Assembly (NCBI RefSeq): GCF_003384935.1 | Contig: NZ_QTTQ01000009.1 | Span: 372,001 to 436,000, forward strand | Length of the DNA: 64,000 bases | Direction of reading: 5' to 3' | Source: Lutibacter oceani | GTDB taxonomy: Bacteria > Bacteroidota > Bacteroidia > Flavobacteriales > Flavobacteriaceae | In this document: positions 1-64,000 of the stretch, piece by piece | How positions within the stretch are numbered: position 1 is the first letter of the stretch | Layout: every line of letters starts with the position of its first letter | Made by a program: the position numbers and the translations under genes | Notes under the pieces: model-generated | Told to the model about the DNA's origin: nothing | Seen by the model: only the letters and a program-made list of their open reading frames with translations | Databases searched by the model: none

Positions 1-74
1 ATTATTTTATTGGTAGAAGATTCTATACTATCTATTATCACTTTACAGTGGCCACTTGCTCCATATAAATACAT
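1..74 (-). CDS. PglD-type sugar O/N-acetyltransferase, N-terminal fragment
   Basis: Only the first 24 codons lie in the window; the gene runs off the left edge. The translation begins MYLYGASGHCKVIIDSIES, which matches the N-terminal nucleotide-sugar-binding (PglD_N) fold of PglD/NeuD-type acetyltransferases (usual form YGASGHGKVIID). It starts two bases after the stop of the PglC-like transferase, so the two are translationally linked. PglC and PglD act on the same sugar class (UDP-2,4-diamino sugars or their relatives), which supports the call. The hexapeptide-repeat domain is not visible. The normally conserved second Gly of GHGK is Cys here. Confidence 0.75.
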   Translation of the reverse strand, partial: MYLYGASGHCKVIIDSIESSTNKI

Positions 75-76
75 AC

Positions 77-682
77 CTAATTATTTCCTTTAAATCTATT
101 CATTACAATAGTTGAGCCTGCATAAATCCCATCAGAATTTAATACTTTTTTTATTGTTTTAATAATAATTTGAACATCTAATTTAAAACTTAAATTTTCA
201 ACATACCAAACATCGTATTCAAATTTTTGTTGCCAACTTATAGCATTTCGCCCATTTACTTGCGCCCAACCTGTAATTCCAGGGCGTACTAAATGCCTTT
301 TTTTCTGCTCACTATTATACAAAGGTAAATACTCCGGCAACAATGGTCTTGGACCTATTAAACTCATATTACCAATCAATACGTTTATCAATTGTGGAAT
401 TTCATCTAAAGAAGTTTTTCTAACAAAATTCCCAACTTTGGTAAGTCGTACTGCATCATTTAATAAATTGCCATTTACATCCTTCTTATCATTCATTGTT
501 TTAAACTTAATAATTGTAAACAATTTCCCATTTTTACCTGGGCGTTTTTGAAAAAAGAAAGGTTTTCCACTATTAGCAATTGTTAATAGTAATATAAAAA
601 CCAGTAAAACAGGTGATAGCACTATCAATCCAATTAAGGAAAGTAAAAAGTCAATGGCTCTTTTGAATATTTTTTTGTACAA
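77..682 (-). CDS. PglC-like undecaprenyl-phosphate sugar-1-phosphate transferase
   Basis: This 201-residue protein would start glycan assembly by moving a sugar-1-phosphate from a UDP-sugar to undecaprenyl phosphate at the inner membrane. It has the compact single-domain layout of PglC rather than the long WcaJ/WbaP form. One hydrophobic segment (about residues 11-36) would form the re-entrant membrane helix. The family signature follows: FKTMND near 60-65, the catalytic Asp-Glu dyad at 93-94 (SLDEIPQ), GPRP at 110-113 and RPGITGWAQVNGRN at 133-146. It is the penultimate visible gene of the polysaccharide operon and is followed at once by a PglD-like gene, which suggests an N-acetylated diamino-sugar as first sugar. 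The exact substrate cannot be read from sequence. Confidence 0.9.
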   Translation of the reverse strand: MYKKIFKRAIDFLLSLIGLIVLSPVLLVFILLLTIANSGKPFFFQKRPGKNGKLFTIIKFKTMNDKKDVNGNLLNDAVRLTKVGNFVRKTSLDEIPQLINVLIGNMSLIGPRPLLPEYLPLYNSEQKKRHLVRPGITGWAQVNGRNAISWQQKFEYDVWYVENLSFKLDVQIIIKTIKKVLNSDGIYAGSTIVMNRFKGNN

Positions 683-795
683 TTTTTTCGTGGTTTATTA
701 ATGCTAAAGTGAAGACAAATATAATATAAATTGAATGATGATTTGGCTTTAAAATCATTTTACATAATGCTATCTGGCATACCTGTTGAAATGTT

Positions 796-1018
796 TACAC
801 ACCCTATTCACTCTCAAGAGGGGAATTTTTAACCGTACTTTCAACTCTTTTCTTAAAAGACATCAAGATTTATTTTTAGCTTTTAATCTATAATAAATTC
901 ATTTTAATTTTCAGTTCCCATCTTGAGTGAGATTGGGAGTGTGTTTCACCTTTTACTTCAGAATAAATTCATACAAATTTTTAGCTCCCCTCTTGAGAGG
1001 GGTTAGGGGTGTGTTTTT
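796..1018. repeat. G/C-rich hairpin repeat block, copy A
   Basis: The block contains three hairpin motifs: CACACCC with CTCTCAAGAGGGG (about 797-825), a decayed CCCATCTTGAGTGAGATTGGG form (about 917-938, split here only for description) and CCCCTCTTGAGAGGGG followed by TTAGGGGTGTG (987-1013). AT-rich text lies between them (TTTTTAACCGTACTTTCAAC, then TCTATAATAAATTCATT). The same order recurs at 1396-1733 as one and a half copies. Its end encodes the last ten codons of the DUF559 gene. Gene-free stretch 683-980 holds only this repeat. Confidence 0.85.
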
Positions 1019-1385
1019 CAAACTCACTGATATAAAACTCAATAGCACGTAAAACATTTTCCATATCTTTTAAAACTTGTTCGTCACTAAAACGCAAAAC
1101 AGTTATCCCAAATTTATTTAATTGTTTTTCTTTCTTTACATCTTTTTGATGTACCTCTAAAAACTCGTGTGAATAACCATCTAACTCAATTCCTAATAAT
1201 AGCTCAACACAAAAAAAATCTAGAATATAATTATCAATTGGCTTTTGCCTGTGAAAATCATACCCATAAAATTGTTTTCCTTTTAACTTTCCCCAAAGTA
1301 TAATTTCTGACTTTGTTGAATTGTTTCGAAGTTCTCGTGCCAGTAATTTTAATTTTGGGTTGTATGGAATTATTTTTCTTTTCAT
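981..1385 (-). CDS. Free-standing DUF559 (Vsr-like) endonuclease-domain protein
   Basis: This 134-residue protein is a DUF559 family member, a predicted PD-(D/E)xK nuclease related to Vsr very-short-patch endonucleases. Visible family landmarks are TKSEIILW (24-31) with Glu26, YILDFFC (53-59) with Asp56, the GIELDG strand (65-70) with Glu67 and Asp69, His73, and GITVLRFSDEQVL (93-105). The last residues (HTPNPSQEGS) are encoded by a hairpin repeat, and an inverted 28/29-identical copy of that repeat sits just upstream of the start at 1398-1426. It has no link to glycan synthesis although it sits in the operon. It aligns well with the nuclease domain inserted in MetH at 60507-60923. Activity and target are unknown. 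Confidence 0.85.
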   Translation of the reverse strand: MKRKIIPYNPKLKLLARELRNNSTKSEIILWGKLKGKQFYGYDFHRQKPIDNYILDFFCVELLLGIELDGYSHEFLEVHQKDVKKEKQLNKFGITVLRFSDEQVLKDMENVLRAIEFYISEFEKHTPNPSQEGS

Positions 1386-1395
1386 AACATTAATT

Positions 1396-1733
1396 TACAC
1401 ACCCCTAACCCCTCTCAAGAGGGGAATTTTTAACCGTACTTTTAACTTCCCAATAAAAGGGATTTAGAATCTATTTTTAACTTTTAATCTATAATAAATT
1501 CATTACAATTTTTCAGTTCCCCCTCTCAAGAAGGGAATTTTTAACCGTACTTTTAACTTCCCAATAAAAGGGATCTAGAATCTATTTTTAGCTATTACTC
1601 TATAATAAATTCATTTTAATTTTCAGTTCCCATCTTGAGTGAGATTGGGAGTGTGTTTCACCTTTTACTTCAGAATAAATTCATACAAATTTTTAGCTCC
1701 CCTCTTGAGAGGGGGTTAGGGGGTGTGTTTTTC
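1396..1733. repeat. G/C-rich hairpin repeat block, copies B1 and B2
   Basis: This fills the gene-free stretch 1386-1715 and runs into the 3' end of the next gene. B1 starts at 1396 with CACACCCCTAA and CCCCTCTCAAGAGGGG. B2 starts near 1517 and repeats the same spacer words (TTTTTAACCGTACTTTTAAC, CCCAATAAAAGGGAT, TCTATAATAAATTCATT). It ends at 1698-1727 with CCCCTCTTGAGAGGGG and GTTAGGGGGTGTG. Together with block A it gives three tandem-related copies around the DUF559 gene. Confidence 0.85.
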
Positions 1734-2906
1734 TAATTCTTTATACTCCTCTAATATCGCTTCCCAAACCAACTTTTGTTCATACCTATTCTCAATCATC
1801 TTTCTTGCATTGGATTTTGCTAAATTAAAATTATCTTTTTCAACTAAACAATTCCTCATTTCTTTTTCTAGGGCTGTTGTATTTTTTACAGGAACAATCC
1901 AACCATTTTTACCTTCAATTATAATTTCATTACAACCATTTATATCGGTAACAATACTTGGCAATTCCATTGCTCCTGCCTGCAGAACCACGTTTGGAAA
2001 ACCCTCTCTATAACTTGGAAAGACCAACATGTTTGAAATTGCAAAATACGGACGTACATCTTGTTGATAACCAACTGAAATAATAGTTGGGTCATTTTCT
2101 ATACAATGGATGGTTTCTTTTTTTAATGGATCTAAGTCTTGTTCAAATGGGCCTACTAGCAGGAGTTTACAGCTATAGTTTAACACACCCCTTGCCCCTC
2201 TCAAGAGGGGATTTGATTGTAACTGTTTAAATGCTGCAACCAATTCGTTGATGCCCTTATCACCTACTATACGCCCTACAAAAATAAAAACAAAATCGTT
2301 TTTCTGGATTCCCAATTGTTCCTTTAAGGTATCTTTATCTTTAGTTGAAAACAATTGAGGATTAAAATAGGCTGTATTAATTCCGTTTGAACTTCCATTT
2401 GCAAGCACTTTTAATTTTGAAGTTTTTGCAAAGTTGTTATTGATAATAATTTCTTTTAAACCCTTTGAATTTGGATACACCTTAGTTGCACATGTGTAAG
2501 TTAATTTTTCAACAAAATTCAATAGTTTTCTTTTAAAACCCGTTGCTTCTAACAAAGGCATTCCAGCAACGGTATGCAACCTGTTTGGCACGTTTGCTAA
2601 TGTAGCCGCCAACATACCAATAATTCCAGCTTTTGGTGTATGAGTATGTACTATAAAAGGCTGTTCTTTTTTAAAAAATCTAACTAATTTAAATAAGGCA
2701 ATTATATCTTTAAAAGGGGTGATTTTTCGTGTCATTTCAACAGGAAAAACCTCCACATTCTCTTGCTTTCCATATGCAATTAACCTTTTTTCATCCGCTG
2801 AAACTGCAATAACCCGGTAATAGGATTTCATAAAACCCAATTGCCCTTCCAATAGTTTTTCTAATGAAATTGGTACGGTGGTTATTCTAACTAGTTTCTT
2901 TTTCAT
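1716..2906 (-). CDS. Family 4 glycosyltransferase with in-frame repeat insert
   Basis: This 396-residue GT-B fold enzyme resembles PglA/CapM-type glycosyltransferases that add the second sugar to a lipid-linked acceptor. It has HTHTPKAGIIGMLAA (about residue 88) in the N-terminal domain, FVGRIVGDKGI opening the donor domain, and YREGFPNVVLQAGAMELP as the donor-binding E-x7-E-like motif. Residues 232-242 (NPLLRGARGVL) are encoded by a solo hairpin repeat, which splits the usual run from AFKQLQ into YSCKLLLVG. The last residues (EKHTP) are also repeat-derived. The open frame is intact, so both additions seem tolerated. It overlaps the upstream membrane gene by 20 bases. The sugar specificity is unknown. 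Confidence 0.85.
   Translation of the reverse strand: MKKKLVRITTVPISLEKLLEGQLGFMKSYYRVIAVSADEKRLIAYGKQENVEVFPVEMTRKITPFKDIIALFKLVRFFKKEQPFIVHTHTPKAGIIGMLAATLANVPNRLHTVAGMPLLEATGFKRKLLNFVEKLTYTCATKVYPNSKGLKEIIINNNFAKTSKLKVLANGSSNGINTAYFNPQLFSTKDKDTLKEQLGIQKNDFVFIFVGRIVGDKGINELVAAFKQLQSNPLLRGARGVLNYSCKLLLVGPFEQDLDPLKKETIHCIENDPTIISVGYQQDVRPYFAISNMLVFPSYREGFPNVVLQAGAMELPSIVTDINGCNEIIIEGKNGWIVPVKNTTALEKEMRNCLVEKDNFNLAKSNARKMIENRYEQKLVWEAILEEYKELEKHTP
2181..2213. repeat. Solo hairpin repeat inside a glycosyltransferase gene
   Basis: On the plus strand it reads ACACACCCCTTG followed by CCCCTCTCAAGAGGGG, the same core as the copies around the DUF559 gene. On the coding strand it is stop-free and gives NPLLRGARGVL. 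It lies at a predicted surface loop between a helix and the next beta strand of the donor domain. Confidence 0.85.
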
Positions 2907-4044
2907 TATTTTTTATTGAATTCATATACGTTATAAAAAAATAAAATAGATACGGCAAAAACATAATTCGCATTCTATTTCCTAAGCCTAAATTATATAA
3001 ATAAGAGCCAAATAAAACAATTAATAATATACTTGCTATTAAGGCAAATTTTTGGTCTATTCTAATCCTTTTAAATTTAAACTTCGCTTTTAAGATATAA
3101 ATTATCAGCCCTATAAATACAATTACAATATATATATTTTCAATAGCTGCCATCCATTGAAACATATTTTTAATGTTATATAAAAATGGTAATGGCATAA
3201 AAAGCAAATAGGCTATTCGTGTAAAAATATTGGTGTTTAGTAAATCTATTTTAGAATTACCGTTGGTTTCAGAATAATTTACAAGCATTGCAAAAACATC
3301 CTGAAAACTATTTATTTCAACTATTTTTATGTTTAAAAAATAAATTAAAAATAATGGAAATAAAACTAGCACCCCTAAAGTAGCACCAAAAAGTAATCTT
3401 CTTTTTATTGCCTTACTAATTTCAGCATCTAATAAAACAACTACTAAAAGTGCTAATAGTACTACAAAAAATACATGGGGTCTAATTAAAAAAATAAGCA
3501 TTAAACTTCCTATTAAAATCCAATCAAACGTTTTTGTTTTTATTTTTTTTAACAACAGCACCATCAGTGTAAAAAGCAATGCCTCTTTACCTAAAAACGA
3601 AGTCCAAAAATGTGTAGAAGGAATTATAAAAAACAGCATTAGAAAAAAGGATCCCTTATTTAATTTTTTAAAATCTATCAATTTAAAATATGCTAAAAAG
3701 CCTTTATAACTTAGTGTAGCAAAAACTAAAAACAACACTTCAAAACTAATTTTTAATTTTACCAAGGGATAAATTAGAAAGGAAATAATATACCCTCCCA
3801 CTTTAAAAAGACTCAACCAATCAGGAGCCTCAACAGCAGCAGTATAATATTTTACTGGATCGTTATTTGGAAATTTATCCAACAACAATAAAAAAGCAAT
3901 GGTTGCTCCAAAATGAGCAATACATACTAAAATTGTAAAGGTTTTTAAAATAACTGAATCAGCATTTTTAACAGTTAAAACCAAACTATTTAACACAAAA
4001 TAGGCAATTCCCAAAATGATTAAAATATTAAGTATTGTTGCCAT
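2887..4044 (-). CDS. Polytopic membrane protein, putative Wzy-like polysaccharide polymerase
   Basis: This 385-residue protein has roughly nine to eleven hydrophobic segments spread along its length and few soluble loops. The context (flippase just upstream, glycosyltransferases on both sides) and size fit a Wzy-type polymerase that joins repeat units at the periplasmic face. Polymerases are poorly conserved and I see no diagnostic motif, only a larger loop around residues 230-260 (SYSETNGNSKID region) and basic residues such as RPH near 186. The start codon overlaps the stop of the flippase by one base (TAATG), showing tight coupling. A second polymerase candidate lies at 7262-8344. Confidence 0.6.
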   Translation of the reverse strand: MATILNILIILGIAYFVLNSLVLTVKNADSVILKTFTILVCIAHFGATIAFLLLLDKFPNNDPVKYYTAAVEAPDWLSLFKVGGYIISFLIYPLVKLKISFEVLFLVFATLSYKGFLAYFKLIDFKKLNKGSFFLMLFFIIPSTHFWTSFLGKEALLFTLMVLLLKKIKTKTFDWILIGSLMLIFLIRPHVFFVVLLALLVVVLLDAEISKAIKRRLLFGATLGVLVLFPLFLIYFLNIKIVEINSFQDVFAMLVNYSETNGNSKIDLLNTNIFTRIAYLLFMPLPFLYNIKNMFQWMAAIENIYIVIVFIGLIIYILKAKFKFKRIRIDQKFALIASILLIVLFGSYLYNLGLGNRMRIMFLPYLFYFFITYMNSIKNNEKETS

Positions 4045-5297
4045 TATTTTTGAATTAACCCGGTTTCAGCATTATTTTTTTTAAACAAAACATACGACAA
4101 TAATGCATACAATCCTCTTGCTGCAATTAAAAATACTGCGCCTCCCAAATAGGTGTATTTTATTATTAAAAAAACACCAATAATTAAACCTGTTAGGGTA
4201 GCAAAAACAGTAATTACACCAACTACTTTATCTTTTCCAAATACCAGTAAACCATTAACACTGTAAGAAGAAATAATTGCCATAAGTAACGGTGTAGGAC
4301 TTAGCAATTTAATAATAAAAACAACCTGTTCTAATGCATATGCGTTTTCAAGTTTCAGCCAAGGCTTTATTAAAAAATCGGCACTAAAATACATAGCTAC
4401 AGCTAGTATAAAGCCAACGCTAATCAATACCTTGAATGCCAATTTCATCGCACTTGTATTTCTATTAACCATTGGGTAAAAAACTTTGGTTAAAATAGCA
4501 TTGATAGTTGAAAAAGCATTTGAAAATTTCACTCCTAATTGCATAAAACTCACATGCGTTGGAATACTAAAAAACCCAACCAGCAACATGGCAATATTTG
4601 AAAGTACAGAAGGAACCAACAAGTTTATAAATGAACTGAAATTAGCAACCATATATTTACGCACTTTTTTAAATGGCAAGATCTTAATTGTAAGTTGATA
4701 CTCATTTAAAACATAGGTAAAACTTATAAAACCAGCAATTAACATGCCTATGGCTTCAAATAAAATAATATATACAAAGTCTTTAGGCTGCCTTATAAAC
4801 AATATTACTAAAAGAACGTAAATTAATGTAGCAACTAAGTTTATAGCTGGTAAAAACTTCATTTTTTCCATTCCTAAAAAAAACCAGCGTAATGAAAACA
4901 AATCGCTGATTAGTAAAAATGAAGCAAATAAATACACTAATTTATACGATGAAAATTTAGGCACAAACAGGATTAATAAAAGCATTACAATTAACAGCAA
5001 GCCTGTTAAATAGAGCTTCACCGAAAAGACCTCGTTAAAAATTACATCTATCGTTTTTTGGTTGTCGGTAGCTTTTTTTGCCAAGTCTCTTACAGCTACT
5101 AAATTAAAACCATAATTGGTAATATTCATAAAAAAAAACAGCAAAGCCAATGCAAAAGCATACACCCCATAATTTTGTAAGCCCACCTTTAAAATTAAAT
5201 AAGGTATTAACCAAATAGCAATTGCTAAGTCAATTGCTTTTACAGAAAACAATGAAAGGGTGTTTTCAAAAAAGTGGTATAGTTTGTTGGCTTTCAA
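4044..5297 (-). CDS. Wzx-like oligosaccharide flippase (MOP superfamily)
   Basis: This 417-residue, twelve-segment membrane protein belongs to the polysaccharide biosynthesis (PST/Wzx) branch of the MOP exporter superfamily. The N-terminal pattern NTLSLFSVKAIDLAIAIWLI and the NYGFNLVAVRDLAKK motif near residue 60 are typical. It should move undecaprenyl-linked repeat units to the periplasmic face. It sits three bases after the stop of a GT4 gene and overlaps the polymerase candidate by one base. A second, more distant Wzx lies at 21192-22634, which is unusual for one locus. Confidence 0.85.
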   Translation of the reverse strand: MKANKLYHFFENTLSLFSVKAIDLAIAIWLIPYLILKVGLQNYGVYAFALALLFFFMNITNYGFNLVAVRDLAKKATDNQKTIDVIFNEVFSVKLYLTGLLLIVMLLLILFVPKFSSYKLVYLFASFLLISDLFSLRWFFLGMEKMKFLPAINLVATLIYVLLVILFIRQPKDFVYIILFEAIGMLIAGFISFTYVLNEYQLTIKILPFKKVRKYMVANFSSFINLLVPSVLSNIAMLLVGFFSIPTHVSFMQLGVKFSNAFSTINAILTKVFYPMVNRNTSAMKLAFKVLISVGFILAVAMYFSADFLIKPWLKLENAYALEQVVFIIKLLSPTPLLMAIISSYSVNGLLVFGKDKVVGVITVFATLTGLIIGVFLIIKYTYLGGAVFLIAARGLYALLSYVLFKKNNAETGLIQK

Positions 5298-5300
5298 GTT

Positions 5301-6380
5301 TTAAGTTATTGTTTTATAAAATCCTATATGCTTTTCAACCATCATTTGAATATCATATTTTTTTGAACGCTCTAAACAAGCATTTGCAACTTCGTTATAA
5401 TAATTCTCATCATTAAGCAACTTCATAATCTGTTTTGCTAAAGATTGTGCATCACCAACCGAGAATAATAAACCTGCTCCTTTTACAACATCTGTTAAGC
5501 CCGGTGCATCTGAAGCTATAAAAGGTTTTCCTGAGGCCATGCCTTCAATACTTGAAAGTGATAATCCTTCATGGTAAGATGACAAAATTATTATGTCAGC
5601 TGTTTTTAAAAGCTGTGGCACATCCATTCTTATCCCTAAAAATTGTACCCTGGATGTTAATTGTAACTTTTTTACCAAAGCTTCACATTCAGGTTTTAAC
5701 TCCCCTTCACCAACCAACAATAGCTTAATATAGTTTGGTAGTTCTGTTAAACTTTTAATCAATGTAGCTTGATCTTTTTGTTCTGTAAAACTTGATACTT
5801 GAATTAAAATTTTATCATGTTCTGTAAAAAATATATTTTTAGGATTTGGGTTTACATTTTTATAATTTTTAAGGTTTATACCATTATTTATTAATTTAAA
5901 TTTTGAAGGTTTAAAATTTAAATGGCTTCTTAAATTTAAATCAACTTCCTTAGAGATGGTAACTATTTTTGTATACCTTTTATAAATAAATTTATCTACT
6001 AACCTAAAAATTGCTGAACTTCGGCGTGTATTTGTTGTATTGTGCTCAGTATAAATTATTTTAGGTTTTTTAAGGTTAAGCATACTTGCAAATGCCACCC
6101 AATATAATGCTGGAAATAAATGCACATGAATTACGTCGTATTTTTTAAAGTAAGGTATAATTTTAAAAATAAGGAAAGGGTTATAAATACTTTTATTTGT
6201 TAAACTATATATTTTACAGCATTGTTGCTTTTTTAACGTTTTTAAAAAAGGATAATTTGCTCCATCAAGTACTAACAAGTCCATGGCTATTCCTTTTTTA
6301 TTATATAAAGGCAAGGTTTCCAACACTAATTTTTCGGCACCGCCCGTATTTAAACTGTTTATTACTTGAAGTACTTTCAT
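5301..6380 (-). CDS. Family 4 glycosyltransferase
   Basis: The 359-residue protein has the GT-B layout: an N-terminal Rossmann domain beginning MKVLQVINSLNTGGAEKLVL (the GGAE loop is common in this family), YTEHNTTNTRR near 130, and a donor domain with LLVGEGELKPE and SSYHEGLSLSSIEGMASGKP, which carries the conserved E-x7-E motif. It presumably transfers a hexose or deoxyhexose to the growing lipid-linked unit at the cytoplasmic face. It overlaps the upstream GT2 by four bases (ATGA), so it is part of one message. Confidence 0.85.
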   Translation of the reverse strand: MKVLQVINSLNTGGAEKLVLETLPLYNKKGIAMDLLVLDGANYPFLKTLKKQQCCKIYSLTNKSIYNPFLIFKIIPYFKKYDVIHVHLFPALYWVAFASMLNLKKPKIIYTEHNTTNTRRSSAIFRLVDKFIYKRYTKIVTISKEVDLNLRSHLNFKPSKFKLINNGINLKNYKNVNPNPKNIFFTEHDKILIQVSSFTEQKDQATLIKSLTELPNYIKLLLVGEGELKPECEALVKKLQLTSRVQFLGIRMDVPQLLKTADIIILSSYHEGLSLSSIEGMASGKPFIASDAPGLTDVVKGAGLLFSVGDAQSLAKQIMKLLNDENYYNEVANACLERSKKYDIQMMVEKHIGFYKTIT

Positions 6381-7261
6381 TTTTTACTTTTAAAAACAAT
6401 GTATAAATGAAACAAAAATCCTAAAGGTAAACACAAAAAGGTAAGTACTTTTTTTGGGTTGTTTTTAAAAAATTTATAATCTCCTATAAACAATGTGGAT
6501 GATATAAAATGTAACGTTTTTTTAATTTTAGTTCTGAAATCATGTACATACTTTAACTCTACTGTTCTTGCATAACGGAACCCTTTAGGGTTTAATTTGT
6601 ATTGTTTTAAAATAGTATTGGATGAACCACCTGGTAAATATTCTACCACACATAACGCTTGGTTTAAACAGACCAATTGATACTCTTGATCTATCATTAA
6701 ATACAAGATTCCTAATGGCACAAAACGCTCTCCATTAAAAATTGGATATTTTGGATATTTTTTAACCACATCAGTTCTTAACACTAATTTTTTATCTCCT
6801 TTAACCTTATACTTGTTATAAATATCAGAAAGTGAGCTAAACTCTATTTGTTTCGGAAACTGTTTCCCAACAATTTCACCATTTTTAAACACATCCAACC
6901 CAACAATACCAGCAATTTTTTCTTTATTTAAAACAGATTTCCACTTATTTAAAATAAGTTCAATAGCATTGTTTGGCATATAATCATCTGAATCTATACA
7001 AACATTCAATTCAGTTTTAATTAAAGCATACGCTGTATTATGTGCTCCATGCATTCCTTGGTTTTCTTGAAAAACGTACTGTATTGCTATTTTACCTTCT
7101 TTTATCCAAGATGCTACTAATTCTTTAGTAGTATCCGTAGAACCATCATCCACAACCAACCAACAAAAATCTGTTACAGTTTGATTTACCAAACTATTAT
7201 ATAATTGTGGCAAACAAAAGGCGCGGTTATATGTGGGTGTAAAAACAGTAATTTTTTTCAT
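6377..7261 (-). CDS. Family 2 glycosyltransferase
   Basis: This 294-residue GT-A enzyme opens with TVFTPTYNRAFCLPQLYNSL. It has the nucleotide-binding VVDDGSTD near residue 37 and the metal-binding CIDSDDY near 93, both hallmarks of GT2 inverting transferases. The QGMHGAHNTAY stretch is shared with a subgroup found in many flavobacterial capsule loci. A basic, hydrophobic C-terminal tail (about 260-290) may attach it to the membrane. It starts directly at the stop of the EpsG-like gene. Confidence 0.87.
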   Translation of the reverse strand: MKKITVFTPTYNRAFCLPQLYNSLVNQTVTDFCWLVVDDGSTDTTKELVASWIKEGKIAIQYVFQENQGMHGAHNTAYALIKTELNVCIDSDDYMPNNAIELILNKWKSVLNKEKIAGIVGLDVFKNGEIVGKQFPKQIEFSSLSDIYNKYKVKGDKKLVLRTDVVKKYPKYPIFNGERFVPLGILYLMIDQEYQLVCLNQALCVVEYLPGGSSNTILKQYKLNPKGFRYARTVELKYVHDFRTKIKKTLHFISSTLFIGDYKFFKNNPKKVLTFLCLPLGFLFHLYIVFKSKK

Positions 7262-8344
7262 TTATAATGTCATATAATATGTAAATCCATAATAAATTAG
7301 CACCGTATATGCCAATACTTTTTGTTGCTTTACAAAAAAACGCTGTTTAAAAAATGGGTAAAAAATAATAATAGCCATTAAAAACCATGATAAATAGGCA
7401 AAACGGTTTGAAAAACTGGAACGGATTACCAAAATCCAAAAAGCATTTGCAGTTACATAAATATTAAATAACTGGTGGTACAATTTATCATCAAAATGCT
7501 TCTTAAAAATAAAATAATAGCCAACATACACAGCAGCTGCACTATACAATAAAAAATCCCATCGAAAACCCACTCTCGAAAATTGATCAGCAAACCGAGC
7601 ATCTGTCAAATAAGTTAATCGATCTCCTCCAAAACCCACAGATGCAAATAAGCTTTCCCAAAAACCTCCTAATGCTAATGACAAGGGAATTGCCAACAAC
7701 CAGCCAATTAAATAATGACGGGTGTTTGTATAAAACAATGTTAAAACGTAGGCAGCAATAGGAATAATAACACTTCCATGAATTAAATAAGCAATTAAAA
7801 AAACACCATATTTAAGGTACTTATTTTTAGTTAAAGAAAGTCCATAAATAACAAATGAAGTAGCAATTCCATTCCGAATGCCATTGGTGCCGTAAGCCCA
7901 AAAAGAAAAAGAAGCAATCAACATTAAAAAAATAAAATAGCGGTCAGTTCCAAACCATTTTTTTGCAGCACTATATAAAGGTATTACATACAGTATAGCA
8001 CAGAGTAAAAAAAAGTATTGGACAGTCATAATCCCACTGCAAAATTTCATAAACAACCGCCAAAAATAATCCTTGTTATTGGTTATTTCAGCTCCATTGG
8101 AGAATTCTCTAAAATATTTTGCATAAATACCCATATCACCAAAAACAAAACTGATAGGACGCAACCCCATATACAATGTAACCGCAAATAAAAACAACAA
8201 CGAAACATACTCTTTTTTTGAAGCACTTTGGATAACATACCCTTTAACTTGTAATTTCAAAAAAGTAATTAAAATTACGACCAGCAAGGCATTGTAAAAA
8301 AATGGCGTATAAAACGGAAGTGGTATTATGGAATTAAAAATCAT
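7262..8344 (-). CDS. EpsG-family membrane protein, putative polysaccharide polymerase
   Basis: The 360-residue protein has about ten membrane segments and fits the EpsG family of Wzy-like polymerases. The marks are LYMGLRPISFVFGDMGIYAKYF near residues 58-79 (the usual FRG..DTxxY-like region), SFWAYGTNGIRNGIATSF near 147-164 (the conserved R-N/Q-G/A motif) and ANAFWILVIRSSFSNRFAYLSWF near the end, with the conserved RxAxY/W pattern. It is a stronger polymerase candidate than 2887-4044. It overlaps the upstream acetyltransferase by four bases. Confidence 0.8.
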   Translation of the reverse strand: MIFNSIIPLPFYTPFFYNALLVVILITFLKLQVKGYVIQSASKKEYVSLLFLFAVTLYMGLRPISFVFGDMGIYAKYFREFSNGAEITNNKDYFWRLFMKFCSGIMTVQYFFLLCAILYVIPLYSAAKKWFGTDRYFIFLMLIASFSFWAYGTNGIRNGIATSFVIYGLSLTKNKYLKYGVFLIAYLIHGSVIIPIAAYVLTLFYTNTRHYLIGWLLAIPLSLALGGFWESLFASVGFGGDRLTYLTDARFADQFSRVGFRWDFLLYSAAAVYVGYYFIFKKHFDDKLYHQLFNIYVTANAFWILVIRSSFSNRFAYLSWFLMAIIIFYPFFKQRFFVKQQKVLAYTVLIYYGFTYYMTL

Positions 8345-8904
8345 TTCTGGTTAATTATTTTAGCTGGGTTCCCGGCCACAACCGCATTTTTAGGTACATC
8401 TTTAACTACAACAGAACCAGCACCAATAATAGCATTATCACCAATTACTATATTTCCAATAATTATAGCATGGGCATGTATTTGAACATTATTACCTATA
8501 CTTGGCTTTTTACCTTCCTTTTCTCCAATGGTAACTAAGTGATTTATATAAACATTACTTCCAACCTCCTCAGCATTAATAATTGTAGCGTAAGGGTGTG
8601 CCAATTTTAGTCCACCGCCTATTTTTGTATGAATATCAATTGTAAAACTAGGATGTTTTGGATAAAAAACACGTAATAATTTTGAAAAAAAACTGTGTAT
8701 TCTAAAATAAAATAAAGTTCTAAAATAGCGATTGGTTAACAACTCTAATGTTAAATCATATCCTAAATGTACCCCTTTATTAACAACCGTTTTTCTTGCA
8801 TATAAATCTTGAATTATAATAACTTTATTATTAGAAAACAGAAATAATAATAAATGAGGTAAAAGCAATATTTGACCAAAAAAATATAAGATTTTCATAC
8901 ACAT
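8341..8904 (-). CDS. Hexapeptide-repeat acetyltransferase (serine acetyltransferase-like)
   Basis: This 187-residue protein would O-acetylate a sugar of the polysaccharide. The first 25 residues are hydrophobic. Residues about 95-180 form a left-handed beta helix with HLVTIGEKEGKKPSIGNNV, HAHAIIIGNIVIGD and AIIGAGSVVVKDVP, closing with the GNPAKII motif of the CysE/WcaB-like family. It differs from housekeeping CysE by its short, hydrophobic N terminus and capsule context. Start is in a TAATG overlap with the upstream GT4; a second ATG two codons later is equally possible. Confidence 0.82.
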   Translation of the reverse strand: MCMKILYFFGQILLLPHLLLFLFSNNKVIIIQDLYARKTVVNKGVHLGYDLTLELLTNRYFRTLFYFRIHSFFSKLLRVFYPKHPSFTIDIHTKIGGGLKLAHPYATIINAEEVGSNVYINHLVTIGEKEGKKPSIGNNVQIHAHAIIIGNIVIGDNAIIGAGSVVVKDVPKNAVVAGNPAKIINQK

Positions 8905-10013
8905 TAACTATTAAAAATTTTAGTATTCCATAAGTTCATAATGTGTTCTAAGTTATAATTATTTGAATTTATGTATGCATTTTTAGCTATTTTTTTTTGT
9001 AAACTTTCATTAGTACTAAACTCAAATAAGGATGTTACAAAGGCTTCAATATTATTATTTTCAACCAGTAAGCCATCAATTGCACTATTAATTATATTTC
9101 GCGGCCCTGTTGGGCAATCAAATGCAATTACCGGTACACCAACTGAATTTGCTTCTAATATAACCATTGGAAAACACTCCTGTTCCGAAGTTATTAAAAC
9201 TACTCTGGATTTGTTTAACTCATTAAAAACATGAGATGATTCATTCATAAAAATGATACAGTGTTCTAATTTTTTTGTTTTTACCAGTTCAACAATTTCA
9301 TTGGCATATATATTATTTAAAGTACCATAAATCAGCAATTTCCAATTTGAGTTTACCTTAGAAAACTGATCCCATATTTCAACCAACAATTCCAAACGTT
9401 TTACTGGAGCAAAACGAACTACACTTACTGCTATCAATTCTTTACTTGCTATTTTCTTCAGTTGTTGGTTTGAATTAATTATAACAGGATTGGGTATTAC
9501 CTCTATATTTTGCGATTTATAAAACATAGACTCCTCAGCACTTAGCACTACTAACTTATCATATTTTGCCTCAATAAAATTCAATAGTTTTAATTTAATC
9601 CCTTTCATTTTATTAGTATAAAAATATTTAGTAAAATGAAACTCTTTTATAATTTTTGTTTTTCTAAGTATTAAAAAAGGTAATATATAAGTAATTGGTA
9701 TGTGTGATGCTACTACAATAAAATCTGGCTTTTCTTTTAAAATATATTTTTGAACTTTTAAGATGTTAATTACTAAAAGCATCAAATTTTGGATGGAAAA
9801 ATAACTTTTTAACCGCTTATAATTTATTTTTAAATCAATGAAATGAACCCTTGGATCCAATTCATAAATTAATGGTTGGTTTTTATTTTCGGTACTAACT
9901 ACACTTACATCATACTTAAATTGTGTAGCCCAATAATTGGCTTTAATGGCTACCAATTTTTCTATACCACCATGTGTATGTAATTGATCAACAAATATTG
10001 CTACCTTTTTCAT
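8904..10013 (-). CDS. Family 4 glycosyltransferase
   Basis: The 369-residue GT-B protein starts MKKVAIFVDQLHTHGGIEKL and ends its donor domain with SEQECFPMVILEANSVGVPV and FDCPTGPRNII. That last P-x-GP motif is shared with the two GT4 genes at 10010-11113 and 13248-14399 (CPHGPADII, CPCGPSDII), so the three form a paralogous subfamily, probably using related donors such as UDP-HexNAc (PglH-like). It overlaps the next upstream GT4 by four bases. The acceptor is unknown. Confidence 0.85.
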   Translation of the reverse strand: MKKVAIFVDQLHTHGGIEKLVAIKANYWATQFKYDVSVVSTENKNQPLIYELDPRVHFIDLKINYKRLKSYFSIQNLMLLVINILKVQKYILKEKPDFIVVASHIPITYILPFLILRKTKIIKEFHFTKYFYTNKMKGIKLKLLNFIEAKYDKLVVLSAEESMFYKSQNIEVIPNPVIINSNQQLKKIASKELIAVSVVRFAPVKRLELLVEIWDQFSKVNSNWKLLIYGTLNNIYANEIVELVKTKKLEHCIIFMNESSHVFNELNKSRVVLITSEQECFPMVILEANSVGVPVIAFDCPTGPRNIINSAIDGLLVENNNIEAFVTSLFEFSTNESLQKKIAKNAYINSNNYNLEHIMNLWNTKIFNS

Positions 10014-11113
10014 TTTAAGTGTACCAGAGATTGAAATAAATCATCCCATTTTTTTACAACTTCATTTACATTAAACCTATTTACATCTTTTAATGCATTC
10101 GTGCCTAACTGCTGTCTTAAAGCTTTATTTTCCATTAAAGCCATTAATTTAGCAGCAAAGGTATCAATATCACCATTAGCTACCAAAAAACCATCTTCAC
10201 CATCTTTTATAATATCCGCAGGGCCGTGCGGACAATCAAAAGCTACACACGGAACACCGTAACTCATAGCCTCAATGAGTACCATCCCAAAACCTTCAAA
10301 ACGCGAAGTCATAACATAAATAGCTGCTTCTTTATACTTTGCTTGTATGTCTTTAATTGGTGGATAAAATTTTAATGATTTATCAATATTAAATTGTTTT
10401 GCTTTTTCTTCTAATCCTAATGTTGGGTTTAATTTCCCATAAACTTCTAAACTCCAATCGGGAAATTTATCATGAACCAAACTCCAAATATCCAACAACC
10501 TGTCATATCCTTTTTGATAGGATTGCTTACCAACAACCAATACTTTTTTATTGGTAAGTGTAGCACACTCTCCACTATTAAAAGGTAATGGATTTGGAAT
10601 TACTACTATGTTATTTAACTTCCATTCTTTTAAATTCCCTTCAGTTAGTACTACAAATTTATGAAACTTACTACCTGCAACATTCATTACAGCAAACTTT
10701 AGTTTTATTTTTAAACTATGAGCAAGTGATGTTGAACCTGTGCTGTTTTCAATTTGTTTTGATACATGACGCTCATAAATAACAGGAATCTTTTTCCCGA
10801 ATAGTACAGGAAATAACATTCCTTTTAAACCATCATCACATACTGAAATTATATGTGGTTGTATTTTTTTTACTGTTTTTTTTATACCAGCCCTATAACT
10901 TAATAAATAGTTAAATGGATTTCCTATTACTGTTATATCATGAAATTTAATATTCTGGCTAAAATCATAAAATGGTTGTTTATCTCCACCATTTAAAGTT
11001 AAAATATGTACTTCATATCCCATTTTATCAGCCAAATAACTTGCTTTTACAGCAAGTACACGCTCTAAACCTCCAGAACCATTGATTGCATTTGTGATAT
11101 AAAGTAGTTTCAT
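10010..11113 (-). CDS. Family 4 glycosyltransferase
   Basis: The 367-residue protein begins MKLLYITNAINGSGGLERVL, has VYERHVSKQIE near residue 113, VVGKQSYQKGYDRLLDIW at the start of the donor domain, and MTSRFEGFGMVLIEAMSYGV followed by FDCPHGPADII as donor motif. Length and motifs are normal for the family. It is the second of three related GT4 genes in this locus. A 31-base gap separates it from the pyruvyl transferase upstream. Confidence 0.87.
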   Translation of the reverse strand: MKLLYITNAINGSGGLERVLAVKASYLADKMGYEVHILTLNGGDKQPFYDFSQNIKFHDITVIGNPFNYLLSYRAGIKKTVKKIQPHIISVCDDGLKGMLFPVLFGKKIPVIYERHVSKQIENSTGSTSLAHSLKIKLKFAVMNVAGSKFHKFVVLTEGNLKEWKLNNIVVIPNPLPFNSGECATLTNKKVLVVGKQSYQKGYDRLLDIWSLVHDKFPDWSLEVYGKLNPTLGLEEKAKQFNIDKSLKFYPPIKDIQAKYKEAAIYVMTSRFEGFGMVLIEAMSYGVPCVAFDCPHGPADIIKDGEDGFLVANGDIDTFAAKLMALMENKALRQQLGTNALKDVNRFNVNEVVKKWDDLFQSLVHLK

Positions 11114-11144
11114 GTTGTTATTTATTAATTTGGAAAAGCAATTA

Positions 11145-12227
11145 CTATTTACGCATCAAATATTGATCTAGTTTAAGAAAATGAGACTCAGATTCTACTT
11201 TCAAATTATTAATTTTTAATGTTTCTGTTATACATTCAATGTTCTCTAATAATTGTAAATTTTCAAACTCAATTACAGTCCCTTTAAATTTAATATCTTT
11301 CAATAAATTTTTTGTTTTATTACTATAAATAACTGGTATAACATTTATTTCGCTTAACAACCCTAGTAGGACAGCATGAAATCTTGCAGCAACTAAACAC
11401 TTTAATTTAGAAATAACTTCTAACATAGCTTCTATATCTCCATTATAACTACTAACCAAAATATGTTCTTTAAATTCTATTGGTATGTTTTTTAAGATTT
11501 CTTCAACTACAATTAAATCTCCTTCCTGTTCACAAAAGGATAATAAATTAATTTTATACCCTCTTTTAATATTTTTAATAATTGATTTACTGGTATATTC
11601 TAAATACTCGTAATAATACTGACTTAAACCGAGCTTATGTTTAGGATTTATTAAGGAATACCCAATATTATTATCTTTCAATTCGTATTTCTTTAAATTG
11701 TAAGACCATAAAATATCTGGTGCATACCTAACATTTTTAAGGCTTTTAAAAAGATTAAAAGAATAAAGATCCCTAAAACATATATCATCACATAACTTAA
11801 ATAAATTAAAATACTTTGTATAAAAGTCTTTTGATTTAAATGGACCAAAACTACAACCTAAAAAAAATATTTTTTTATTATTTTTATTAAAACTTGAAAT
11901 AATTTCATACCTATATTTTAATAAAGACTCTGAATAACTTTCTTCCCTAAAAATACCACCACCTAAAAATAACAAAACATCATATTTCTTAGCAAATTTC
12001 TTATAATCTGTAAGAACATTATAAATACCTATTTTCCTTAAACCTTTATTTAGATAACTATATGGAAGCTTCTTAACATTTTTATATTGCTTAAAAAATG
12101 AATTATAATTATCTCCAGGATGAAGTATTGTAATTTCATAATTTGGATATCTTTTGGCTAAAACATCTAAAAATAAGTCGTCACCTAAATTAAAAGCAAG
12201 GTATATGTCTACTAAAATTTTTTTCAT
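11145..12227 (-). CDS. Polysaccharide pyruvyl transferase family protein
   Basis: This 360-residue protein fits the pyruvyl transferase family (CsaB/WcaK/EpsI-like), which moves pyruvate from phosphoenolpyruvate onto a sugar as a ketal. Visible marks are IYLAFNLGDDLFLDVL at the N terminus (the usual NxGDD/E motif), LFLGGGIFREESYSE near 90, FFLGCSFGPF near 123, CFRDLYSFNLF near 152 and VAARFHAVLLGLLS near 290, the conserved (R/S)xHA motif. It would add acidic pyruvate groups to the glycan. It overlaps the GT2 upstream by four bases. Confidence 0.87.
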   Translation of the reverse strand: MKKILVDIYLAFNLGDDLFLDVLAKRYPNYEITILHPGDNYNSFFKQYKNVKKLPYSYLNKGLRKIGIYNVLTDYKKFAKKYDVLLFLGGGIFREESYSESLLKYRYEIISSFNKNNKKIFFLGCSFGPFKSKDFYTKYFNLFKLCDDICFRDLYSFNLFKSLKNVRYAPDILWSYNLKKYELKDNNIGYSLINPKHKLGLSQYYYEYLEYTSKSIIKNIKRGYKINLLSFCEQEGDLIVVEEILKNIPIEFKEHILVSSYNGDIEAMLEVISKLKCLVAARFHAVLLGLLSEINVIPVIYSNKTKNLLKDIKFKGTVIEFENLQLLENIECITETLKINNLKVESESHFLKLDQYLMRK

Positions 12228-13258
12228 ATTCCCCTCAGATATCTTTTAATATCAATCATTTTTTTTAGTAAATTACAATATAGTATATCTAAAACTGTTA
12301 ATCCCTTTTTTAAAAAAAACAAATGAATCCCAAAAAAAAAGCGTTCTTCTTTTATTAAAAAAAGGTGTTTTTTTACATACTCATTTTCTAAAATACTATT
12401 AATATTTTTCCTTTTTTTAAAAATACCCACGTTATCGTTAGCCATATTAAACGACAGTAATTTTAATAACGCCCAAATCCGTTCTGTTTTTAAATCTTGA
12501 ATAGCTATTAGCCGAAATTTATTTTTTTCAAAAACACTTTGAATAGCCTTATTAGTTAATGCTAAATAGTAAAAAAACTCAATGTTTTGTTTAGAAGTAA
12601 TTCCTTCTTCATTTATTCTATTGTAATAATAATTATTAGTATTTATAATACGAATCCTTTTTGTGTAAAAGGCATATTCCAATACAAAAATTAAATCCTC
12701 AGACATTTTAACTTTTGGGTTTAATAAAATATTATTGTCTTTAATAATAGCACTTTTAAATAATTTAGCCCACAAAACTCCTGAAGTACCTTTAAAAAGG
12801 TTTAAAACAAAGTCATTTATAAAAATAGTAGTATTAACATATGGCTTAAAATCATTTACAGGTAGTGGTTTTTTATTAAACTTAGATAAGTCATAATAAC
12901 CTGCACACACTAAATCAGGTTTGTATTTATTTGCAGCTCTTATAAGGTTTAATAAATAATCAACTTCTATAAAATCATCTGCATCAACAAATGTAATGTA
13001 CGCACTATTTGATTTTTCTATTCCAAGATTTCTAGCACTTGAAGGCCCCAAATTAGGTTGATAAAAAGCTTTAAATCTATCATCAATATTTACAAATTTG
13101 TTATAAATTTCTTTACTTGCATCAACAGATCCATCATCAATAATAATAACTTCAAATTTTTTGTAAGATTGATTTGAAATACTATCTAAACATTTTTCAA
13201 TGTATTTTTCAGCATTGTAAACTGGAATAATAATTGCTATTTCATTATTACTTTGCAT
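12224..13258 (-). CDS. Family 2 glycosyltransferase
   Basis: The 344-residue GT-A enzyme begins AIIIPVYNAEKYIEKCLDS, has IIIDDGSVDASKE near 38 and TFVDADDFIE near 90 (the DXD-like metal site), then LWAKLFKSAII near 165, a pattern common in capsule GT2 enzymes. The C-terminal third is basic and hydrophobic. It overlaps the GT4 upstream by 11 bases. No specific sugar can be assigned. Confidence 0.88.
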   Translation of the reverse strand: MQSNNEIAIIIPVYNAEKYIEKCLDSISNQSYKKFEVIIIDDGSVDASKEIYNKFVNIDDRFKAFYQPNLGPSSARNLGIEKSNSAYITFVDADDFIEVDYLLNLIRAANKYKPDLVCAGYYDLSKFNKKPLPVNDFKPYVNTTIFINDFVLNLFKGTSGVLWAKLFKSAIIKDNNILLNPKVKMSEDLIFVLEYAFYTKRIRIINTNNYYYNRINEEGITSKQNIEFFYYLALTNKAIQSVFEKNKFRLIAIQDLKTERIWALLKLLSFNMANDNVGIFKKRKNINSILENEYVKKHLFLIKEERFFFGIHLFFLKKGLTVLDILYCNLLKKMIDIKRYLRGI

Positions 13259-14399
13259 CTAAAAGATCCTTTATTAAATTATTCCATTTTATCATAATTA
13301 TTTCAGGTAAAAAATCTTTACTTTTAAATATTGCATTTTCACCAATGCATTTTCTTTTCTCCTTATTTTCAATTAGTTCAAGTATGTTTTTTTCTAAACT
13401 TTCTAAGTCGCCAACCTTTAACAAAATTCCATCTTTATTATTTTCAATAATATCACTTGGTCCACAAGGGCAATTATAAGAAATAACTGGCAATCCAAAT
13501 TGCATAGCTTCTACTATAACCAATCCGAAACCTTCTGCCATTGATGTGAAAAGAAATATTGATGATTCCTGGTATTTCTCAGCTAAATTACTTGATGTTC
13601 CTTCTAAAAAAACATTATTAGTTAAACCTAAGCTATCAATTAATTTTAACAACTTGGGTTTTTCATTTCCTTCACCATAAATATGTAACCTCCAATCAGG
13701 GTGTTTTTTAACAATAGTAGACCAAACAATAATTTGGTCCTTAAAATTTTTAAATTTATCCAACCTACCTACGCTTATAACTTTTGAATTTAATAATTCT
13801 GAAGGGAAACTATCAAATTTTGAAACTATATTAGGAATAACAGATACGTTTTTTAAATAAGAACGAAATTTTTTATCTCTTTCTGTTAATACAACTACAT
13901 GATTATATTTTATCATTTGTCGTTTATAAAGCCATGTAAAAACAGTATTAATTATACGCTGCTTAGCATTTCTAGATCCATAATTATCCATAATTTTCAC
14001 AGCCTCCATTGAAGAATGCGATTCTCTCACTTTTGGTATAGATGGCAGTATGGTAGGAATTATAAAATCATCATACCCCCGTTCTAATACAAATATAATA
14101 GATGGGTTTATTTGTGCTATTTTTTCTTTATAAAGTTTTTTAAGTTTCTTTACATTCTTAAAAAATGATACTATTGGAATCCTTTTTTTTGATAGATATA
14201 CAGTAATTTTCATGTCATGAAGTTTCACTTTTTCTGAAATTTCATAACAAATTGGTTTTCCATTTTGGTTTGCAATTAAAATATGAACCTCATAACCATA
14301 TACCTCTGCAAAATAGTTTGCTTTATTTACTAAAACACGTTCGGCACCACCAGGTTTATTTAAAGCTCCAATACAATAGATTATTTTCATATTTTTCAA
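13248..14399 (-). CDS. Family 4 glycosyltransferase
   Basis: The 383-residue protein begins MKIIYCIGALNKPGGAERVL after a short MKN leader, carries VISVGRLDKFKNFKDQI at the donor-domain start, and has TSMAEGFGLVIVEAMQFGLP with NCPCGPSDII as donor motif. It is the third member of the local GT4 subfamily that also includes 8904-10013 and 10010-11113. The internal Met at codon 4 (14390) is an alternative start. It overlaps the next upstream gene by four bases. Confidence 0.86.
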   Translation of the reverse strand: MKNMKIIYCIGALNKPGGAERVLVNKANYFAEVYGYEVHILIANQNGKPICYEISEKVKLHDMKITVYLSKKRIPIVSFFKNVKKLKKLYKEKIAQINPSIIFVLERGYDDFIIPTILPSIPKVRESHSSMEAVKIMDNYGSRNAKQRIINTVFTWLYKRQMIKYNHVVVLTERDKKFRSYLKNVSVIPNIVSKFDSFPSELLNSKVISVGRLDKFKNFKDQIIVWSTIVKKHPDWRLHIYGEGNEKPKLLKLIDSLGLTNNVFLEGTSSNLAEKYQESSIFLFTSMAEGFGLVIVEAMQFGLPVISYNCPCGPSDIIENNKDGILLKVGDLESLEKNILELIENKEKRKCIGENAIFKSKDFLPEIIMIKWNNLIKDLLDAK

Positions 14400-15583
14400 T
14401 CTATTACCTTTAAAAATTCTTTTATTTCCGTTTGATTACCATTTTTATAAATAGCAAGATTTGAAATAATTTGAGTTCTGTTTTTTTCATCTAAAAAATA
14501 TTTTATCCCTTCTAAAATATTTTCAGCATGTAAACCTTTGCAGATATATCCAGTTTCTTTATGAACTATCTGTTCTTTAAATCCAGGTATATTTGTAACA
14601 ACAATTGGTTTGTTAAAAAATTTAGCTTCACTTATTGTAATCCCAAAACCTTCTTGCCGCGAAGGTTGCACATAAATATCACAGCTTTTCAAATAATTAT
14701 AAGGATTTTCTAATTTACCCAAAAATATAATATCATTCTCCAATCCCATTAATTTAGCACTATTCATTAAACTGTTTTTTTGAGGCCCATCACCTACAAA
14801 ATACCATTTAAAATCTACCTTACTTTTCTTTAATAACCCTGCTGTTTTTAAAGCTATATCCATTCCCTTTTCAACAGTAAAACGACCAATTGACAAAATT
14901 CTTAACCCCTTATAATTATCGTTATAACTTATGCCTATTTTAGCTAGTTTTTTCAAATTATATGTTGGCAAATAATTATAAAAAACGTTGGTTTTATCTT
15001 CAAAAATTTGATTACTAAGCAATAATTGTTGTTTTACAAAATTAGAAACAACAAAAAATTGATTAAATTTTTCTGCTATTTTAGTATAAAACTTTGAATC
15101 AAAACTTACTTTAGAAATATCAAAATGAATCCATTGAATTTTTTTTCTTGCAACTATTTTTTCACTAACTAAGTAAGAAATTAATTCATGCGGTCCCGCA
15201 TAGGCAATTGCCACATCAGTAGCATGTGTTTTTGATGCTAACATTAAATTAGATAGCCACTTATAAAAAGGAAACTTCATATTAAAAAACTTTACCAGAA
15301 CAATTCTATAAAAAAGATATTGCACAAAAAGCATCCATTGTTGTTGTTTCAATAATACTCTTAAATTTAATAAAGGAGCATTTTCAAATAAATTTTTAAC
15401 TTTTGCATATTCTAAAACCTTTATATTAATTTCTTTCGGTATTCTACCTAACAATTCACCTTTGTATTCTAATAAAATTAATTCCAGTTCAACATCTAAT
15501 TTTAATAATTCATTGGCAAAACTTAAAAATGCTTTTTCAGTTCCACCTAAATTCATGTTTATTAAAAGAAGAGATATTTTCAT
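14396..15583 (-). CDS. Family 4 glycosyltransferase
   Basis: The 395-residue GT-B protein starts KISLLLINMNLGGTEKAFLS, with the GGTE loop. It has IQWIHFDISK near residue 148, the donor-domain start ILSIGRFTVEKGMDIALK, and VQPSRQEGFGITISEAKFFN as the E-x7-E motif. It differs in sequence from the three related GT4 genes and likely uses another donor. It lies 21 bases downstream of a GT2. Confidence 0.87.
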   Translation of the reverse strand: MKISLLLINMNLGGTEKAFLSFANELLKLDVELELILLEYKGELLGRIPKEINIKVLEYAKVKNLFENAPLLNLRVLLKQQQWMLFVQYLFYRIVLVKFFNMKFPFYKWLSNLMLASKTHATDVAIAYAGPHELISYLVSEKIVARKKIQWIHFDISKVSFDSKFYTKIAEKFNQFFVVSNFVKQQLLLSNQIFEDKTNVFYNYLPTYNLKKLAKIGISYNDNYKGLRILSIGRFTVEKGMDIALKTAGLLKKSKVDFKWYFVGDGPQKNSLMNSAKLMGLENDIIFLGKLENPYNYLKSCDIYVQPSRQEGFGITISEAKFFNKPIVVTNIPGFKEQIVHKETGYICKGLHAENILEGIKYFLDEKNRTQIISNLAIYKNGNQTEIKEFLKVID

Positions 15584-15604
15584 TAAAATTATATATAGCT
15601 TAAA

Positions 15605-16516
15605 CTAAAAGGCTTTATGCTTTATTAAAAATCTAAAAGTAAATCTAAAAAAAGAAAATACATACCTGTTTTTCAAAAACAAAAAAGAAATTTCATAAAA
15701 AGAACTAATTTTTTTCCCCTTAACTAAAAGTGTTTTCGTCTCAAATATTCTTAGGATTAAATTTTTCTGTCTCCAACTAAAGTTGTTAAAATACTTATAT
15801 ATTAACTCATGATAAAATTGATACGAAGCTTTATTTTTTTCTATACTATTTGATTCTGAACCAGATATACTATTATTAGAGACTCTAATAGAGACTAACG
15901 CATTATTTAAGCTATAAATATTTTCAAAATCCGTAAACTGTAACCAAGCCATATCATCACTATGCCAAGCTAAACTATAATTTTGAAATCCCTTTTCCTT
16001 ATAAACAGCTGTTCTAAAAATATGTTCACTTAAAGATGAACGCGCACTATCACTTATTTTATTATAAAATGCATCTGTAGATTTTTCAATTTTTGCACTT
16101 TTAAAAACCTTAGTAATTGGTTTATTAAATTCATCAATTACAACCGTTGAAAATTTTATCACATTAATATTCAACTCATTAACCTCGTCTAAATTTTTAT
16201 AAAACTCATCAATTACATTTTTACCTAAAATATCATCATCTCCTAAAATTAATAACCAATCCTTATCATCTTCAACTGCTAAGGCAATACAACGCTCCCA
16301 ATGTTGCACTAGAGATTTAGCACCTAAATTAGTTTTAAATTTTTTATATTTAAAATCAAATAAACCCTTAAATTGCTCTAAAAGTTTCGTTGGGTCTTCA
16401 GGACTTGCATCATCACCAATAAAAACCTTAAAGCGCTTATCCGTTTGTTTTGCTAAAGATTGTAAAGTTTCTTCAAAAAATATACGTTTATAATATGGGA
16501 TTATTATTGTTATCAT
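15605..16516 (-). CDS. Family 2 glycosyltransferase
   Basis: The 303-residue GT-A protein opens MITIIIPYYKRIFFEETLQS, has FIGDDASPED near residues 32-41 and LLILGDDDILG near 88-98 as donor and metal sites, and ends in a basic, aromatic-rich tail. The motif order and length are typical of GT2 enzymes in O-antigen and capsule loci. It is separated from the GT2 upstream by 36 bases. Confidence 0.87.
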   Translation of the reverse strand: MITIIIPYYKRIFFEETLQSLAKQTDKRFKVFIGDDASPEDPTKLLEQFKGLFDFKYKKFKTNLGAKSLVQHWERCIALAVEDDKDWLLILGDDDILGKNVIDEFYKNLDEVNELNINVIKFSTVVIDEFNKPITKVFKSAKIEKSTDAFYNKISDSARSSLSEHIFRTAVYKEKGFQNYSLAWHSDDMAWLQFTDFENIYSLNNALVSIRVSNNSISGSESNSIEKNKASYQFYHELIYKYFNNFSWRQKNLILRIFETKTLLVKGKKISSFYEISFLFLKNRYVFSFFRFTFRFLIKHKAF

Positions 16517-16552
16517 TTTATGAATTTAAATGCATCTAATAAAAAAATATAA

Positions 16553-17560
16553 CTAACCAATTATTTTCTTTATTAAAGTTATTATATAAAGAATATTTAT
16601 CTTGATTAGTAAAACAAAATACTTATTTAAATTATTAGAAATAAATGTTTTATTATATTTCAAAAACTGGATAAATGCTTTTTTATAAAAAGAGTTTTCC
16701 ATTAGATAATAACCATAATCTATTTCAATATTCGCTAAATTATAGTAAGCTTTTTTTAATAGTGGAATATTTTTAGTTATCATAAAGTAATTTACAATAT
16801 GTGTATAAGTATTTATTCCCATTTCATATCTCTCTATTCGATTAGTGGAACTCCAAATACCTCCTGAATGTATTCTATAATTTGCTCCTTTAAAATTTAA
16901 TAAAATTGTTTTACCAAACTGTTCAAAATATAAAAACAAGAAAGAATCTCCATTTGCTACTTTAATAAAAGTATTAAAAAATATGTTATCAAATAAATGA
17001 TTTCTAAAAACGACTGTTAGTGTTAACAAACCTTGCTTATTTAAATTTCTAACTCCAGTTTCGATAATAACATTATTAAATTCATCCACAATTCTGCGGT
17101 CATGTCCACAAATTACATAATCCTCATTTTTCTCCAAAAAATCAACTTGTTTTTGTAATTTTAAAGGGTCCGTCCAATAATCATCACCTTCGCATAATGC
17201 TATATAATTGCCATTAGCACTATATAAGTTATTTAACAAATTAAAACGTCCTGTAGCTGAACCGTTAATTTTTATATTATTTTCTCTATGATGTAAAAAC
17301 AGCTTAATTTTATCAGGATATTTTTTTGCATATTCTAAACATACTTCTCTAGTACCATCAGTTGAAGCATCTTCACCCAATAAAATTTCAAATGGAAAGG
17401 ATGTTTTTTGCATTAAAATACCCTCTAAACATTCCTTAATATAATTAACATGCTGGTAAGTTTGTACACAAACTGAAACCAATGGAGTATCCGAAACTGA
17501 ATTTGAATATTCAATAACTGGCTGTTTCTGATATTTTAATTTAAACTCCTCTAGATTCAT
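16553..17560 (-). CDS. Family 2 glycosyltransferase, tandem paralog 2
   Basis: The 335-residue protein has SVCVQTYQHVNYIKECLEG, LGEDASTDGTRE and LCEGDDYWTDPLKL, the GT-A nucleotide and metal motifs. Its first 145 or so residues are nearly identical to the gene at 17629-18579, at DNA level too, while the C-terminal halves are unrelated in detail. This is the pattern of a tandem duplication or gene conversion limited to the catalytic half. The divergent half should set acceptor specificity. Confidence 0.88.
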   Translation of the reverse strand: MNLEEFKLKYQKQPVIEYSNSVSDTPLVSVCVQTYQHVNYIKECLEGILMQKTSFPFEILLGEDASTDGTREVCLEYAKKYPDKIKLFLHHRENNIKINGSATGRFNLLNNLYSANGNYIALCEGDDYWTDPLKLQKQVDFLEKNEDYVICGHDRRIVDEFNNVIIETGVRNLNKQGLLTLTVVFRNHLFDNIFFNTFIKVANGDSFLFLYFEQFGKTILLNFKGANYRIHSGGIWSSTNRIERYEMGINTYTHIVNYFMITKNIPLLKKAYYNLANIEIDYGYYLMENSFYKKAFIQFLKYNKTFISNNLNKYFVLLIKINILYIITLIKKIIG

Positions 17561-17628
17561 AGTTAATTTTTAATAATTTTATCAACTTTTAATTGTACAT
17601 ATTAGGCAAATATATACTGACTCGTTTT

Positions 17629-18579
17629 TTAATTTAATATAAACTTAATTATTAATTTTCTATTGCTATATAAGGCTATTATAAACTCTTTTCTCCACCT
17701 AATTGCTTGTTTTATATAATTCCAAATAAGAATAATTCCTGCCTTTTTAATAATATTCTTATCTATTAATTTACTATTTTTCATAAGCAGCATCCTATCA
17801 TGTAACCTATACTGCAAATAAGTAATATGTGTTAAAGTAGAAGCAATACCATTACCGTGGTAATTATAAACTGCTGTAATATCTTTTAATATACACCCCA
17901 TCCCTTTTTTTAACAAAAACAAGTATAAAATCCAATCTGGAGCATTGTAGTTTAAAAATAGTTCCTTTGGAAATTGCCCATTCTTAAATACTACGGAACA
18001 TGTATCAAACGGATTTTTTTTTAATACATCTTTTCTACTGTAAAAAACTTCATTTTTTTCTATAAAAGATGTATTAAAAATTTCCTCTAACACATTTTCT
18101 TTATTAAGTTTTTTTGTTTGTGTTCCACAGATTACTATATTATTATTACTCTCTAAAAAACCTACTTGCTTTTGTAATTTTAAGGGATCTGTCCAATAAT
18201 CATCCCCTTCACAAAGGGCTATATATTTCCCTTTTGAATTAAACAAATTAAACCCAAAATTAAATCTTCCACTTGGTTTTCCATTAATTTTAATGTTATT
18301 TTCTCTGTGATGTAAAAACAATTTAATTTTATCTGGATACTTTTTAGCATATTCCAAACATATTTTTCTAGTACCATCAGTTGAAGCATCCTCACCCAAT
18401 AAAATTTCAAATGGAAAGGATGTTTTTTGCATTAAAATACCCTTTAAACACCGTTCTATATATTTAACATGTTGGTAAGTTTGCACACAAACTGAGACTA
18501 ATGGAGTTTCCGTAACCGAATTTGAATATTCAATAACTGGCTGTTTCTGATATTTTAATTTAAACTCCTCTAGATTCAT
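17629..18579 (-). CDS. Family 2 glycosyltransferase, tandem paralog 1
   Basis: The 316-residue GT-A protein shares its first 145 residues with the neighbour at 16553-17560, beginning MNLEEFKLKYQKQPVIEYSN in both. It has LGEDASTDGTRK and LCEGDDYWTDPLKLQKQ as donor and metal sites. The C-terminal half (KNPFDTCSVVFKNGQFPKEL onward) matches the usual fold of this GT2 group. A 68-base gap separates the pair, and the gene begins 18 bases after the sulfotransferase stop. Confidence 0.88.
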   Translation of the reverse strand: MNLEEFKLKYQKQPVIEYSNSVTETPLVSVCVQTYQHVKYIERCLKGILMQKTSFPFEILLGEDASTDGTRKICLEYAKKYPDKIKLFLHHRENNIKINGKPSGRFNFGFNLFNSKGKYIALCEGDDYWTDPLKLQKQVGFLESNNNIVICGTQTKKLNKENVLEEIFNTSFIEKNEVFYSRKDVLKKNPFDTCSVVFKNGQFPKELFLNYNAPDWILYLFLLKKGMGCILKDITAVYNYHGNGIASTLTHITYLQYRLHDRMLLMKNSKLIDKNIIKKAGIILIWNYIKQAIRWRKEFIIALYSNRKLIIKFILN

Positions 18580-18597
18580 TATTTTACCTAAATAACA

Positions 18598-19410
18598 TTA
18601 TATCCATTTAAAAATTTTATTTAATTCTTTAAATTCCACATCTCGTTTTATCTCATCAATTATAAATTGTGGTAATTCTTGTTCCCATTGCTTATCATCC
18701 TTTTTTGTTTTAAAAACTGCATAAGCATCTCTGTTATTCACCCTAGAAGATTTATTTATAAAGTCAATTGTTTGCTGTTGCATTTCTAATTCACAAAACT
18801 CAAACATTTTCTTTACTTCTTCCATTTTATTAGAAAGTAAATTTTCATATTTTAATAAATAAAACTGTGTTGGATTATCCTTTTTTAAAGAAAGAAAAAG
18901 TTTAGTTACTTCTTTCCATTTTTCAAAACCATTAAATTCTTCAATCTTATTTAAATTTTTCTTTGGTGCATTTTTCCATTCTTTTTCAATTTCCCACCCT
19001 AAATCTGCACGAAATTCTTTTGGTGCTTTTAGCCAAGATGATATCGTACTAAAAGGATTACGCACCAAACCTATTACTTTTATAGAAGCATCTTTTTCTA
19101 ATAAATTATTAAGAATATTGTGATACCTCACTTCCTTATAAATTATTGAAGTAGGAACATCTTTATTAAATGATGGAATAATACCTCTATTTTTACCTTC
19201 AGTTTGATTTAAAAAATCATCATCTGATTTTTCTAATTCTAGAAAAAACGTATCTATTTCTTCACTTGTAGAATTTGCTGACAACATATCTTTAAATGCA
19301 TAAGAGAAAAGAGGTTGCATTTTATAAATTGTATGTTGATGAGAATCGAAAATTGAACCTAACCAAGTAGATCCAGATCGAGGAACACTATGTATTACAA
19401 CTCTTTGCAT
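18598..19410 (-). CDS. Sulfotransferase domain protein (PAPS-dependent)
   Basis: This 270-residue protein should transfer a sulfuryl group from 3'-phosphoadenylylsulfate to a sugar hydroxyl. The 5'-phosphosulfate-binding loop is SVPRSGSTW (8-16), and the 3'-phosphate-binding motif is LVRNPFSTISSW (115-126) with Arg117 and a following Ser. Length is normal for carbohydrate sulfotransferases. A full PAPS-synthesis set (cysQ, cysC, cysD, cysN) lies upstream on the same strand, giving a direct donor supply. Start overlaps the WbqC stop by one base. The acceptor sugar is not identifiable. Confidence 0.88.
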   Translation of the reverse strand: MQRVVIHSVPRSGSTWLGSIFDSHQHTIYKMQPLFSYAFKDMLSANSTSEEIDTFFLELEKSDDDFLNQTEGKNRGIIPSFNKDVPTSIIYKEVRYHNILNNLLEKDASIKVIGLVRNPFSTISSWLKAPKEFRADLGWEIEKEWKNAPKKNLNKIEEFNGFEKWKEVTKLFLSLKKDNPTQFYLLKYENLLSNKMEEVKKMFEFCELEMQQQTIDFINKSSRVNNRDAYAVFKTKKDDKQWEQELPQFIIDEIKRDVEFKELNKIFKWI

Positions 19411-20120
19411 TAAGTTAAGGTATATTGATTTAACATTTTCCTAATTTCATCTACAGAATTAAACATTAAAATATCAATTATTGATAACCAAGGAACAAAG
19501 TCATCATTAAATTGTTTGTAATAAATTGATTTTGTATTAATAAAATTTAGTTTAATCTCATGTTGCTTAAATATTTGCTTATTATAGAGTTCTATGCCAC
19601 CTATTAGGTTAATGTATTGCTCAGCTTGTTCTTTTTTGCAAATATCTAATATTCTCTCTTGTCCTGATAAGTTAACATTATCAAATAAAGACGAAGTTAA
19701 AACAAACTCGGTTTTTAATCCCAAGAAACTAGTTATTTCTAATAGACTTTTTGTTGCTAATTTAGAAATTGGCATTTCATCATGATTATTTGATAAAACT
19801 TTATTAATTACCTGATTTAATTGTTCAAAATAAGGTGCTTTCTTATAGGATTGTTCTATTGTTTTCAAAAATTTAACTTTCCACTTTTCGAATTGTTTCT
19901 CATTTATAAAAGTCTCATTTATTTTTAAAAAAGAACTTTGTTTTTGTAATGGAACTGTGAATAATTGTTTAGCCCCTTGTACTAAAATTTGATTTCTATT
20001 TATCCAACCTTGCTTAATAAAATTTACATCATCATAGATTATAAACTTATCAACAGCATTTATTAGCTGAAAGTATCCTATATAAGGAAACAAATAAGGT
20101 TGCATAACAGCAATTTTCAT
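19410..20120 (-). CDS. WbqC family protein
   Basis: The 236-residue protein matches the WbqC family from start to end: MQPYLFPYIGYFQLINAVDK at residues 5-24, then YDDVNFIKQGWINRNQI, and NLIGGIELYNKQIF near 190. Family members occur in O-antigen and capsule loci next to DegT aminotransferases and are thought to modify the amino group of a 4-amino sugar, possibly as acyl or glycine transferases; the reaction is not firmly proven. The neighbouring aminotransferase (gap of one base) supports this role here. Confidence 0.88.
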   Translation of the reverse strand: MKIAVMQPYLFPYIGYFQLINAVDKFIIYDDVNFIKQGWINRNQILVQGAKQLFTVPLQKQSSFLKINETFINEKQFEKWKVKFLKTIEQSYKKAPYFEQLNQVINKVLSNNHDEMPISKLATKSLLEITSFLGLKTEFVLTSSLFDNVNLSGQERILDICKKEQAEQYINLIGGIELYNKQIFKQHEIKLNFINTKSIYYKQFNDDFVPWLSIIDILMFNSVDEIRKMLNQYTLT

Positions 20121-20121
20121 T

Positions 20122-21195
20122 TTACAAATTTTTATTAATTAATTTTACAATTAACTTTAAATCAGTTTCGTTTAGATTTTTAAATAAAGGTAAGCATACA
20201 ATTCTAGCAGCTATACTTTCAGAAATAGGCATTTTTTGTTTACCGGAATAATTTAAGGTATTTAAAGACGGATAAAAATAACGCCTTGGAAATATTTGAG
20301 ATTCATTTAAAGCCTTTTGCACTTTTAACAAGGCGGCTTCAGTTTTAAAAATTATAGGATAGTAGCTATAATTCCAACTAGTATCAGCTCTTAACTTTAT
20401 TTTTTCCAGTTTAGAAAAATCTAAGTTTTTATTATAATATGCCACCACTCTTTTTCTTCCTTTAAGTATTTTATGCATATATGGCAATACTGACAAACCC
20501 ATAGCTGCTTGCAACTCGGAAAGTTTCCCATTAATTCCCATTCCATAAAATTCGGTAGCACTTTTATGTCCAAAATTATGGCTGTAAAAACTTTGTAATT
20601 CATAATTTTTATCATTACAAAATAGGGCACCCCCTTCACCTGTATGAAATATTTTAGTAGCATGAAAACTACAGGTACTTATATCTCCGTAATTAAATAA
20701 TGAATTCCCTTTATAGGTTACCCCAAAACAATGTGCCGCATCGTAAATTACTTTTAACTGGTGTTTTTTTGCAATGGCTTCAATAGCTTCCACATGGCAA
20801 GGATTTCCAAATACATGGGTTGCTAAAATAGCGGTTGTTTTAGGAGTGATGGCTGCTTCAATCTTGGTTTCATCTATAGTTAAATATTCGGGGTGTATAT
20901 CCACAAAAACTGGGGTGCAATGTTCCCAAGCAATTGTAGCTGTTGAAGCCACATAACTAAATGGGGTAGTAATTATCTCTCCATTATTCCCTAAAACCTT
21001 TAATGCAATTTGTAAGGGTATGGTGCCATTATTCATACAAATAATAGTAGAAACGTTTAGGTATTGCTTTAAATTAGCTTCTAATTCCTGTACCAATGCT
21101 CCACGGTTAGTTAACCATTCATTTTTCCAAATACGTTGTAATTGTTGCTGGTATTCTTCAATTGGAGGTAAAAATGTTTTGGTAACGTTTATCAT
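20122..21195 (-). CDS. DegT/DnrJ/EryC1/StrS sugar aminotransferase
   Basis: This 357-residue PLP enzyme should aminate a keto nucleotide sugar, with glutamate as donor. Lys181 in CSFHATKIFHTGEGGAL is the Schiff-base lysine; DAAH (152-155) holds the Asp that contacts the PLP ring nitrogen. The family start (WLTNRGALVQELE) is present. With RfbA/RfbB in the locus, a dTDP-4-keto-6-deoxyglucose substrate (giving a dTDP-4-amino sugar, then acylated with WbqC help) is plausible, but a UDP-sugar is also possible. It overlaps the Wzx stop region by four bases. Confidence 0.88.
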   Translation of the reverse strand: MINVTKTFLPPIEEYQQQLQRIWKNEWLTNRGALVQELEANLKQYLNVSTIICMNNGTIPLQIALKVLGNNGEIITTPFSYVASTATIAWEHCTPVFVDIHPEYLTIDETKIEAAITPKTTAILATHVFGNPCHVEAIEAIAKKHQLKVIYDAAHCFGVTYKGNSLFNYGDISTCSFHATKIFHTGEGGALFCNDKNYELQSFYSHNFGHKSATEFYGMGINGKLSELQAAMGLSVLPYMHKILKGRKRVVAYYNKNLDFSKLEKIKLRADTSWNYSYYPIIFKTEAALLKVQKALNESQIFPRRYFYPSLNTLNYSGKQKMPISESIAARIVCLPLFKNLNETDLKLIVKLINKNL

Positions 21196-22634
21196 TCTCT
21201 GTTAATTATATTTTTTAATTCTGTTAAAGAACTCATTTTAAATAGTACAGCCAAAAGTAAGTATATTCCTCCGCCTAACAAACCACCAATAAGCAAACGG
21301 AGGGCATCATAGCTTATTTTATCTTTTAAAAAAAGCTCTTCAAAATACACAAAAACACTTGCAACAAAAGCTATAAAAATAATAGGAAGTAAATCTTTGA
21401 TTTGTTGCCAGGCGGTGTAGTTTATAAACTTCCCTGAATAATGAGTATTGATAAAAAACCCTACAACTGACGTAAATACAGCACCATACAACAACCCATA
21501 AATACCAAATTGGAAGGAAACCAAAACTACTAGTACAATCATTATTTTTTTAATAATTTCCAGTTTTAAAAAAAGATCACTACGTCCTTTTACATTTAAA
21601 ATAGTTAAATTATACGAATGTATTGGGAATAAAATTCCATTCCAACACAAAATTTGAAAATAAGGTACTGCTGGCAGCCATTTTTCAGTAAATAAAAACC
21701 GAAATAAGGGTTCTGCTAACACCGCCATAATTAGCAAAACAGGAGCAACAAGAAAAACTACCATTTGCATAATTTTTTTATATACCCTTTTTAAACGAAC
21801 AGTATCGTCATTAATTTCTGCAAATAAGGGAAAGGTTACTTTATTAAGCACAGCACTTATATTACTAACAGGCAATTGTTTTAAACTATCAGCTCTATTG
21901 TAAAAACCTACTTGTGCGGGTGCAAAAAACTTTCCTATAATAATGGTATAAACATTTACAAAAACTATATTTAATAAACCTGACATGGTTAATTTATAAC
22001 CATACTTAAAATGGTATTTAAATTTCTCTTTATTAAATATCCAGGCTGGTTTCCATTTAGAATAAAACCACAATTGCAAGGTACTGGCAATTGCTTGTAT
22101 AATTGCCATCACTACCAAACTCCAAACTCCATAACCTAAATATGCCATTATAATACCAACCAACCCACCAATAATGGTTGAAGGAAGTGCTATTTGCATT
22201 TGTGTTTTAAAATCCATAAGCTTGGTCAATCTTGTATTTTGAATCATTGCAAAAGCATTGATAATAAAAATAATACCATACCACCTAATTATAGAAATTA
22301 AAATTTCTTGATCGTAAAAATTAGCTATCAGGGGTGCTGTTGCAAAAAGCAACACATACATTGCAACACTTCCAATTAAATTGAAATAAAACACTGTAGA
22401 ATAATCATCTTGTGTTGGATTTTTTGTACGAATTAAAGACGAACCAAGCCCCGCATCCATTAAGGAAGCACCTATTCCCATAAAAATACCAATCATGGCG
22501 ATGAGTCCAAATTCTTCAGGCAGCAATAAACGTGCTAAAACAACAGATACCACAAAGCCAATGCCTTGTTTCCCAAATTGTTGCAGTGCAGACCAAAATA
22601 CGCCGGATAATGCTTTTTGTTTTAAATCGCTCAA
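21192..22634 (-). CDS. WzxC/TuaB-type lipopolysaccharide flippase
   Basis: The 480-residue, roughly fourteen-segment protein is a MOP-superfamily flippase of the WzxC/TuaB branch (LPS biosynthesis protein). It begins LKQKALSGVFWSALQQFGKQ and has VLARLLLPEEFGLIAMIGIF and the GLGSSLIRTKNPTQDDYSTVF motif near 62-82, strongly conserved in this group. It should translocate lipid-linked units. It is the first gene after a 1 kb repeat array and so may begin its own transcript. Confidence 0.9.
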   Translation of the reverse strand: MSDLKQKALSGVFWSALQQFGKQGIGFVVSVVLARLLLPEEFGLIAMIGIFMGIGASLMDAGLGSSLIRTKNPTQDDYSTVFYFNLIGSVAMYVLLFATAPLIANFYDQEILISIIRWYGIIFIINAFAMIQNTRLTKLMDFKTQMQIALPSTIIGGLVGIIMAYLGYGVWSLVVMAIIQAIASTLQLWFYSKWKPAWIFNKEKFKYHFKYGYKLTMSGLLNIVFVNVYTIIIGKFFAPAQVGFYNRADSLKQLPVSNISAVLNKVTFPLFAEINDDTVRLKRVYKKIMQMVVFLVAPVLLIMAVLAEPLFRFLFTEKWLPAVPYFQILCWNGILFPIHSYNLTILNVKGRSDLFLKLEIIKKIMIVLVVLVSFQFGIYGLLYGAVFTSVVGFFINTHYSGKFINYTAWQQIKDLLPIIFIAFVASVFVYFEELFLKDKISYDALRLLIGGLLGGGIYLLLAVLFKMSSLTELKNIINRE

Positions 22635-22689
22635 GGTTCTTTATTAATTAGTAACATTTGGTAAGATTAAGGGGTTTCAAATGTTTTTG

Positions 22690-22697
22690 CAAAGATA
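22690..22697 (-). promoter_or_regulatory. Possible -7 element of a promoter for the wzx-led operon
   Basis: On the minus strand this reads TATCTTTG, a match to the Bacteroidota -7 box TAnnTTTG, about 55 bases before the Wzx start. No TTG is found 17-19 bases upstream, so the site is only a weak candidate. Confidence 0.3.
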
Positions 22698-22769
22698 TAA
22701 TTTTATAACGTACATAACTATGATAAGATTGTGTGAAGTTTATTTAGAAGGAAGTTTGTATTTCAATAG

Positions 22770-23645
22770 TTACAGATTGCTTCACTCCACTGCGTTCCAA
22801 TCGCAATGACGGTTTGTTTCGTCATTACGAGGAGGTACGACGAAGTAATCTGCACTTTTTGAAACAGATTGCCACAGCTATCGCTTCGCAATGACGATAA
22901 AGAGCGTCATCCCGAATTTAGTTCGGGATCTTTTGAAATAGATCTCAATACAAACTGGCAATGGAAAATCTTAACTGAAAGATGCTGAATCAAGTTCAGC
23001 ATGACGTACCCATAAACATAACGATGTATTCGTCATTACGAGGAGGTACGACGAAGTAATCTGCACTTTTTGAAACAGATTGCCACAGCTATCGCTTCGC
23101 AATGACGATAAAGAACGTCATCCCGAATTTAGTTCGGGATCTTTTGAAACAGAACTCAATACAAACTGGCAATGGAAACTCAAAAGAAGCAGATGCTGAA
23201 TCAAGTTCAGCATGACGCAACCGAACGTCATCCCGAATTTAGTTCGGGATCTCATGAAACAGATCTCAATACAAACTAAAATGGAAACTCAAAAGAAACA
23301 GATGCTGAAACGAGTTCAGCATGACGTACCCATAAACATAACGATGTATTCGTCATTACGAGGAGGTACGACGAAGTAATCTGCACTTTTGAAACAGATT
23401 GCCACAGCTATCGCTTCGCAATGACGATAAAGAACGTCATCCCGAATTCAGTTCGGGATCTTTTGAAATAGATCTCAATACAAACTGGCAATGGAAACTC
23501 AAAAGAAGCAGATGCTGAAACAAGTTCAGCATGACGTTCCGAGATGGATTGCATTGAAACGAGTTCAGCATGACGTTCCGAGATGGATTGCATTGAAACA
23601 AGTTCAGCATAACGGATTGGATTGAAACAAGTTCAGCGTAACGCG
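22770..23645. repeat. Composite array of dispersed palindromic repeats
   Basis: This fills the 1017-base gap between the sulfate-activation block and the Wzx gene. A composite unit starts at 22820, 23031 and 23351. Each unit has a CGTCATTACGAGGAGGTACG ... GCTTCGCAATGACG inverted element (about 78 bases), one or two CGTCATCCCGAATTTAGTTC GGGATC hairpins, and GATGCTGAATCAAGTTCAGC hairpins ending ATGACG. The last copy carries two further 39-base repeats (TTCCGAGATGGATTGCATTG). An older half-copy precedes it at 22770-22812. Similar elements occur at 28041, 28213, 31060 and 58938. I see no gene here. Confidence 0.9.
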
Positions 23646-23651
23646 TTGGTT

Positions 23652-24905
23652 TTATACAATCATACCAGCGGCAACAGTTTCGTTGGTAGTTTCATCAACT
23701 AAAATAATACTTCCCGTGGTTCTGTTTGTTCTGTAAGCATCTATCATTAACGGTTTGGTAGTTCTTATTTTTACTCTACAAATTGCATTCATTGTTAATT
23801 CCTTGTCTTCTATATCACGCTCGTAGGTATCAATATTTACTTTATATACCACTTCTTTTATAAGTGCTTTTTGCTCATTTGAAGTATGCTGAATTTTATA
23901 TTTTGCGCGCGGTTTTGCAGGCGAATTGTTAAACCAACATAACATTACATCAATATCCTGAGAAACTTGAGGCATATTATTTTTCTTAGCAATTAAATCT
24001 CCTCTACTTACATCAATATCATCTTCTAAAGTAATAACTACCGACATTGGTGCGAAAGCTTCCTGCAAGCTACCCGAAAATGTATCAATAGATTTAATTA
24101 CAGATGTAAAACCTGATGGCAATACCACAATTTCTTGTCCCGGTTTAAAAATACCACTAGCAATTCTGCCGGCATACCCTCTATAATCTCTATGTGTATC
24201 ATTTTGTGGCCTAATAACCGTTTGCACAGGAAAACGTGCATCAATTTTATTAATATCACTACTAATATGTAAGGTTTCCAACACATTTAATAAAGGTGCC
24301 CCGCTATACCAATCCATATTTTGTGATCTGTTTACCACATTATCTCCTTTTAAAGCACTAATTGGAATATAACGTACATCTTTAATTAACATTTTTGAAG
24401 AAATTTCTTCATAGGCTGTCATAATTTCATTAAAGCGTTCCTCATTATAATCAACTAAATCCATTTTATTAATACACACAATTATATGCGGTATTTGCAA
24501 TAATGATGCAATAAAAGAGTGTCTTTTAGTTTGTTCTATCACTCCATGCCTAGCATCAATTAAAATGATAGCTGCATTTGCCGTAGATGCTCCCGTAACC
24601 ATATTTCTGGTATATTGTATATGACCTGGAGTATCAGCAATAATAAATTTTCGTTTTGGTGTTGTAAAATATCTGTAGGCTACATCTATGGTAATTCCCT
24701 GTTCCCTTTCATCTCTTAATCCATCTGTAAACAAAGCTAAATCCACACCCTCATGTCCTCTTCGTTTACTTGTAGCTTCAATAGCGTCCAGTTGATCTTC
24801 AAATATTGATTTTGAATCGTACAACAAACGACCAATTAAGGTGCTTTTTCCATCATCTACACTACCTGCGGTTGTGAATCTTAGTAATTGGTTTTTATCT
24901 AACAT
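23652..24905 (-). CDS. cysN: Sulfate adenylyltransferase large (GTPase) subunit
   Basis: The 417-residue CysN is the EF-Tu-like GTPase that drives ATP sulfurylase: sulfate plus ATP gives adenylylsulfate. It has the P loop GSVDDGKST (14-22), the G3 motif DTPGHIQYTRNM, and NKMDLVD as G4, followed by two beta-barrel domains. It lacks the C-terminal APS kinase fusion seen in some proteobacteria, consistent with a separate cysC upstream. Normally cysN directly follows cysD; here a four-helix-bundle gene separates them. Confidence 0.95.
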   Translation of the reverse strand: MLDKNQLLRFTTAGSVDDGKSTLIGRLLYDSKSIFEDQLDAIEATSKRRGHEGVDLALFTDGLRDEREQGITIDVAYRYFTTPKRKFIIADTPGHIQYTRNMVTGASTANAAIILIDARHGVIEQTKRHSFIASLLQIPHIIVCINKMDLVDYNEERFNEIMTAYEEISSKMLIKDVRYIPISALKGDNVVNRSQNMDWYSGAPLLNVLETLHISSDINKIDARFPVQTVIRPQNDTHRDYRGYAGRIASGIFKPGQEIVVLPSGFTSVIKSIDTFSGSLQEAFAPMSVVITLEDDIDVSRGDLIAKKNNMPQVSQDIDVMLCWFNNSPAKPRAKYKIQHTSNEQKALIKEVVYKVNIDTYERDIEDKELTMNAICRVKIRTTKPLMIDAYRTNRTTGSIILVDETTNETVAAGMIV

Positions 24906-24921
24906 TTTTATTTTGTTAATC

Positions 24922-24944
24922 GTAAAACTGTAAAATTGTAAAAC
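24922..24944. repeat. Left inverted repeat flanking the four-helix-bundle gene
   Basis: GTAAAACTGTAAAATTGTAA plus AAC on the plus strand. The reverse complement of the right-hand motif at 25329-25357 contains the same words AAATTGTAAAACTGTAAA, so the two flank the gene in inverted form. Confidence 0.6.
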
Positions 24945-25013
24945 GGTTATAATGTGTTATGAATTCTCAGTTTTATTTAATTTTTTATATAATGCATTTA
25001 ATTGATTTGATAT

Positions 25014-25328
25014 TTACTCAATATCAGTTCTTAATTTTATGTACTCTTTTTCGAATAGAAAATTTAAATCTTTAGACAATACCAAGAAATTAATTATTTC
25101 CCAACTTGAACTATATGCAATATTTATAAATCTAGATTTTTCTTTGTTTGATTGTCTAGAAAACCCCTCTGCAATATTAGCGGTTATATTTAAAGATGCT
25201 CTTCGAACTTGATTTGTAATTCCGAATTGTTCATTTGCAGGAAACGTTTCTGTAACTTTATATACTTCTTTTACAAATACGCGAGTATTTTTCCAAACCT
25301 CTAATTTTTCAAAATAAAACTTATACAT
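25014..25328 (-). CDS. Four-helix-bundle protein (23S rRNA intervening-sequence family), shortened
   Basis: The 104-residue protein matches the four-helix-bundle/S23 family named for 23S rRNA intervening sequences: YFEKLEVWKNTRVFVKEVYK, FGITNQVRRASLNITANIAEG and the EKSRFINIAYSSSWEI stretch are typical. Its function is unknown; family genes are often scattered in polysaccharide operons. The frame ends at LRTDIE with TAA, yet the next codons in the same frame read ISNQLNALYKKLNKTENS before a second stop, which matches the usual family C terminus. A nonsense mutation has thus removed about 18 residues. It sits between cysD and cysN, flanked by inverted repeats. Confidence 0.85.
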   Translation of the reverse strand: MYKFYFEKLEVWKNTRVFVKEVYKVTETFPANEQFGITNQVRRASLNITANIAEGFSRQSNKEKSRFINIAYSSSWEIINFLVLSKDLNFLFEKEYIKLRTDIE

Positions 25329-25357
25329 GCAACTTTACAGTTTTACAATTTCGCAAC
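25329..25357. repeat. Right inverted repeat flanking the four-helix-bundle gene
   Basis: GCAACTTTACAGTTTTACAA plus TTTCGCAAC directly before the start codon of the four-helix-bundle gene; partner of 24922-24944. Confidence 0.6.
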
Positions 25358-25366
25358 TTTTCAATA

Positions 25367-26272
25367 TTAAAAATACCCTTGCCTTTTTCTGTCTTCCATA
25401 GAACTTTCAGAACGTTTGTCATCGGTTCTATTTCCTCTTTCTGTTTTTCGCATGGCTGCAACTTCCAAAGCTATTTTATCAACAGTATCTGCATCAGATT
25501 CAATACCTCCTGTAATTGTAATATCGCCTAAAGTTCTAAATCGTATTTTTTTTACTTCAATTTTATCATTTTCATCTAAAATTAAAAATTCAGAATTTGG
25601 AATCCACGAATCGTTTTTCCAAACCACTTCTCTTTCATGTGCAAAATATAAGGATGGAATTTTAATGTTTTCTTTGGCAATATAATTCCAAACATCCATT
25701 TCTGTCCAGTTACTAATAGGAAATACCCTAAAATGCTCTCCCTGAAAATGACTTCCGTTAAAAATATTCCATAATTCCGGACGCTGATTTTTAGGATCCC
25801 ATTGCCCAAATTCATCACGATGGGAGAAAAAACGTTCTTTTGCCCGCGCTTTCTCTTCATCACGTCTTCCACCACCTATAGCACAATCTACCTTATTATC
25901 TTCAATAGCATCCAACAGCGTTGTAATTTGCAGCTCATTTCTGGTTGCATTTTTACCTTTTTCTTCGGCAACTCTTCCATCATTTATAGCTTCTTGAACT
26001 GAACCAACAATTAAATTTGCACCTAATTCTGCTACTAAATTATCTCTAAATTGAATTGTTTCTGAAAAATTATGCCCCGTATCAACATGCATTAAAGAAA
26101 ATGGAATTTTAGCTGGGTAAAATGCTTTTTTTGCCAAATGAGTAACTACAATAGAATCTTTCCCTCCTGAAAATAAAATTACAGGATTTTGAAATTGCGC
26201 CCAAACTTCACGTAACACAAAAATAGCTTCGCTTTCTAATTCTTCTAAATAACTTAAATAATATTTACTCAT
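25367..26272 (-). CDS. cysD: Sulfate adenylyltransferase small subunit
   Basis: The 301-residue CysD is the catalytic ATP-pyrophosphatase half of ATP sulfurylase. The PP-loop FSGGKDSIV lies at 34-42, with the family blocks IGGGRRDEEKARAKER, the long NWTEMDVWNYI region, LYFAHEREVV, and the C-terminal RKTERGNRTDDK with SMEDRKRQGYF that ends nearly all CysD proteins. It overlaps cysC by eight bases. With CysN it makes adenylylsulfate. Confidence 0.96.
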   Translation of the reverse strand: MSKYYLSYLEELESEAIFVLREVWAQFQNPVILFSGGKDSIVVTHLAKKAFYPAKIPFSLMHVDTGHNFSETIQFRDNLVAELGANLIVGSVQEAINDGRVAEEKGKNATRNELQITTLLDAIEDNKVDCAIGGGRRDEEKARAKERFFSHRDEFGQWDPKNQRPELWNIFNGSHFQGEHFRVFPISNWTEMDVWNYIAKENIKIPSLYFAHEREVVWKNDSWIPNSEFLILDENDKIEVKKIRFRTLGDITITGGIESDADTVDKIALEVAAMRKTERGNRTDDKRSESSMEDRKRQGYF

Positions 26273-26867
26273 TGTATTTTAACTTCTCTTTTATAAAATC
26301 TGCAATTTTAAAAATAGCTTCTTCTATATCTTCAGTTTCTGTTTTTATTTCAATATCTGCATTTTCAGGTGCTTCATAGGGAGCACTGATTCCTGTAAAA
26401 TTTGGAATTTCACCACTTCTTGCTTTTTTATACAAACCTTTCACATCCCTTCTTTCACATTCTTCAATAGAAGTATTAACAAAAACTTCCACAAAGTTTG
26501 AAGGTGCTACAATTCGCTTTACTTTTTGCCTGTCTTTTTGGTAAGGTGAAATAAAAGTTCCTATAACCACACAACCAGCATCAATAAATAATTTTGAAAT
26601 CTCCCCAATTCTTCTAATGTTTTCCGACCTATCTTCAGGACTAAATGTTAAATTATCATTAATCCCATGTCTTATATTGTCTCCATCTAATACATAGGTT
26701 CTCACTCCTATTTTATGTAAATATTCTTCCAACCCGTTTGCAATGGTTGATTTTCCAGAACCTGATAAACCCGTTATCCAAATTAAAAAAGAATTATGTC
26801 CATTCAATTGCTGTCTTTCTTTTCTGGTAACTTTAAAATGATGTTTTTTAATATTCTCCTTACTCAT
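26265..26867 (-). CDS. cysC: Adenylylsulfate kinase
   Basis: The 200-residue enzyme phosphorylates adenylylsulfate at the 3' position to form PAPS. The P loop is GLSGSGKST (33-41), followed by DGDNIRHGIN, RSENIRRIGEISKLF and the conserved TFISPYQKDR. Length is normal. It overlaps cysD at its 3' end and lies three bases after the DUF2061 gene. PAPS can feed sulfate reduction or sulfation; the sulfotransferase at 18598-19410 points to the latter. Confidence 0.96.
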   Translation of the reverse strand: MSKENIKKHHFKVTRKERQQLNGHNSFLIWITGLSGSGKSTIANGLEEYLHKIGVRTYVLDGDNIRHGINDNLTFSPEDRSENIRRIGEISKLFIDAGCVVIGTFISPYQKDRQKVKRIVAPSNFVEVFVNTSIEECERRDVKGLYKKARSGEIPNFTGISAPYEAPENADIEIKTETEDIEEAIFKIADFIKEKLKYNE

Positions 26868-26870
26868 TTT

Positions 26871-27083
26871 TTAAGTTTCATTTTTTTTAAACGTTATTTT
26901 ATACCAAACTCTTTCATGTAAATAATACAATATCATTTTCAAAAAAAACTCCCAACCACCAACTGCCAATCCAATCATTGGATCACCAGAAATTATCCAA
27001 GCCAATACTACAGTGGTAAATGTTGCCAAAAACCTCCACGAAATTGTTTTTAATAGATGCTTCTTTTTAGAATTCTCCTTCAT
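26871..27083 (-). CDS. DUF2061 small membrane protein
   Basis: The 70-residue protein matches the DUF2061 family: HLLKTISWRFLATFTTVVLA, then WIISGDPMIGLAVGGWEFFL and YYLHERVWYKI, with two membrane segments. The family is often found inside sulfate-assimilation operons of Bacteroidota and other bacteria; a role in sulfate handling has been suggested from context only. It overlaps cysQ by 17 bases and precedes cysC, so it shares their message. Confidence 0.88.
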   Translation of the reverse strand: MKENSKKKHLLKTISWRFLATFTTVVLAWIISGDPMIGLAVGGWEFFLKMILYYLHERVWYKITFKKNET

Positions 27084-27876
27084 AATTACAAATAAACCAA
27101 GGATTTAACAAATTTTCTTTATTATAACACAACTCATTTTTAGTATCAAGTGCAATTACTTTTATTCCTGATGCATTGCAGATTGCCTGACCTGCAGCAG
27201 TATCCCATTCCATTGTGGGTGCAAATCTAGGATAAATATCTGCCAAACCTTCTGCTAGTATGCAAAATTTTAAAGAGCTTCCTTTTGAAATGATTTTCGA
27301 CTCTTTTTTGCGCTGTATTTTAACCTTTTCCATAAAATCCAGTGTTTCTTTACTCATATGAGAACGACTACCTACAATTCTTATTACATCTTGTACTTTA
27401 TTTAAAGGCTGTAATTTTTTAGATTTTTCTACTATTTTGTCAAAATTATAAGATGTATTTTCAATAACAGTTTTAAAAGCAGTTTCCTTTTGTACATTAC
27501 CAACATACAATTCTTTTGTAACTGGCACATAAATAACACCTAATATTGGTTTACCATGGGCTACTAAAGCAATATTTACGGTAAACTCTCCATTTCTTTT
27601 TATAAATTCTTTCGTACCATCTAATGGGTCAACAATCCAGCACAACTTCCAGTTTTTTCGTTCTGAATAATCTAATTGTTTATTTTCCTCACTAATAATA
27701 GGAATTTCTGTTGGAATTAAAAATGAATTAATAATAGCATTCGCTTTTTTGTCTGCTTCCGTTAAGGGTGATTTATCTTCTTTAAACTCAACATCAAAAT
27801 CTGAATTGTACACATTCATTATTTCCTGCCCTGCTGCAATTGAAGCCTTAATTGCTATTTCTAAATTCTTATTCAT
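27067..27876 (-). CDS. cysQ: 3'(2'),5'-bisphosphate nucleotidase
   Basis: The 269-residue CysQ hydrolyses 3'-phosphoadenosine 5'-phosphate (PAP), the by-product of PAPS use, to AMP. It has the metal-site motifs of the inositol monophosphatase superfamily: SPLTEADKKAN (36-46), ISEENK, the core WIVDPLDGTKEF and the C-terminal WDTAAGQAI. As first gene of the set, it would prevent PAP build-up while the sulfotransferase works. No clear promoter was seen before it; the upstream gap is filled with repeats. Confidence 0.94.
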   Translation of the reverse strand: MNKNLEIAIKASIAAGQEIMNVYNSDFDVEFKEDKSPLTEADKKANAIINSFLIPTEIPIISEENKQLDYSERKNWKLCWIVDPLDGTKEFIKRNGEFTVNIALVAHGKPILGVIYVPVTKELYVGNVQKETAFKTVIENTSYNFDKIVEKSKKLQPLNKVQDVIRIVGSRSHMSKETLDFMEKVKIQRKKESKIISKGSSLKFCILAEGLADIYPRFAPTMEWDTAAGQAICNASGIKVIALDTKNELCYNKENLLNPWFICNYEGEF

Positions 27877-27899
27877 TATTCATTAATTTACTTTAAACT

Positions 27900-28299
27900 T
27901 TAACTAAGCACTTCAACCCTTAGACTATCCTCAGGACAGGATGGACTCTGTGTAACAGTTCGCTTTAGTTTTAGTTCTCGTTACTCATTTCTTTCTATCA
28001 GTCTGAACTTGTCGAAGACTTTTCAATTCCTATTTCTTATCATTACGAGGAGCATTAGCGACGAAGTAATCTCACTCTTAAAGAGCAGATTGCTTGCCTA
28101 CACTACGTTCCAATCGCAATGACGGTGCGAGAGAGTATTTGAATGTTATGAAAACACAACTGCGGCAATCTTATGAATAGATTCAAAAAGTTAGTTTTAA
28201 TTATTAATTTACAGATTGCTTCACTCCACTACGTTCCAATCGCAATGACGGGTTGATTTACTTCTCACTTTTCACTTCTCACTTCTCACTTCAAACACT
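27900..28299. repeat. Intergenic repeat cluster
   Basis: This gene-free gap holds a degenerate CTTCAACCCTTAGACTATCC element (27909-27945), TCAGTCTGAACTTGTCGAAG (about 27998-28019), an inverted CATTACGAGGAG ... CGCAATGACG element (28041-28124), a half-copy of it (28213-28252) and a short CTTCTCA tract (28258-28303). No gene is visible. Confidence 0.8.
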
Positions 28300-29268
28300 T
28301 TACTTCTCAAACGGATGCTTTGCCAATGGTTTTTTTACAAAAGGATGAAAATCTCCTTTAGCACCAATTGGATCTGCATGGCGAATTTCATGCACAATTT
28401 CAATTGCCTGACGCGGAGCTTCCAAACCATAACCTTTTCCGGCAATAATCTCTTGATATGAAACAGTGTGTAAATCGGTAAAACCGCCACTAAATTCCAA
28501 TTCTTCACCCTCAATAGTTATAGAACGGTAGGTTGTTTGACCTTTTGCTTTAATTTCGTCCGGCAACACATCATAATTTATTGATAAAAACCAACGCACC
28601 CTTGCTTTTTCAAATTCTAAATAACCCGCTGAACGATCGTGTGTGTTTATATGTACTGTATTTTGTTTAAGGTCTCCAAAAATCCAGGAAAGCATATCAA
28701 AAAAGTGCACTCCAATATTAGTTGCAATTCCACCAGATTTTGAGACATCTCCTTTCCAAGATGTATAATACCAATGTCCCCGTGAGGTTAAATAGGTTAA
28801 GTCTATGTCGTATATTTTATCTTTTGGTCCTTTATCAATTTTTTCTTTTAAAGCAATAATACTTGGATGCACTCTTAACTGTAAAATATTATATATTTTA
28901 TTTCCTGTTTCATTTTCAATTTGGGCCAAAGCATCTATATTCCAAGGATTTAAAACCAATGGTTTTTCACAAATAGCATCTGCACCTTGCCTTAACGCAA
29001 AACGAATATGTGCATCATGTAAATAATTAGGTGTGCAAATACTTACATATTCTAACTTTGTATTTTGTTCATATTTTAATTTTGAAATATGACGGTCAAA
29101 ACGCTCAAACTCTGTAAAAAAATCAGCGTTGGGGAAAAAACTATCTATAATTCCAACGCTATCAAATTTATCAAGAGCAGCAACTAAATTATTGTTTGTT
29201 TCTTTAATTGCCTTCATATGGCGTGGTGCTATATAACCACTTGCTCCCATTAATGCGAAATTTTTCAT
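28300..29268 (-). CDS. Gfo/Idh/MocA family oxidoreductase (WbpB/WlbA-like)
   Basis: The 322-residue NAD-dependent enzyme has an N-terminal Rossmann motif MGASGYIAPRHMKA and the catalytic EKPLV motif (101-105), followed by QLRVHP and KSGGIATNIGVHFFDML. The whole pattern is that of WbpB/WlbA, which oxidises the C3 hydroxyl of UDP-GlcNAc or UDP-GlcNAcA before amination. Here the partner aminotransferase could be the DegT enzyme at 20122-21195. It stands alone between repeat clusters, so its operon membership is unclear. Confidence 0.85.
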   Translation of the reverse strand: MKNFALMGASGYIAPRHMKAIKETNNNLVAALDKFDSVGIIDSFFPNADFFTEFERFDRHISKLKYEQNTKLEYVSICTPNYLHDAHIRFALRQGADAICEKPLVLNPWNIDALAQIENETGNKIYNILQLRVHPSIIALKEKIDKGPKDKIYDIDLTYLTSRGHWYYTSWKGDVSKSGGIATNIGVHFFDMLSWIFGDLKQNTVHINTHDRSAGYLEFEKARVRWFLSINYDVLPDEIKAKGQTTYRSITIEGEELEFSGGFTDLHTVSYQEIIAGKGYGLEAPRQAIEIVHEIRHADPIGAKGDFHPFVKKPLAKHPFEK

Positions 29269-29458
29269 ATTCTTTTATGTATTAATGAATCTGTTATGGA
29301 CTGGATACCATCATTTTCCAATAATTTTATCACTTTTTTATTTCTTTTTATTTCTTTTTATTTCTTTTTTGTCAGTCTGAGCTTGTCTAAGACTTTTTAA
29401 TCCATAGCTCCAACGCGCAAGCTGGCTCATTCGCTAAAAATGTTCATTGAACATTTTA
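29269..29458. repeat. Short intergenic repeats
   Basis: Contains three tandem TTTCTTTTTAT units (about 29338-29370) and a GTCAGTCTGAGCTTGTCTAA element (29371-29390), a relative of those at 27998 and 31018. Confidence 0.7.
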
Positions 29459-30790
29459 TTAACGCTCTGCCCTCCCTATCTGATAATACTCAAATCCCTT
29501 TTCTTCTAAATTAAAAATATTGTACTGATTTCTACCATCAAATATTACTGGAGATTTAAGTTGCTTTTTTATTTCCTCAAAATCAGGTGAGCGAAATTCT
29601 TTCCACTCTGTTAATAATAGCATGGCATCAGCATTTTTTAAGGCATCATACTTATAGGTAACATAATCAACATTTTCAACACCTTTTAAATAGCACATTT
29701 TTGCTTCTTCCATTGCTTTTGGATCATAGGCTTGAATTTTAGCACCTCTTTTTACGAGTTCATTAATTATGTAAATTGCCGGTGCTTCACGCATGTCATC
29801 AGTTCCCGGTTTAAATGCCAAACCCCAAATTGCAAATACTTTACCGGTTAAATCAGCACCATATTTTTTCACAATTTTTTGAGCAATAACCAATTTTTGA
29901 GCATCATTTACCTCTTCTACAGAAGTAATTAATTTTGCATTGTAATTATAGTCTTCAGCAATTTTCTTTAAAGCTTTTACATCTTTTGGAAAACAAGAAC
30001 CACCATAACCGCATCCCGGATAAATAAATCCGTATCCTATTCTATTATCTGAACCAATTCCTATACGCACCTGGTTTGCATCTGCTCCAACTTTTTCGCA
30101 AATATTAGCTATTTCGTTCATAAATGAGATTTTTGTAGCCAGCATTGCATTTGCAGCATATTTGGTCATTTCTGCCGAACGAATATCCATGGCAATAATT
30201 CTTTCATACGACATGCAAAATGGTGCATATAACTGCTTCATTTTTTCCAAGGCTTTTTCATTTTCAGCACCAATAACTACACGATCCGGTTTCATAAAAT
30301 CGTTAATAGCTGCACCTTCTTTTAAAAATTCAGGATTTGAAATCATATCAAATTCAATTGCTACACCTCTTTTATCAAGTTCTTTTTGAATAGTGGCTTT
30401 TACTTTATCAGCAGTTCCAACCGGCACGGTAGATTTATCTACAATTATCAATCTTTTTTGCATTAGCTTACCAATACTTTGCGCAACATTTAACACATAT
30501 TGCAAGTCTGCAGAACCATCATCTCCCATTGGTGTACCAACTGCTATAAAAACAATTTCAGAATCGCTTAATGCAGCTTCTAAATTGGTTGTAAATTTTA
30601 AAGTTCCTCGTTCAACATTTTTTAAAACTAATGGTTCTAAACCTGGTTCAAAAATTGGTAAAATTCCATTTTTAAGATTTTCAATTTTCTCAATATTGTT
30701 ATCTACACAAATAACTTTGTTTCCCATTTCTGAAAAACAGGTTCCTGATACTAACCCTACATAACCAGTTCCAATAACTACTATTTTCAT
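29459..30790 (-). CDS. ugd: UDP-glucose 6-dehydrogenase
   Basis: The 443-residue enzyme oxidises UDP-glucose to UDP-glucuronate with two NAD. It has the start GTGYVGLVSGTCFSEMGN, the IAVGTPMGDDGSADL motif, SNPEFLKEGAAINDF and the catalytic Cys266 in GYGGSCFPKD, then AFKPGTDDMREAPA. This is the Ugd/TuaD branch, distinct from the HexNAc-type enzyme at 31214-32497. It supplies glucuronate for the acidic polysaccharide. Confidence 0.95.
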   Translation of the reverse strand: MKIVVIGTGYVGLVSGTCFSEMGNKVICVDNNIEKIENLKNGILPIFEPGLEPLVLKNVERGTLKFTTNLEAALSDSEIVFIAVGTPMGDDGSADLQYVLNVAQSIGKLMQKRLIIVDKSTVPVGTADKVKATIQKELDKRGVAIEFDMISNPEFLKEGAAINDFMKPDRVVIGAENEKALEKMKQLYAPFCMSYERIIAMDIRSAEMTKYAANAMLATKISFMNEIANICEKVGADANQVRIGIGSDNRIGYGFIYPGCGYGGSCFPKDVKALKKIAEDYNYNAKLITSVEEVNDAQKLVIAQKIVKKYGADLTGKVFAIWGLAFKPGTDDMREAPAIYIINELVKRGAKIQAYDPKAMEEAKMCYLKGVENVDYVTYKYDALKNADAMLLLTEWKEFRSPDFEEIKKQLKSPVIFDGRNQYNIFNLEEKGFEYYQIGRAER

Positions 30791-31213
30791 TTTTATTTTA
30801 TTTTACTTAAACTATGACTTTGACCAAAACGAAGACTTATTTCTATTTTACTTAAATTAAGACTTCTTTAATTAAGTTATTAGCCTTAGTTTCTTAGTTC
30901 TTCTGCATTAAACTATTTCTAAATGCACTTATTCTTTTTTGCAAACTTATTATTTCTATTAATATTTTTTCGAAATTGACTTTTTCAATATAACTTCTAT
31001 TTTCTCATTTCTTTTTTGTCAGTCTGAGCTTGTCGAAAACTTTTCAATTCTATTTCTTGTCATTACGAGGAGTACTAGCAACGTGGTAATCTCATTCTTA
31101 AAGAGCAGATTGCTTCACTTCTCACTCTTTACTTCTCACTCTTCACCTCTCACTTCTCACGCTTCACTTCTCACCTCTCACTTCTCACTTCTCACTCTTC
31201 ACTACTCACTTCA
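30791..31213. repeat. Intergenic repeat cluster with CTTCTCAC tract
   Basis: The gap holds CAGTCTGAGCTTGTCGAAAA (about 31019-31040), a CATTACGAGGAG element (31060-31117) and a low-complexity tract of about twelve CTTCTCAC/CTCTTCAC-like units (31113-31212) that runs to the stop of the next gene. I see no gene. Confidence 0.8.
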
Positions 31214-32497
31214 CTACAACTTCCCTTGCACCTTACAATTTAAAAATCCTTTTACATCATAAATAATTCCGTTAGGATTCAAATGTTTTTCAAAATCTAT
31301 TTCTAAAAATTCTTTATGTGAAACTGCCAGTACAATACCATCAAATTTATTTTGTGGCATGTAGCGAACAGTTTCAAGACTATATTCATTTTTCACTTCT
31401 GAAATATCTGCCCATGGGTCAAAAATTGTTACTTCAGTTCCAAATTCCTCTAAATTAGCAATTACATCAACCACTTTGGTATTTCTAACATCCGGGCAAT
31501 TTTCTTTAAATGTAATTCCCAAAACTAAAATTCGTGCATTTTTAACTTTTATGTCTTTTTGCACTAATAATTTTACCACTTCTGATGCTACGTAATTACC
31601 CATACTGTCATTCATTCTTCTACCTGCCAAAATAATTTCAGGATGGTAACCAACTTCTTGTGCTTTTTGTGCTAAATAATAAGGATCAACACCTATACAA
31701 TGTCCACCAACCAAACCGGGTTTAAAAGGTAAAAAATTCCATTTTGTACCGGCAGCCTCTAAAACAGCTTGTGTGTCAATATTTAATAAATTGAAAATTT
31801 TCGCTAATTCGTTTACAAAAGCAATATTAATATCACGTTGGGAATTTTCAATAACTTTAGCAGCTTCGGCCACTTTAATTGATGGTGCTAAATGCGTTCC
31901 AGCTGTAATTACCGATGCATATAAATTGTTCACTTTTTCGCCAATTTCAGGTATTGAACCTGAGGTAACTTTTAATATTTTTTCAACAGTATGTTCTTTA
32001 TCTCCAGGGTTAATACGTTCTGGCGAATACCCAGCATAAAAATGTTTATTATAAATTAACCCAGAATTTTTTTCTAAAATTGGAATACAAACTTCTTCAG
32101 TTGCTCCCGGATATACCGTAGATTCGTAAATTACTATATCATTTTGCTTTAAAATACTGCCAACAGTTTCACTCGATTTTATAAGTGGCGTTAAATCCGG
32201 TTTATTATTTTTATCAACTGGAGTTGGAACAGTAACAATATAATAATTACAATCTTTTATATCTTCTATGGAAGTTGAACAAAAAAGTCCTTTTTTATGA
32301 TTTGGATTTTCAACTAATACCTTTTGCAATACCTCGTTTTCAACTTCCAAAGTGGTATCAATTCCCTTTCTTAGTTCAGCTACTCTTTCCTTATTAATAT
32401 CAAAACCAATTACATTGTATTTTGTTGCAAAAAGCCTTGCTAAAGGCAATCCAACATACCCTAAACCAATAATTGCTATTTTAATTTCTTTGTTCAT
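31214..32497 (-). CDS. UDP-N-acetylhexosamine 6-dehydrogenase (WbpO/TviB-like)
   Basis: The 427-residue enzyme belongs to the nucleotide sugar dehydrogenases acting on UDP-GlcNAc or UDP-GalNAc. It shows GLGYVGLPLARLFATKYNV, VPTPVDKNNKPDLTPL, YESTVYPGATEEVC, SPERINPGDKEHT and the catalytic Cys267 in GGHCIGVDPYYL, all typical of the WbpO/TviB/WbpA type. The upstream neighbour, ten bases away, is a UDP-GlcNAc 4-epimerase, and the pair would make UDP-GalNAc uronic acid as in the Vi antigen pathway. Confidence 0.93.
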   Translation of the reverse strand: MNKEIKIAIIGLGYVGLPLARLFATKYNVIGFDINKERVAELRKGIDTTLEVENEVLQKVLVENPNHKKGLFCSTSIEDIKDCNYYIVTVPTPVDKNNKPDLTPLIKSSETVGSILKQNDIVIYESTVYPGATEEVCIPILEKNSGLIYNKHFYAGYSPERINPGDKEHTVEKILKVTSGSIPEIGEKVNNLYASVITAGTHLAPSIKVAEAAKVIENSQRDINIAFVNELAKIFNLLNIDTQAVLEAAGTKWNFLPFKPGLVGGHCIGVDPYYLAQKAQEVGYHPEIILAGRRMNDSMGNYVASEVVKLLVQKDIKVKNARILVLGITFKENCPDVRNTKVVDVIANLEEFGTEVTIFDPWADISEVKNEYSLETVRYMPQNKFDGIVLAVSHKEFLEIDFEKHLNPNGIIYDVKGFLNCKVQGKL

Positions 32498-32506
32498 AAA
32501 AAATAA

Positions 32507-33493
32507 TTATAAATTTTCCCAATACCAATTTACTGCTTCTTCTAATCCTTTTTCAAAAGAGAACTCTGGATGATAGCCCAATAATTTTTTTGCTTTCTCT
32601 ATTGAAGCTAGAGAATGTGGTATGTCTCCAATTCTATTTGGACCATATTCAATATTTACATCTCCAATTTTAGCATCAAATTTAGCTAGTTTTGATCTTA
32701 ATAAAGTAACTAATTCATTTAACGTGGTACGCGCTCCGAAAGCAACATTGTAAACTTGATTTAATGCTTTTGGATTGTTAGAACTTATAGCTAACAAATT
32801 CATTTGAACCACATTATCAATAAAGGTAAAATCTCTTGAAAACGCTCCATCACCGTTTATTACAGGCGATTCATATTTCATAAACTGCATTACAAATTTT
32901 GGTATTACAGCAGCATAAGCCCCATTTGGATCTTGTCTTTTACCAAAAACATTAAAGTATCTTAAACCAATGGTATTTAGCCCATAGGTGCTGTTAAAAA
33001 TAGTAGCGTATAATTCGTTTACATATTTAGTAATAGCATAAGGTGATAAAGGTTTTCCTATAGTATCTTCCACTTTAGGAAGCTCTTTTGAATCTCCATA
33101 CGTTGAAGAACTTGCAGCATATACAAATCTTTTTACTTTAGCATCTCGAGCTGCAACTAACATGTTTAAAAACCCTGATGTATTTACATCATTTGTTGTA
33201 ATTGGATCTTCAATAGAACGCGGCACTGAACCCAATGCTGCCTGATGCAACACAAAATCCACTCCATCACATGCATTTTTACAATTGTTCAGGTTTCTAA
33301 TATCTCCTTCCAACAATTGAAATTTTGGATTCTTAAACAAGTGCTGAATATTGGTTCTTTTTCCTGTTGAAAAATTATCTAAGCAAACAACTTCGTTATC
33401 CAACTCCAATAAAGATTCACATAAATTTGAACCGATAAAACCAGCTCCACCCGTAACCAATATTTTGTTATTTTTAATGTATTCTTTCTTCAT
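32507..33493 (-). CDS. UDP-N-acetylglucosamine 4-epimerase (WbpP/TviC-like)
   Basis: The 328-residue extended short-chain dehydrogenase has the NAD motif GGAGFIGSN (15-23), the catalytic S128-x-S130 region and Y152-x3-K156 (PYAITK). The [15 protein letters not shown] motif and [20 protein letters not shown] block mark the WbpP/TviC group that interconverts UDP-GlcNAc and UDP-GalNAc. It precedes the HexNAc 6-dehydrogenase, completing a UDP-GalNAcA route. Confidence 0.93.
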
Positions 33494-33524
33494 TTTAATT
33501 TTTATTCAACTTTCCTTAATATAC

Positions 33525-33620
33525 ACTTCGACCCTTCGACTAAGCTCAGAACAGGCTAGGCTTAGTAACAAAACACTTTATGACTTCAACCAAGCTCAGG
33601 AAAGGTTAGGCTTAGCCTGT
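33525..33620. repeat. Dispersed repeat CTTCGACTAAGCTCAG family
   Basis: Two adjacent copies: CTTCGACCCTTCGACTAAGC at 33527 with GGCTAGGCTTAG, and ACTTCAACCAAGCTCAGGAA with GGTTAGGCTTAG at 33583-33613. A relative lies at 27909-27945. Confidence 0.7.
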
Positions 33621-33622
33621 AC

Positions 33623-34636
33623 TTATTTTTTATATTTTTTTACGTACCACTTTACCGTTTTTAAAATGCCTGTTTCAAAATTTTCAGCAGCTTTCCAACC
33701 CAATTCATTTTCAATTTTACTTGCATCAATTGCATATCTAAAATCGTGCCCTGCTCTATCTTCAACATAGGTAATCTGATTTTTATAACTCTTATTTTCT
33801 AATGGAACAAGCGTATCCAATAATTCACAAATCTTTTCAGCTATATAATTATTGTTTCGTTCATTTTTACCTCCAATATTATAAACTTCGCCACTTTTTC
33901 CTTTATGAAATGCCAAGTCTATTCCAGTACAATGATCTTTTACATACAACCAATCTCTAATATTTTTCCCATCACCATAAATTGGAATGGCTTCACCTGC
34001 AAGCGCTTTTCTAATAACTGTTGGAATCAATTTTTCATCGTGCTGTTTTGGTCCGTAATTATTGGAACAATTTGTTATAACAGTATGCATTCCGTAGGTA
34101 TGAAAATAGCTACGTACAATTAAATCGCTACTTGCTTTTGAAGCACTGTATGGTGAATTAGGCGCGTAAGGAGTTGTTTCGGTAAACAAACCTGTTTCTC
34201 CTAAAGTTCCATAAACCTCATCCGTTGATACATGTAAAAATCTAGCATTTTCGAATCCATTTTTAAATACAAATGGTTTTTCCATCCAGTATTTATATGC
34301 AACATCAATTAACGTAAATGTTCCTTTTACATTGGTTTCAATAAAAATATCTGGTTCATTAATTGAATTATCCACATGTGATTCCGCAGCCAAATGAATA
34401 ACTCCATGAACAATATAATGATGAAATACGCGCTCCATTAAATCTCTATCGCAAATATTACCATTAACAAAAGTGAAATTTTTTGAATTTTTTACAGCAT
34501 CCAAATTATCAATATCACCAGCATACGTTAATGAATCTACTACCACAATTTTATAATCGGGATATTTATCAATTAAATATTCTACTAAATTTGAGCCGAT
34601 AAATCCTGCTCCTCCTGTAACTAATATTGATTTCAT
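33623..34636 (-). CDS. rfbB: dTDP-glucose 4,6-dehydratase
   Basis: The 337-residue enzyme converts dTDP-glucose to dTDP-4-keto-6-deoxyglucose. It has GGAGFIGSN (8-16), the active-site T138-D139-E140 triad, Y163-x3-K167 (PYSASK), LAAESHVDNSI and RDWLYVKDHC, all RfbB marks. It is the last of four contiguous rhamnose genes (A, C, D, B order). Its product may also feed the DegT aminotransferase. Confidence 0.97.
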   Translation of the reverse strand: MKSILVTGGAGFIGSNLVEYLIDKYPDYKIVVVDSLTYAGDIDNLDAVKNSKNFTFVNGNICDRDLMERVFHHYIVHGVIHLAAESHVDNSINEPDIFIETNVKGTFTLIDVAYKYWMEKPFVFKNGFENARFLHVSTDEVYGTLGETGLFTETTPYAPNSPYSASKASSDLIVRSYFHTYGMHTVITNCSNNYGPKQHDEKLIPTVIRKALAGEAIPIYGDGKNIRDWLYVKDHCTGIDLAFHKGKSGEVYNIGGKNERNNNYIAEKICELLDTLVPLENKSYKNQITYVEDRAGHDFRYAIDASKIENELGWKAAENFETGILKTVKWYVKKYKK

Positions 34637-34648
34637 TTTTTTAATTTT

Positions 34649-35500
34649 TTATTGAATACAATTCCTTAAAGCTATTTTCCATTCAGGAACTTCAACATTA
34701 AACGTTTTTTGAATTTTTTCAGTATTTAAAATACTAAAATTTGGTCTTGTTGCTTTTGATTTATAATCTTTTGATAAGATAGGTTCCACCTTACATTTGC
34801 TTTTTGAAATTTTCATAATCTCCTGGGCAAACTGAAACCAACTGCAAACTCCACTATTTGAATAATGGTAAATTTCCACCCCTTTAGTTTGTATAAAGGG
34901 TATTATTTGTAAAATTACATTAGCTAAATCCGTTGCATTTGTAGGTGAACCTACTTGATCTGAAACAACTTTTATTGATTTTTTTTCTTTCCCAAGTTTT
35001 AGCATGGTTTTTACAAAATTACTTCCATATAATGAATACAGCCATGAAGTTCTGATAATTATTGTATTCTCTGGATTTATTTTTTTTAAAGCCTCTTCAC
35101 CTTTTAATTTTGTTACTCCGTAAGTATTTGTTGGATTTGTTTTATCGGTTTCAACATACGGTTTTTCTGATGTGCCGTTAAACACATAATCGGTTGAAAT
35201 ATGAATTAATTTTAGTTGATTTTTTTTTGATATAATTCCTAAATTTTCTACTGCTATATTATTTATTTCATTTGCTAAATTAAATTCGTCTTCAGCTTTA
35301 TCAACATTTGTATAAGCTGCACAATTTATAATAACTTGAATTTTATTTTCTGAAACAAACTCTTGAATAGCGTTCGCTTTGGCAATATCCAATTCATTTT
35401 TATCAGTAAAATAACAGGTGTAATTTGAATAGTTTTGTTCCAAATTTTTTAAAGCTGAACCTAGTTGTCCGTTTGCCCCTGTAACTAAAATATTAAGCAT
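34649..35500 (-). CDS. rfbD: dTDP-4-dehydrorhamnose reductase
   Basis: The 283-residue RfbD reduces dTDP-4-keto-L-rhamnose to dTDP-L-rhamnose. The N-terminal TGANGQLGSAL, INCAAYTNVDKAE, STDYVFNG and Y127-x3-K131 (NTYGVTKLKGE) are diagnostic; RTSWLYSLYGSNFVKTM follows. The start overlaps the rfbC stop by eight bases. Confidence 0.96.
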   Translation of the reverse strand: MLNILVTGANGQLGSALKNLEQNYSNYTCYFTDKNELDIAKANAIQEFVSENKIQVIINCAAYTNVDKAEDEFNLANEINNIAVENLGIISKKNQLKLIHISTDYVFNGTSEKPYVETDKTNPTNTYGVTKLKGEEALKKINPENTIIIRTSWLYSLYGSNFVKTMLKLGKEKKSIKVVSDQVGSPTNATDLANVILQIIPFIQTKGVEIYHYSNSGVCSWFQFAQEIMKISKSKCKVEPILSKDYKSKATRPNFSILNTEKIQKTFNVEVPEWKIALRNCIQ

Positions 35501-36065
35501 TCAATTTAAAGTTTGGTTCAAACAAATCAGCATTTTTTAATGTAGGTTGTAATTTGTCTTTTTCAGAAATAATTAAATCTTCAACAGTAAATTTCCAGTC
35601 AATATTTAAGGTTTCATCGTTAAAAATGATACCTCGCTCCGATTCTTTATTATAATAATTATCAACTTTATAACAAAATATAGCTTCTTCGCTTAATGTA
35701 ACATATCCATGTGCAAAACCCTGCGGAACAAAAAGTTGGTATTTATTTTCTTCACTTAACTCAACAACTACCGATTTACCAAAAGTTTTTGAACCTTTTC
35801 TAATATCAACAACTACGTCCAACACTTTTCCTTTTATAACTCTAACCAATTTAGATTGTGCAAAAGGTGGTAATTGATAATGCAACCCTCTTAAAACTCC
35901 TTTTGAAGATTTGGCTTCATTATCTTGACAAAAATCTACTGAATAACCAACAAATTTTTCGAAACTTTCTTTTTTAAAAACCTCGTAAAAATAACCACGT
36001 TCATCTTTAAAAATTGTTGGTTTACACAATACTACTTCTGGTATTTCAGTTCTTATAAATTCCAA
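35493..36065 (-). CDS. rfbC: dTDP-4-dehydrorhamnose 3,5-epimerase
   Basis: The 190-residue cupin-fold RfbC epimerises C3 and C5 of dTDP-4-keto-6-deoxyglucose. It shows FKDERGYFYEVF, the active-site His62 in GVLRGLHYQ, VIKGKVLDVVVDIRKGS and FVPQGFAHGY. It lies one base before the stop of rfbA and overlaps rfbD. Confidence 0.96.
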   Translation of the reverse strand: MEFIRTEIPEVVLCKPTIFKDERGYFYEVFKKESFEKFVGYSVDFCQDNEAKSSKGVLRGLHYQLPPFAQSKLVRVIKGKVLDVVVDIRKGSKTFGKSVVVELSEENKYQLFVPQGFAHGYVTLSEEAIFCYKVDNYYNKESERGIIFNDETLNIDWKFTVEDLIISEKDKLQPTLKNADLFEPNFKLNA

Positions 36066-36066
36066 A

Positions 36067-36945
36067 TTATTTTGAGTTTGCTATACGCAACAAGTACTGT
36101 CCGTAACTATTATTTTTATATTCAGCTGCTAAAAGAAGTAATTGTTCTTTATTGATATATCCTTTTTCAAAAGCAATTTCTTCAATACACGCAATTTTTA
36201 GACCTTGTCTTTTTTCTATAGTTTGTATAAAATTTGAAGCCTCTAATAATGAATCTTCCGTACCGGTATCTAACCATGCGTAGCCTCTTCCTAGAACCTC
36301 TAATTTTAAATTATTTTGTGATAAATAAGTCTGATTAACAGTTGTTATTTCTAATTCACCGCGCTTACTTGGTTTTATATTTTTAGCAATTTCAACAACA
36401 TTGTTTGGATAAAAATACAAGCCTACAACAGCAAAATTACTTTTTGGAATTTCAGGTTTTTCCTCAATACTTAATACATTTTTATTTTTATCAAATTCAG
36501 CAACACCATATCTTTCAGGATCTTGTACATAATAGCCAAAAATGGATGCTTTTTTATGATCTTTAACAGTCTTAACCGCATCATTCAAATGTTTTTCAAT
36601 ACTTGCTCCATAAAAAATATTGTCGCCTAAAATAAGACAAACATCATCATTCCCTATAAATTTTTCACCTAAAATAAAGGCCTGTGCTAAACCATCAGGT
36701 GAAGGTTGTTCAATATATTCAAACTGCATTCCAAGTGATTTTCCATCACCTAATAATTTTTTGAAATTTGGTAAATCTTGAGGCGTTGAAATTACCAACA
36801 CTTCTGTAATTCCTGCAAGCATTAAAATTGAAAGTGGATAATAAATCATTGGCTTATCGTAAATTGCCAATAATTGCTTTGACGTACCTTTTGTAATTGG
36901 ATATAATCGCGTTCCTGAGCCTCCTGCTAAAATTATTCCTTTCAT
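36067..36945 (-). CDS. rfbA: Glucose-1-phosphate thymidylyltransferase
   Basis: The 292-residue RfbA makes dTDP-glucose from dTTP and glucose 1-phosphate, the first step to dTDP-L-rhamnose. It has the nucleotidyltransferase motif [11 protein letters not shown] (6-16), [25 protein letters not shown] and the [19 protein letters not shown] pair. It is the first gene of the locus and is preceded by a consensus promoter. Confidence 0.97.
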
Positions 36946-36971
36946 ACTATTTTTAAGAATGTAGATTTAAG

Positions 36972-37001
36972 CAAAAATAACCATTTAATATTTAATAGCA
37001 A
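36972..37001 (-). promoter_or_regulatory. Promoter of the rfbACDB-led polysaccharide operon
   Basis: On the minus strand: TTG (37001-36999), 19 bases, then TATTTTTG (36979-36972), a full match to the Bacteroidota sigma-ABfr consensus TTG-N19-TAnnTTTG. It lies 27 bases before the rfbA start and is the best promoter for the region 1 genes. Confidence 0.8.
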
Positions 37002-37278
37002 TTGGTTTTAAACAAAGTATAGGTGGGCATTTCTTAAAATATTATTAAAATTTAATTATTAAATAATGTAAATTTTTAAATATCGTGTCTTTTTACGGAA
37101 AACAAGTACTTGAATACTGATTTACAATACCAAAAGGATGGTTTTTGCATATAATTTACACGTTTTTACTAATAAATGGTATTTTTTTAAAGTTTTTATA
37201 AAAAATTTTGTAGTTTTAAAAAATATACAACCCCATTAATTGTATTTAATAGAATTATAAACCCAAAAATCTTTTATT

Positions 37279-37428
37279 ATGAACGCTACTTCCCCTCAAA
37301 TTTCTTTTACTTCTGAAGGAGTAAACCAAACCGCATTAAAAGATTACAAAACGTATTTAAAACATTATTCTTTTAGAAATTTAAAGCCAATGTCTTTTGA
37401 AGATTTTTTAAGAAATTATAGCAGTTAA
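37279..37428 (+). CDS. Small orphan protein, 49 residues
   Basis: An ATG-started frame encodes 49 residues beginning MNATSPQISFTSEGVNQTAL and ending FEDFLRNYSS. It is basic to neutral, soluble and without a signal peptide. A strong terminator follows 60 bases after the stop, and the gene stands alone in a 794-base gap, which argues for a real monocistronic gene rather than chance. I do not recognise the family. The C-terminal pattern (YLKHYSFRNLKPMSFEDFL) looks like a compact helical domain. The rest of the gap (36946-37278, 37517-37739) shows only the rfbA promoter and AT-rich DNA. Confidence 0.6.
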   Translation: MNATSPQISFTSEGVNQTALKDYKTYLKHYSFRNLKPMSFEDFLRNYSS

Positions 37429-37489
37429 CATACAAGGTACCTACAACTTTAAAACTTCATTTATATTTTTTTTAAATTAAATTACAATA

Positions 37490-37518
37490 AAAGCATCTTA
37501 GTACTAAGATGCTTTTTA
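37490..37518 (+). terminator. Terminator of the 49-residue gene
   Basis: AGCATCTTAG-TA-CTAAGATGCT is a perfect 22-base palindrome with A residues before and a TTTTT run after it. It can work on both strands but lies best for the small gene. Confidence 0.85.
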
Positions 37519-37739
37519 ACTCTAAATCAACTAATTTTTTAAAATAGTATTTAATTAAATTTATTATACTAAAGTTAATTTAAATCTATATATTAGCCCA
37601 TCATTAATTTTAATGATTACACCCCCTCGAATTAACCCCACATATTTTTTTTCTTTTATTTAATTAGCTCATTCACATGCTCTGCATAATTAAATAATAA
37701 TAAAATTAAAAACATTAATTAATCTATAAACTAAAAACG

Positions 37740-38867
37740 ATGAAGCTATTTAAAAAATTAAACTATGTGTATGTTTTTGCAGTAACATTACTTATCACAA
37801 GTTGTCAAACAGAAACTGACAATCTAAATGAGGAACAACTCCAAAATAAAGCCAACAACTATGTAGGACAGGAATTTATGGGAGATTCAGTTAGTAAAAG
37901 TTCAAAAACATCTGAAAGACCTATACTTACTTACGAGCACTTTTCTGAAAATAACATTTTGAATTTTTATGAAGATTCAAATTCATTTTTAAACTCTTGC
38001 AATCCTGTAATGCAAATTGAGGATTTTGAAGATTCTGAAGTTTTAAACGGCTGGGGATTTGGAACATATGGTAACATTATTGATGAATCTTCAGATATTA
38101 TTGCTGATATTGAGGGTAGTGACTACGCTCTTTTTTCACCTGGCAGCATAGAATCTAATGTAAAGTTTAGTACCCTTCTTGATAACGGTGAATTAGCTTG
38201 GATTTGGGTATATAAATCTTGGCCATTTACTGGTGCTTATGGAAATCAGGTTCTTACAAGTAGAAACTGGATTGATTATGCAGATGATTTACATATTGAA
38301 TTTACAAAAAGTAATAACTATTCAGTAAGTCTTGAATTATTTCCTGATAGTGCACAAGATATAACAATTGAAATTTATGGAGAATCGGGTTTACTAGGTT
38401 ATTCCGAAATTTATGGAGCATACTCAGGAAATTTTTGGGGTATTCACTCAAGTGAATCTATTAAAGAAGTTGTTTTAAAAACCACAAATATTTTAAGACT
38501 TGGAATAGATAATTTATCGTTTGGTTACTGTGATTCAGATAATGATGGAGTACCAAATGCTGAAGACCCATATCCATACTCAATTTTAAATGAAGAAATT
38601 GATATTGATGATTGTTATCCAAACGTGGAAAATGTATTTGTTAGTCCAGGTACAACTATGATGGATGAAATAGCTAATTTAATTTCTGAAATTAATAAAC
38701 AATATGATGGTGAGAACTATGATGACTTGCATGACGATTTTACAAGAGAATTGTCTAAATTAACATATGCATGGAGAAAAGATAGATTGATAACACGAAG
38801 AGAAAGATCTGCAATATCTAGCTGTGGCTGGAGAGTTAATATTCCTGAATCATACATGAATCAATAA
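37740..38867 (+). CDS. Secreted lipoprotein with one calcium-binding (TSP3-like) repeat
   Basis: The 375-residue protein has a lipoprotein signal peptide with the lipobox LITSC (Cys22), so it should be outer-membrane or surface anchored. A central beta-rich part (about 100-260, including MQIEDFEDSEVLNGWGFGTY) resembles a carbohydrate-binding jelly-roll fold seen in secreted flavobacterial proteins, but I cannot name a family. DSDNDGVPNAEDPYP near 265-279 is a thrombospondin type 3-like calcium repeat. The C-terminal 80 residues are charged and helical. Function unknown. Confidence 0.75.
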   Translation: MKLFKKLNYVYVFAVTLLITSCQTETDNLNEEQLQNKANNYVGQEFMGDSVSKSSKTSERPILTYEHFSENNILNFYEDSNSFLNSCNPVMQIEDFEDSEVLNGWGFGTYGNIIDESSDIIADIEGSDYALFSPGSIESNVKFSTLLDNGELAWIWVYKSWPFTGAYGNQVLTSRNWIDYADDLHIEFTKSNNYSVSLELFPDSAQDITIEIYGESGLLGYSEIYGAYSGNFWGIHSSESIKEVVLKTTNILRLGIDNLSFGYCDSDNDGVPNAEDPYPYSILNEEIDIDDCYPNVENVFVSPGTTMMDEIANLISEINKQYDGENYDDLHDDFTRELSKLTYAWRKDRLITRRERSAISSCGWRVNIPESYMNQ

Positions 38868-38897
38868 TATTCCGAATTTTCTATTTATAAAAAATGT

Positions 38898-38930
38898 AAA
38901 AAAGGTTCTCAATTTTTGAGAACCTTTTTT
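38898..38930. terminator. Bidirectional terminator
   Basis: GGTTCTCAA-TTT-TTGAGAACC stem with A run before and T run after, between convergent genes ending at 38867 and 39190. The rest of the gap to 39189 is AT-rich and shows nothing further. Confidence 0.88.
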
Positions 38931-39189
38931 ACATTTTTTATATTTAAGACCTTGAAAGTGCCACCCAACGAATATTACTCTCTTACAATAAACTTTTATT
39001 AAATAAAAATTGAAAATAGTATTTATTTGGGAAGAAATAAATGGAGAAATAAAAAGCTAATTATAAGACACCTACCATAACTTTGTAACCAAAGGTAATG
39101 GGTTTAAAAAAAATGCCTACACAAAATAACTACAAGTAAATACGATAACGGAACCCCCTATTTAATTTTGTTATATAAAATTAATATTC

Positions 39190-39651
39190 TTAATTCTTTT
39201 CGAAAGTTAAATAATCAGTACCTCCATTTCCTCCACTTATATCTATTAATTCAATTTTATTAGATGTTTGAGTAATAAGATCCCAATCATCTGATAATTC
39301 CTCAAAATCAGAAGGTGATGCAAAGAAAATATTAAAATCTAAATCATCCAAACTGTCATCGTTGCTATTACTATCCATAATACTCCAAGTACCTGTATAA
39401 GTATTTATACTATTGGTGGCAGTAAGTACATTATCTGCACCAAAAGTAAAAATATACCCAGCATAATTACTGACTTCATCATTACCACTATCTATGTATT
39501 TAGTAATACGCCAAGAATCATTTTGCACATTGTTTTCAATTTGCAATTGGGTATCATCACTTGATGGATTATCATCATCACTTGAACAAGCAGTTAAAGA
39601 AACTGATGAAATGAAAATTAATAATAAGGATTTAATAAATAATGATTTCAT
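39190..39651 (-). CDS. Lipocalin-like lipoprotein
   Basis: I start this gene at 39651, because the protein then begins MKSLFIKSLLLIFISSVSL with the lipobox LTAC, a proper lipoprotein signal; an upstream ATG at 39717 would bury the signal peptide. The mature 135 residues begin with an acidic linker (SSDDDNPSSDDTQ) and continue as a beta-rich domain (NDSWRITKYIDSG, YTGTWSIMDS) like small lipocalin-like proteins of Bacteroidota. It is last in the YceI/cytochrome operon. Function unknown. Confidence 0.75.
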   Translation of the reverse strand: MKSLFIKSLLLIFISSVSLTACSSDDDNPSSDDTQLQIENNVQNDSWRITKYIDSGNDEVSNYAGYIFTFGADNVLTATNSINTYTGTWSIMDSNSNDDSLDDLDFNIFFASPSDFEELSDDWDLITQTSNKIELIDISGGNGGTDYLTFEKN

Positions 39652-39788
39652 AATTGTATAATTGTATAATTTTATAATTTTAACTAATTTTTGTAAAAAA
39701 TATTGTTTGGCTAACATTCTCTTTCTTCCAATTTGGCGACCTTCCTTTTATGTAAACGACCATATTACCCTAAAAGTATTTTTCATAC

Positions 39789-40136
39789 TTATTGAGGAAA
39801 ACCGTTAGCCTGCCAGGTTTTAATATTTTGTATTTGTGTAGCTGTTAAATTACCGTTTGGAGGCATAGTACCATTTTCAATACGCCCAATCAATCCTCTT
39901 GTCTCTATTGCACTTTTAACATCTGCATACGATGTTAGAGACATCGGAGCATTATTAGTTGGTGTACTACCATGACAACCTGTACAATTTCCACTAATTA
40001 TTGCACTAATAGTATTTGTATATGTAATTGTAGATGTCGGTGGGTCTATAGTTATATCATCGTCATCACTGTTTGAAGAACAGGAAGTGAAAATGAACAA
40101 TAAAAATAAACCGGTTAACGCTAGTAATTTTTTCAT
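39789..40136 (-). CDS. Monoheme cytochrome c-like lipoprotein
   Basis: The 115-residue protein has a lipobox FTSC (Cys19), an acidic linker, and one heme-attachment site CTGCH (51-55). Met91 in NGTMPPNGNLT is the likely sixth heme ligand. This is a small c-type cytochrome anchored to a periplasm-facing or outer membrane. It lies between the DUF5777 gene and a small lipoprotein gene on one strand and probably shares their message. Electron partners are not evident in the window. Confidence 0.85.
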   Translation of the reverse strand: MKKLLALTGLFLLFIFTSCSSNSDDDDITIDPPTSTITYTNTISAIISGNCTGCHGSTPTNNAPMSLTSYADVKSAIETRGLIGRIENGTMPPNGNLTATQIQNIKTWQANGFPQ

Positions 40137-40163
40137 AATTTTGATTTTTAGTATTAGTATTTA

Positions 40164-41060
40164 TTAATATAATTTTTCTTCTTCTTTTGTTTTACTTAAG
40201 TAAAAATCTCTTGAAATATTAAATCCAAAGTGAATATCACCTTTAAAGAAATCACCAGTAGTTTCGGTTATAAATCCTTTTTCAACCATAGCTCTTGAAT
40301 TTGTAAAAATCAGCTGAAATGTATGCCCTCCTGTTTCAATGTCAAAACCGAACGCCAATGAGTTTTTTGTAGTTAACAAATCAAAAGAATTGAAAGAGTA
40401 ATAATACTCACCATTAATTGAAATGTGTTTGCTAATTTTAACCTTAGTTCCAATACCCAATGCAAAAAAATCATTCGGATCTTTTGAACCTGATACCGTA
40501 TTATAGTGAATGTATGTTGGTGTAATTTGAATTGAGAAATCTGAATTAAACTTTCTAGCCAACAATAATTGACTAGTATAAGTTAACCTGTCGCTAAAAC
40601 TTGGCTTATCTAAAGGATCATAATCTTTTAGTGTTTTTTCTACAGCACTAACAAATAAAGCAGCACTTAATGGCGTTGATTTATTCCCGGTTTTTTGCTT
40701 AATAATTTTATATTTCAAATAACCATCATATACTTTTTCAAACGAACTTCTACCCAATGCAATAGCAAAATCATTAGTAACAGCATATTCTAATCCAAAT
40801 CGAATATTAGATTGATCCAATCCATAAAGTTCATACCCTCCAGAATTTATTCTGCCAAATCTATGCTGAATTAAAAATTCCAAAACTCCTTTTTGCCTGG
40901 TTTCAACAGATTGCCCATTCATTATTCTAGTTCCATTAAAAGTACCAGAAACAACTGTAGCATTGTTAACTGTTTCTTCCGCTAGGATATCATCCAGGGT
41001 TTGGGAAAACATATTATTGGATACTATAATGATTAAAAAAACTGAAAGTAAATTTTTCAT
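40164..41060 (-). CDS. DUF5777 family outer-membrane beta-barrel protein
   Basis: The 298-residue protein has a signal peptide ending near FSQ (residue 20) and then alternates hydrophobic residues in the style of outer-membrane beta strands. The blocks ETRQKGVLEFLIQHRFGRIN, YELYGLDQSNIRFGLEYAVT and FKGDIHFGFNISRDF match the DUF5777 family, often found beside YceI and cytochrome c genes in Bacteroidota. Its function is unknown. It lies 29 bases after YceI. Confidence 0.83.
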   Translation of the reverse strand: MKNLLSVFLIIIVSNNMFSQTLDDILAEETVNNATVVSGTFNGTRIMNGQSVETRQKGVLEFLIQHRFGRINSGGYELYGLDQSNIRFGLEYAVTNDFAIALGRSSFEKVYDGYLKYKIIKQKTGNKSTPLSAALFVSAVEKTLKDYDPLDKPSFSDRLTYTSQLLLARKFNSDFSIQITPTYIHYNTVSGSKDPNDFFALGIGTKVKISKHISINGEYYYSFNSFDLLTTKNSLAFGFDIETGGHTFQLIFTNSRAMVEKGFITETTGDFFKGDIHFGFNISRDFYLSKTKEEEKLY

Positions 41061-41089
41061 CCGTTTGAATTTTATGTTTTTATAATTGT

Positions 41090-41641
41090 TTAATTATTTT
41101 TATAAGGTTTATGTTGTAAATCAAAATTAACCTTAATTGTTTTTGCAATATTATTTCTAACTACAATTGGAATTTTTATATCAAAATCGGCTACTTCAAC
41201 CATAAAATTGCCTGATAAATTAATTTGCTCCTCTACAATTTCTACCTTACATATGGTGCTAACTTCCTTTTCTTTACCGTGCATTGATAAAATTCCTTTA
41301 ATTTCAGCTGTAGAGTTTAAACTGTCTAATTCACTAAAATTCATAATATATCCTTTAAATGTGGCTTTTGGATATTTATAAGATTCCACATAACTTTCAT
41401 TAAAATGTTCTTGCATTAATGCCTTTTTAAACATAAAAGACTTCATTAATAATTGAATGGCTATTTCTCCGGTTTTTTTATCAACAACGCTTAAAACCTG
41501 GTAATTATCGGCTTTTATATCTTCAACCAACGTATGTGAAAAAAAAGAAATATAACCTTCCTTTGTTAAATACCTTTCCTGAGAAAATATTTGATTTGAT
41601 ATTAGAAAAACCAATACCATTATAATTACTCTATTTTTCAT
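41090..41641 (-). CDS. YceI family periplasmic protein
   Basis: The 183-residue protein has a signal peptide (cut near IFSQ, residue 21) and a YceI-like lipocalin barrel: GYISFFSHTLVEDIKADN, SFMFKKALMQEHFNESY, the strand pair YPKATFKGYI, and SMHGKEKEVSTICKV. YceI proteins bind isoprenoid-type lipids in the periplasm. It overlaps the upstream OB-fold gene by 11 bases. Confidence 0.87.
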   Translation of the reverse strand: MKNRVIIMVLVFLISNQIFSQERYLTKEGYISFFSHTLVEDIKADNYQVLSVVDKKTGEIAIQLLMKSFMFKKALMQEHFNESYVESYKYPKATFKGYIMNFSELDSLNSTAEIKGILSMHGKEKEVSTICKVEIVEEQINLSGNFMVEVADFDIKIPIVVRNNIAKTIKVNFDLQHKPYKNN

Positions 41642-42089
41642 TTAAATTGTCATTAATTAATATGCATCTAACCATAATTATATCTAATAAATACCCTGTA
41701 CACATTCCTTTTACATGAACAAAGTCTCCTTTTTTTAATTTCAATGAATTTAAATTATCCTCAGGTAACATATGGCATATAATACTTGAAAACCCATTAA
41801 TATCTTTTAATGTAATACTACTATTTCCTTTAGTAATTGAAATATCAACTATTTCACCTTTAACCTGAATTAATTTATCTACATATTTTTTATTTGCTAA
41901 ATTTTCATCTACCTGAAAGTCATTTATTAATTCCTGAGCAGAAATAACAAATTCGGCTTTCGAATTTTTAACATCCTTAAAAGGTTTATTGTATAAATTT
42001 ATTACAAAAAATAAACCTATAATAATCAATGTTAATCCTGCTAATAATATTTTAAAATATTTAGTTTTCAATGCTTCAATATTATTCAA
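41631..42089 (-). CDS. Membrane-anchored OB-fold protein
   Basis: The 152-residue protein has one N-terminal membrane segment (about 14-31) and a periplasmic OB-fold of the tRNA_anti-like type: KLIQVKGEIVDISITKGNSS, then LPEDNLNSLKLKKGDFVHVK and GMCTGYLLDIIMVRCILIND. Relatives occur at the head of YceI/cytochrome clusters. It is first in this operon. No known reaction. Confidence 0.75.
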   Translation of the reverse strand: MNNIEALKTKYFKILLAGLTLIIIGLFFVINLYNKPFKDVKNSKAEFVISAQELINDFQVDENLANKKYVDKLIQVKGEIVDISITKGNSSITLKDINGFSSIICHMLPEDNLNSLKLKKGDFVHVKGMCTGYLLDIIMVRCILINDNLNEK

Positions 42090-42147
42090 TTTATAATTTT
42101 AAAATTTTCAAACCGTTTATTATATATACAACTTTATAAATATTTTT

Positions 42148-42175
42148 TTGAATCCTCTTATTTTACCTAAATTTG
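42148..42175 (+). promoter_or_regulatory. Promoter of the LytTR regulator gene
   Basis: TTG (42148-42150), 17 bases, then TAAATTTG (42168-42175), matching the Bacteroidota consensus. It implies a leader of about 105 bases. Confidence 0.7.
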
Positions 42176-42284
42176 ATTCATCTACTTAACAAATAAATGA
42201 AGATTACTTTTTCAAATCAATAAAAAATTGGTGAAATGGAAAAATTGGGTGTTAAAAGGGAAATTATTAAACTAAAAAACATAA

Positions 42285-43397
42285 GTGCTCTTGAAAAAAG
42301 ATAAATTGTACCTTATTACTTTGCTTGCTATATCATTAATTGTTTTTGTTATTGGTTATTTAAACATGAATTATTTGATAAAAGTTAGCACTCGTAAATT
42401 TTTAGATATTCAAATTGAATCAAGTCAGCGTGAAGCAAAGGAATTTTCAAACTTGGTATCTTATCAAATTGAAAATGGCATTGATCGAGATATTATAATT
42501 ACTAATATTCAAAAAAGCATTGAAGGTACAAATATTGAATCAGGGTTTATATGTATGTTCGATTGGTCTGGTATTGAAATTTGTCATCCTGACCCACAAA
42601 AAATAGGGAAACAGATTAACCCAAATGAATCTTTTGTAAGACCTCTTGATAACAGTATTGATTCGGAAGATTTTTATCAATTATTAAAAGACAAAAAGCA
42701 ACTTGGAGGTTTAAGAGAATTTAATAACAATAGAAATTCTGAAATAATTTATTTATACCCAGTAAAAAACTCAGACTGGATAATTGCGGCACACGCAAAT
42801 ATTGATAAAATTGACAAAGAAATTAAAAAGTTAAAGCTAACCTTCCTATTAGTCTATTTATTAACATGTGTTTCTATTATTTTACTCTCCGTTATTATTC
42901 TTAGATATATAAGTAATTACTATGAAAAAGAATTAGAATTAAAAAATCAACTTTTAATGGGTGAGGTTTCAACTCTAAAAAAACTGAATTCTAATTTAAC
43001 AAATTACAAGAATAAGATTAATGATAAAATTGATAATGAACGTGAAAATGATGATACCTCAAAAATTAAAAAGAGAATTCTAACTTATTCTAAAAACAAG
43101 TTACTATCAATAAAAGTTGAGCAAATAGCCTATATTAATACGGAACATGCCATAACAACAATTACTTGCCTAGATGGAAAAAAATATACTACAAATACTA
43201 GTTTAGATGAGTTATACAACAGTTTAGATCAATCTATTTTTTTTAGGGCAAACCGACAGTATATTCTTTCGGTAAAAGGGATTGATGAAATACTGAAATA
43301 TGGAAATAACCAATTAAAAATTAAGACAAAACTTGATACTTCAATTATTATTAGTAAAAATAAAGCTGCTGAATTTAAAAAATGGCTTAATTCTTAA
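42285..43397 (+). CDS. Membrane-bound LytTR transcription regulator with extracytoplasmic sensor domain
   Basis: The 370-residue protein has a first membrane segment (10-30), an extracytoplasmic Cache-like domain (about 35-170, with GFICMFDWSGIEICHPDP and VKNSDWIIAAHANIDKI), a second segment (183-206), a coiled-coil linker (215-255) and a C-terminal LytTR DNA-binding domain (LLSIKVEQIAYINTEHAITT, FFRANRQYILS). It should sense an outside ligand and act on DNA directly without a kinase. The start may be GTG at 42285 or TTG at 42291. It is divergent from the OB-fold/YceI/cytochrome operon, its likely target. Confidence 0.85.
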   Translation: MLLKKDKLYLITLLAISLIVFVIGYLNMNYLIKVSTRKFLDIQIESSQREAKEFSNLVSYQIENGIDRDIIITNIQKSIEGTNIESGFICMFDWSGIEICHPDPQKIGKQINPNESFVRPLDNSIDSEDFYQLLKDKKQLGGLREFNNNRNSEIIYLYPVKNSDWIIAAHANIDKIDKEIKKLKLTFLLVYLLTCVSIILLSVIILRYISNYYEKELELKNQLLMGEVSTLKKLNSNLTNYKNKINDKIDNERENDDTSKIKKRILTYSKNKLLSIKVEQIAYINTEHAITTITCLDGKKYTTNTSLDELYNSLDQSIFFRANRQYILSVKGIDEILKYGNNQLKIKTKLDTSIIISKNKAAEFKKWLNS

Positions 43398-43448
43398 ACT
43401 TCCCTTTCACTTAAAGGCAGTATTTTTAAAATAATTTAAATATTATTT

Positions 43449-43587
43449 TTTTCTAAGCCCAAAAAGAGGCCTTAGATATTTTATTAGTTTTATTTATAAT
43501 TCATACAAGACAAAACAACCAATACTGGTAAATAGAATTATTAGCGAAAATTGGAATGCTTAATAGTGGTATTAAATAAGCCTCCAA
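43449..43587 (-). pseudogene. Remnant of an acyltransferase 3' end
   Basis: On the minus strand this reads FTSIGCFVLYEL, a stop, then IKLIKYLRPLFGLRKK, against FTGIGCFALYELLIKRIKFL RPLFGLKLK (split) at the C terminus of the acyltransferase at 46476-47528. Upstream, YLIPLLSIPIFA matches YLILPLSISTFA in another frame. The copy has a frameshift and a nonsense codon, so it is dead. It suggests an old duplication of the acyltransferase gene around the serine hydrolase and amidohydrolase genes. Confidence 0.8.
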
Positions 43588-43689
43588 ATTTAGATTCTAT
43601 TGCTGTTACTGTTGTTGCATGTATTTTGATAAGGATTTCATTCATCCTTAGGTGAACCCTATTTACTGTAAAGTACTGCTTTTATAATT

Positions 43690-45120
43690 CTATTCAATTA
43701 TCATATTTTCTAGATACCTAACAAAAGATGCAACCAGATTTTTTCTATCCCTTGCCTTTTCTTCGAATTTATTTAAAGTTTCTTTTTGTATTTTTCTTCC
43801 ATTTATAAATACAGTTGAAGGGTTTTCTAAAGTTGATAATGCTAACAAAGGATTTGTATCCAACACTACCATATTTGCAGTTTTACCAACTTCTATTGTT
43901 CCCATATTACTCATAGATTTATGTGTTTCTGAAGCATTTACGGTAGCAGTTTTTAATACCTCATAATTAGAAAGGCCTGCTTCTTTGTAAAAAGCAAGTT
44001 CTTTATGAATTGAATACCCAGGTACGGTTACTCCAATTCCAGCATCTGTTCCGCAAATAATTTTTACAGCTGCTTTATGCAATTCTTTAATTATTTTCAA
44101 ATGGAAATCATGCTGTTCTTTTATAGCTTTAACGATACTTGAATCTCTTAATTTAGTATTCTGCCACCTATCTAGTTGAGCTTTACTATCTACCATTTTG
44201 ATGAGAGGATTTATATATTCGAGTTGATCCGAAGCCAAAATATTATCATTAATTAACATCTGATAAATGTTATTGTAAACCGTTAATGTTGGGCAAAAAG
44301 TACTGTTTTTATGCTTTGCAAAACTATTTACTACCTCATTTAATTTTAATGTATCTAATTTATAATTTAAAGGTTGTTGAATAATATCCTCAGCATGTTC
44401 TATAGATTTTATTTGAGGATTAAAATGATAGGAATAAGGTACTTTTTGTGAAGGATGTGCAACAATATCCATATCAGAAATCGTAGCTTGTTCAATAACA
44501 GCATCAAAAATTTCTTCAGTTAAACCATAATAGGTTTTAATAAAATCATATCCTTTTTCTTTATATGAGATTATTTTTTCTCTTGCTTCTTCAGCACTAT
44601 TTAATTGTAAATTATCATCACCTATAAACTCAGGGCCTGTTAGTTTAGGTCCTGAAGTAAAAAAATCAGGGCCTATAATTTTATTATCGTTAATATCCTT
44701 TTTTAACCTTAAATGCATTGGCATACCCCAAACATTTCTAACAGCTGTAATGCTGTTTGCCAAGTATAGTCCTAATTCATATCTATCCCATACATGCACA
44801 TGCATATCTATAAGACCTGGCATTAAAAATTTATTTTCAAGATTAATAATTTCAACATTATCAAATTCTATATTGTCTGCAATCTCTTGAATTACACCAT
44901 TTTTAAAGTAGATCATTTTATTAACTAAAACAGTGTCTTTATTCATTGGAATAATATTTGCATTCTTAATTATATAAGAATCAATATTAGCATGCTCAAT
45001 ATTTTTAATTTTTAAATAACTAGTTCTTTTTATATCAACACCCAATTTTATAATAACAAAAACTATAGTTATTAAAATGATTCCTGTTATAATTTTTAAA
45101 ATTCGTTTAACTATTTTCAT
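43690..45120 (-). CDS. Membrane-anchored amidohydrolase family protein
   Basis: The 476-residue protein has one N-terminal membrane anchor (8-28) and then a metal-dependent hydrolase of the imidazolonepropionase/prolidase type. The metal ligands are visible: H107 and H109 in GLIDMHVHVW, Lys in DFIKTYYG, His in IVAHPSQ, His in SIEHAED, and Asp in CGTDAGIG. The C-terminal composite-domain strand KTANMVVLDTNPL is present. Likely an amide or cyclic amide hydrolase in the periplasm; the substrate is unknown. It follows the serine hydrolase by 46 bases. Confidence 0.85.
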   Translation of the reverse strand: MKIVKRILKIITGIILITIVFVIIKLGVDIKRTSYLKIKNIEHANIDSYIIKNANIIPMNKDTVLVNKMIYFKNGVIQEIADNIEFDNVEIINLENKFLMPGLIDMHVHVWDRYELGLYLANSITAVRNVWGMPMHLRLKKDINDNKIIGPDFFTSGPKLTGPEFIGDDNLQLNSAEEAREKIISYKEKGYDFIKTYYGLTEEIFDAVIEQATISDMDIVAHPSQKVPYSYHFNPQIKSIEHAEDIIQQPLNYKLDTLKLNEVVNSFAKHKNSTFCPTLTVYNNIYQMLINDNILASDQLEYINPLIKMVDSKAQLDRWQNTKLRDSSIVKAIKEQHDFHLKIIKELHKAAVKIICGTDAGIGVTVPGYSIHKELAFYKEAGLSNYEVLKTATVNASETHKSMSNMGTIEVGKTANMVVLDTNPLLALSTLENPSTVFINGRKIQKETLNKFEEKARDRKNLVASFVRYLENMIIE

Positions 45121-45166
45121 AATAATTGTTCTTGATAAATTTCATGAAAGGATTTTTAAATGGCTT

Positions 45167-46198
45167 TTATGTTCTTCTCACAATTTTTACAATACGGTTA
45201 TATATAATTTCCGCTAAATTCCAGTCATATCCATTAAAATTTGTTGTATTGTTAAATTGAATAACAACTGTATCAATGTCTTTGTGGTATTCTGCAATAC
45301 TCTGGTAGCCAACGAGCAGACCTGTATGCTCGTACACATAAATGGAGGAATAAATTTCCTGTTCCCCTTCATTAAACACCGAACCATCGTTTAATGCTCT
45401 TAGGAATATGCCCACATCCTCTGCTGTAGCTATCATTAATCCTGTAAACTCATTCTTTAGATCGTCTTCAATACCTACATAATATCCGCTCATCACATTG
45501 TTTATATCCACTTCATGAAGCGAACCGAAAGTGTTTTTCAGTCCAAGTGGTATCAAAATTTCCTCCTTAATATATTGTTGATGGCTATAACCTAACACTT
45601 TATCAATGAGATCAGAAATCAACATATAATTCGTATTTGAATAGCCATAATCTTCACCCGGTTCAAAGTCAGCCGGTAAATCCAGTGCGTAATCCAGCGT
45701 TTCTTGTTTGCTTTTTGGCGGATTTTTCCAATAATCAGGATGATCAACAAAATTTGGAATACCACTTCTATGTTGTACCATCATTCTCAAGGTTATTTTC
45801 TCAGCATTTTCAATTCTTCCTACAAGTTCTGGAAAGTAGTCAGCGAGTGTTTTATCCAAAGACAAACGACCTTCTTTCACTAATTTTGTGGTTGCAACAG
45901 CTACATAGAGTTTGGTTATACTGGCAATTTTGAATAATGCTTGCGGATAGGCAGCTATTTTATTTTTACGGTCATGCCATCCTGCGGCATAAAACTCCGG
46001 AGGCTTCCCAGCTTGATCCACGTAAACAATCATTCCGTCAAATCCATGTGAAATGCCTTCATTTAATTGTTCTTGAACCGTATTAGGTAATGGCATCATC
46101 CAAGCCTTTACCAAAATCCATGGCACAAACCACAAAGAGGATATACTTGCAAGAATAAATACTATTCTCAGTATTCGTTTTGTTTGTTTTTTTTTCAT
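45167..46198 (-). CDS. Serine hydrolase, class C beta-lactamase/DD-peptidase fold
   Basis: The 343-residue protein has an N-terminal membrane anchor (9-30) and a beta-lactamase-fold domain. The active-site Ser93-x2-Lys96 (ASITK), Tyr186-Ser-Asn188 (GYSNTN) and a late EHTG (HxG) motif are all present, so it should be active. Family members include D-aminopeptidases, esterases and DD-peptidases; the sequence does not tell which. It lies in an operon with an acyltransferase and an amidohydrolase. Confidence 0.88.
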   Translation of the reverse strand: MKKKQTKRILRIVFILASISSLWFVPWILVKAWMMPLPNTVQEQLNEGISHGFDGMIVYVDQAGKPPEFYAAGWHDRKNKIAAYPQALFKIASITKLYVAVATTKLVKEGRLSLDKTLADYFPELVGRIENAEKITLRMMVQHRSGIPNFVDHPDYWKNPPKSKQETLDYALDLPADFEPGEDYGYSNTNYMLISDLIDKVLGYSHQQYIKEEILIPLGLKNTFGSLHEVDINNVMSGYYVGIEDDLKNEFTGLMIATAEDVGIFLRALNDGSVFNEGEQEIYSSIYVYEHTGLLVGYQSIAEYHKDIDTVVIQFNNTTNFNGYDWNLAEIIYNRIVKIVRRT

Positions 46199-46286
46199 AA
46201 TGTCATACTATTTAAGGACAATGTACTTTTAACAAAAAAAATCTAAACGTGAATATAATTAAATTTTCTTTATCTATTATTTATGT

Positions 46287-46451
46287 TTAAACCATTAACG
46301 ATGCCATAACAATTCCAGCACCTAAGCCAATTAATAACGAAGCTACAAACAACAAAGGTGAAGATTGCAGAAAAATAAATCCAATACCTAAACCTAAAAT
46401 TGTCATACCTCCAATTACCCACGAACCTCGATTATGTTTTCTATTTTCCAT
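46287..46451 (-). CDS. Small two-segment membrane protein, 54 residues
   Basis: A short ATG-started frame encodes MENRKHNRGSWVIGGMTILG and continues with two hydrophobic segments (about 11-29 and 32-53) ending GAGIVMASLMV. The basic N terminus predicts an N-in hairpin. It lies 25 bases after the acyltransferase and before the serine hydrolase on the same strand, so it is probably co-transcribed. I do not recognise the family. The remaining DNA up to 46198 shows nothing more. Confidence 0.65.
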   Translation of the reverse strand: MENRKHNRGSWVIGGMTILGLGIGFIFLQSSPLLFVASLLIGLGAGIVMASLMV

Positions 46452-46475
46452 AATGTACTTTTTAAAATTTATATG

Positions 46476-47528
46476 CTATTTTAATTTAAGCCCAAAAAGT
46501 GGTCTTAAAAATTTTATTCTTTTTATTAATAATTCATACAATGCAAAACAACCAATACCTGTAAATAAAATGATTAGCACAAATTTAGCAAAAGTTGAAA
46601 TGCTTAATGGTAGTATTAAATAAGACCCTAAATAAAGAAATATCATATGAATTATGTAGATTGGATACGCTGCTTCACTTAAATAACTTAATGTTTTACT
46701 TGAATGATTTAGATATTTGTAACCAAATCCGAATACGGTAAATATCCAAAAACAGGACTCTATTGCTTTTAAATAATTTGGCGCAATTAAATCATAATAA
46801 AACAAACGTACTGAAAAAAGCAATGCTCCTACAATTAGTAATATCCATCGCCATTTAAGTACTGAATTCCAAAAACAAGCTTCGCTATATATCAATATAA
46901 AACCGAATAAAAAAGCTAATAACCCTAAAACAAAGCCATGAATTGTCATTGCATACATCTCGAAAGAATCGGGTTTTACAATAAACGTTTCTATAACAAA
47001 GGATGCTATTATTATTAAAAAACCTAATGGATTTCCAAATAGCTTTTTTATTTTTTTACTAATTAAACTAGTTTCTGTTCTTTTTAAATAAAAGAAAATT
47101 GGCGACAATAAAATTACATATAGAAATATATTTCCTAAAAACCATAAATGACTTCTATTTAGTGAAAAAGAAAGATCCTGATTGTAATAAATTTGCCAAA
47201 TTAAAATATGAATCGGTACAATAAATACAATTCCAAATAAGAAAGGCAGCAATATTCTTTTAGCTCTTTCTGTTATTAATTGTTTCCAGTTTCTCTTTTT
47301 TATGGCGAAACAAACGCCCATTCCCGACACAAAAAACAACAATGGAATTCTCCAAACGTTTAACATTGACATTGGAATCCATAAAAATTTTAAAGGCTCA
47401 TCACTTTGAATAAATCCTATAAATACACCCCAAGGTTGAAAAACAATTGTTATATGGTATATTAAAAGTAACCCTATTGCTATTACTCTTAACCAATCTA
47501 TGTCGTATCTTCTAATTGTATTTGACAT
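46476..47528 (-). CDS. Acyltransferase family 3 membrane protein (OpgC/OafA-like)
   Basis: The 350-residue protein has about ten membrane segments and the acyltransferase 3 opening RRYDIDWLRVIAIGLLLIYH, with the catalytic-type His20 and Arg14 region. RIPLLFFVSGMGVCFA and SHLWFLGNIFLYVILLSPIF follow. DIDWLR is common in the OpgC-like branch, which decorates glucans with succinyl or acetyl groups. It starts six bases after the ankyrin gene. A decayed copy of its 3' end lies at 43449-43587. Confidence 0.85.
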   Translation of the reverse strand: MSNTIRRYDIDWLRVIAIGLLLIYHITIVFQPWGVFIGFIQSDEPLKFLWIPMSMLNVWRIPLLFFVSGMGVCFAIKKRNWKQLITERAKRILLPFLFGIVFIVPIHILIWQIYYNQDLSFSLNRSHLWFLGNIFLYVILLSPIFFYLKRTETSLISKKIKKLFGNPLGFLIIIASFVIETFIVKPDSFEMYAMTIHGFVLGLLAFLFGFILIYSEACFWNSVLKWRWILLIVGALLFSVRLFYYDLIAPNYLKAIESCFWIFTVFGFGYKYLNHSSKTLSYLSEAAYPIYIIHMIFLYLGSYLILPLSISTFAKFVLIILFTGIGCFALYELLIKRIKFLRPLFGLKLK

Positions 47529-47533
47529 TGTTA

Positions 47534-48133
47534 TTATTTTAATAAATTGGCAACTATAGGTCTGGTTTTTTCTAAGTGCTCATAATTTAGCTTTAAACCA
47601 AATGGCCCTAAATCTTTATTTAATTGCTCGTAAATAGGCTTTACATTTTCAAAAGGAGCCAAAACAGACTCTAATGCTGTAGCACCATAGTTGTTTTTTA
47701 AGTTTTTATCGGCGCCCGCTTTAATTAAAGCTGCTACAATTTCAGTACGACAGTAGAAAGCTGAAGTATGCAATGCGGTTGAACCGTCAGCACTTGTTAA
47801 ATTTAAATCTGCTCCTCCATTAATTAATGCTTTTGCAACATCGGTTTTTCCAAATGTAGCTGCTATCATAAGTGGTGTAGATCCATAATCATCTTTCTTA
47901 TTTAAATCTGTACCCGCTTTTACATGTTGCTCTACAGCTTTAAGGTTACCTAAAAAAGTTGCTGTTATAATATCTTCAACCGGAGCTTTTACTTCTGATT
48001 TTGAAACCGAAGTTTCAACAGGTTCTTTGTCAGATTTTTCGATTGTCTCTTTACATGACACATTGATAATTAATGCAGCTATTAATAGTGTTAATGCAAC
48101 TGATTTTTTTAAATTAATTTTTAGTGTTTTCAT
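47534..48133 (-). CDS. Ankyrin-repeat lipoprotein
   Basis: The 199-residue protein has a lipoprotein signal with Cys27 (IINVSC) and then three to four ankyrin repeats: DIITATFLGNLKAVEQHVKA, DYGSTPLMIAATFGKTDVAK and DGSTALHTSAFYCRTEIVAA, with a fourth in KNNYGATALESVL. It should be a periplasmic or surface binding partner. It is first in the operon acyltransferase/small membrane protein/serine hydrolase/amidohydrolase, opposite the AraC-type regulator. Confidence 0.88.
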   Translation of the reverse strand: MKTLKINLKKSVALTLLIAALIINVSCKETIEKSDKEPVETSVSKSEVKAPVEDIITATFLGNLKAVEQHVKAGTDLNKKDDYGSTPLMIAATFGKTDVAKALINGGADLNLTSADGSTALHTSAFYCRTEIVAALIKAGADKNLKNNYGATALESVLAPFENVKPIYEQLNKDLGPFGLKLNYEHLEKTRPIVANLLK

Positions 48134-48401
48134 TTTTTTTATTTTTTAAAATTTCACTTTTTTTCTATGGTGTAAATTTCCGTTAAACCTTGATGCAGCA
48201 CTAATCAATAAAAAAACAAATTGTATAAATTTTAATTAATTAGTTGTAAACTATGACGAATGGATATAAATTATGACGCAGGTGATCTTAAAAGTTTAGA
48301 AACAGTAATTAATATTGCATTCTTTTCTGAAAACAGATTCATCTTCAATTATTCGTATTTTTTCTAAAAATTGTCTAATTTCGGTTTAAATTTTAAGGAC
48401 A

Positions 48402-50465
48402 ATGTCAGATTTGCAATCTACTGAAAACGATTTCCTAAATCAGCTTACAAAAATTATAGAGGCTAATATTTCAAATGAACAATTTGGAGTTTCAGAACTT
48501 GCAAATGAAATTGGAATGAGTCGTTCTAATTTACTTCGAAAAATTAAAAAATCAACAAACTTATCCGTTAGCCAGTTTATTAGACAAATACGTTTAAAAA
48601 ACGCAATGGATTTATTAAAACAAGATTCATTTACAGTTTCTGAAGTATCCTACAAAGTAGGTTTTGGAAGCACATCTTATTTTATTAAGTGCTTCAGAGA
48701 ATATTATGGTTTCCCTCCCGGTGAAGTTGAAACAAAAGATGTATCCGAAAATAATACAGTACAAATTAATAAGTCAACTAAAAAAAGGACTGTTATTTTA
48801 ATCTCTTTAGCTGTTTTAGTTTTTGTTCTTTTTATAGCGCTTTTCAACATTTTTAAGCCCGATGCTTCAACAAAAACAAACACTAAAAAATCTATAGCCG
48901 TATTGCCTTTTAAAAACGATAGTAACGATTCTACCAATGTTTATTTTATTAATGGCGTTATGGAAGCAATCCTAACAAATCTTCAAAATATTGAAAACTT
49001 AAAAGTAATAAGTAGAACTTCTGTTGAAAAATATAGAAACAGTTCTAAAACAATTCCTGAACTAGCAAAAGAGTTAAATGTAGATTATTTTGTTGAGGGT
49101 AGTGGGCAAAAAATTGAAGATAAAATTTTGATGAATATTCAATTAATTGAAGCTTCCAGCGACAACCATTTATGGGCAGAACAATACAACAAAAAAGTAA
49201 CAGATGTCTTTAAATTACAAAATGATGTAGCTAAAAATATTGCCGATAAAATTGAAGTTATTATTACACCTGAAGAAAAAGAAAGAATTGACAAACTTCC
49301 AACAAATAATCCTATTGCTTATGATTATTTTTTAAAAGGTTTAGATCAATTTCATAAAGAAACTAGCGAAGGCCTGCTAAAAGCTATTCCTTATTTTAAA
49401 GAAGCCATAGCACATGATGATAAATTTACACGCGCTTATGCCAATATTGCCATTGCTTATTATTATTTAGACGTTTTTCAATCAGAAAAACAGCATTCAG
49501 CTTTAATAAATGAATATACGGAAAAGGCGATGTTATTAGATTCCAAACAACCGGAAAGTTTAATTGCAAAAGCACTTTCTTATATGAATAATTCAGAATA
49601 TAAAATGGCGATTCCATATTTAGAGAAAGCGTTAGAATATAGTCCAAACTCTGCATATATAATTAATTTATTATCTGATTTTTATACTAGTTATTTACCA
49701 AATACCCAAAAATATCTTGAAAATGCTTTAAAAGGTGCTCAATTAGATATTGCGGCTAACGATTCAATTACTGCAAGCTATATTTATTTAAACATAAGTA
49801 ATGCATTTATACAAACAGGCTTTACAAAAGAAGCTGAAAAAAATATTAATAAATCTTTAGATTACAATCCTAAAAATTTGTTTTCTGAATATGTAAGAGC
49901 TTTTATTTTATTTGCAAAAAACAATGACTTACAACAAACACAAGAATTGTTAATTAAAGAATTTCAAAAAGATACTACGCGATTAGATTTAATGCAGGAA
50001 ATTGGGAAAATTTATTATTACCAACGAGATTATGAAAATGCCTATAAATACTATCATAAATTTATAAAAATTAGGGAATCTCAAAAATTAGATATTTATA
50101 AATATGAGAATTCTAAAATTGGCTATGTATATTCAAAAATGGGTGAAAAAGCTAAATCTGAAGAACTTTTTAATAGTTATTTTGAGTTTGCTACTAATGA
50201 TGAATCTATTTATAAACATTTAAGTTTAGCTGTTTATTATGCATATAAAAACGACCAAAACAAAGCTATTGAGCATTTAAAGTTATTTGCAAAAGAAGAT
50301 AATTTTCAATATTGGGTACTGCTTTTCTTAAAACTAGAACCATTAGTTGATACTATTAAAGACCTTCCTGAATTTAAGGAGATATACAATACGCTGGAAA
50401 CCAACTTTTGGAATCATCATAAAAACATAAGAAAGTCTTTAGAAGAGAAGGGTTTATTGAATTAA
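48402..50465 (+). CDS. Membrane regulator: N-terminal AraC-type HTH, TolB-like domain, TPRs
   Basis: The 687-residue protein has an AraC-type double helix-turn-helix at about 18-112 (FGVSELANEIGMSRSNLLRK and FTVSEVSYKVGFGSTSYFIK), one membrane segment (131-151), a TolB-N-like domain (about 163-265, SIAVLPFKNDSND, DYFVEGSGQKI), and at least seven TPR units to about 660. The layout is that of CadC-like one-component regulators, but with an AraC-type reader. AAGGAC precedes the ATG by five bases. It is divergent from the ankyrin-led operon, its likely target. An own terminator follows. Confidence 0.87.
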   Translation: MSDLQSTENDFLNQLTKIIEANISNEQFGVSELANEIGMSRSNLLRKIKKSTNLSVSQFIRQIRLKNAMDLLKQDSFTVSEVSYKVGFGSTSYFIKCFREYYGFPPGEVETKDVSENNTVQINKSTKKRTVILISLAVLVFVLFIALFNIFKPDASTKTNTKKSIAVLPFKNDSNDSTNVYFINGVMEAILTNLQNIENLKVISRTSVEKYRNSSKTIPELAKELNVDYFVEGSGQKIEDKILMNIQLIEASSDNHLWAEQYNKKVTDVFKLQNDVAKNIADKIEVIITPEEKERIDKLPTNNPIAYDYFLKGLDQFHKETSEGLLKAIPYFKEAIAHDDKFTRAYANIAIAYYYLDVFQSEKQHSALINEYTEKAMLLDSKQPESLIAKALSYMNNSEYKMAIPYLEKALEYSPNSAYIINLLSDFYTSYLPNTQKYLENALKGAQLDIAANDSITASYIYLNISNAFIQTGFTKEAEKNINKSLDYNPKNLFSEYVRAFILFAKNNDLQQTQELLIKEFQKDTTRLDLMQEIGKIYYYQRDYENAYKYYHKFIKIRESQKLDIYKYENSKIGYVYSKMGEKAKSEELFNSYFEFATNDESIYKHLSLAVYYAYKNDQNKAIEHLKLFAKEDNFQYWVLLFLKLEPLVDTIKDLPEFKEIYNTLETNFWNHHKNIRKSLEEKGLLN

Positions 50466-50477
50466 TATTTTACGCAT

Positions 50478-50513
50478 AAAAAAAGCTTCTCAAAAAATTG
50501 AGAAGCTTTTTTT
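50478..50513 (+). terminator. Terminator downstream of the AraC/TPR regulator
   Basis: AGCTTCTCAA-AAAA-TTGAGAAGCT with A run before and seven T after. It closely resembles the tRNA-Asp terminator at 56162-56191, including the preceding GCATAAAAAAAGC. Confidence 0.9.
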
Positions 50514-50527
50514 GCGGTCTGGACGGG
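50514..50527. repeat. Copy of the tRNA-Asp 3' end (possible attachment site)
   Basis: GCGGTCTGGACGGG is identical to 56192-56205, the acceptor-stem and T-stem 3' end of tRNA-Asp, and is in the same orientation. Both copies directly follow a hairpin terminator of the same type. The gap 50528-50687 carries nothing else I can name. Confidence 0.7.
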
Positions 50528-50687
50528 CTTTTTTTATTATTTTAGTTTGCTTATTTACAGTTATTTATGATTTTATATTTTGTTTTGCACCGAAATTTGT
50601 ACCGTATTAAATTTTTAATCCTTCTTAAATTTCCAAATTTACACAACAACTTCTCCTCCGTTATTATATTTATAATCTTTTTAGCGA

Positions 50688-53600
50688 TTATTCTTTTATT
50701 ATTTTAACTGAAATAGGGTTTTCTAAATATACTTTTGCAAAATATACTGCAGCAGGCATATTTTCGATATTTAATTGCACTTTACCGTTAATTACAGAAT
50801 ATGTTTTTGTTGAAATTAATTGTGAGTTTGATGTGAACAATTCAATTTTGATTTCATTCAATAAAATTGGTAATGTTATTTCAAAAATTCCATTGGTTGG
50901 ATTTGGATATACTGTTACTGTTTCAAATAAATCAATATTTTTTGAAAAAACTCCCTCACATAAAACAGCTGTTTTAACCTCAATTAAATCACCATGTTTT
51001 ACATCAACTTCAATTGAAGTTGAAAATGTGTTTAATACATTTTTACCATTTACAAGAACGTTGTAAGGAGCTGTTCCTTTCTCAATTGCTATTGATGCTT
51101 TATTTGAGGTTACACTTGCTTTTCCTGAAACAGTTGTGCCCTCAGCAATTTCAATAGTATAGCATTGTTCAAAAGTTTCTCCAGACACTGTAATACAAAC
51201 TTCATATGTTCCAGGCTGCATATTGGAAACGGTTAAACTATTATTACTGAAGTTATGACTATTTCCATTTAAAGTAGCTAGATAATTATGAGTTTCAACA
51301 GCTGTAATTGATATTTGTCCATTGTTTTTATTTGGACAGGTTTCGCTTATTACTTCAAAAGTAAAATTGTCGGATGGTAAAAAGAAACATCCATTTTCAT
51401 TAACATTTGTTCCTGTAAGCGTATTAGGGCATAAATCAGCATTATTCATTATCCCATCACCATCATTATCTAGCTGACTTTCTGAGCATCCTGTGGCATT
51501 TACTTCTTCTCCTGTTGGTGTATCTGGGCAAGTATCAATATTATTCATAACGCCATCACCATCATCATCTAGCTGACTTTCTGAACATCCTGATGCGCTT
51601 ACTTCTTCTCCTGCAGGTGTGTTTGGACACAAATCAATATTATTCATTACTCCATCATTATCGTCATCCTCTTTTTCAATTAGAAACCCTGAATTTCCTG
51701 CAAGATGTTGAAGTGTTGTTTTTTTTATCGACTTGTTTCCCGGATCAAATTCAAATAAGTTAACAGTAGAATATTGGTCATATCTATCACTTGTATTTAA
51801 AAAATAAAATTTCCCATTCTTTGCATGCAACATTTTAGTATATGGGACCCACCTTGTCAATTCCAAATCAAATTCATATATTTTTTTAAGCTTGTTACGC
51901 ATATAATTATATTCAAATATCGTTCCATTTCCAGACTCCCCTCCATAATGAGTCATTCCATATATTTTTTGGTTCCGCCCCAATTCTAGATATGTGTTTG
52001 GATTTTTCCCTTCAATATCATAATCGAAATGATGTAGTGCTTTGAAATGATTTAAATATGGATCATATTCAAACAATACACCGTCACAATTTTCACCATT
52101 CAGCCAAGTGGCTCCATATAATTTTTTGTTTTCAGCCAATACCATACCCCCCCGATTTATACTGCCAGAAACTAAACTATTAAAATGATATCTTGGAGTA
52201 TACTTTTTTGTCTCTAAGTCAAAATCGAAAATTACTCCATTCCCTTTATTATCTTCATAATATTCACCACCATATGCAACTCCATAGAGTTTACCATCCA
52301 AATAATTTAATCTGCCCATTGGTATACTAACACCCCCTGTTCCTTTATCCTCAAAATCATGTATAATCACCATTTCTCCAGTTACATAATCGAATTCAAA
52401 GATTGCACCAAGATTATTAGCTCCTCTTGTAACACATCCATAAAGCTTTTTGTTTACTTCAGTTAAGTATCCGTTTGGTTGCCGCATTGCCCATGAGAAA
52501 TGATACCTAACCTGAAAACTCTGATTTGAAGGATCGTATTCGAACAGAGTACCTGTATGTTCATTACCTCCCATATCTGTAACTCCATAAATCTTTCCAT
52601 TAGATGCCTTCAGTAACTCCCCTATTGGTTCTATTCCATAAGACTGATTCATATCTACCAATTTAGATACCTCCATTTTTTCAATATCTAAATCAAAAAC
52701 AACACCTTGCCTAAACTCACCCCCGTATGAATTAACCCCCAGTACATTCACTGCTGATTTTGAGCATCCAAGTTCATTTGTTTCCTCACCAGGTTTTGAG
52801 TCTAAACAGTAATCCCTATCCAATGGTACTCCATCGTTATCAGCATCCCATTGTAACTCGTTACAACCATATTCATTAACCAATTCTCCTAAATTTGTTT
52901 CTGGGCATAAATCCATGTGATCATAGACTCCATCAGAATCAGTATCTACATATACATCCTCATCACAATATAATGAATACGTTGCATTTTCATCTTTAAT
53001 CCAAATTTTTGAACTTCCAAACAGTTGAGATTCATTTACACCAATGCAGACCAGATTATTATATCTGCATGTCAACTCTTTAATTAATTTATTTTCAGAC
53101 ACATCTAACTGACCCAAACTATTATTGGATATCTTCAAAGACTCCAATTTTTTATTTGAAGAAAAATCAATTGATCTAATATCATTATTATCTACACTTA
53201 AATAATTCAAATTTGTACAATTCGAAATATCTAAATCTTCAATCTTATTGGAGCTAATATCTAGATACTCCAAGTACCCTGAATTTAAAAGATTTAATTC
53301 TGATAAATGGTTAGAAAAGGCATCAACACTTTTTACTTGTGGATTATTGTTTAGGTTTAATTGAGTAAGTTTATTTCCATATATTGAAATCCAAATAAGT
53401 TCTGAATTCATTTCAATGTTTAGTTCATTAATTTGATTCCGATTAGTAAATGTACCAACAAGTAAATTTTTTAATTGCTCATTTTTTGATATATCCAAAT
53501 TCTGTAATTTGTTTTCCGACAAATTCAACGTTTTAAGAATATGGCAATTTTTTAAATCTAATTCATCTAAATCATTGAAATAACCCGATATATGTTCTAG

Positions 53601-55874
53601 CTTTGAGTTTTTAGAAACGTCTATTTCAGAAACATGATTTTCATTAAAATTTAAATAATAAAGATTTGGATTTCCGGAAAAGTCCAATTTCGATATCTTA
53701 TTATTGGAACAATCAAATTGTGATAGCGTTTTAAAATCTTCAATTCCAGTAATATTTTCGATTTCTTTGTTTTTAATATCCAGTTTTGTAATTGTTTCTA
53801 TTTTAGATCTTTCAACATAATTATCCAATATATTATCAACACCCAGAGATATCAAAGCAGATTCAAAATTGTCGTCCGGGATAAAAGTTAATTCTGGGTT
53901 TGAATTTATTTTAATATAACCTATATTAACTGTAAAAAATATGTTTTCAACACTCTCTACCTTTATTTTTACACCGGAAGATGAAACTTCTGGAACAATA
54001 ACCTCTTCTTCACCATCATTATCTGTATTCAATTTGAGTTGATAAGGATACGATGTACCTCCATCCGTTGAAAGAAGAATATTAACCTTCTTGCAATTGA
54101 TTGGTGATGAATCCGTATTTGCAACAGACCAGTTAACCCGCAGTTTTGATCCTGATAATACTTCACTCGTAAATTGTGAGGTGATTTTAAATGGACCAGC
54201 CTTATCTGTTACAACTATTTCAACCTCATCGAATGACTGAAGCGGAGCAATCAAATTATTATCTCTTACGGTTAGCCCGAACTTCATAGATCTTGCAACT
54301 TCAGGTAGAACCTCCCACCTATTTGAAATTTGACCGTTACTTAAAGTAGTCTTATTTGGAAAGAATCTTTCTGATGAACCAGATGGGTAAACTGACCTGA
54401 ACAATGGACCACCAGTATTAGTCGATTCCGGGACTGGATATTTTAATCCAGTATCAATTTGCTCCCATGAAACCATAATAGCATCATCATTAGGGTCAAA
54501 AATTTCAGCATCGAGTTTAAATGGAGTGCTTATAGGAATAATATAACTCAATAAATCTTCTATAATAGGAGGATTATTATTATTCACCTCTACCACATTA
54601 CCACATCCTGACTCTTCAAAAAAAGTTCTCATTTCCTGAATACTGACATAGTGAAAATACATGTCTTTTTCTGTCTGCAAATTTTGAAATTGACAGTTTC
54701 CTGCATAAGACATTAATGTTGTTCCACTTCCCGGCTCAACCCCTGTTTTGTAATTTCCGTTAAACTCGCATGAACCAAGATTACCATTAAACGTATGATT
54801 CGCACCCAGTTGATGTCCAAGTTCGTGTAATACCAATTTAACAAAATAATCTCTATCCGGTAGGCTTGAACCGGAGACTCCTCCACCCTTATAATGTTGT
54901 GTACAGGCACTATTTAACCAGGCAACTCCTCCGACATCCGAATTTCCAAAAACATGCCCTATATCATAAACATCTGAACCAATTCTTTCGTTAATATAGT
55001 CAGTTGATTTATTGAGTAAGTCATATCTATTACTATCATCCAAACCATCATTTTCGGAATCAAGGGAAATAAGCTGTTCAGTCTCGGAAACAAGGATAAA
55101 CCGAACCCCAACATCCCTTTCAAATATTGCATTAATTTTGGTAAGCAATGAAACAAGTGACGACATCACAGCCTCTATTTTTGCAGTGTCATTGGCCTGA
55201 GAATCTATCCCTAATCGATTCAGGTGGTATTGTGAGAATTCCCCTGTTGTAGCAATTGCCAAACGTAAAGTTCTGAATGAATAGTTACTAACTTGTTTTC
55301 TTACTAGTCTACTATCTTCATCTACCTCGATTAATGAAGAGCTATTTACTTCACACTCGATAGGATCATCAAACTCATTATCTTTGTTGGAATAGACGGC
55401 ATAAATAGGGACATTATTATCTAGTTTTCTTATAGTTATCACTCCAATATCCTCTTCAAACTGAATCCCATTAAGTCCAAAAGAAGAATAGTTGAATCTA
55501 ATTATTTCTCTCTTATTATTCTCATTATAACCAATAAATGATCTCAATTTTGGATATTTTTTCTGAAGATTCTCATCTATAACATTAGATTCTTTCACAA
55601 GGTAACTTTTGAAATTCCCTAGTTTAGATGGAAAGTCAATTAGAATACCTCGAGGAGAAGGTTCATTGTTTACCAATCTCATCAATTCTCTTTCTAGAGA
55701 TACTTCATCCAGTTCGTATAAATCATAATTCTTATAGGGAATCTTTCGCCCTTTCTCAAAAGATTTCTTTGCAACGGGCTTGACAGATTTCCAAAAAGTT
55801 TTGGATTGTCCAGCAATATCATTTACAACTAGAAAAATAGGAATAAAGAATAGTAATTGAATTATTTTTTTCAT
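50688..55874 (-). CDS. T9SS-secreted multidomain metalloprotease (reprolysin-like)
   Basis: The 1728-residue protein has a signal peptide (1-22), a propeptide (to about 200), a zinc metalloprotease with HELGHQLGANH (350-360) and the GTTLMSYAG Met-turn, beta domains (about 430-650), leucine-rich repeats (about 665-950, NISGIEDF-like and LDISxN units), TSP3-like calcium repeats (about 976-1035), a run of GloVer-type repeats (about 1041-1375, YGVTDMGGNEHTGTLFEYDP-like), more TSP3 repeats (1400-1500) and a C-terminal type IX sorting domain from VYPNPTNGIFEI (about 1652). It should be exported by T9SS and cell-bound or released. The DNA looks less AT-rich than its flanks. A weak -7 box lies at 55907-55914. 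Confidence 0.93.
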   Translation of the reverse strand: MKKIIQLLFFIPIFLVVNDIAGQSKTFWKSVKPVAKKSFEKGRKIPYKNYDLYELDEVSLERELMRLVNNEPSPRGILIDFPSKLGNFKSYLVKESNVIDENLQKKYPKLRSFIGYNENNKREIIRFNYSSFGLNGIQFEEDIGVITIRKLDNNVPIYAVYSNKDNEFDDPIECEVNSSSLIEVDEDSRLVRKQVSNYSFRTLRLAIATTGEFSQYHLNRLGIDSQANDTAKIEAVMSSLVSLLTKINAIFERDVGVRFILVSETEQLISLDSENDGLDDSNRYDLLNKSTDYINERIGSDVYDIGHVFGNSDVGGVAWLNSACTQHYKGGGVSGSSLPDRDYFVKLVLHELGHQLGANHTFNGNLGSCEFNGNYKTGVEPGSGTTLMSYAGNCQFQNLQTEKDMYFHYVSIQEMRTFFEESGCGNVVEVNNNNPPIIEDLLSYIIPISTPFKLDAEIFDPNDDAIMVSWEQIDTGLKYPVPESTNTGGPLFRSVYPSGSSERFFPNKTTLSNGQISNRWEVLPEVARSMKFGLTVRDNNLIAPLQSFDEVEIVVTDKAGPFKITSQFTSEVLSGSKLRVNWSVANTDSSPINCKKVNILLSTDGGTSYPYQLKLNTDNDGEEEVIVPEVSSSGVKIKVESVENIFFTVNIGYIKINSNPELTFIPDDNFESALISLGVDNILDNYVERSKIETITKLDIKNKEIENITGIEDFKTLSQFDCSNNKISKLDFSGNPNLYYLNFNENHVSEIDVSKNSKLEHISGYFNDLDELDLKNCHILKTLNLSENKLQNLDISKNEQLKNLLVGTFTNRNQINELNIEMNSELIWISIYGNKLTQLNLNNNPQVKSVDAFSNHLSELNLLNSGYLEYLDISSNKIEDLDISNCTNLNYLSVDNNDIRSIDFSSNKKLESLKISNNSLGQLDVSENKLIKELTCRYNNLVCIGVNESQLFGSSKIWIKDENATYSLYCDEDVYVDTDSDGVYDHMDLCPETNLGELVNEYGCNELQWDADNDGVPLDRDYCLDSKPGEETNELGCSKSAVNVLGVNSYGGEFRQGVVFDLDIEKMEVSKLVDMNQSYGIEPIGELLKASNGKIYGVTDMGGNEHTGTLFEYDPSNQSFQVRYHFSWAMRQPNGYLTEVNKKLYGCVTRGANNLGAIFEFDYVTGEMVIIHDFEDKGTGGVSIPMGRLNYLDGKLYGVAYGGEYYEDNKGNGVIFDFDLETKKYTPRYHFNSLVSGSINRGGMVLAENKKLYGATWLNGENCDGVLFEYDPYLNHFKALHHFDYDIEGKNPNTYLELGRNQKIYGMTHYGGESGNGTIFEYNYMRNKLKKIYEFDLELTRWVPYTKMLHAKNGKFYFLNTSDRYDQYSTVNLFEFDPGNKSIKKTTLQHLAGNSGFLIEKEDDDNDGVMNNIDLCPNTPAGEEVSASGCSESQLDDDGDGVMNNIDTCPDTPTGEEVNATGCSESQLDNDGDGIMNNADLCPNTLTGTNVNENGCFFLPSDNFTFEVISETCPNKNNGQISITAVETHNYLATLNGNSHNFSNNSLTVSNMQPGTYEVCITVSGETFEQCYTIEIAEGTTVSGKASVTSNKASIAIEKGTAPYNVLVNGKNVLNTFSTSIEVDVKHGDLIEVKTAVLCEGVFSKNIDLFETVTVYPNPTNGIFEITLPILLNEIKIELFTSNSQLISTKTYSVINGKVQLNIENMPAAVYFAKVYLENPISVKIIKE

Positions 55875-56161
55875 AACAACAAAGCACTGATTATTGAATA
55901 GCCTTTCAAATTTAGTATTTTTATTTCTTTATTGAATTGATATTAATCAATTAATCCATATTACTCAACAGAATGAAAAAAATATTTAATCTGACAGAGC
56001 ACTTGTTGTCTGTCAAGCCCTCCCAGAGCTTAAACTTTGAATTATATCTTATTAATTTACAATCAACTAAAGCTTAATTTAAATCTTAGTATTCTTTTCA
56101 TAAACCTTTTTCATAAGGTATAATAGGATTAGTCTACACAGGCTCAGAAACAAAAAGGCAT
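55875..56161. other. Gene-free leader region of the metalloprotease
   Basis: AT-rich DNA upstream of the protease. TAAATTTG on the minus strand (55914-55907) fits a -7 box, but the expected TTG at -33 is TTC. I see no gene or repeat. Confidence 0.4.
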
Positions 56162-56191
56162 AAAAAAAGCATCTCAATTGAGATGCTTTTT
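56162..56191 (-). terminator. Terminator of tRNA-Asp
   Basis: AGCATCTCAATTGAGATGCT stem with T run on the minus strand just downstream of the tRNA. Confidence 0.88.
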
Positions 56192-56192
56192 G

Positions 56193-56266
56193 CGGTCTGG
56201 ACGGGACTCGAACCCGCGACCCCCTGCGTGACAGGCAGGTATTCTAACCAGCTGAACTACCAGACC
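56193..56266 (-). tRNA. tRNA-Asp (anticodon GTC)
   Basis: A full cloverleaf folds on the minus strand: acceptor GGTCTGG/CCAGACC, D arm with GTTCAGCTGGTTAGAAT, anticodon stem CCTGC/GCAGG with loop CTGTCAC (anticodon GTC), T arm GCGGGTTCGAGTCCCGT, and discriminator G. CCA is not encoded. A promoter lies just upstream and a terminator just downstream. Fourteen bases of its 3' end are repeated at 50514-50527. Confidence 0.97.
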
Positions 56267-56283
56267 GTTGCTCTTAGCGGATG

Positions 56284-56313
56284 CAAATATAAGAGTGTTT
56301 TTGATATCTGCAA
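56284..56313 (-). promoter_or_regulatory. Promoter of tRNA-Asp
   Basis: On the minus strand TTG (56313-56311), 19 bases, TATATTTG (56291-56284): a full consensus, 18 bases before the tRNA. Confidence 0.8.
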
Positions 56314-56330
56314 AGCTTTTTTAATTTTTT

Positions 56331-57254
56331 TTACAAAAATTTCTTCCTACTTATTAAATAAGAAATAAGTACGTTATTAAACCCTTTGTTAATATCAACA
56401 GGAACATATTCAATTTTATATTGCATACACTTCAACTTCAATTCATTAAAGTAATTTTCAACATAGTTCTTGTACTGTTTTTTAACTGTTGAAGAATAAA
56501 TATTAATTTCTTCACCTGTTTCAACATCAACAAATTTTTTGGGTGAGTTCTCAAAATTAAAATCAAATTCTAGTTTTCCATCATAAGTATGAAACAATAC
56601 AACCTCATGTTTGTTATGTTTTAAATGCCTTAACGCGTCAAATAAATCTTTTTCATTTTTTGTAGTTTGAAACATATCTGTAAACAAAAAAACCAACGAT
56701 CTTCTATGAATTTTTTCGGAAATTTCATGTAAAACTTTATACGTATCTGTTGTTAATTTTGATTCACTTTTTAACAAATCATCTAACTGTGTCAATAACA
56801 TCCTTCTATGTCTTTCCCCTCCTTTTGCTGGTGCGTAATAATCGTTCTTATTACTATAAATACTTAATCCAACAGCGTCTCTTTGACGCTTTAAAATCTC
56901 CATTAAGGCTGCCGAAGCAATTGCCGAAAAAGTAATTTTGGTTAAATTATCTATTGAAGGGTTTTTAATTATTGGATAATGCATAGATGCAGAATTATCA
57001 ATAATTAAATGGCATCTCAAATTGGTTTCTTCTTCATATCTTTTTACAAATAATTTTTTCGTTTTTGCATATAACTTCCAATCTATATGTCGTGTACTTT
57101 CACCTTTATTGTACAACCTATGCTCCGCAAATTCAACTGAAAAACCGTGAAACGGACTTTTATGCATACCCGTAATAAATCCTTCTACAACCTGATTTGC
57201 CAACAATTCAAGGTTATTTAATTCTGAAAGATGTTTTACTGATAAGGTCTTCAT
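56331..57254 (-). CDS. DUF58 domain protein
   Basis: The 307-residue cytoplasmic protein has the DUF58 core: FAEHRLYNKGESTRHIDWKL (residues about 43-62), then a von Willebrand A-like fold with the metal site IDNSASM near 95 and a TDMFQTT strand near 190. DUF58 proteins usually work with a MoxR-type AAA ATPase and are thought to be chaperone partners. No moxR is next to it here. It lies upstream of tRNA-Asp on the same strand. Confidence 0.9.
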   Translation of the reverse strand: MKTLSVKHLSELNNLELLANQVVEGFITGMHKSPFHGFSVEFAEHRLYNKGESTRHIDWKLYAKTKKLFVKRYEEETNLRCHLIIDNSASMHYPIIKNPSIDNLTKITFSAIASAALMEILKRQRDAVGLSIYSNKNDYYAPAKGGERHRRMLLTQLDDLLKSESKLTTDTYKVLHEISEKIHRRSLVFLFTDMFQTTKNEKDLFDALRHLKHNKHEVVLFHTYDGKLEFDFNFENSPKKFVDVETGEEINIYSSTVKKQYKNYVENYFNELKLKCMQYKIEYVPVDINKGFNNVLISYLISRKKFL

Positions 57255-57290
57255 TTTATGTACTTAATACTGGTAAATATACTATTTAAA

Positions 57291-57320
57291 AAGAAAAAGC
57301 CCGACAAATCTGTCGGGCTT
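57291..57320 (-). terminator. Terminator of trxA
   Basis: AAGCCCGACA-GATT-TGTCGGGCTT hairpin on the minus strand followed by TTTTCTTTTT, 25 bases after the trxA stop. Confidence 0.9.
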
Positions 57321-57344
57321 CATAATTATTTTACAAATTTATTT

Positions 57345-57662
57345 TTATAAATGTGCATCAATTTTTTGAGCATAGGTTGCTTTTGGAGCAACACCAACTT
57401 GTTTTTCAACAACTTCTCCTCCTTTAAAAACTAACACAGTAGGAATATTTCTAACCCCATATTTAGCTGCATATTCTTGATTAGAATCTACATCTACTTT
57501 TGCAATTGTTGCTTTTCCTTCATATTCTGTAGTTAATTGATCCATAATTGGAGCAACCATTCTACAAGGACCACACCATGCTGCCCAAAAATCTACCATT
57601 ACAGGTTTGTCAGATTGTAAAACCACTTCGTCAAAGCTTGCATCTGTTACTTCTAATGCCAT
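57345..57662 (-). CDS. trxA: Thioredoxin
   Basis: The 105-residue protein is a classic thioredoxin: FWAAWCGPCRM with the redox Cys pair at 30 and 33, VDVDSNQEYAAKYGVRNIPT with the cis-Pro, and VFKGGEVVEKQVGV. It has no signal peptide, so it acts in the cytoplasm as general disulfide reductant. Its own promoter and terminator make it monocistronic. Confidence 0.97.
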   Translation of the reverse strand: MALEVTDASFDEVVLQSDKPVMVDFWAAWCGPCRMVAPIMDQLTTEYEGKATIAKVDVDSNQEYAAKYGVRNIPTVLVFKGGEVVEKQVGVAPKATYAQKIDAHL

Positions 57663-57702
57663 AATATATTTTTTTAGTTATTTATTTCTTGTTAAACTTA
57701 TA

Positions 57703-57732
57703 CAAAAGTAAACAAATATTTTACCATAACAA
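57703..57732 (-). promoter_or_regulatory. Promoter of trxA
   Basis: On the minus strand TTG (57732-57730), 19 bases, TACTTTTG (57710-57703), a full Bacteroidota consensus 40 bases before the start. Confidence 0.8.
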
Positions 57733-57791
57733 TTCAACATTTATTACTTTTATTTATAAAACTATTAACAAAAACGATTTAAACCAATTTT

Positions 57792-58748
57792 TTAAAACAC
57801 TTCTTTTGCAATTGCCTTAATATTATCAGATTTTCCCATTGAGTAAAAATGAACTACAGGAGCACCTTTGGCTATCAATTCTTTAGATTGTTGTATGGCC
57901 CACTCAATACCTACCTGACGTACTTGCTTATTATCTTTACAACCTTCAATTGCTGCAATTAATTCCTCAGGTAAATCCAATCTAAAAATTTGAGGCAATA
58001 TTTGCTGATGTCTTTTTACTGCAATAGGTTTTATACCCGGAATAATAGGCACTGTAATTCCAATATTTCTGGCTTTTTCAACAAAATCAAAATATTTTTG
58101 ATTGTCAAAAAACATTTGAGTTACTACATAATCAGCTCCAGCGTCAACTTTTTCTTTCAATCTCCTCAAATCCGTATCCATACTTGGTGCTTCCAAATGC
58201 TTTTCTGGATATCCTGCAACGCCAATACAAAAATCAGACTTGTTAGTTGTTTCAATTATATTATGTAAATATTTACCTTGATTCAATTCTTTTATTTGAG
58301 CCACTAAATCTGATGCATAAACATTCCCATCTTTAGTTGGTACAAAATACGGTTCGTGTTTCATGGCATCTCCACGCAATGCCATAATATTATCTAATCC
58401 TAAATAATGACAATCAACTAAAACGTACTCTGTTTCTTCTTTTGTAAAACCTCCACATAACACATGTGGAATTGCATCCACATCATATTTATATTTTAAA
58501 GCTGCACAAATTCCAACTGTTCCCGGACGCATACGTGTCATTTTTTGCTCCAGCAAGCCATTGTCTTTTTTTATATAAACATATTCCTCACGCGAAGTAG
58601 TTACATCAATAAACGGAGGATTAAACTCCATTAACGGATCTACATTATTATATAAATCCTGAATGTTTTGTCCCTTTTGCGGTGGCACAATTTCAAAAGA
58701 AAACAATGTTTTTCCTTTGGCTTGTTTTATGTGATCTGTTACTTTCAT
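57792..58748 (-). CDS. metF: 5,10-methylenetetrahydrofolate reductase
   Basis: The 318-residue flavin enzyme reduces methylene-THF to 5-methyl-THF, the methyl donor for MetH. It shows LFSFEIVPPQKGQN at the N terminus with the catalytic Glu, DVTTSREEYVY, LVDCHYLGLDNIMALRGDAM and VVTQMFFDNQKYF with the PGIKPI loop. It is downstream of metH on the same strand but a 312-base, repeat-bearing gap separates them. Confidence 0.96.
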   Translation of the reverse strand: MKVTDHIKQAKGKTLFSFEIVPPQKGQNIQDLYNNVDPLMEFNPPFIDVTTSREEYVYIKKDNGLLEQKMTRMRPGTVGICAALKYKYDVDAIPHVLCGGFTKEETEYVLVDCHYLGLDNIMALRGDAMKHEPYFVPTKDGNVYASDLVAQIKELNQGKYLHNIIETTNKSDFCIGVAGYPEKHLEAPSMDTDLRRLKEKVDAGADYVVTQMFFDNQKYFDFVEKARNIGITVPIIPGIKPIAVKRHQQILPQIFRLDLPEELIAAIEGCKDNKQVRQVGIEWAIQQSKELIAKGAPVVHFYSMGKSDNIKAIAKEVF

Positions 58749-59060
58749 TTTTTTTGCTTTTTGCCTTTAGTTGCTTGCTCTTAGCTTTAAACAGCAAAAA
58801 CTTTTCAACCTTTAACTTTTTAACTATATTTTTTGGGCGTTTCCTTTCAGGCCGCGCTATTCGTTATATCTTTTTAAAATACTGTCATTACAAAACTTTA
58901 TTTTTTTTAAAGTTTGTGGCAATCTTTCAATTCAAAAGATTACTTCGTCGCAAACTCCTCGTAATGACGTTTTTCAAATTTCAAAAAGGATGCCACTTCT
59001 ATCGCTAACGCATTAAAGACCTAACAGGTTTTAAAACCTGTTAGGTCTCGTAAATTTTAA
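58749..59060. repeat. Repeat-bearing gap between metH and metF
   Basis: It holds one degenerate CGTCATTACGAGGAG-family element (minus orientation, about 58910-58972, GATTACTTCGTCGCAAACTC) and the palindrome AGACCTAACAGG-TTTTAAAA-CCTGTTAGGTCT at 59017-59048, a type widespread in Bacteroidota and here also a possible terminator for metH. No gene is visible. Confidence 0.75.
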
Positions 59061-62000
59061 TTACTCCGCTAAATTAGGATTCAACCATTTTTTTGCGGTT
59101 TCTATATCCATATTTTTTCTAGCTGCAAAATCCTTTACCTGTTCTTCAGTTATTTTACCAACTCCAAAATATTTAGAATTTTCATTCGCAAAATAGTAAC
59201 CCGAAACCGATGCTGCAGGCCACATTGCCAAACTATCTGTTAACTCAACTCCAATAGTTTCTTTTACACTCAATAAATCCCAAATTGTCCATTTTTCTGT
59301 ATGATCCGGACAGGCAGGATAACCTGGAGCCGGTCGAATTCCTTTGTATGCTTCTTTAATCAATTCTTGGTTTGACAGCACTTCATCAGAGCCATAGCCC
59401 CAATATTCAGTTCTTACTTTTTTATGTAAATATTCTGCAAAGGCCTCTGCTAATCTATCAGCCAAAGCCTTAATCATTATCGAATTATAATCATCATGGT
59501 CTTTTTCATATTCCGCAGCTAATTCTGCCGTTCCAAATCCAGTTGAAACACAAAAAGCACCCATATAATCTTTAATTCCAGTTTCCTTTGGAGCAATAAA
59601 ATCTGCCAAAGCAACACTTGGAATCCCTTCTTTCTTTTTCAATTGTTGACGTAAAGTTACAAATTGAACATTCACTTCTTTCCTGTCAGCATCTGAATAA
59701 ATTTCAATATCATCATCATTTACGGAATTCGCTGGAAAAATTCCAAAAACCGCTTTTGCAGTTAATAAGTTTTCATTTAAAATTTTAGCTAACAATAATT
59801 TAGCATCATTAAACAAATTTGTAGCACTTTCACCAACTACTTTATCCGTTAAAATATCTGGGTATTTTCCAGCCAATTCCCAACTTCTAAAAAACGGACT
59901 CCAATCTATATAATCTACCAATTTTGTTAAATCAAAATCTTCAAAAACCTGAATTCCAATAAAATTTGGTTTTGAAATATTAGCAATATCCCAATCTATC
60001 TTAAATTTATTTTTTCGTGCTTCAGCAAGTGTTATATATTCTTTTCTGGTTGATCTGTTTGCAAATCCTTCACGAACTTTTACATAATCAGCTTTAATAT
60101 CGCTAATATATTTTTGGTTTTTTCTTTTATCTAATAAATCCCCAACAACCGTTACAGCCCTGGAAGCATCATGAACATGAACTACAGCATTTTTATATTG
60201 CGGATCAATTTTTACTGCCGTATGCGCTTTTGAAGTTGTTGCTCCACCAATTAACAGTGGGACTTCAAAATTTTGACGTTCCATTTCTTTAGCCAAGTAC
60301 ACCATTTCATCTAAACTAGGTGTAATTAAACCACTTAAACCAATAGCATCTACATTTTCATCTTTTGCAGCTTGAATAATTTTTTCAGGAGCAACCATTA
60401 CACCTAAATCAACAATTTCATAATTATTACAACCTAAAACTACACCAACAATATTTTTACCTATATCGTGCACATCTCCTTTCACCGTTGCCAATAATAT
60501 TTTACCAGCCCCCCTAGCCCCCAAAGGGGGAGCCTCTAATTCTTTCTTGATTTTTGATAACACCAAATCAAGATTTGATAACACCTCTTCATTTGAAAAA
60601 CGAATCACTCGATACCCTTCATTCTCTAACCAAAAAGTTCGTTCCGTATCACTTTCCTTATTTTCTGGCAATTGATGTATTAAACCATCAATTTCAATAA
60701 TTAAATTTGTTTTTAAACAAATAAAATCAGTAATATAATTACCTATTATATGTTGCCGTCTAAATTTATAACCCTCTAATTTTTTTCCACTTAACACATC
60801 CCAAAGTAAAGATTCAGCTTCGGTTGGCTGATTTCTCATTTGTTTCGCATATTCTTTTAATAAACCATACAATACAGGGTTTGCAGTTTCCCAGTGATAA
60901 GTCCCCTTTGGGGATTTAGGGGCTTCCTTTGCAGCGTCAATAAATGGCAATAAATAAGCTACAGCGCGTTTCATAACACGTGCAGATTTAACAACTTGTG
61001 GCAAAAACATTTTCCCTGAACCAAATAAATCCCCTACCACATTCATTCCAATCATTAAGTTTTTTTCAATAACTTCAATTGGCTTTTCAGCTAGCAATCT
61101 AGCCTCTTCAACATCTTCAACAATAAACTCATCTAACCCTTTCACTAAAGAATGAGTAATTCGCTCTTGTAACGATTTTTCACGCCATGACAAATCTACT
61201 TTTCGTTCTTTTGTTGTGCTTACAACACTTTCTGCAAAATCCAACAATCGTTCAGTAGCATCGGCTCTTCTGTCTAAAATAACATCTTCTACACGCTCCA
61301 ATAAATCTTCTGGAATTTCATCATAAACTTCTAACATTGTAGGGTTTACAATTCCAATATTCATTCCTGCCTGTATTGCATAATATAAAAATACGGAGTG
61401 CATAGCTTCTCTAACTGCATTATTTCCTCTAAATGAAAACGACACATTACTTACTCCACCACTTACACTTGCATTTGGCAAATTTTTTCGAACCCAACGT
61501 GTAGCTTCTATAAAATCTATTGCATTTCTTTTATGTTCATCCATTCCTGTTGCTACAGGAAATATGTTTAAATCAAAAATAATATCTTCTGAAGGAAATC
61601 CAACTTTATGAACTAAAACATCATAGGAACGCTTTGCTATTTCTATTCTTCTTTCATAATTATCAGCCTGTCCAACTTCATCAAAAGCCATTACAATAAC
61701 TGCCGCTCCATACATTTTAATCTTTTTGGCTTGCGCTATAAATTGTGCTTCACCTTCTTTTAAACTTATGGAATTTACCACGCATTTACCTTGAGCTACT
61801 TGTAAACCAGCTTCAATGATTTCCCATTTAGAACTGTCAATCATTATTGGTACACGTGCAATATCAGGCTCTGCAGCTATCAAATTCATAAAACGAACCA
61901 TAGATTCTTTTCCGTCCAACAAACCATCATCCATATTTATGTCGATAATTTGAGCACCACCATCAACTTGATCTCTTGCTATCGCTAAGGCTTCATCAAA

Positions 62001-62180
62001 TTTTTCCTCTTTTATCAATCGCAAAAACTTACGTGAACCTGCAACATTGGTACGTTCACCCACATTTATAAAATTACTTTCTGGGGTAATTATTAAAGGT
62101 TCTAAACCTGAAAGTTTCAGCCCCCTAACCCCCGAAGGGGGAACAAATGGTGTTTCTATATTTTTTGTATCGTCTTGCAT
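59061..62180 (-). CDS. metH: Cobalamin-dependent methionine synthase C-terminal part with inserted DUF559 nuclease domain
   Basis: The 1039-residue protein carries the pterin-binding domain (about 25-290, [14 protein letters not shown]), the cobalamin cap (to about 419), the B12 domain with the axial His571 in [11 protein letters not shown], and the AdoMet activation domain with [16 protein letters not shown] near the end. Between cap and B12 domain, where other MetH proteins have a short linker, residues 420-558 form a complete DUF559 endonuclease-like domain, encoded by 60507-60923. The insert is flanked by inverted hairpin repeats and is in frame. Residues 12-20 (VPPSGVRGL) are also repeat-encoded. 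The homocysteine-binding part is a separate gene upstream. The SAM-I riboswitch further upstream should control both. Confidence 0.95.
60507..60923 (-). mobile_element. In-frame DUF559 insertion element in metH
   Basis: A 417-base (139-codon) segment. One end (60507-60533) reads GCCCCCCTAG, CCCCC-AAA-GGGGG; the other (60901-60923) reads GTCCCC-TTT-GGGG, ATTTAGGGGC, its inverted relative. Inside are 22-31-like landmarks of DUF559: [29 protein letters not shown] and [12 protein letters not shown]. The predicted active-site residues (Glu, Asp, E-x-D) are kept, so the domain may still be active. It lacks intein splice residues. Confidence 0.8.
62119..62143. repeat. Hairpin repeat in the 5' end of metH C-terminal part
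   Basis: AGCCCCCTAA then CCCCC-GAA-GGGGG on the plus strand, encoding VPPSGVRGL. Inverted partner of 62231-62255. Confidence 0.88.
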
Positions 62181-62222
62181 TATTTATATAATAGTAAATT
62201 AGAGCAAATAAAAAATTACCTG

Positions 62223-63236
62223 CTAATTAATTCCCCCTTCGGGGGTTAGGGGGCTTCTTGGCTTATAATCTTTTACCAATTCAGCGATTGCATTAATATG
62301 TGCGGGAGTTGTACCACAACAACCACCAATTATATTAATTAAACTTTTATCTAAATATTCTTTTATTTGGCTCGCCATCATTTCCGGAGTTTCATCATAT
62401 TCCCCAAAAGCATTTGGCAATCCTGCATTTGGATGCGCAGATATTCTTAAATCTGATTTCTGCGCCAACACTTCTAAATGAGGTGTTAACTGACTTGCTC
62501 CTAAAGCACAGTTAAATCCAACCGTTAATAATGGGATATGTGAAACTGAAATTAAAAAAGCTTCAGCAGTTTGTCCAGATAAAGTTCTTCCACTTGCATC
62601 GGTAATTGTTCCACTCAACATAATTGGAATATCAATCTCTTTTTCAGATTTTATTTCTTCAATGGCAAATAAAGCGGCTTTCGCATTTAATGTATCAAAT
62701 ACAGTTTCTACCAATAACAAATCTACGCCACCTTCAATTAAAGCTTCAGCTTGTTGCTTGTATGCTTTTCTTAAATCTTCAAAAGTTACTGCTCTAAAAC
62801 CAGGATCATTTACATCTGGTGACATACTTGCCGTTCTGTTTGTAGGCCCAATTGAACCTGCAACAAAACGCGGTTTATCAGGGTTTTTAGCAGTAAACTC
62901 ATCTGCTACCTCTTTTGCTATTTTAGCCGATTGATAATTCAATTCATATACAAAATCCTCCATTTCATAATCAGCCATTGCAATTGTAGTAGATGAAAAT
63001 GTATTGGTTTCTATAATATCAGCTCCCGCTTCTAAATATTTTGCGTGAATTGCTTTAATTGCTTTTGGCTGAGTAATTGAAAGCATATCATTATTTCCTT
63101 TCACAGAAATATGAAAATCTTTAAATTTTTCACCTCTATAATCCTCTTCAGTAAATTTAAACTGTTGAATCATAGTTCCCATTGCTCCATCGAGCACGAG
63201 GATTTTATTTTTTAATATGTTTCGGATATCTTCCAT
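62223..63236 (-). CDS. metH: Methionine synthase N-terminal part: homocysteine S-methyltransferase
   Basis: The 337-residue protein is the zinc-dependent homocysteine-binding domain of MetH. It begins [20 protein letters not shown], has the first zinc Cys in [11 protein letters not shown] (about 237-247) and the Cys pair in [11 protein letters not shown] near the end. In most bacteria this domain is fused to the rest of MetH; here it is separate, with 42 bases between stop and next start. The last residues ([10 protein letters not shown]) are encoded by a hairpin repeat whose inverted partner lies in the next gene. Confidence 0.95.
62231..62255. repeat. Hairpin repeat at the 3' end of metH N-terminal part
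   Basis: TTCCCCC-TTC-GGGGG then TTAGGGGGCT on the plus strand, encoding SPLTPEGG on the minus strand. Inverted partner of 62119-62143. Confidence 0.88.
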
Positions 63237-63298
63237 TTTATAAATTTGGCATAAACATAGGAAGTTAATAAGAAGAAATACTTTGTAAAGTATTGTAT

Positions 63299-63397
63299 GT
63301 TATCTTTCCATTATTTTGGTAGAATGTAGCACCTTCTTTCTTTTTAAAGGGTTGCCAAGGCTTCAACAGGTCTATTCCCTCTGCCTTTCTTAATAAC
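63299..63397 (-). ncRNA. SAM-I (S-box) riboswitch
   Basis: On the minus strand the leader reads GGCAGAGGGA, then ACCTGTTGAAGCCTTGGCAA CCC and, after a short A/G-rich loop, AAGGTGCTACATTCTACC. These are the ordered S-box elements (AGAGG-GGA, GATGAAACC-like, GGCAACC, GGTGC-A-TTC). GTTAT at 63397-63393 can pair with ATAAC at 63303-63299 to close P1. It lies 60 bases before the metH N-terminal gene and should repress it when SAM is plentiful. Confidence 0.88.
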
Positions 63398-63422
63398 TAA
63401 ATGTATGTTTATGAACTTTTTG

Positions 63423-63453
63423 CAAAGAAACGGCATATTCTTATAAATTACAA
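63423..63453 (-). promoter_or_regulatory. Likely promoter of the metH leader
   Basis: On the minus strand TTG (63453-63451), 20 bases, TTTCTTTG (63430-63423): one mismatch to TAnnTTTG and one base longer spacer than usual, but correctly placed just before the riboswitch. Confidence 0.45.
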
Positions 63454-63478
63454 ACAGCAATTAATAATTTATGAAGTT

Positions 63479-64000
63479 CTAAAGCAATTTTTCTGTTAAT
63501 TGATTCAATTGGTTCACTTTATCACTAAAATTACCTTTAATTGTTTTTCTAAATTTATTTAAGTTTTCAGCCAACTCATTAATATTTTCAGGAATTATAT
63601 CTTCTAAAAACTGACGTAATCTTTTTGCCAGTGTTGGTGATTTTCCATTGGTTGAAATTGCTATTTTAATATTCCCTTTTGTAACGATTCCTCCTAAATA
63701 AAAATCACATAAACTTGGTGTATCGGCAACATTTACAATAATATTATTAGCTTTACAATCCGCATAAATTTGTTTATTAATTTCTATATTATTTGTTGCT
63801 GCAATTACCAATTGCTTGTTTTTTAATGCCAACTTATTATAAGGTGCTTTTAGCAATGAAACTTGATATTTATTTGCTAAACGTAAAAAATCTTCATCAA
63901 AATCTTTTGAAACAACCAAAACAGTTGCATTAGGACTCGATTTCAATAAAAATGATAGTTTTTCTAATCCCACGGTTCCCCCGCCAACAATTAATACATT
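63479..64000 (-). CDS. Siroheme synthase N-terminal domain protein (precorrin-2 dehydrogenase/ferrochelatase), partial
   Basis: The frame stays open to the right edge of the window, so the start is missing. The visible 173 residues begin NVLIVGGGTVGLEKLSFLLK, the NAD-binding GGG-x2-G motif of Met8p/CysG N-terminal domains, with the usual Ala replaced by Gly. VNVADTPSLCDFYLGGIVTK and the loop IAISTNGKSPTLAKRLRQFL follow, the latter holding the family S/T-x-G-x-S/A-P signature. It should oxidise precorrin-2 and may insert iron to make siroheme for sulfite or nitrite reductase. It ends before the metH leader. Confidence 0.9.
   Translation of the reverse strand, partial: NVLIVGGGTVGLEKLSFLLKSSPNATVLVVSKDFDEDFLRLANKYQVSLLKAPYNKLALKNKQLVIAATNNIEINKQIYADCKANNIIVNVADTPSLCDFYLGGIVTKGNIKIAISTNGKSPTLAKRLRQFLEDIIPENINELAENLNKFRKTIKGNFSDKVNQLNQLTEKLL

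What the first reader, a model, noticed from the sequence alone, without database searches (positions are those of the whole stretch)
60507..60923. A complete DUF559 nuclease domain is inserted in frame inside methionine synthase
Seen: MetH runs normally through the cap domain (...[10 protein letters not shown]), then 139 residues of DUF559, then resumes [16 protein letters not shown] with the cobalamin-binding His571. The insert has inverted hairpin repeats at both ends and keeps the predicted catalytic Glu/Asp residues. Known: the cap-B12 linker of MetH is short and flexible. Inference: an endonuclease-bearing element entered a tolerant linker without breaking an important gene, similar in outcome to an intein but without protein splicing. 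The nuclease may be made as part of a bifunctional protein, or the element may spread by homing.
Basis: partly seen in the sequence, partly recalled or inferred. Interest (0 to 1): 0.88.

Follow-up and report, generated by a model that had tools for sequence, protein, structure and literature searches.

The report
Nuclease gene hiding inside essential genes
A small DNA-cutting enzyme bounded by hairpin repeats sits, without any stop or splice, in the middle of a methionine-making enzyme; related bacteria lack it there or carry different versions, and its cousins sit the same way inside many other housekeeping genes, so it looks like a mobile element that lives inside proteins.

Summary
The metH ORF (59061-62180, -) carries a complete DUF559 domain (PF04480, 120 bits) between the cap and B12 domains, in frame, with inverted hairpins at both ends. 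It is mobile: of 38 genomes of the genus, 13 metH genes are filled, 23 empty, 2 undetermined. Three close relatives have an empty linker, one insert lineage, and another lineage only 57% identical although the host parts are 96.6% identical. In 13 of 123 pairs tested the insert has significantly fewer synonymous changes than the gene around it.

It is not peculiar to metH. Relatives sit in frame in leuS, ileS, valS, metG, recG, hutU, icmF, cinA, hsdM, hsdR and others, clustering by site. Catalytic residues are kept in 135 of 136 in-frame copies outside one dead leuS lineage. Hairpin pairs also occur without nuclease, once in this metH linker.

Best reading: a homing-type (EDxHD-like) nuclease that persists without splicing in insertion-tolerant loops, with REPIN-like ends. 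Transfer and selection are shown; cleavage of empty alleles is inferred. My literature searches found no description.

The parts
59061..62180 (-). metH (cobalamin-dependent methionine synthase; pterin-binding, cap, B12 and activation domains) carrying the insert in frame
   Evidence: ORF; Pfam domains
60507..60923 (-). the in-frame inserted element, about 139 codons: hairpin - nuclease - hairpin
   Evidence: absent from 23 of 38 genus genomes, 2 undetermined
60903..60922 (+). hairpin repeat at the 5' end of the element (gene sense), CCCCTTTGGGGATTTAGGGG on the + strand; read as peptide APKSPKG
60510..60530 (-). inverted hairpin repeat at the 3' end of the element (gene sense); read as peptide PPLGARG
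60855..60899 (-). N-terminal extension [15 protein letters not shown]; a motif of this shape is commoner in gene-resident than in stand-alone DUF559 (strict pattern 52 of 145 against 8 of 94; loose pattern 87 of 145 against 12 of 94)
   Evidence: coordinates computed from the ORF
60534..60857 (-). DUF559 / EDxHD-like nuclease domain
60951..61172 (-). host cap domain (B12-binding_2) upstream of the insert
   Evidence: aa 337-410, converted
60225..60506 (-). host cobalamin-binding domain resuming after the insert, with KGDVHDIG
   Evidence: aa 559-652, converted
62121..62253 (.). nuclease-free inverted pair of the same hairpin family (62121-62141 and 62233-62253) straddling the end of the homocysteine-methyltransferase ORF and the start of the metH ORF; adds peptides SPLTPEGG and PPSGVRG to the two proteins
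1038..1352 (-). second, stand-alone DUF559 gene of the window, inside a hairpin-bearing repeat array (about 784-1733)

Best explanation
The insert is one copy of a class of mobile elements that live inside protein-coding genes without splicing. Each consists of a DUF559 nuclease domain (relative of the EDxHD homing endonuclease I-Bth0305I), typically bracketed by two inverted hairpin repeats whose sequence is open in the host's frame, so the nuclease is made as an extra domain of the host enzyme. SHOWN: the element is present or absent at one site among close relatives; it crosses species independently of its host gene; its sequence is under purifying selection and its catalytic residues are kept; the same class sits in frame in many genes, nuclease lineages clustering by insertion site; nuclease-free hairpin pairs exist, one of them in this metH linker of another species; one leuS lineage has kept a catalytically dead, hairpin-less copy. 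INFERRED: that the fusion is translated as such; that the nuclease cuts the empty allele next to the conserved codons beside the loop (in metH those of KGDVHDIG) and the break is repaired from the filled allele (homing); that it survives without splicing because only insertion-tolerant loops near conserved target sequence are occupied; that the hairpins supply harmless in-frame linkers and perhaps the route to new sites (REPIN-like movement).
For: Empty and filled alleles: 13 filled, 23 empty, 2 undetermined of 38 genus genomes; in 83 distinct metH linkers the cap-to-KGD spacing is 23-32 aa in 47, 155-197 in 35, and 49 in one. Host tree: 14 changes of state, at least 9 forced by well-supported branches (quick tree). 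Trio: G179 and G181 host parts 96.6% identical, inserts 57.0% (host dS 0.27, insert dS 1.50); G180 is empty and 97% identical in DNA to G181 in the 60 nt on either side of the linker. Transfer: insert dS below host dS at p<0.001 in 6 of 78 metH pairs (13 genes) and 7 of 45 leuS-A pairs (10 genes); best p=1.3e-7 (L050-L051) and 7.4e-10 (L107-L111); nuclease domain alone 0.14-0.31 against host 0.58-0.60 in three pairs, while L048-L049 and L053-L054 show no deficit. Selection: nuclease dN/dS 0.05-0.33, host 0.06-0.10, in 7 pairs; four catalytic residues all kept in 135 of 136 in-frame copies outside leuS-B. Breadth: hosts named by HMM. Site clustering. Hairpins (stem with at least 5 GC pairs) on both sides in 74 of 137 in-frame copies against 5 of 137 control windows, stand-alone 50 of 87 against 1 of 87. 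Known kin: profile hits 3hrl (E=5.5e-31) and 3r3p, mobile intron protein (E=4.8e-6); a DUF559-like domain lies in what is probably an intein in G125 (L124; Pfam intein match E=2.2e-6 but below its cut-off).
Against: No cleavage, expression or protein data. The junctions are not exact: filled and empty linkers differ by about 7 codons, so a bare insertion is not seen. The phylum-wide tree does not give one clade per site (metH linker 8 changes, leuS 13, although only 2 of each are forced; 103 columns, weak support), so site changes, or poor resolution, are mixed in. Most pairs show no significant dS deficit (72 of 78, 38 of 45); pairs are not independent and p values were not corrected. 63 of 137 in-frame copies lack strong hairpins on both sides by my measure. 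Many genomes are MAGs. The nuclease domain is only about 104 aa and lacks the long multi-domain structure described for I-Bth0305I (PMC3943268), so its target specificity is unexplained.
Confidence: 0.65

Rival explanations
1. REPIN-like transposition: the hairpin pairs are the mobile unit, moved by another enzyme in trans, and the nuclease is cargo or accessory.
For: Nuclease-free hairpin pairs of the same family occur in the window (62121-62253) and elsewhere in the genome, and hairpin pairs lie in frame in genes: metH linker of L294 and leuS near residue 705 in L238. Genomes with the hairpin pattern are enriched for strong DUF559 matches: 18 of 21 against 37 of 128 (Fisher p=1e-6).
Against: No Y1_Tnp (RAYT-type) gene in this genome (5 of 14 control genomes ring); other transposases were not searched. 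Nuclease lineages cluster by insertion site. Purifying selection on the nuclease. The enrichment was not corrected for relatedness, and the pattern partly detects the elements' own ends.
Confidence: 0.2
2. Old domain fusion inherited vertically and lost many times; the nuclease serves the host enzyme or is a frozen accident.
For: One metH-insert clade within the family (support 86/84); insert and host identities correlate (r=0.67); leuS-B keeps a dead domain.
Against: Host 96.6% / insert 57% pair and filled-empty alternation among near-identical hosts, dS conflicts, and recurrence in many unrelated genes.
Confidence: 0.08
3. The insert is removed from the mRNA or protein (cryptic intein, intron or translational bypass).
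For: Hairpins at both ends recall bypass elements (recalled, no call); a DUF559-like domain occurs in a probable intein (L124).
Against: No intein domain at E<=0.001, no Rfam intron in 58500-63500; the insert is open in frame in the filled genus genes (breaks in G161, G162 and G159 lie outside it); dead leuS-B copies are still kept in frame near full domain size.
Confidence: 0.03
4. Defence or sentinel function: a nuclease fused to a housekeeping enzyme that is released or activated when the host enzyme is attacked.
For: Hosts include several aminoacyl-tRNA synthetases and restriction enzymes.
Against: Patchy presence within a genus, loss of the active site in leuS-B, hairpin ends shared with nuclease-free elements. 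No direct test was possible.
Confidence: 0.03

Closest known systems
EDxHD homing endonucleases, type I-Bth0305I (PDB 3r3p)
   Same: Related nuclease domain (E=4.8e-6); presence/absence alleles; horizontal spread. [quoted passage not shown]
   Different: Homing endonucleases are described as embedded in introns or inteins, or as free-standing genes (PMC3943268, passages); here the domain stays in the host protein with no splicing element, and is bounded by hairpins.
Inteins
   Same: In-frame residence inside conserved essential genes, with a nuclease and empty alleles.
   Different: No splicing domain; placed in tolerant loops, so the nuclease would remain part of the enzyme.
REPINs / REPtrons (Bertels and Rainey 2011, PMC3116915, abstract and outline)
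   Same: Inverted pair of short hairpins; dispersed copies with and without a gene between them.
   Different: The gene between is a DUF559 nuclease, not a RAYT; no Y1_Tnp gene in this genome.
Rickettsia palindromic elements and intragenic REPs (PMC10969869 and PMC3733652, passages)
   Same: Palindromes inserted in frame in protein genes, including tRNA synthetase and DNA-repair genes.
   Different: Those are about 150 bp (RPEs) or short REP singles, dimers and clusters encoding a peptide; here a complete, selected nuclease is carried.

Membership tests
DUF559 (PF04480) | Pfam score above the curated cut-off | tested here: met
   120.3 bits against 20.6
EDxHD homing endonuclease | sequence relationship to I-Bth0305I | tested here: met
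   profile A1 against 3r3p, E=4.8e-6, profile positions 31-102 of 103; that 3r3p is I-Bth0305I is recalled; fold comparison could not be run
EDxHD homing endonuclease | conserved active-site residues | tested here: met
   D, E, D, H all present in 135 of 136 in-frame copies outside leuS-B (exception L145), 0 of 9 in leuS-B, 88 of 94 stand-alone; matching them to the EDxHD letters is my reading
EDxHD homing endonuclease | filled and empty alleles with horizontal spread | tested here: met
EDxHD homing endonuclease | cleavage of the empty allele | not testable with these tools
   needs biochemistry
EDxHD homing endonuclease | long multi-domain structure contacting a long target (as I-Bth0305I) | tested here: inconclusive
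   the insert holds little beyond the 104-aa domain, but no structure or binding was tested
intein | Hint/intein splicing domain around the nuclease | tested here: not met
   no such Pfam match at E<=0.001 in MetH; the same library gives an intein match in L124 (E=2.2e-6, 28.0 bits, cut-off 35.8)
group I/II intron | intron RNA | tested here: not met
   Rfam scan of 58500-63500 at gathering scores finds only a SAM riboswitch
REPIN / REPtron | inverted pair of hairpins, also dispersed without the gene | tested here: met
REPIN / REPtron | RAYT (Y1_Tnp) transposase in the genome | tested here: not met
   0 matches to PF01797 in G000; other genomes not tested
Rickettsia palindromic element | in-frame palindromic insertion in an ORF | tested here: met
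Rickettsia palindromic element | about 150 bp, peptide only | tested here: not met
   417 bp with a nuclease domain

The most novel reading that the evidence does not exclude
A phylum-wide class of selfish element: hairpin - DUF559 nuclease - hairpin, the autonomous partner of REPIN-like hairpin pairs (at least in this genome, which lacks a Y1_Tnp gene), which homes into loops of essential proteins and persists there unspliced as an extra domain. It passes through a cycle of invasion (metH, leuS-A), nuclease-free remnants (L294 metH, L238 leuS) and decay into a dead domain kept in the enzyme (leuS-B), so it feeds new domains into aminoacyl-tRNA synthetases and other core enzymes.
Probability: 0.4. 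Interest if true: 0.93.

Novelty: new variant of a known kind. Interest (0 to 1): 0.86.

Why it matters
A review says that association with self-splicing sequences is what frees homing nucleases to invade conserved host genes (PMC3943268, passage). Here the same kind of nuclease occupies the middle of tRNA synthetases, MetH, RecG and other core enzymes with nothing found to remove it. That would give a natural map of insertion-tolerant sites in essential proteins, a possible source of new protein domains, and a candidate mover for hairpin repeats in a genome without a Y1_Tnp gene. The filled/empty trio in this genus makes homing without splicing directly testable.

Tried and rejected
Long open frames around DUF559 could be chance fusions. 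I named hosts by HMM for 21 frames; of the 145 in-frame copies, 102 were assigned by a host motif and 43 were left as 'other'. Some of the 43 are plainly leuS (for example L115, L126, L137), others (L244, L254, L269) may be spurious frames. The L342 aminotransferase match is below its family cut-off and its insert may be N-terminal. Direct repeats: 41 of 107 domains with full flanks score 18 or more (37 of the 41 stand-alone genes, my count from the listing), but the shifted control was run only for inverted pairs; inverted score 14 or more in 36 of 107 against 1 of 205 controls. Co-conversion tracts beside the insert: no clear gradient; L059 lost register away from the site, as expected from the broken frame of G162. 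Phage or plasmid carriage: 3 of 50,697 phage and 40 of 72,556 plasmid records have a relative, all under 60% identity. RAYT: absent here. Structure: the nuclease model has mean pLDDT 80.4, but no fold search was completed and the whole-MetH model could not be made. In one search two of nine pairs failed (an N in L059; a missing row); leuS row L132 dropped out, 10 of 11 were used, and only 13 of the 35 filled metH genes were given.

Literature: searches (open-access library only; judged from the listings, with passages of PMC9403480, PMC3943268, PMC10969869 and PMC3733652 and the abstract and outline of PMC3116915 seen) gave no description of palindrome-flanked or in-frame DUF559 elements. Taylor 2011 (I-Bth0305I) and another NAR paper that I tried by a DOI from memory are not held, so statements there could not be checked.

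Full report
WHAT IS THERE. The metH ORF (59061-62180, minus strand, 1039 aa) is uninterrupted. Pfam places the cap domain at aa 337-410, DUF559 at 442-549 and the B12 domain at 559-652. The insert, 60507-60923, begins and ends with inverted hairpins (60903-60922 and 60510-60529); their motif has 7 matches at 4 places in the window, mean 0.00 in 100 shuffles. The hairpins are read in frame as APKSPKG and PPLGARG. The genome (3.38 Mb) has three DUF559 matches, two of them in this window. Two genomes of the same genus are public Lutibacter MAGs, matched by identical DNA (L055 = L284, L129 = L348), so the window is very probably a Lutibacter.

EMPTY SITES. With the window's MetH as query in 38 genomes of the genus, 13 carry the insert, 23 do not and 2 could not be judged (my count from the match ranges). 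Among 83 distinct metH genes with a readable linker, gathered from genus, family, phylum and named records (not a random sample), the spacing is 23-32 aa in 47, 155-197 aa in 35 and 49 aa in one. That one, L294, holds a hairpin pair without nuclease (SPLTPEGG...PPSGGGG), in frame, in the same linker; it was counted as empty in the tree. Empty and filled linkers also differ by about 7 codons at the junction, so the exact insertion event is not captured.

MOBILITY. On a tree of the host flanks the filled/empty state changes 14 times, at least 9 forced by well-supported branches (quick method, two long branches in each state). G179, G180 and G181 are near relatives: G180 is empty, while G179 and G181 carry inserts only 57.0% identical although their host parts are 96.6% identical. 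Other pairs show the reverse: insert synonymous divergence significantly below that of the host in 6 of 78 metH pairs (13 genes) and 7 of 45 leuS-A pairs (10 genes) at p<0.001, down to 1.3e-7 and 7.4e-10 (not corrected, pairs not independent, many distances saturated). With the nuclease domain alone, three pairs give dS 0.14-0.31 against host 0.58-0.60, while L048-L049 (0.78 against 0.65) and L053-L054 (1.10 against 0.59) show no deficit. Distant hosts can share closer inserts: the Aquimarina and Marivirga MetH parts are 56.3% identical, their inserts 69.6%.

SELECTION. Nuclease dN/dS is 0.05-0.33 in 7 pairs, host 0.06-0.10. All four active-site residues are kept in 135 of 136 in-frame copies outside leuS-B and in 88 of 94 stand-alone copies.

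NOT ONLY metH. DUF559 was found in 72 of 149 family genomes and 138 of 247 phylum genomes at E<=0.001, including weak partial matches. Among 81 domains in the 80 named loci kept (the best of at least 588 stretches by likeness to the window's insert), 61 lie in frames of at least 220 aa, 26 of them with the MetH motif (not a frequency). HMM searches name hosts: leuS, recG, metG, ileS, valS, cinA, urocanate hydratase, isobutyryl-CoA mutase, adenine deaminase, PaaZ (between its two domains), an HsdM-like and an HsdR-like protein and a DEXH helicase carry it internally; hemD and a PLP-dependent dehydratase carry it at the N terminus and hisD at the C terminus; one aminotransferase is unclear. MetH is hit at more than one site; L315 has two inserts in one gene. 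Several insert points lie upstream of highly conserved motifs ([33 protein letters not shown]).

SITE LINEAGES. In a tree of 108 domains of the family, inserts group by gene: metH one branch (86/84), recG (100/98), hemD (100/99), leuS-B (100/100); leuS-A is not one branch. The 54 stand-alone genes, with hemD and the dehydratase, lie on one side of a branch (97/91), away from metH, leuS, recG and hisD inserts. With 239 domains the clustering by site remains far beyond shuffling (53 changes against a mean of 132.9), but sites are not single clades: metH linker 8 changes, leuS 13.

HAIRPINS. Stems with at least 5 GC pairs lie on both sides of 74 of 137 in-frame copies (5 of 137 control windows) and 50 of 87 stand-alone copies (1 of 87). 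Hairpins of this family also occur without nuclease in this genome. In 149 family genomes, a hairpin pattern is present in 21, of which 18 have a strong DUF559 match (best E below 1e-8; 55 of 149 in all), against 37 of 128 without the pattern; relatedness was not corrected for. No Y1_Tnp gene is present in this genome.

DECAY. leuS-B inserts occupy the same loop as leuS-A but have lost D and H of the active site (0 of 9) and, by eye, the hairpin peptides. In leuS near residue 705, hairpin-like peptides without nuclease lie in frame (L217, L226, L238).

WHAT IT IS. By sequence the domain is kin to a mobile-intron protein (3r3p, E=4.8e-6) and an endonuclease-like protein (3hrl, E=5.5e-31). One paper assigns a DUF559 gene to the EDxHD homing endonucleases (PMC9403480, passages seen), and one relative here lies within a probable intein (L124; Pfam match below its cut-off). 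No intein domain or intron RNA surrounds the metH insert. I therefore read it as a homing-type nuclease element that needs no splicing because it occupies tolerant loops; transfer and selection are shown, translation of the fusion and cleavage are not. The REPIN-like hairpins may provide movement to new sites. In-frame palindromes without nuclease are known from Rickettsia and as intragenic REPs (PMC10969869 and PMC3733652, passages seen). In-frame homing-gene fusions such as those in fungal mitochondrial rps3 are known to me from memory only. That no one has described this class is a statement about ten searches of an open-access library (listed in Tried and rejected).

Noticed in passing
window 784-1733: Array of about 111-bp repeat units with hairpins (CTCTCAAGAGGGG type) around the stand-alone DUF559 gene 1038-1352; in the family, many stand-alone DUF559 genes lie between long direct repeats.
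   Followed up: partly
window 62121-62253: Nuclease-free hairpin pair across the boundary of the two metH ORFs; several empty relatives show other repeat-like peptides upstream of the same gene.
   Followed up: partly
L133-L140, L122, L123 (leuS): leuS lineage with a DUF559 insert whose active site and hairpin peptides are lost, yet the domain is kept in frame.
   Followed up: yes
L124, ORF 717 aa (G125:C1:236312): A DUF559/Vsr-like domain inside a probable intein (below Pfam cut-off); the host looks to me like a phage head gene, not tested.
   Followed up: partly
L052, L055, L057 (metH inserts): The loop of the 5' hairpin itself carries a further in-frame piece of about 27 bp, shared by two different insert lineages.
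   Followed up: no
L227, L228, L232 (leuS without nuclease): The leuS loop used by the nuclease holds other short peptides (SETKQS, VIPAEAGIS) that look like other repeat families (recalled).
   Followed up: no
L315: One metH gene of a Flavobacterium MAG carries two DUF559 inserts at two sites.
   Followed up: no
L293: A filled metH in a record titled Candidatus Nitrotoga groups with Flavobacterium MetH; probably a misbinned contig.
   Followed up: no
window 63297-63399: SAM riboswitch upstream of the metH genes, as expected for such genes.
   Followed up: no
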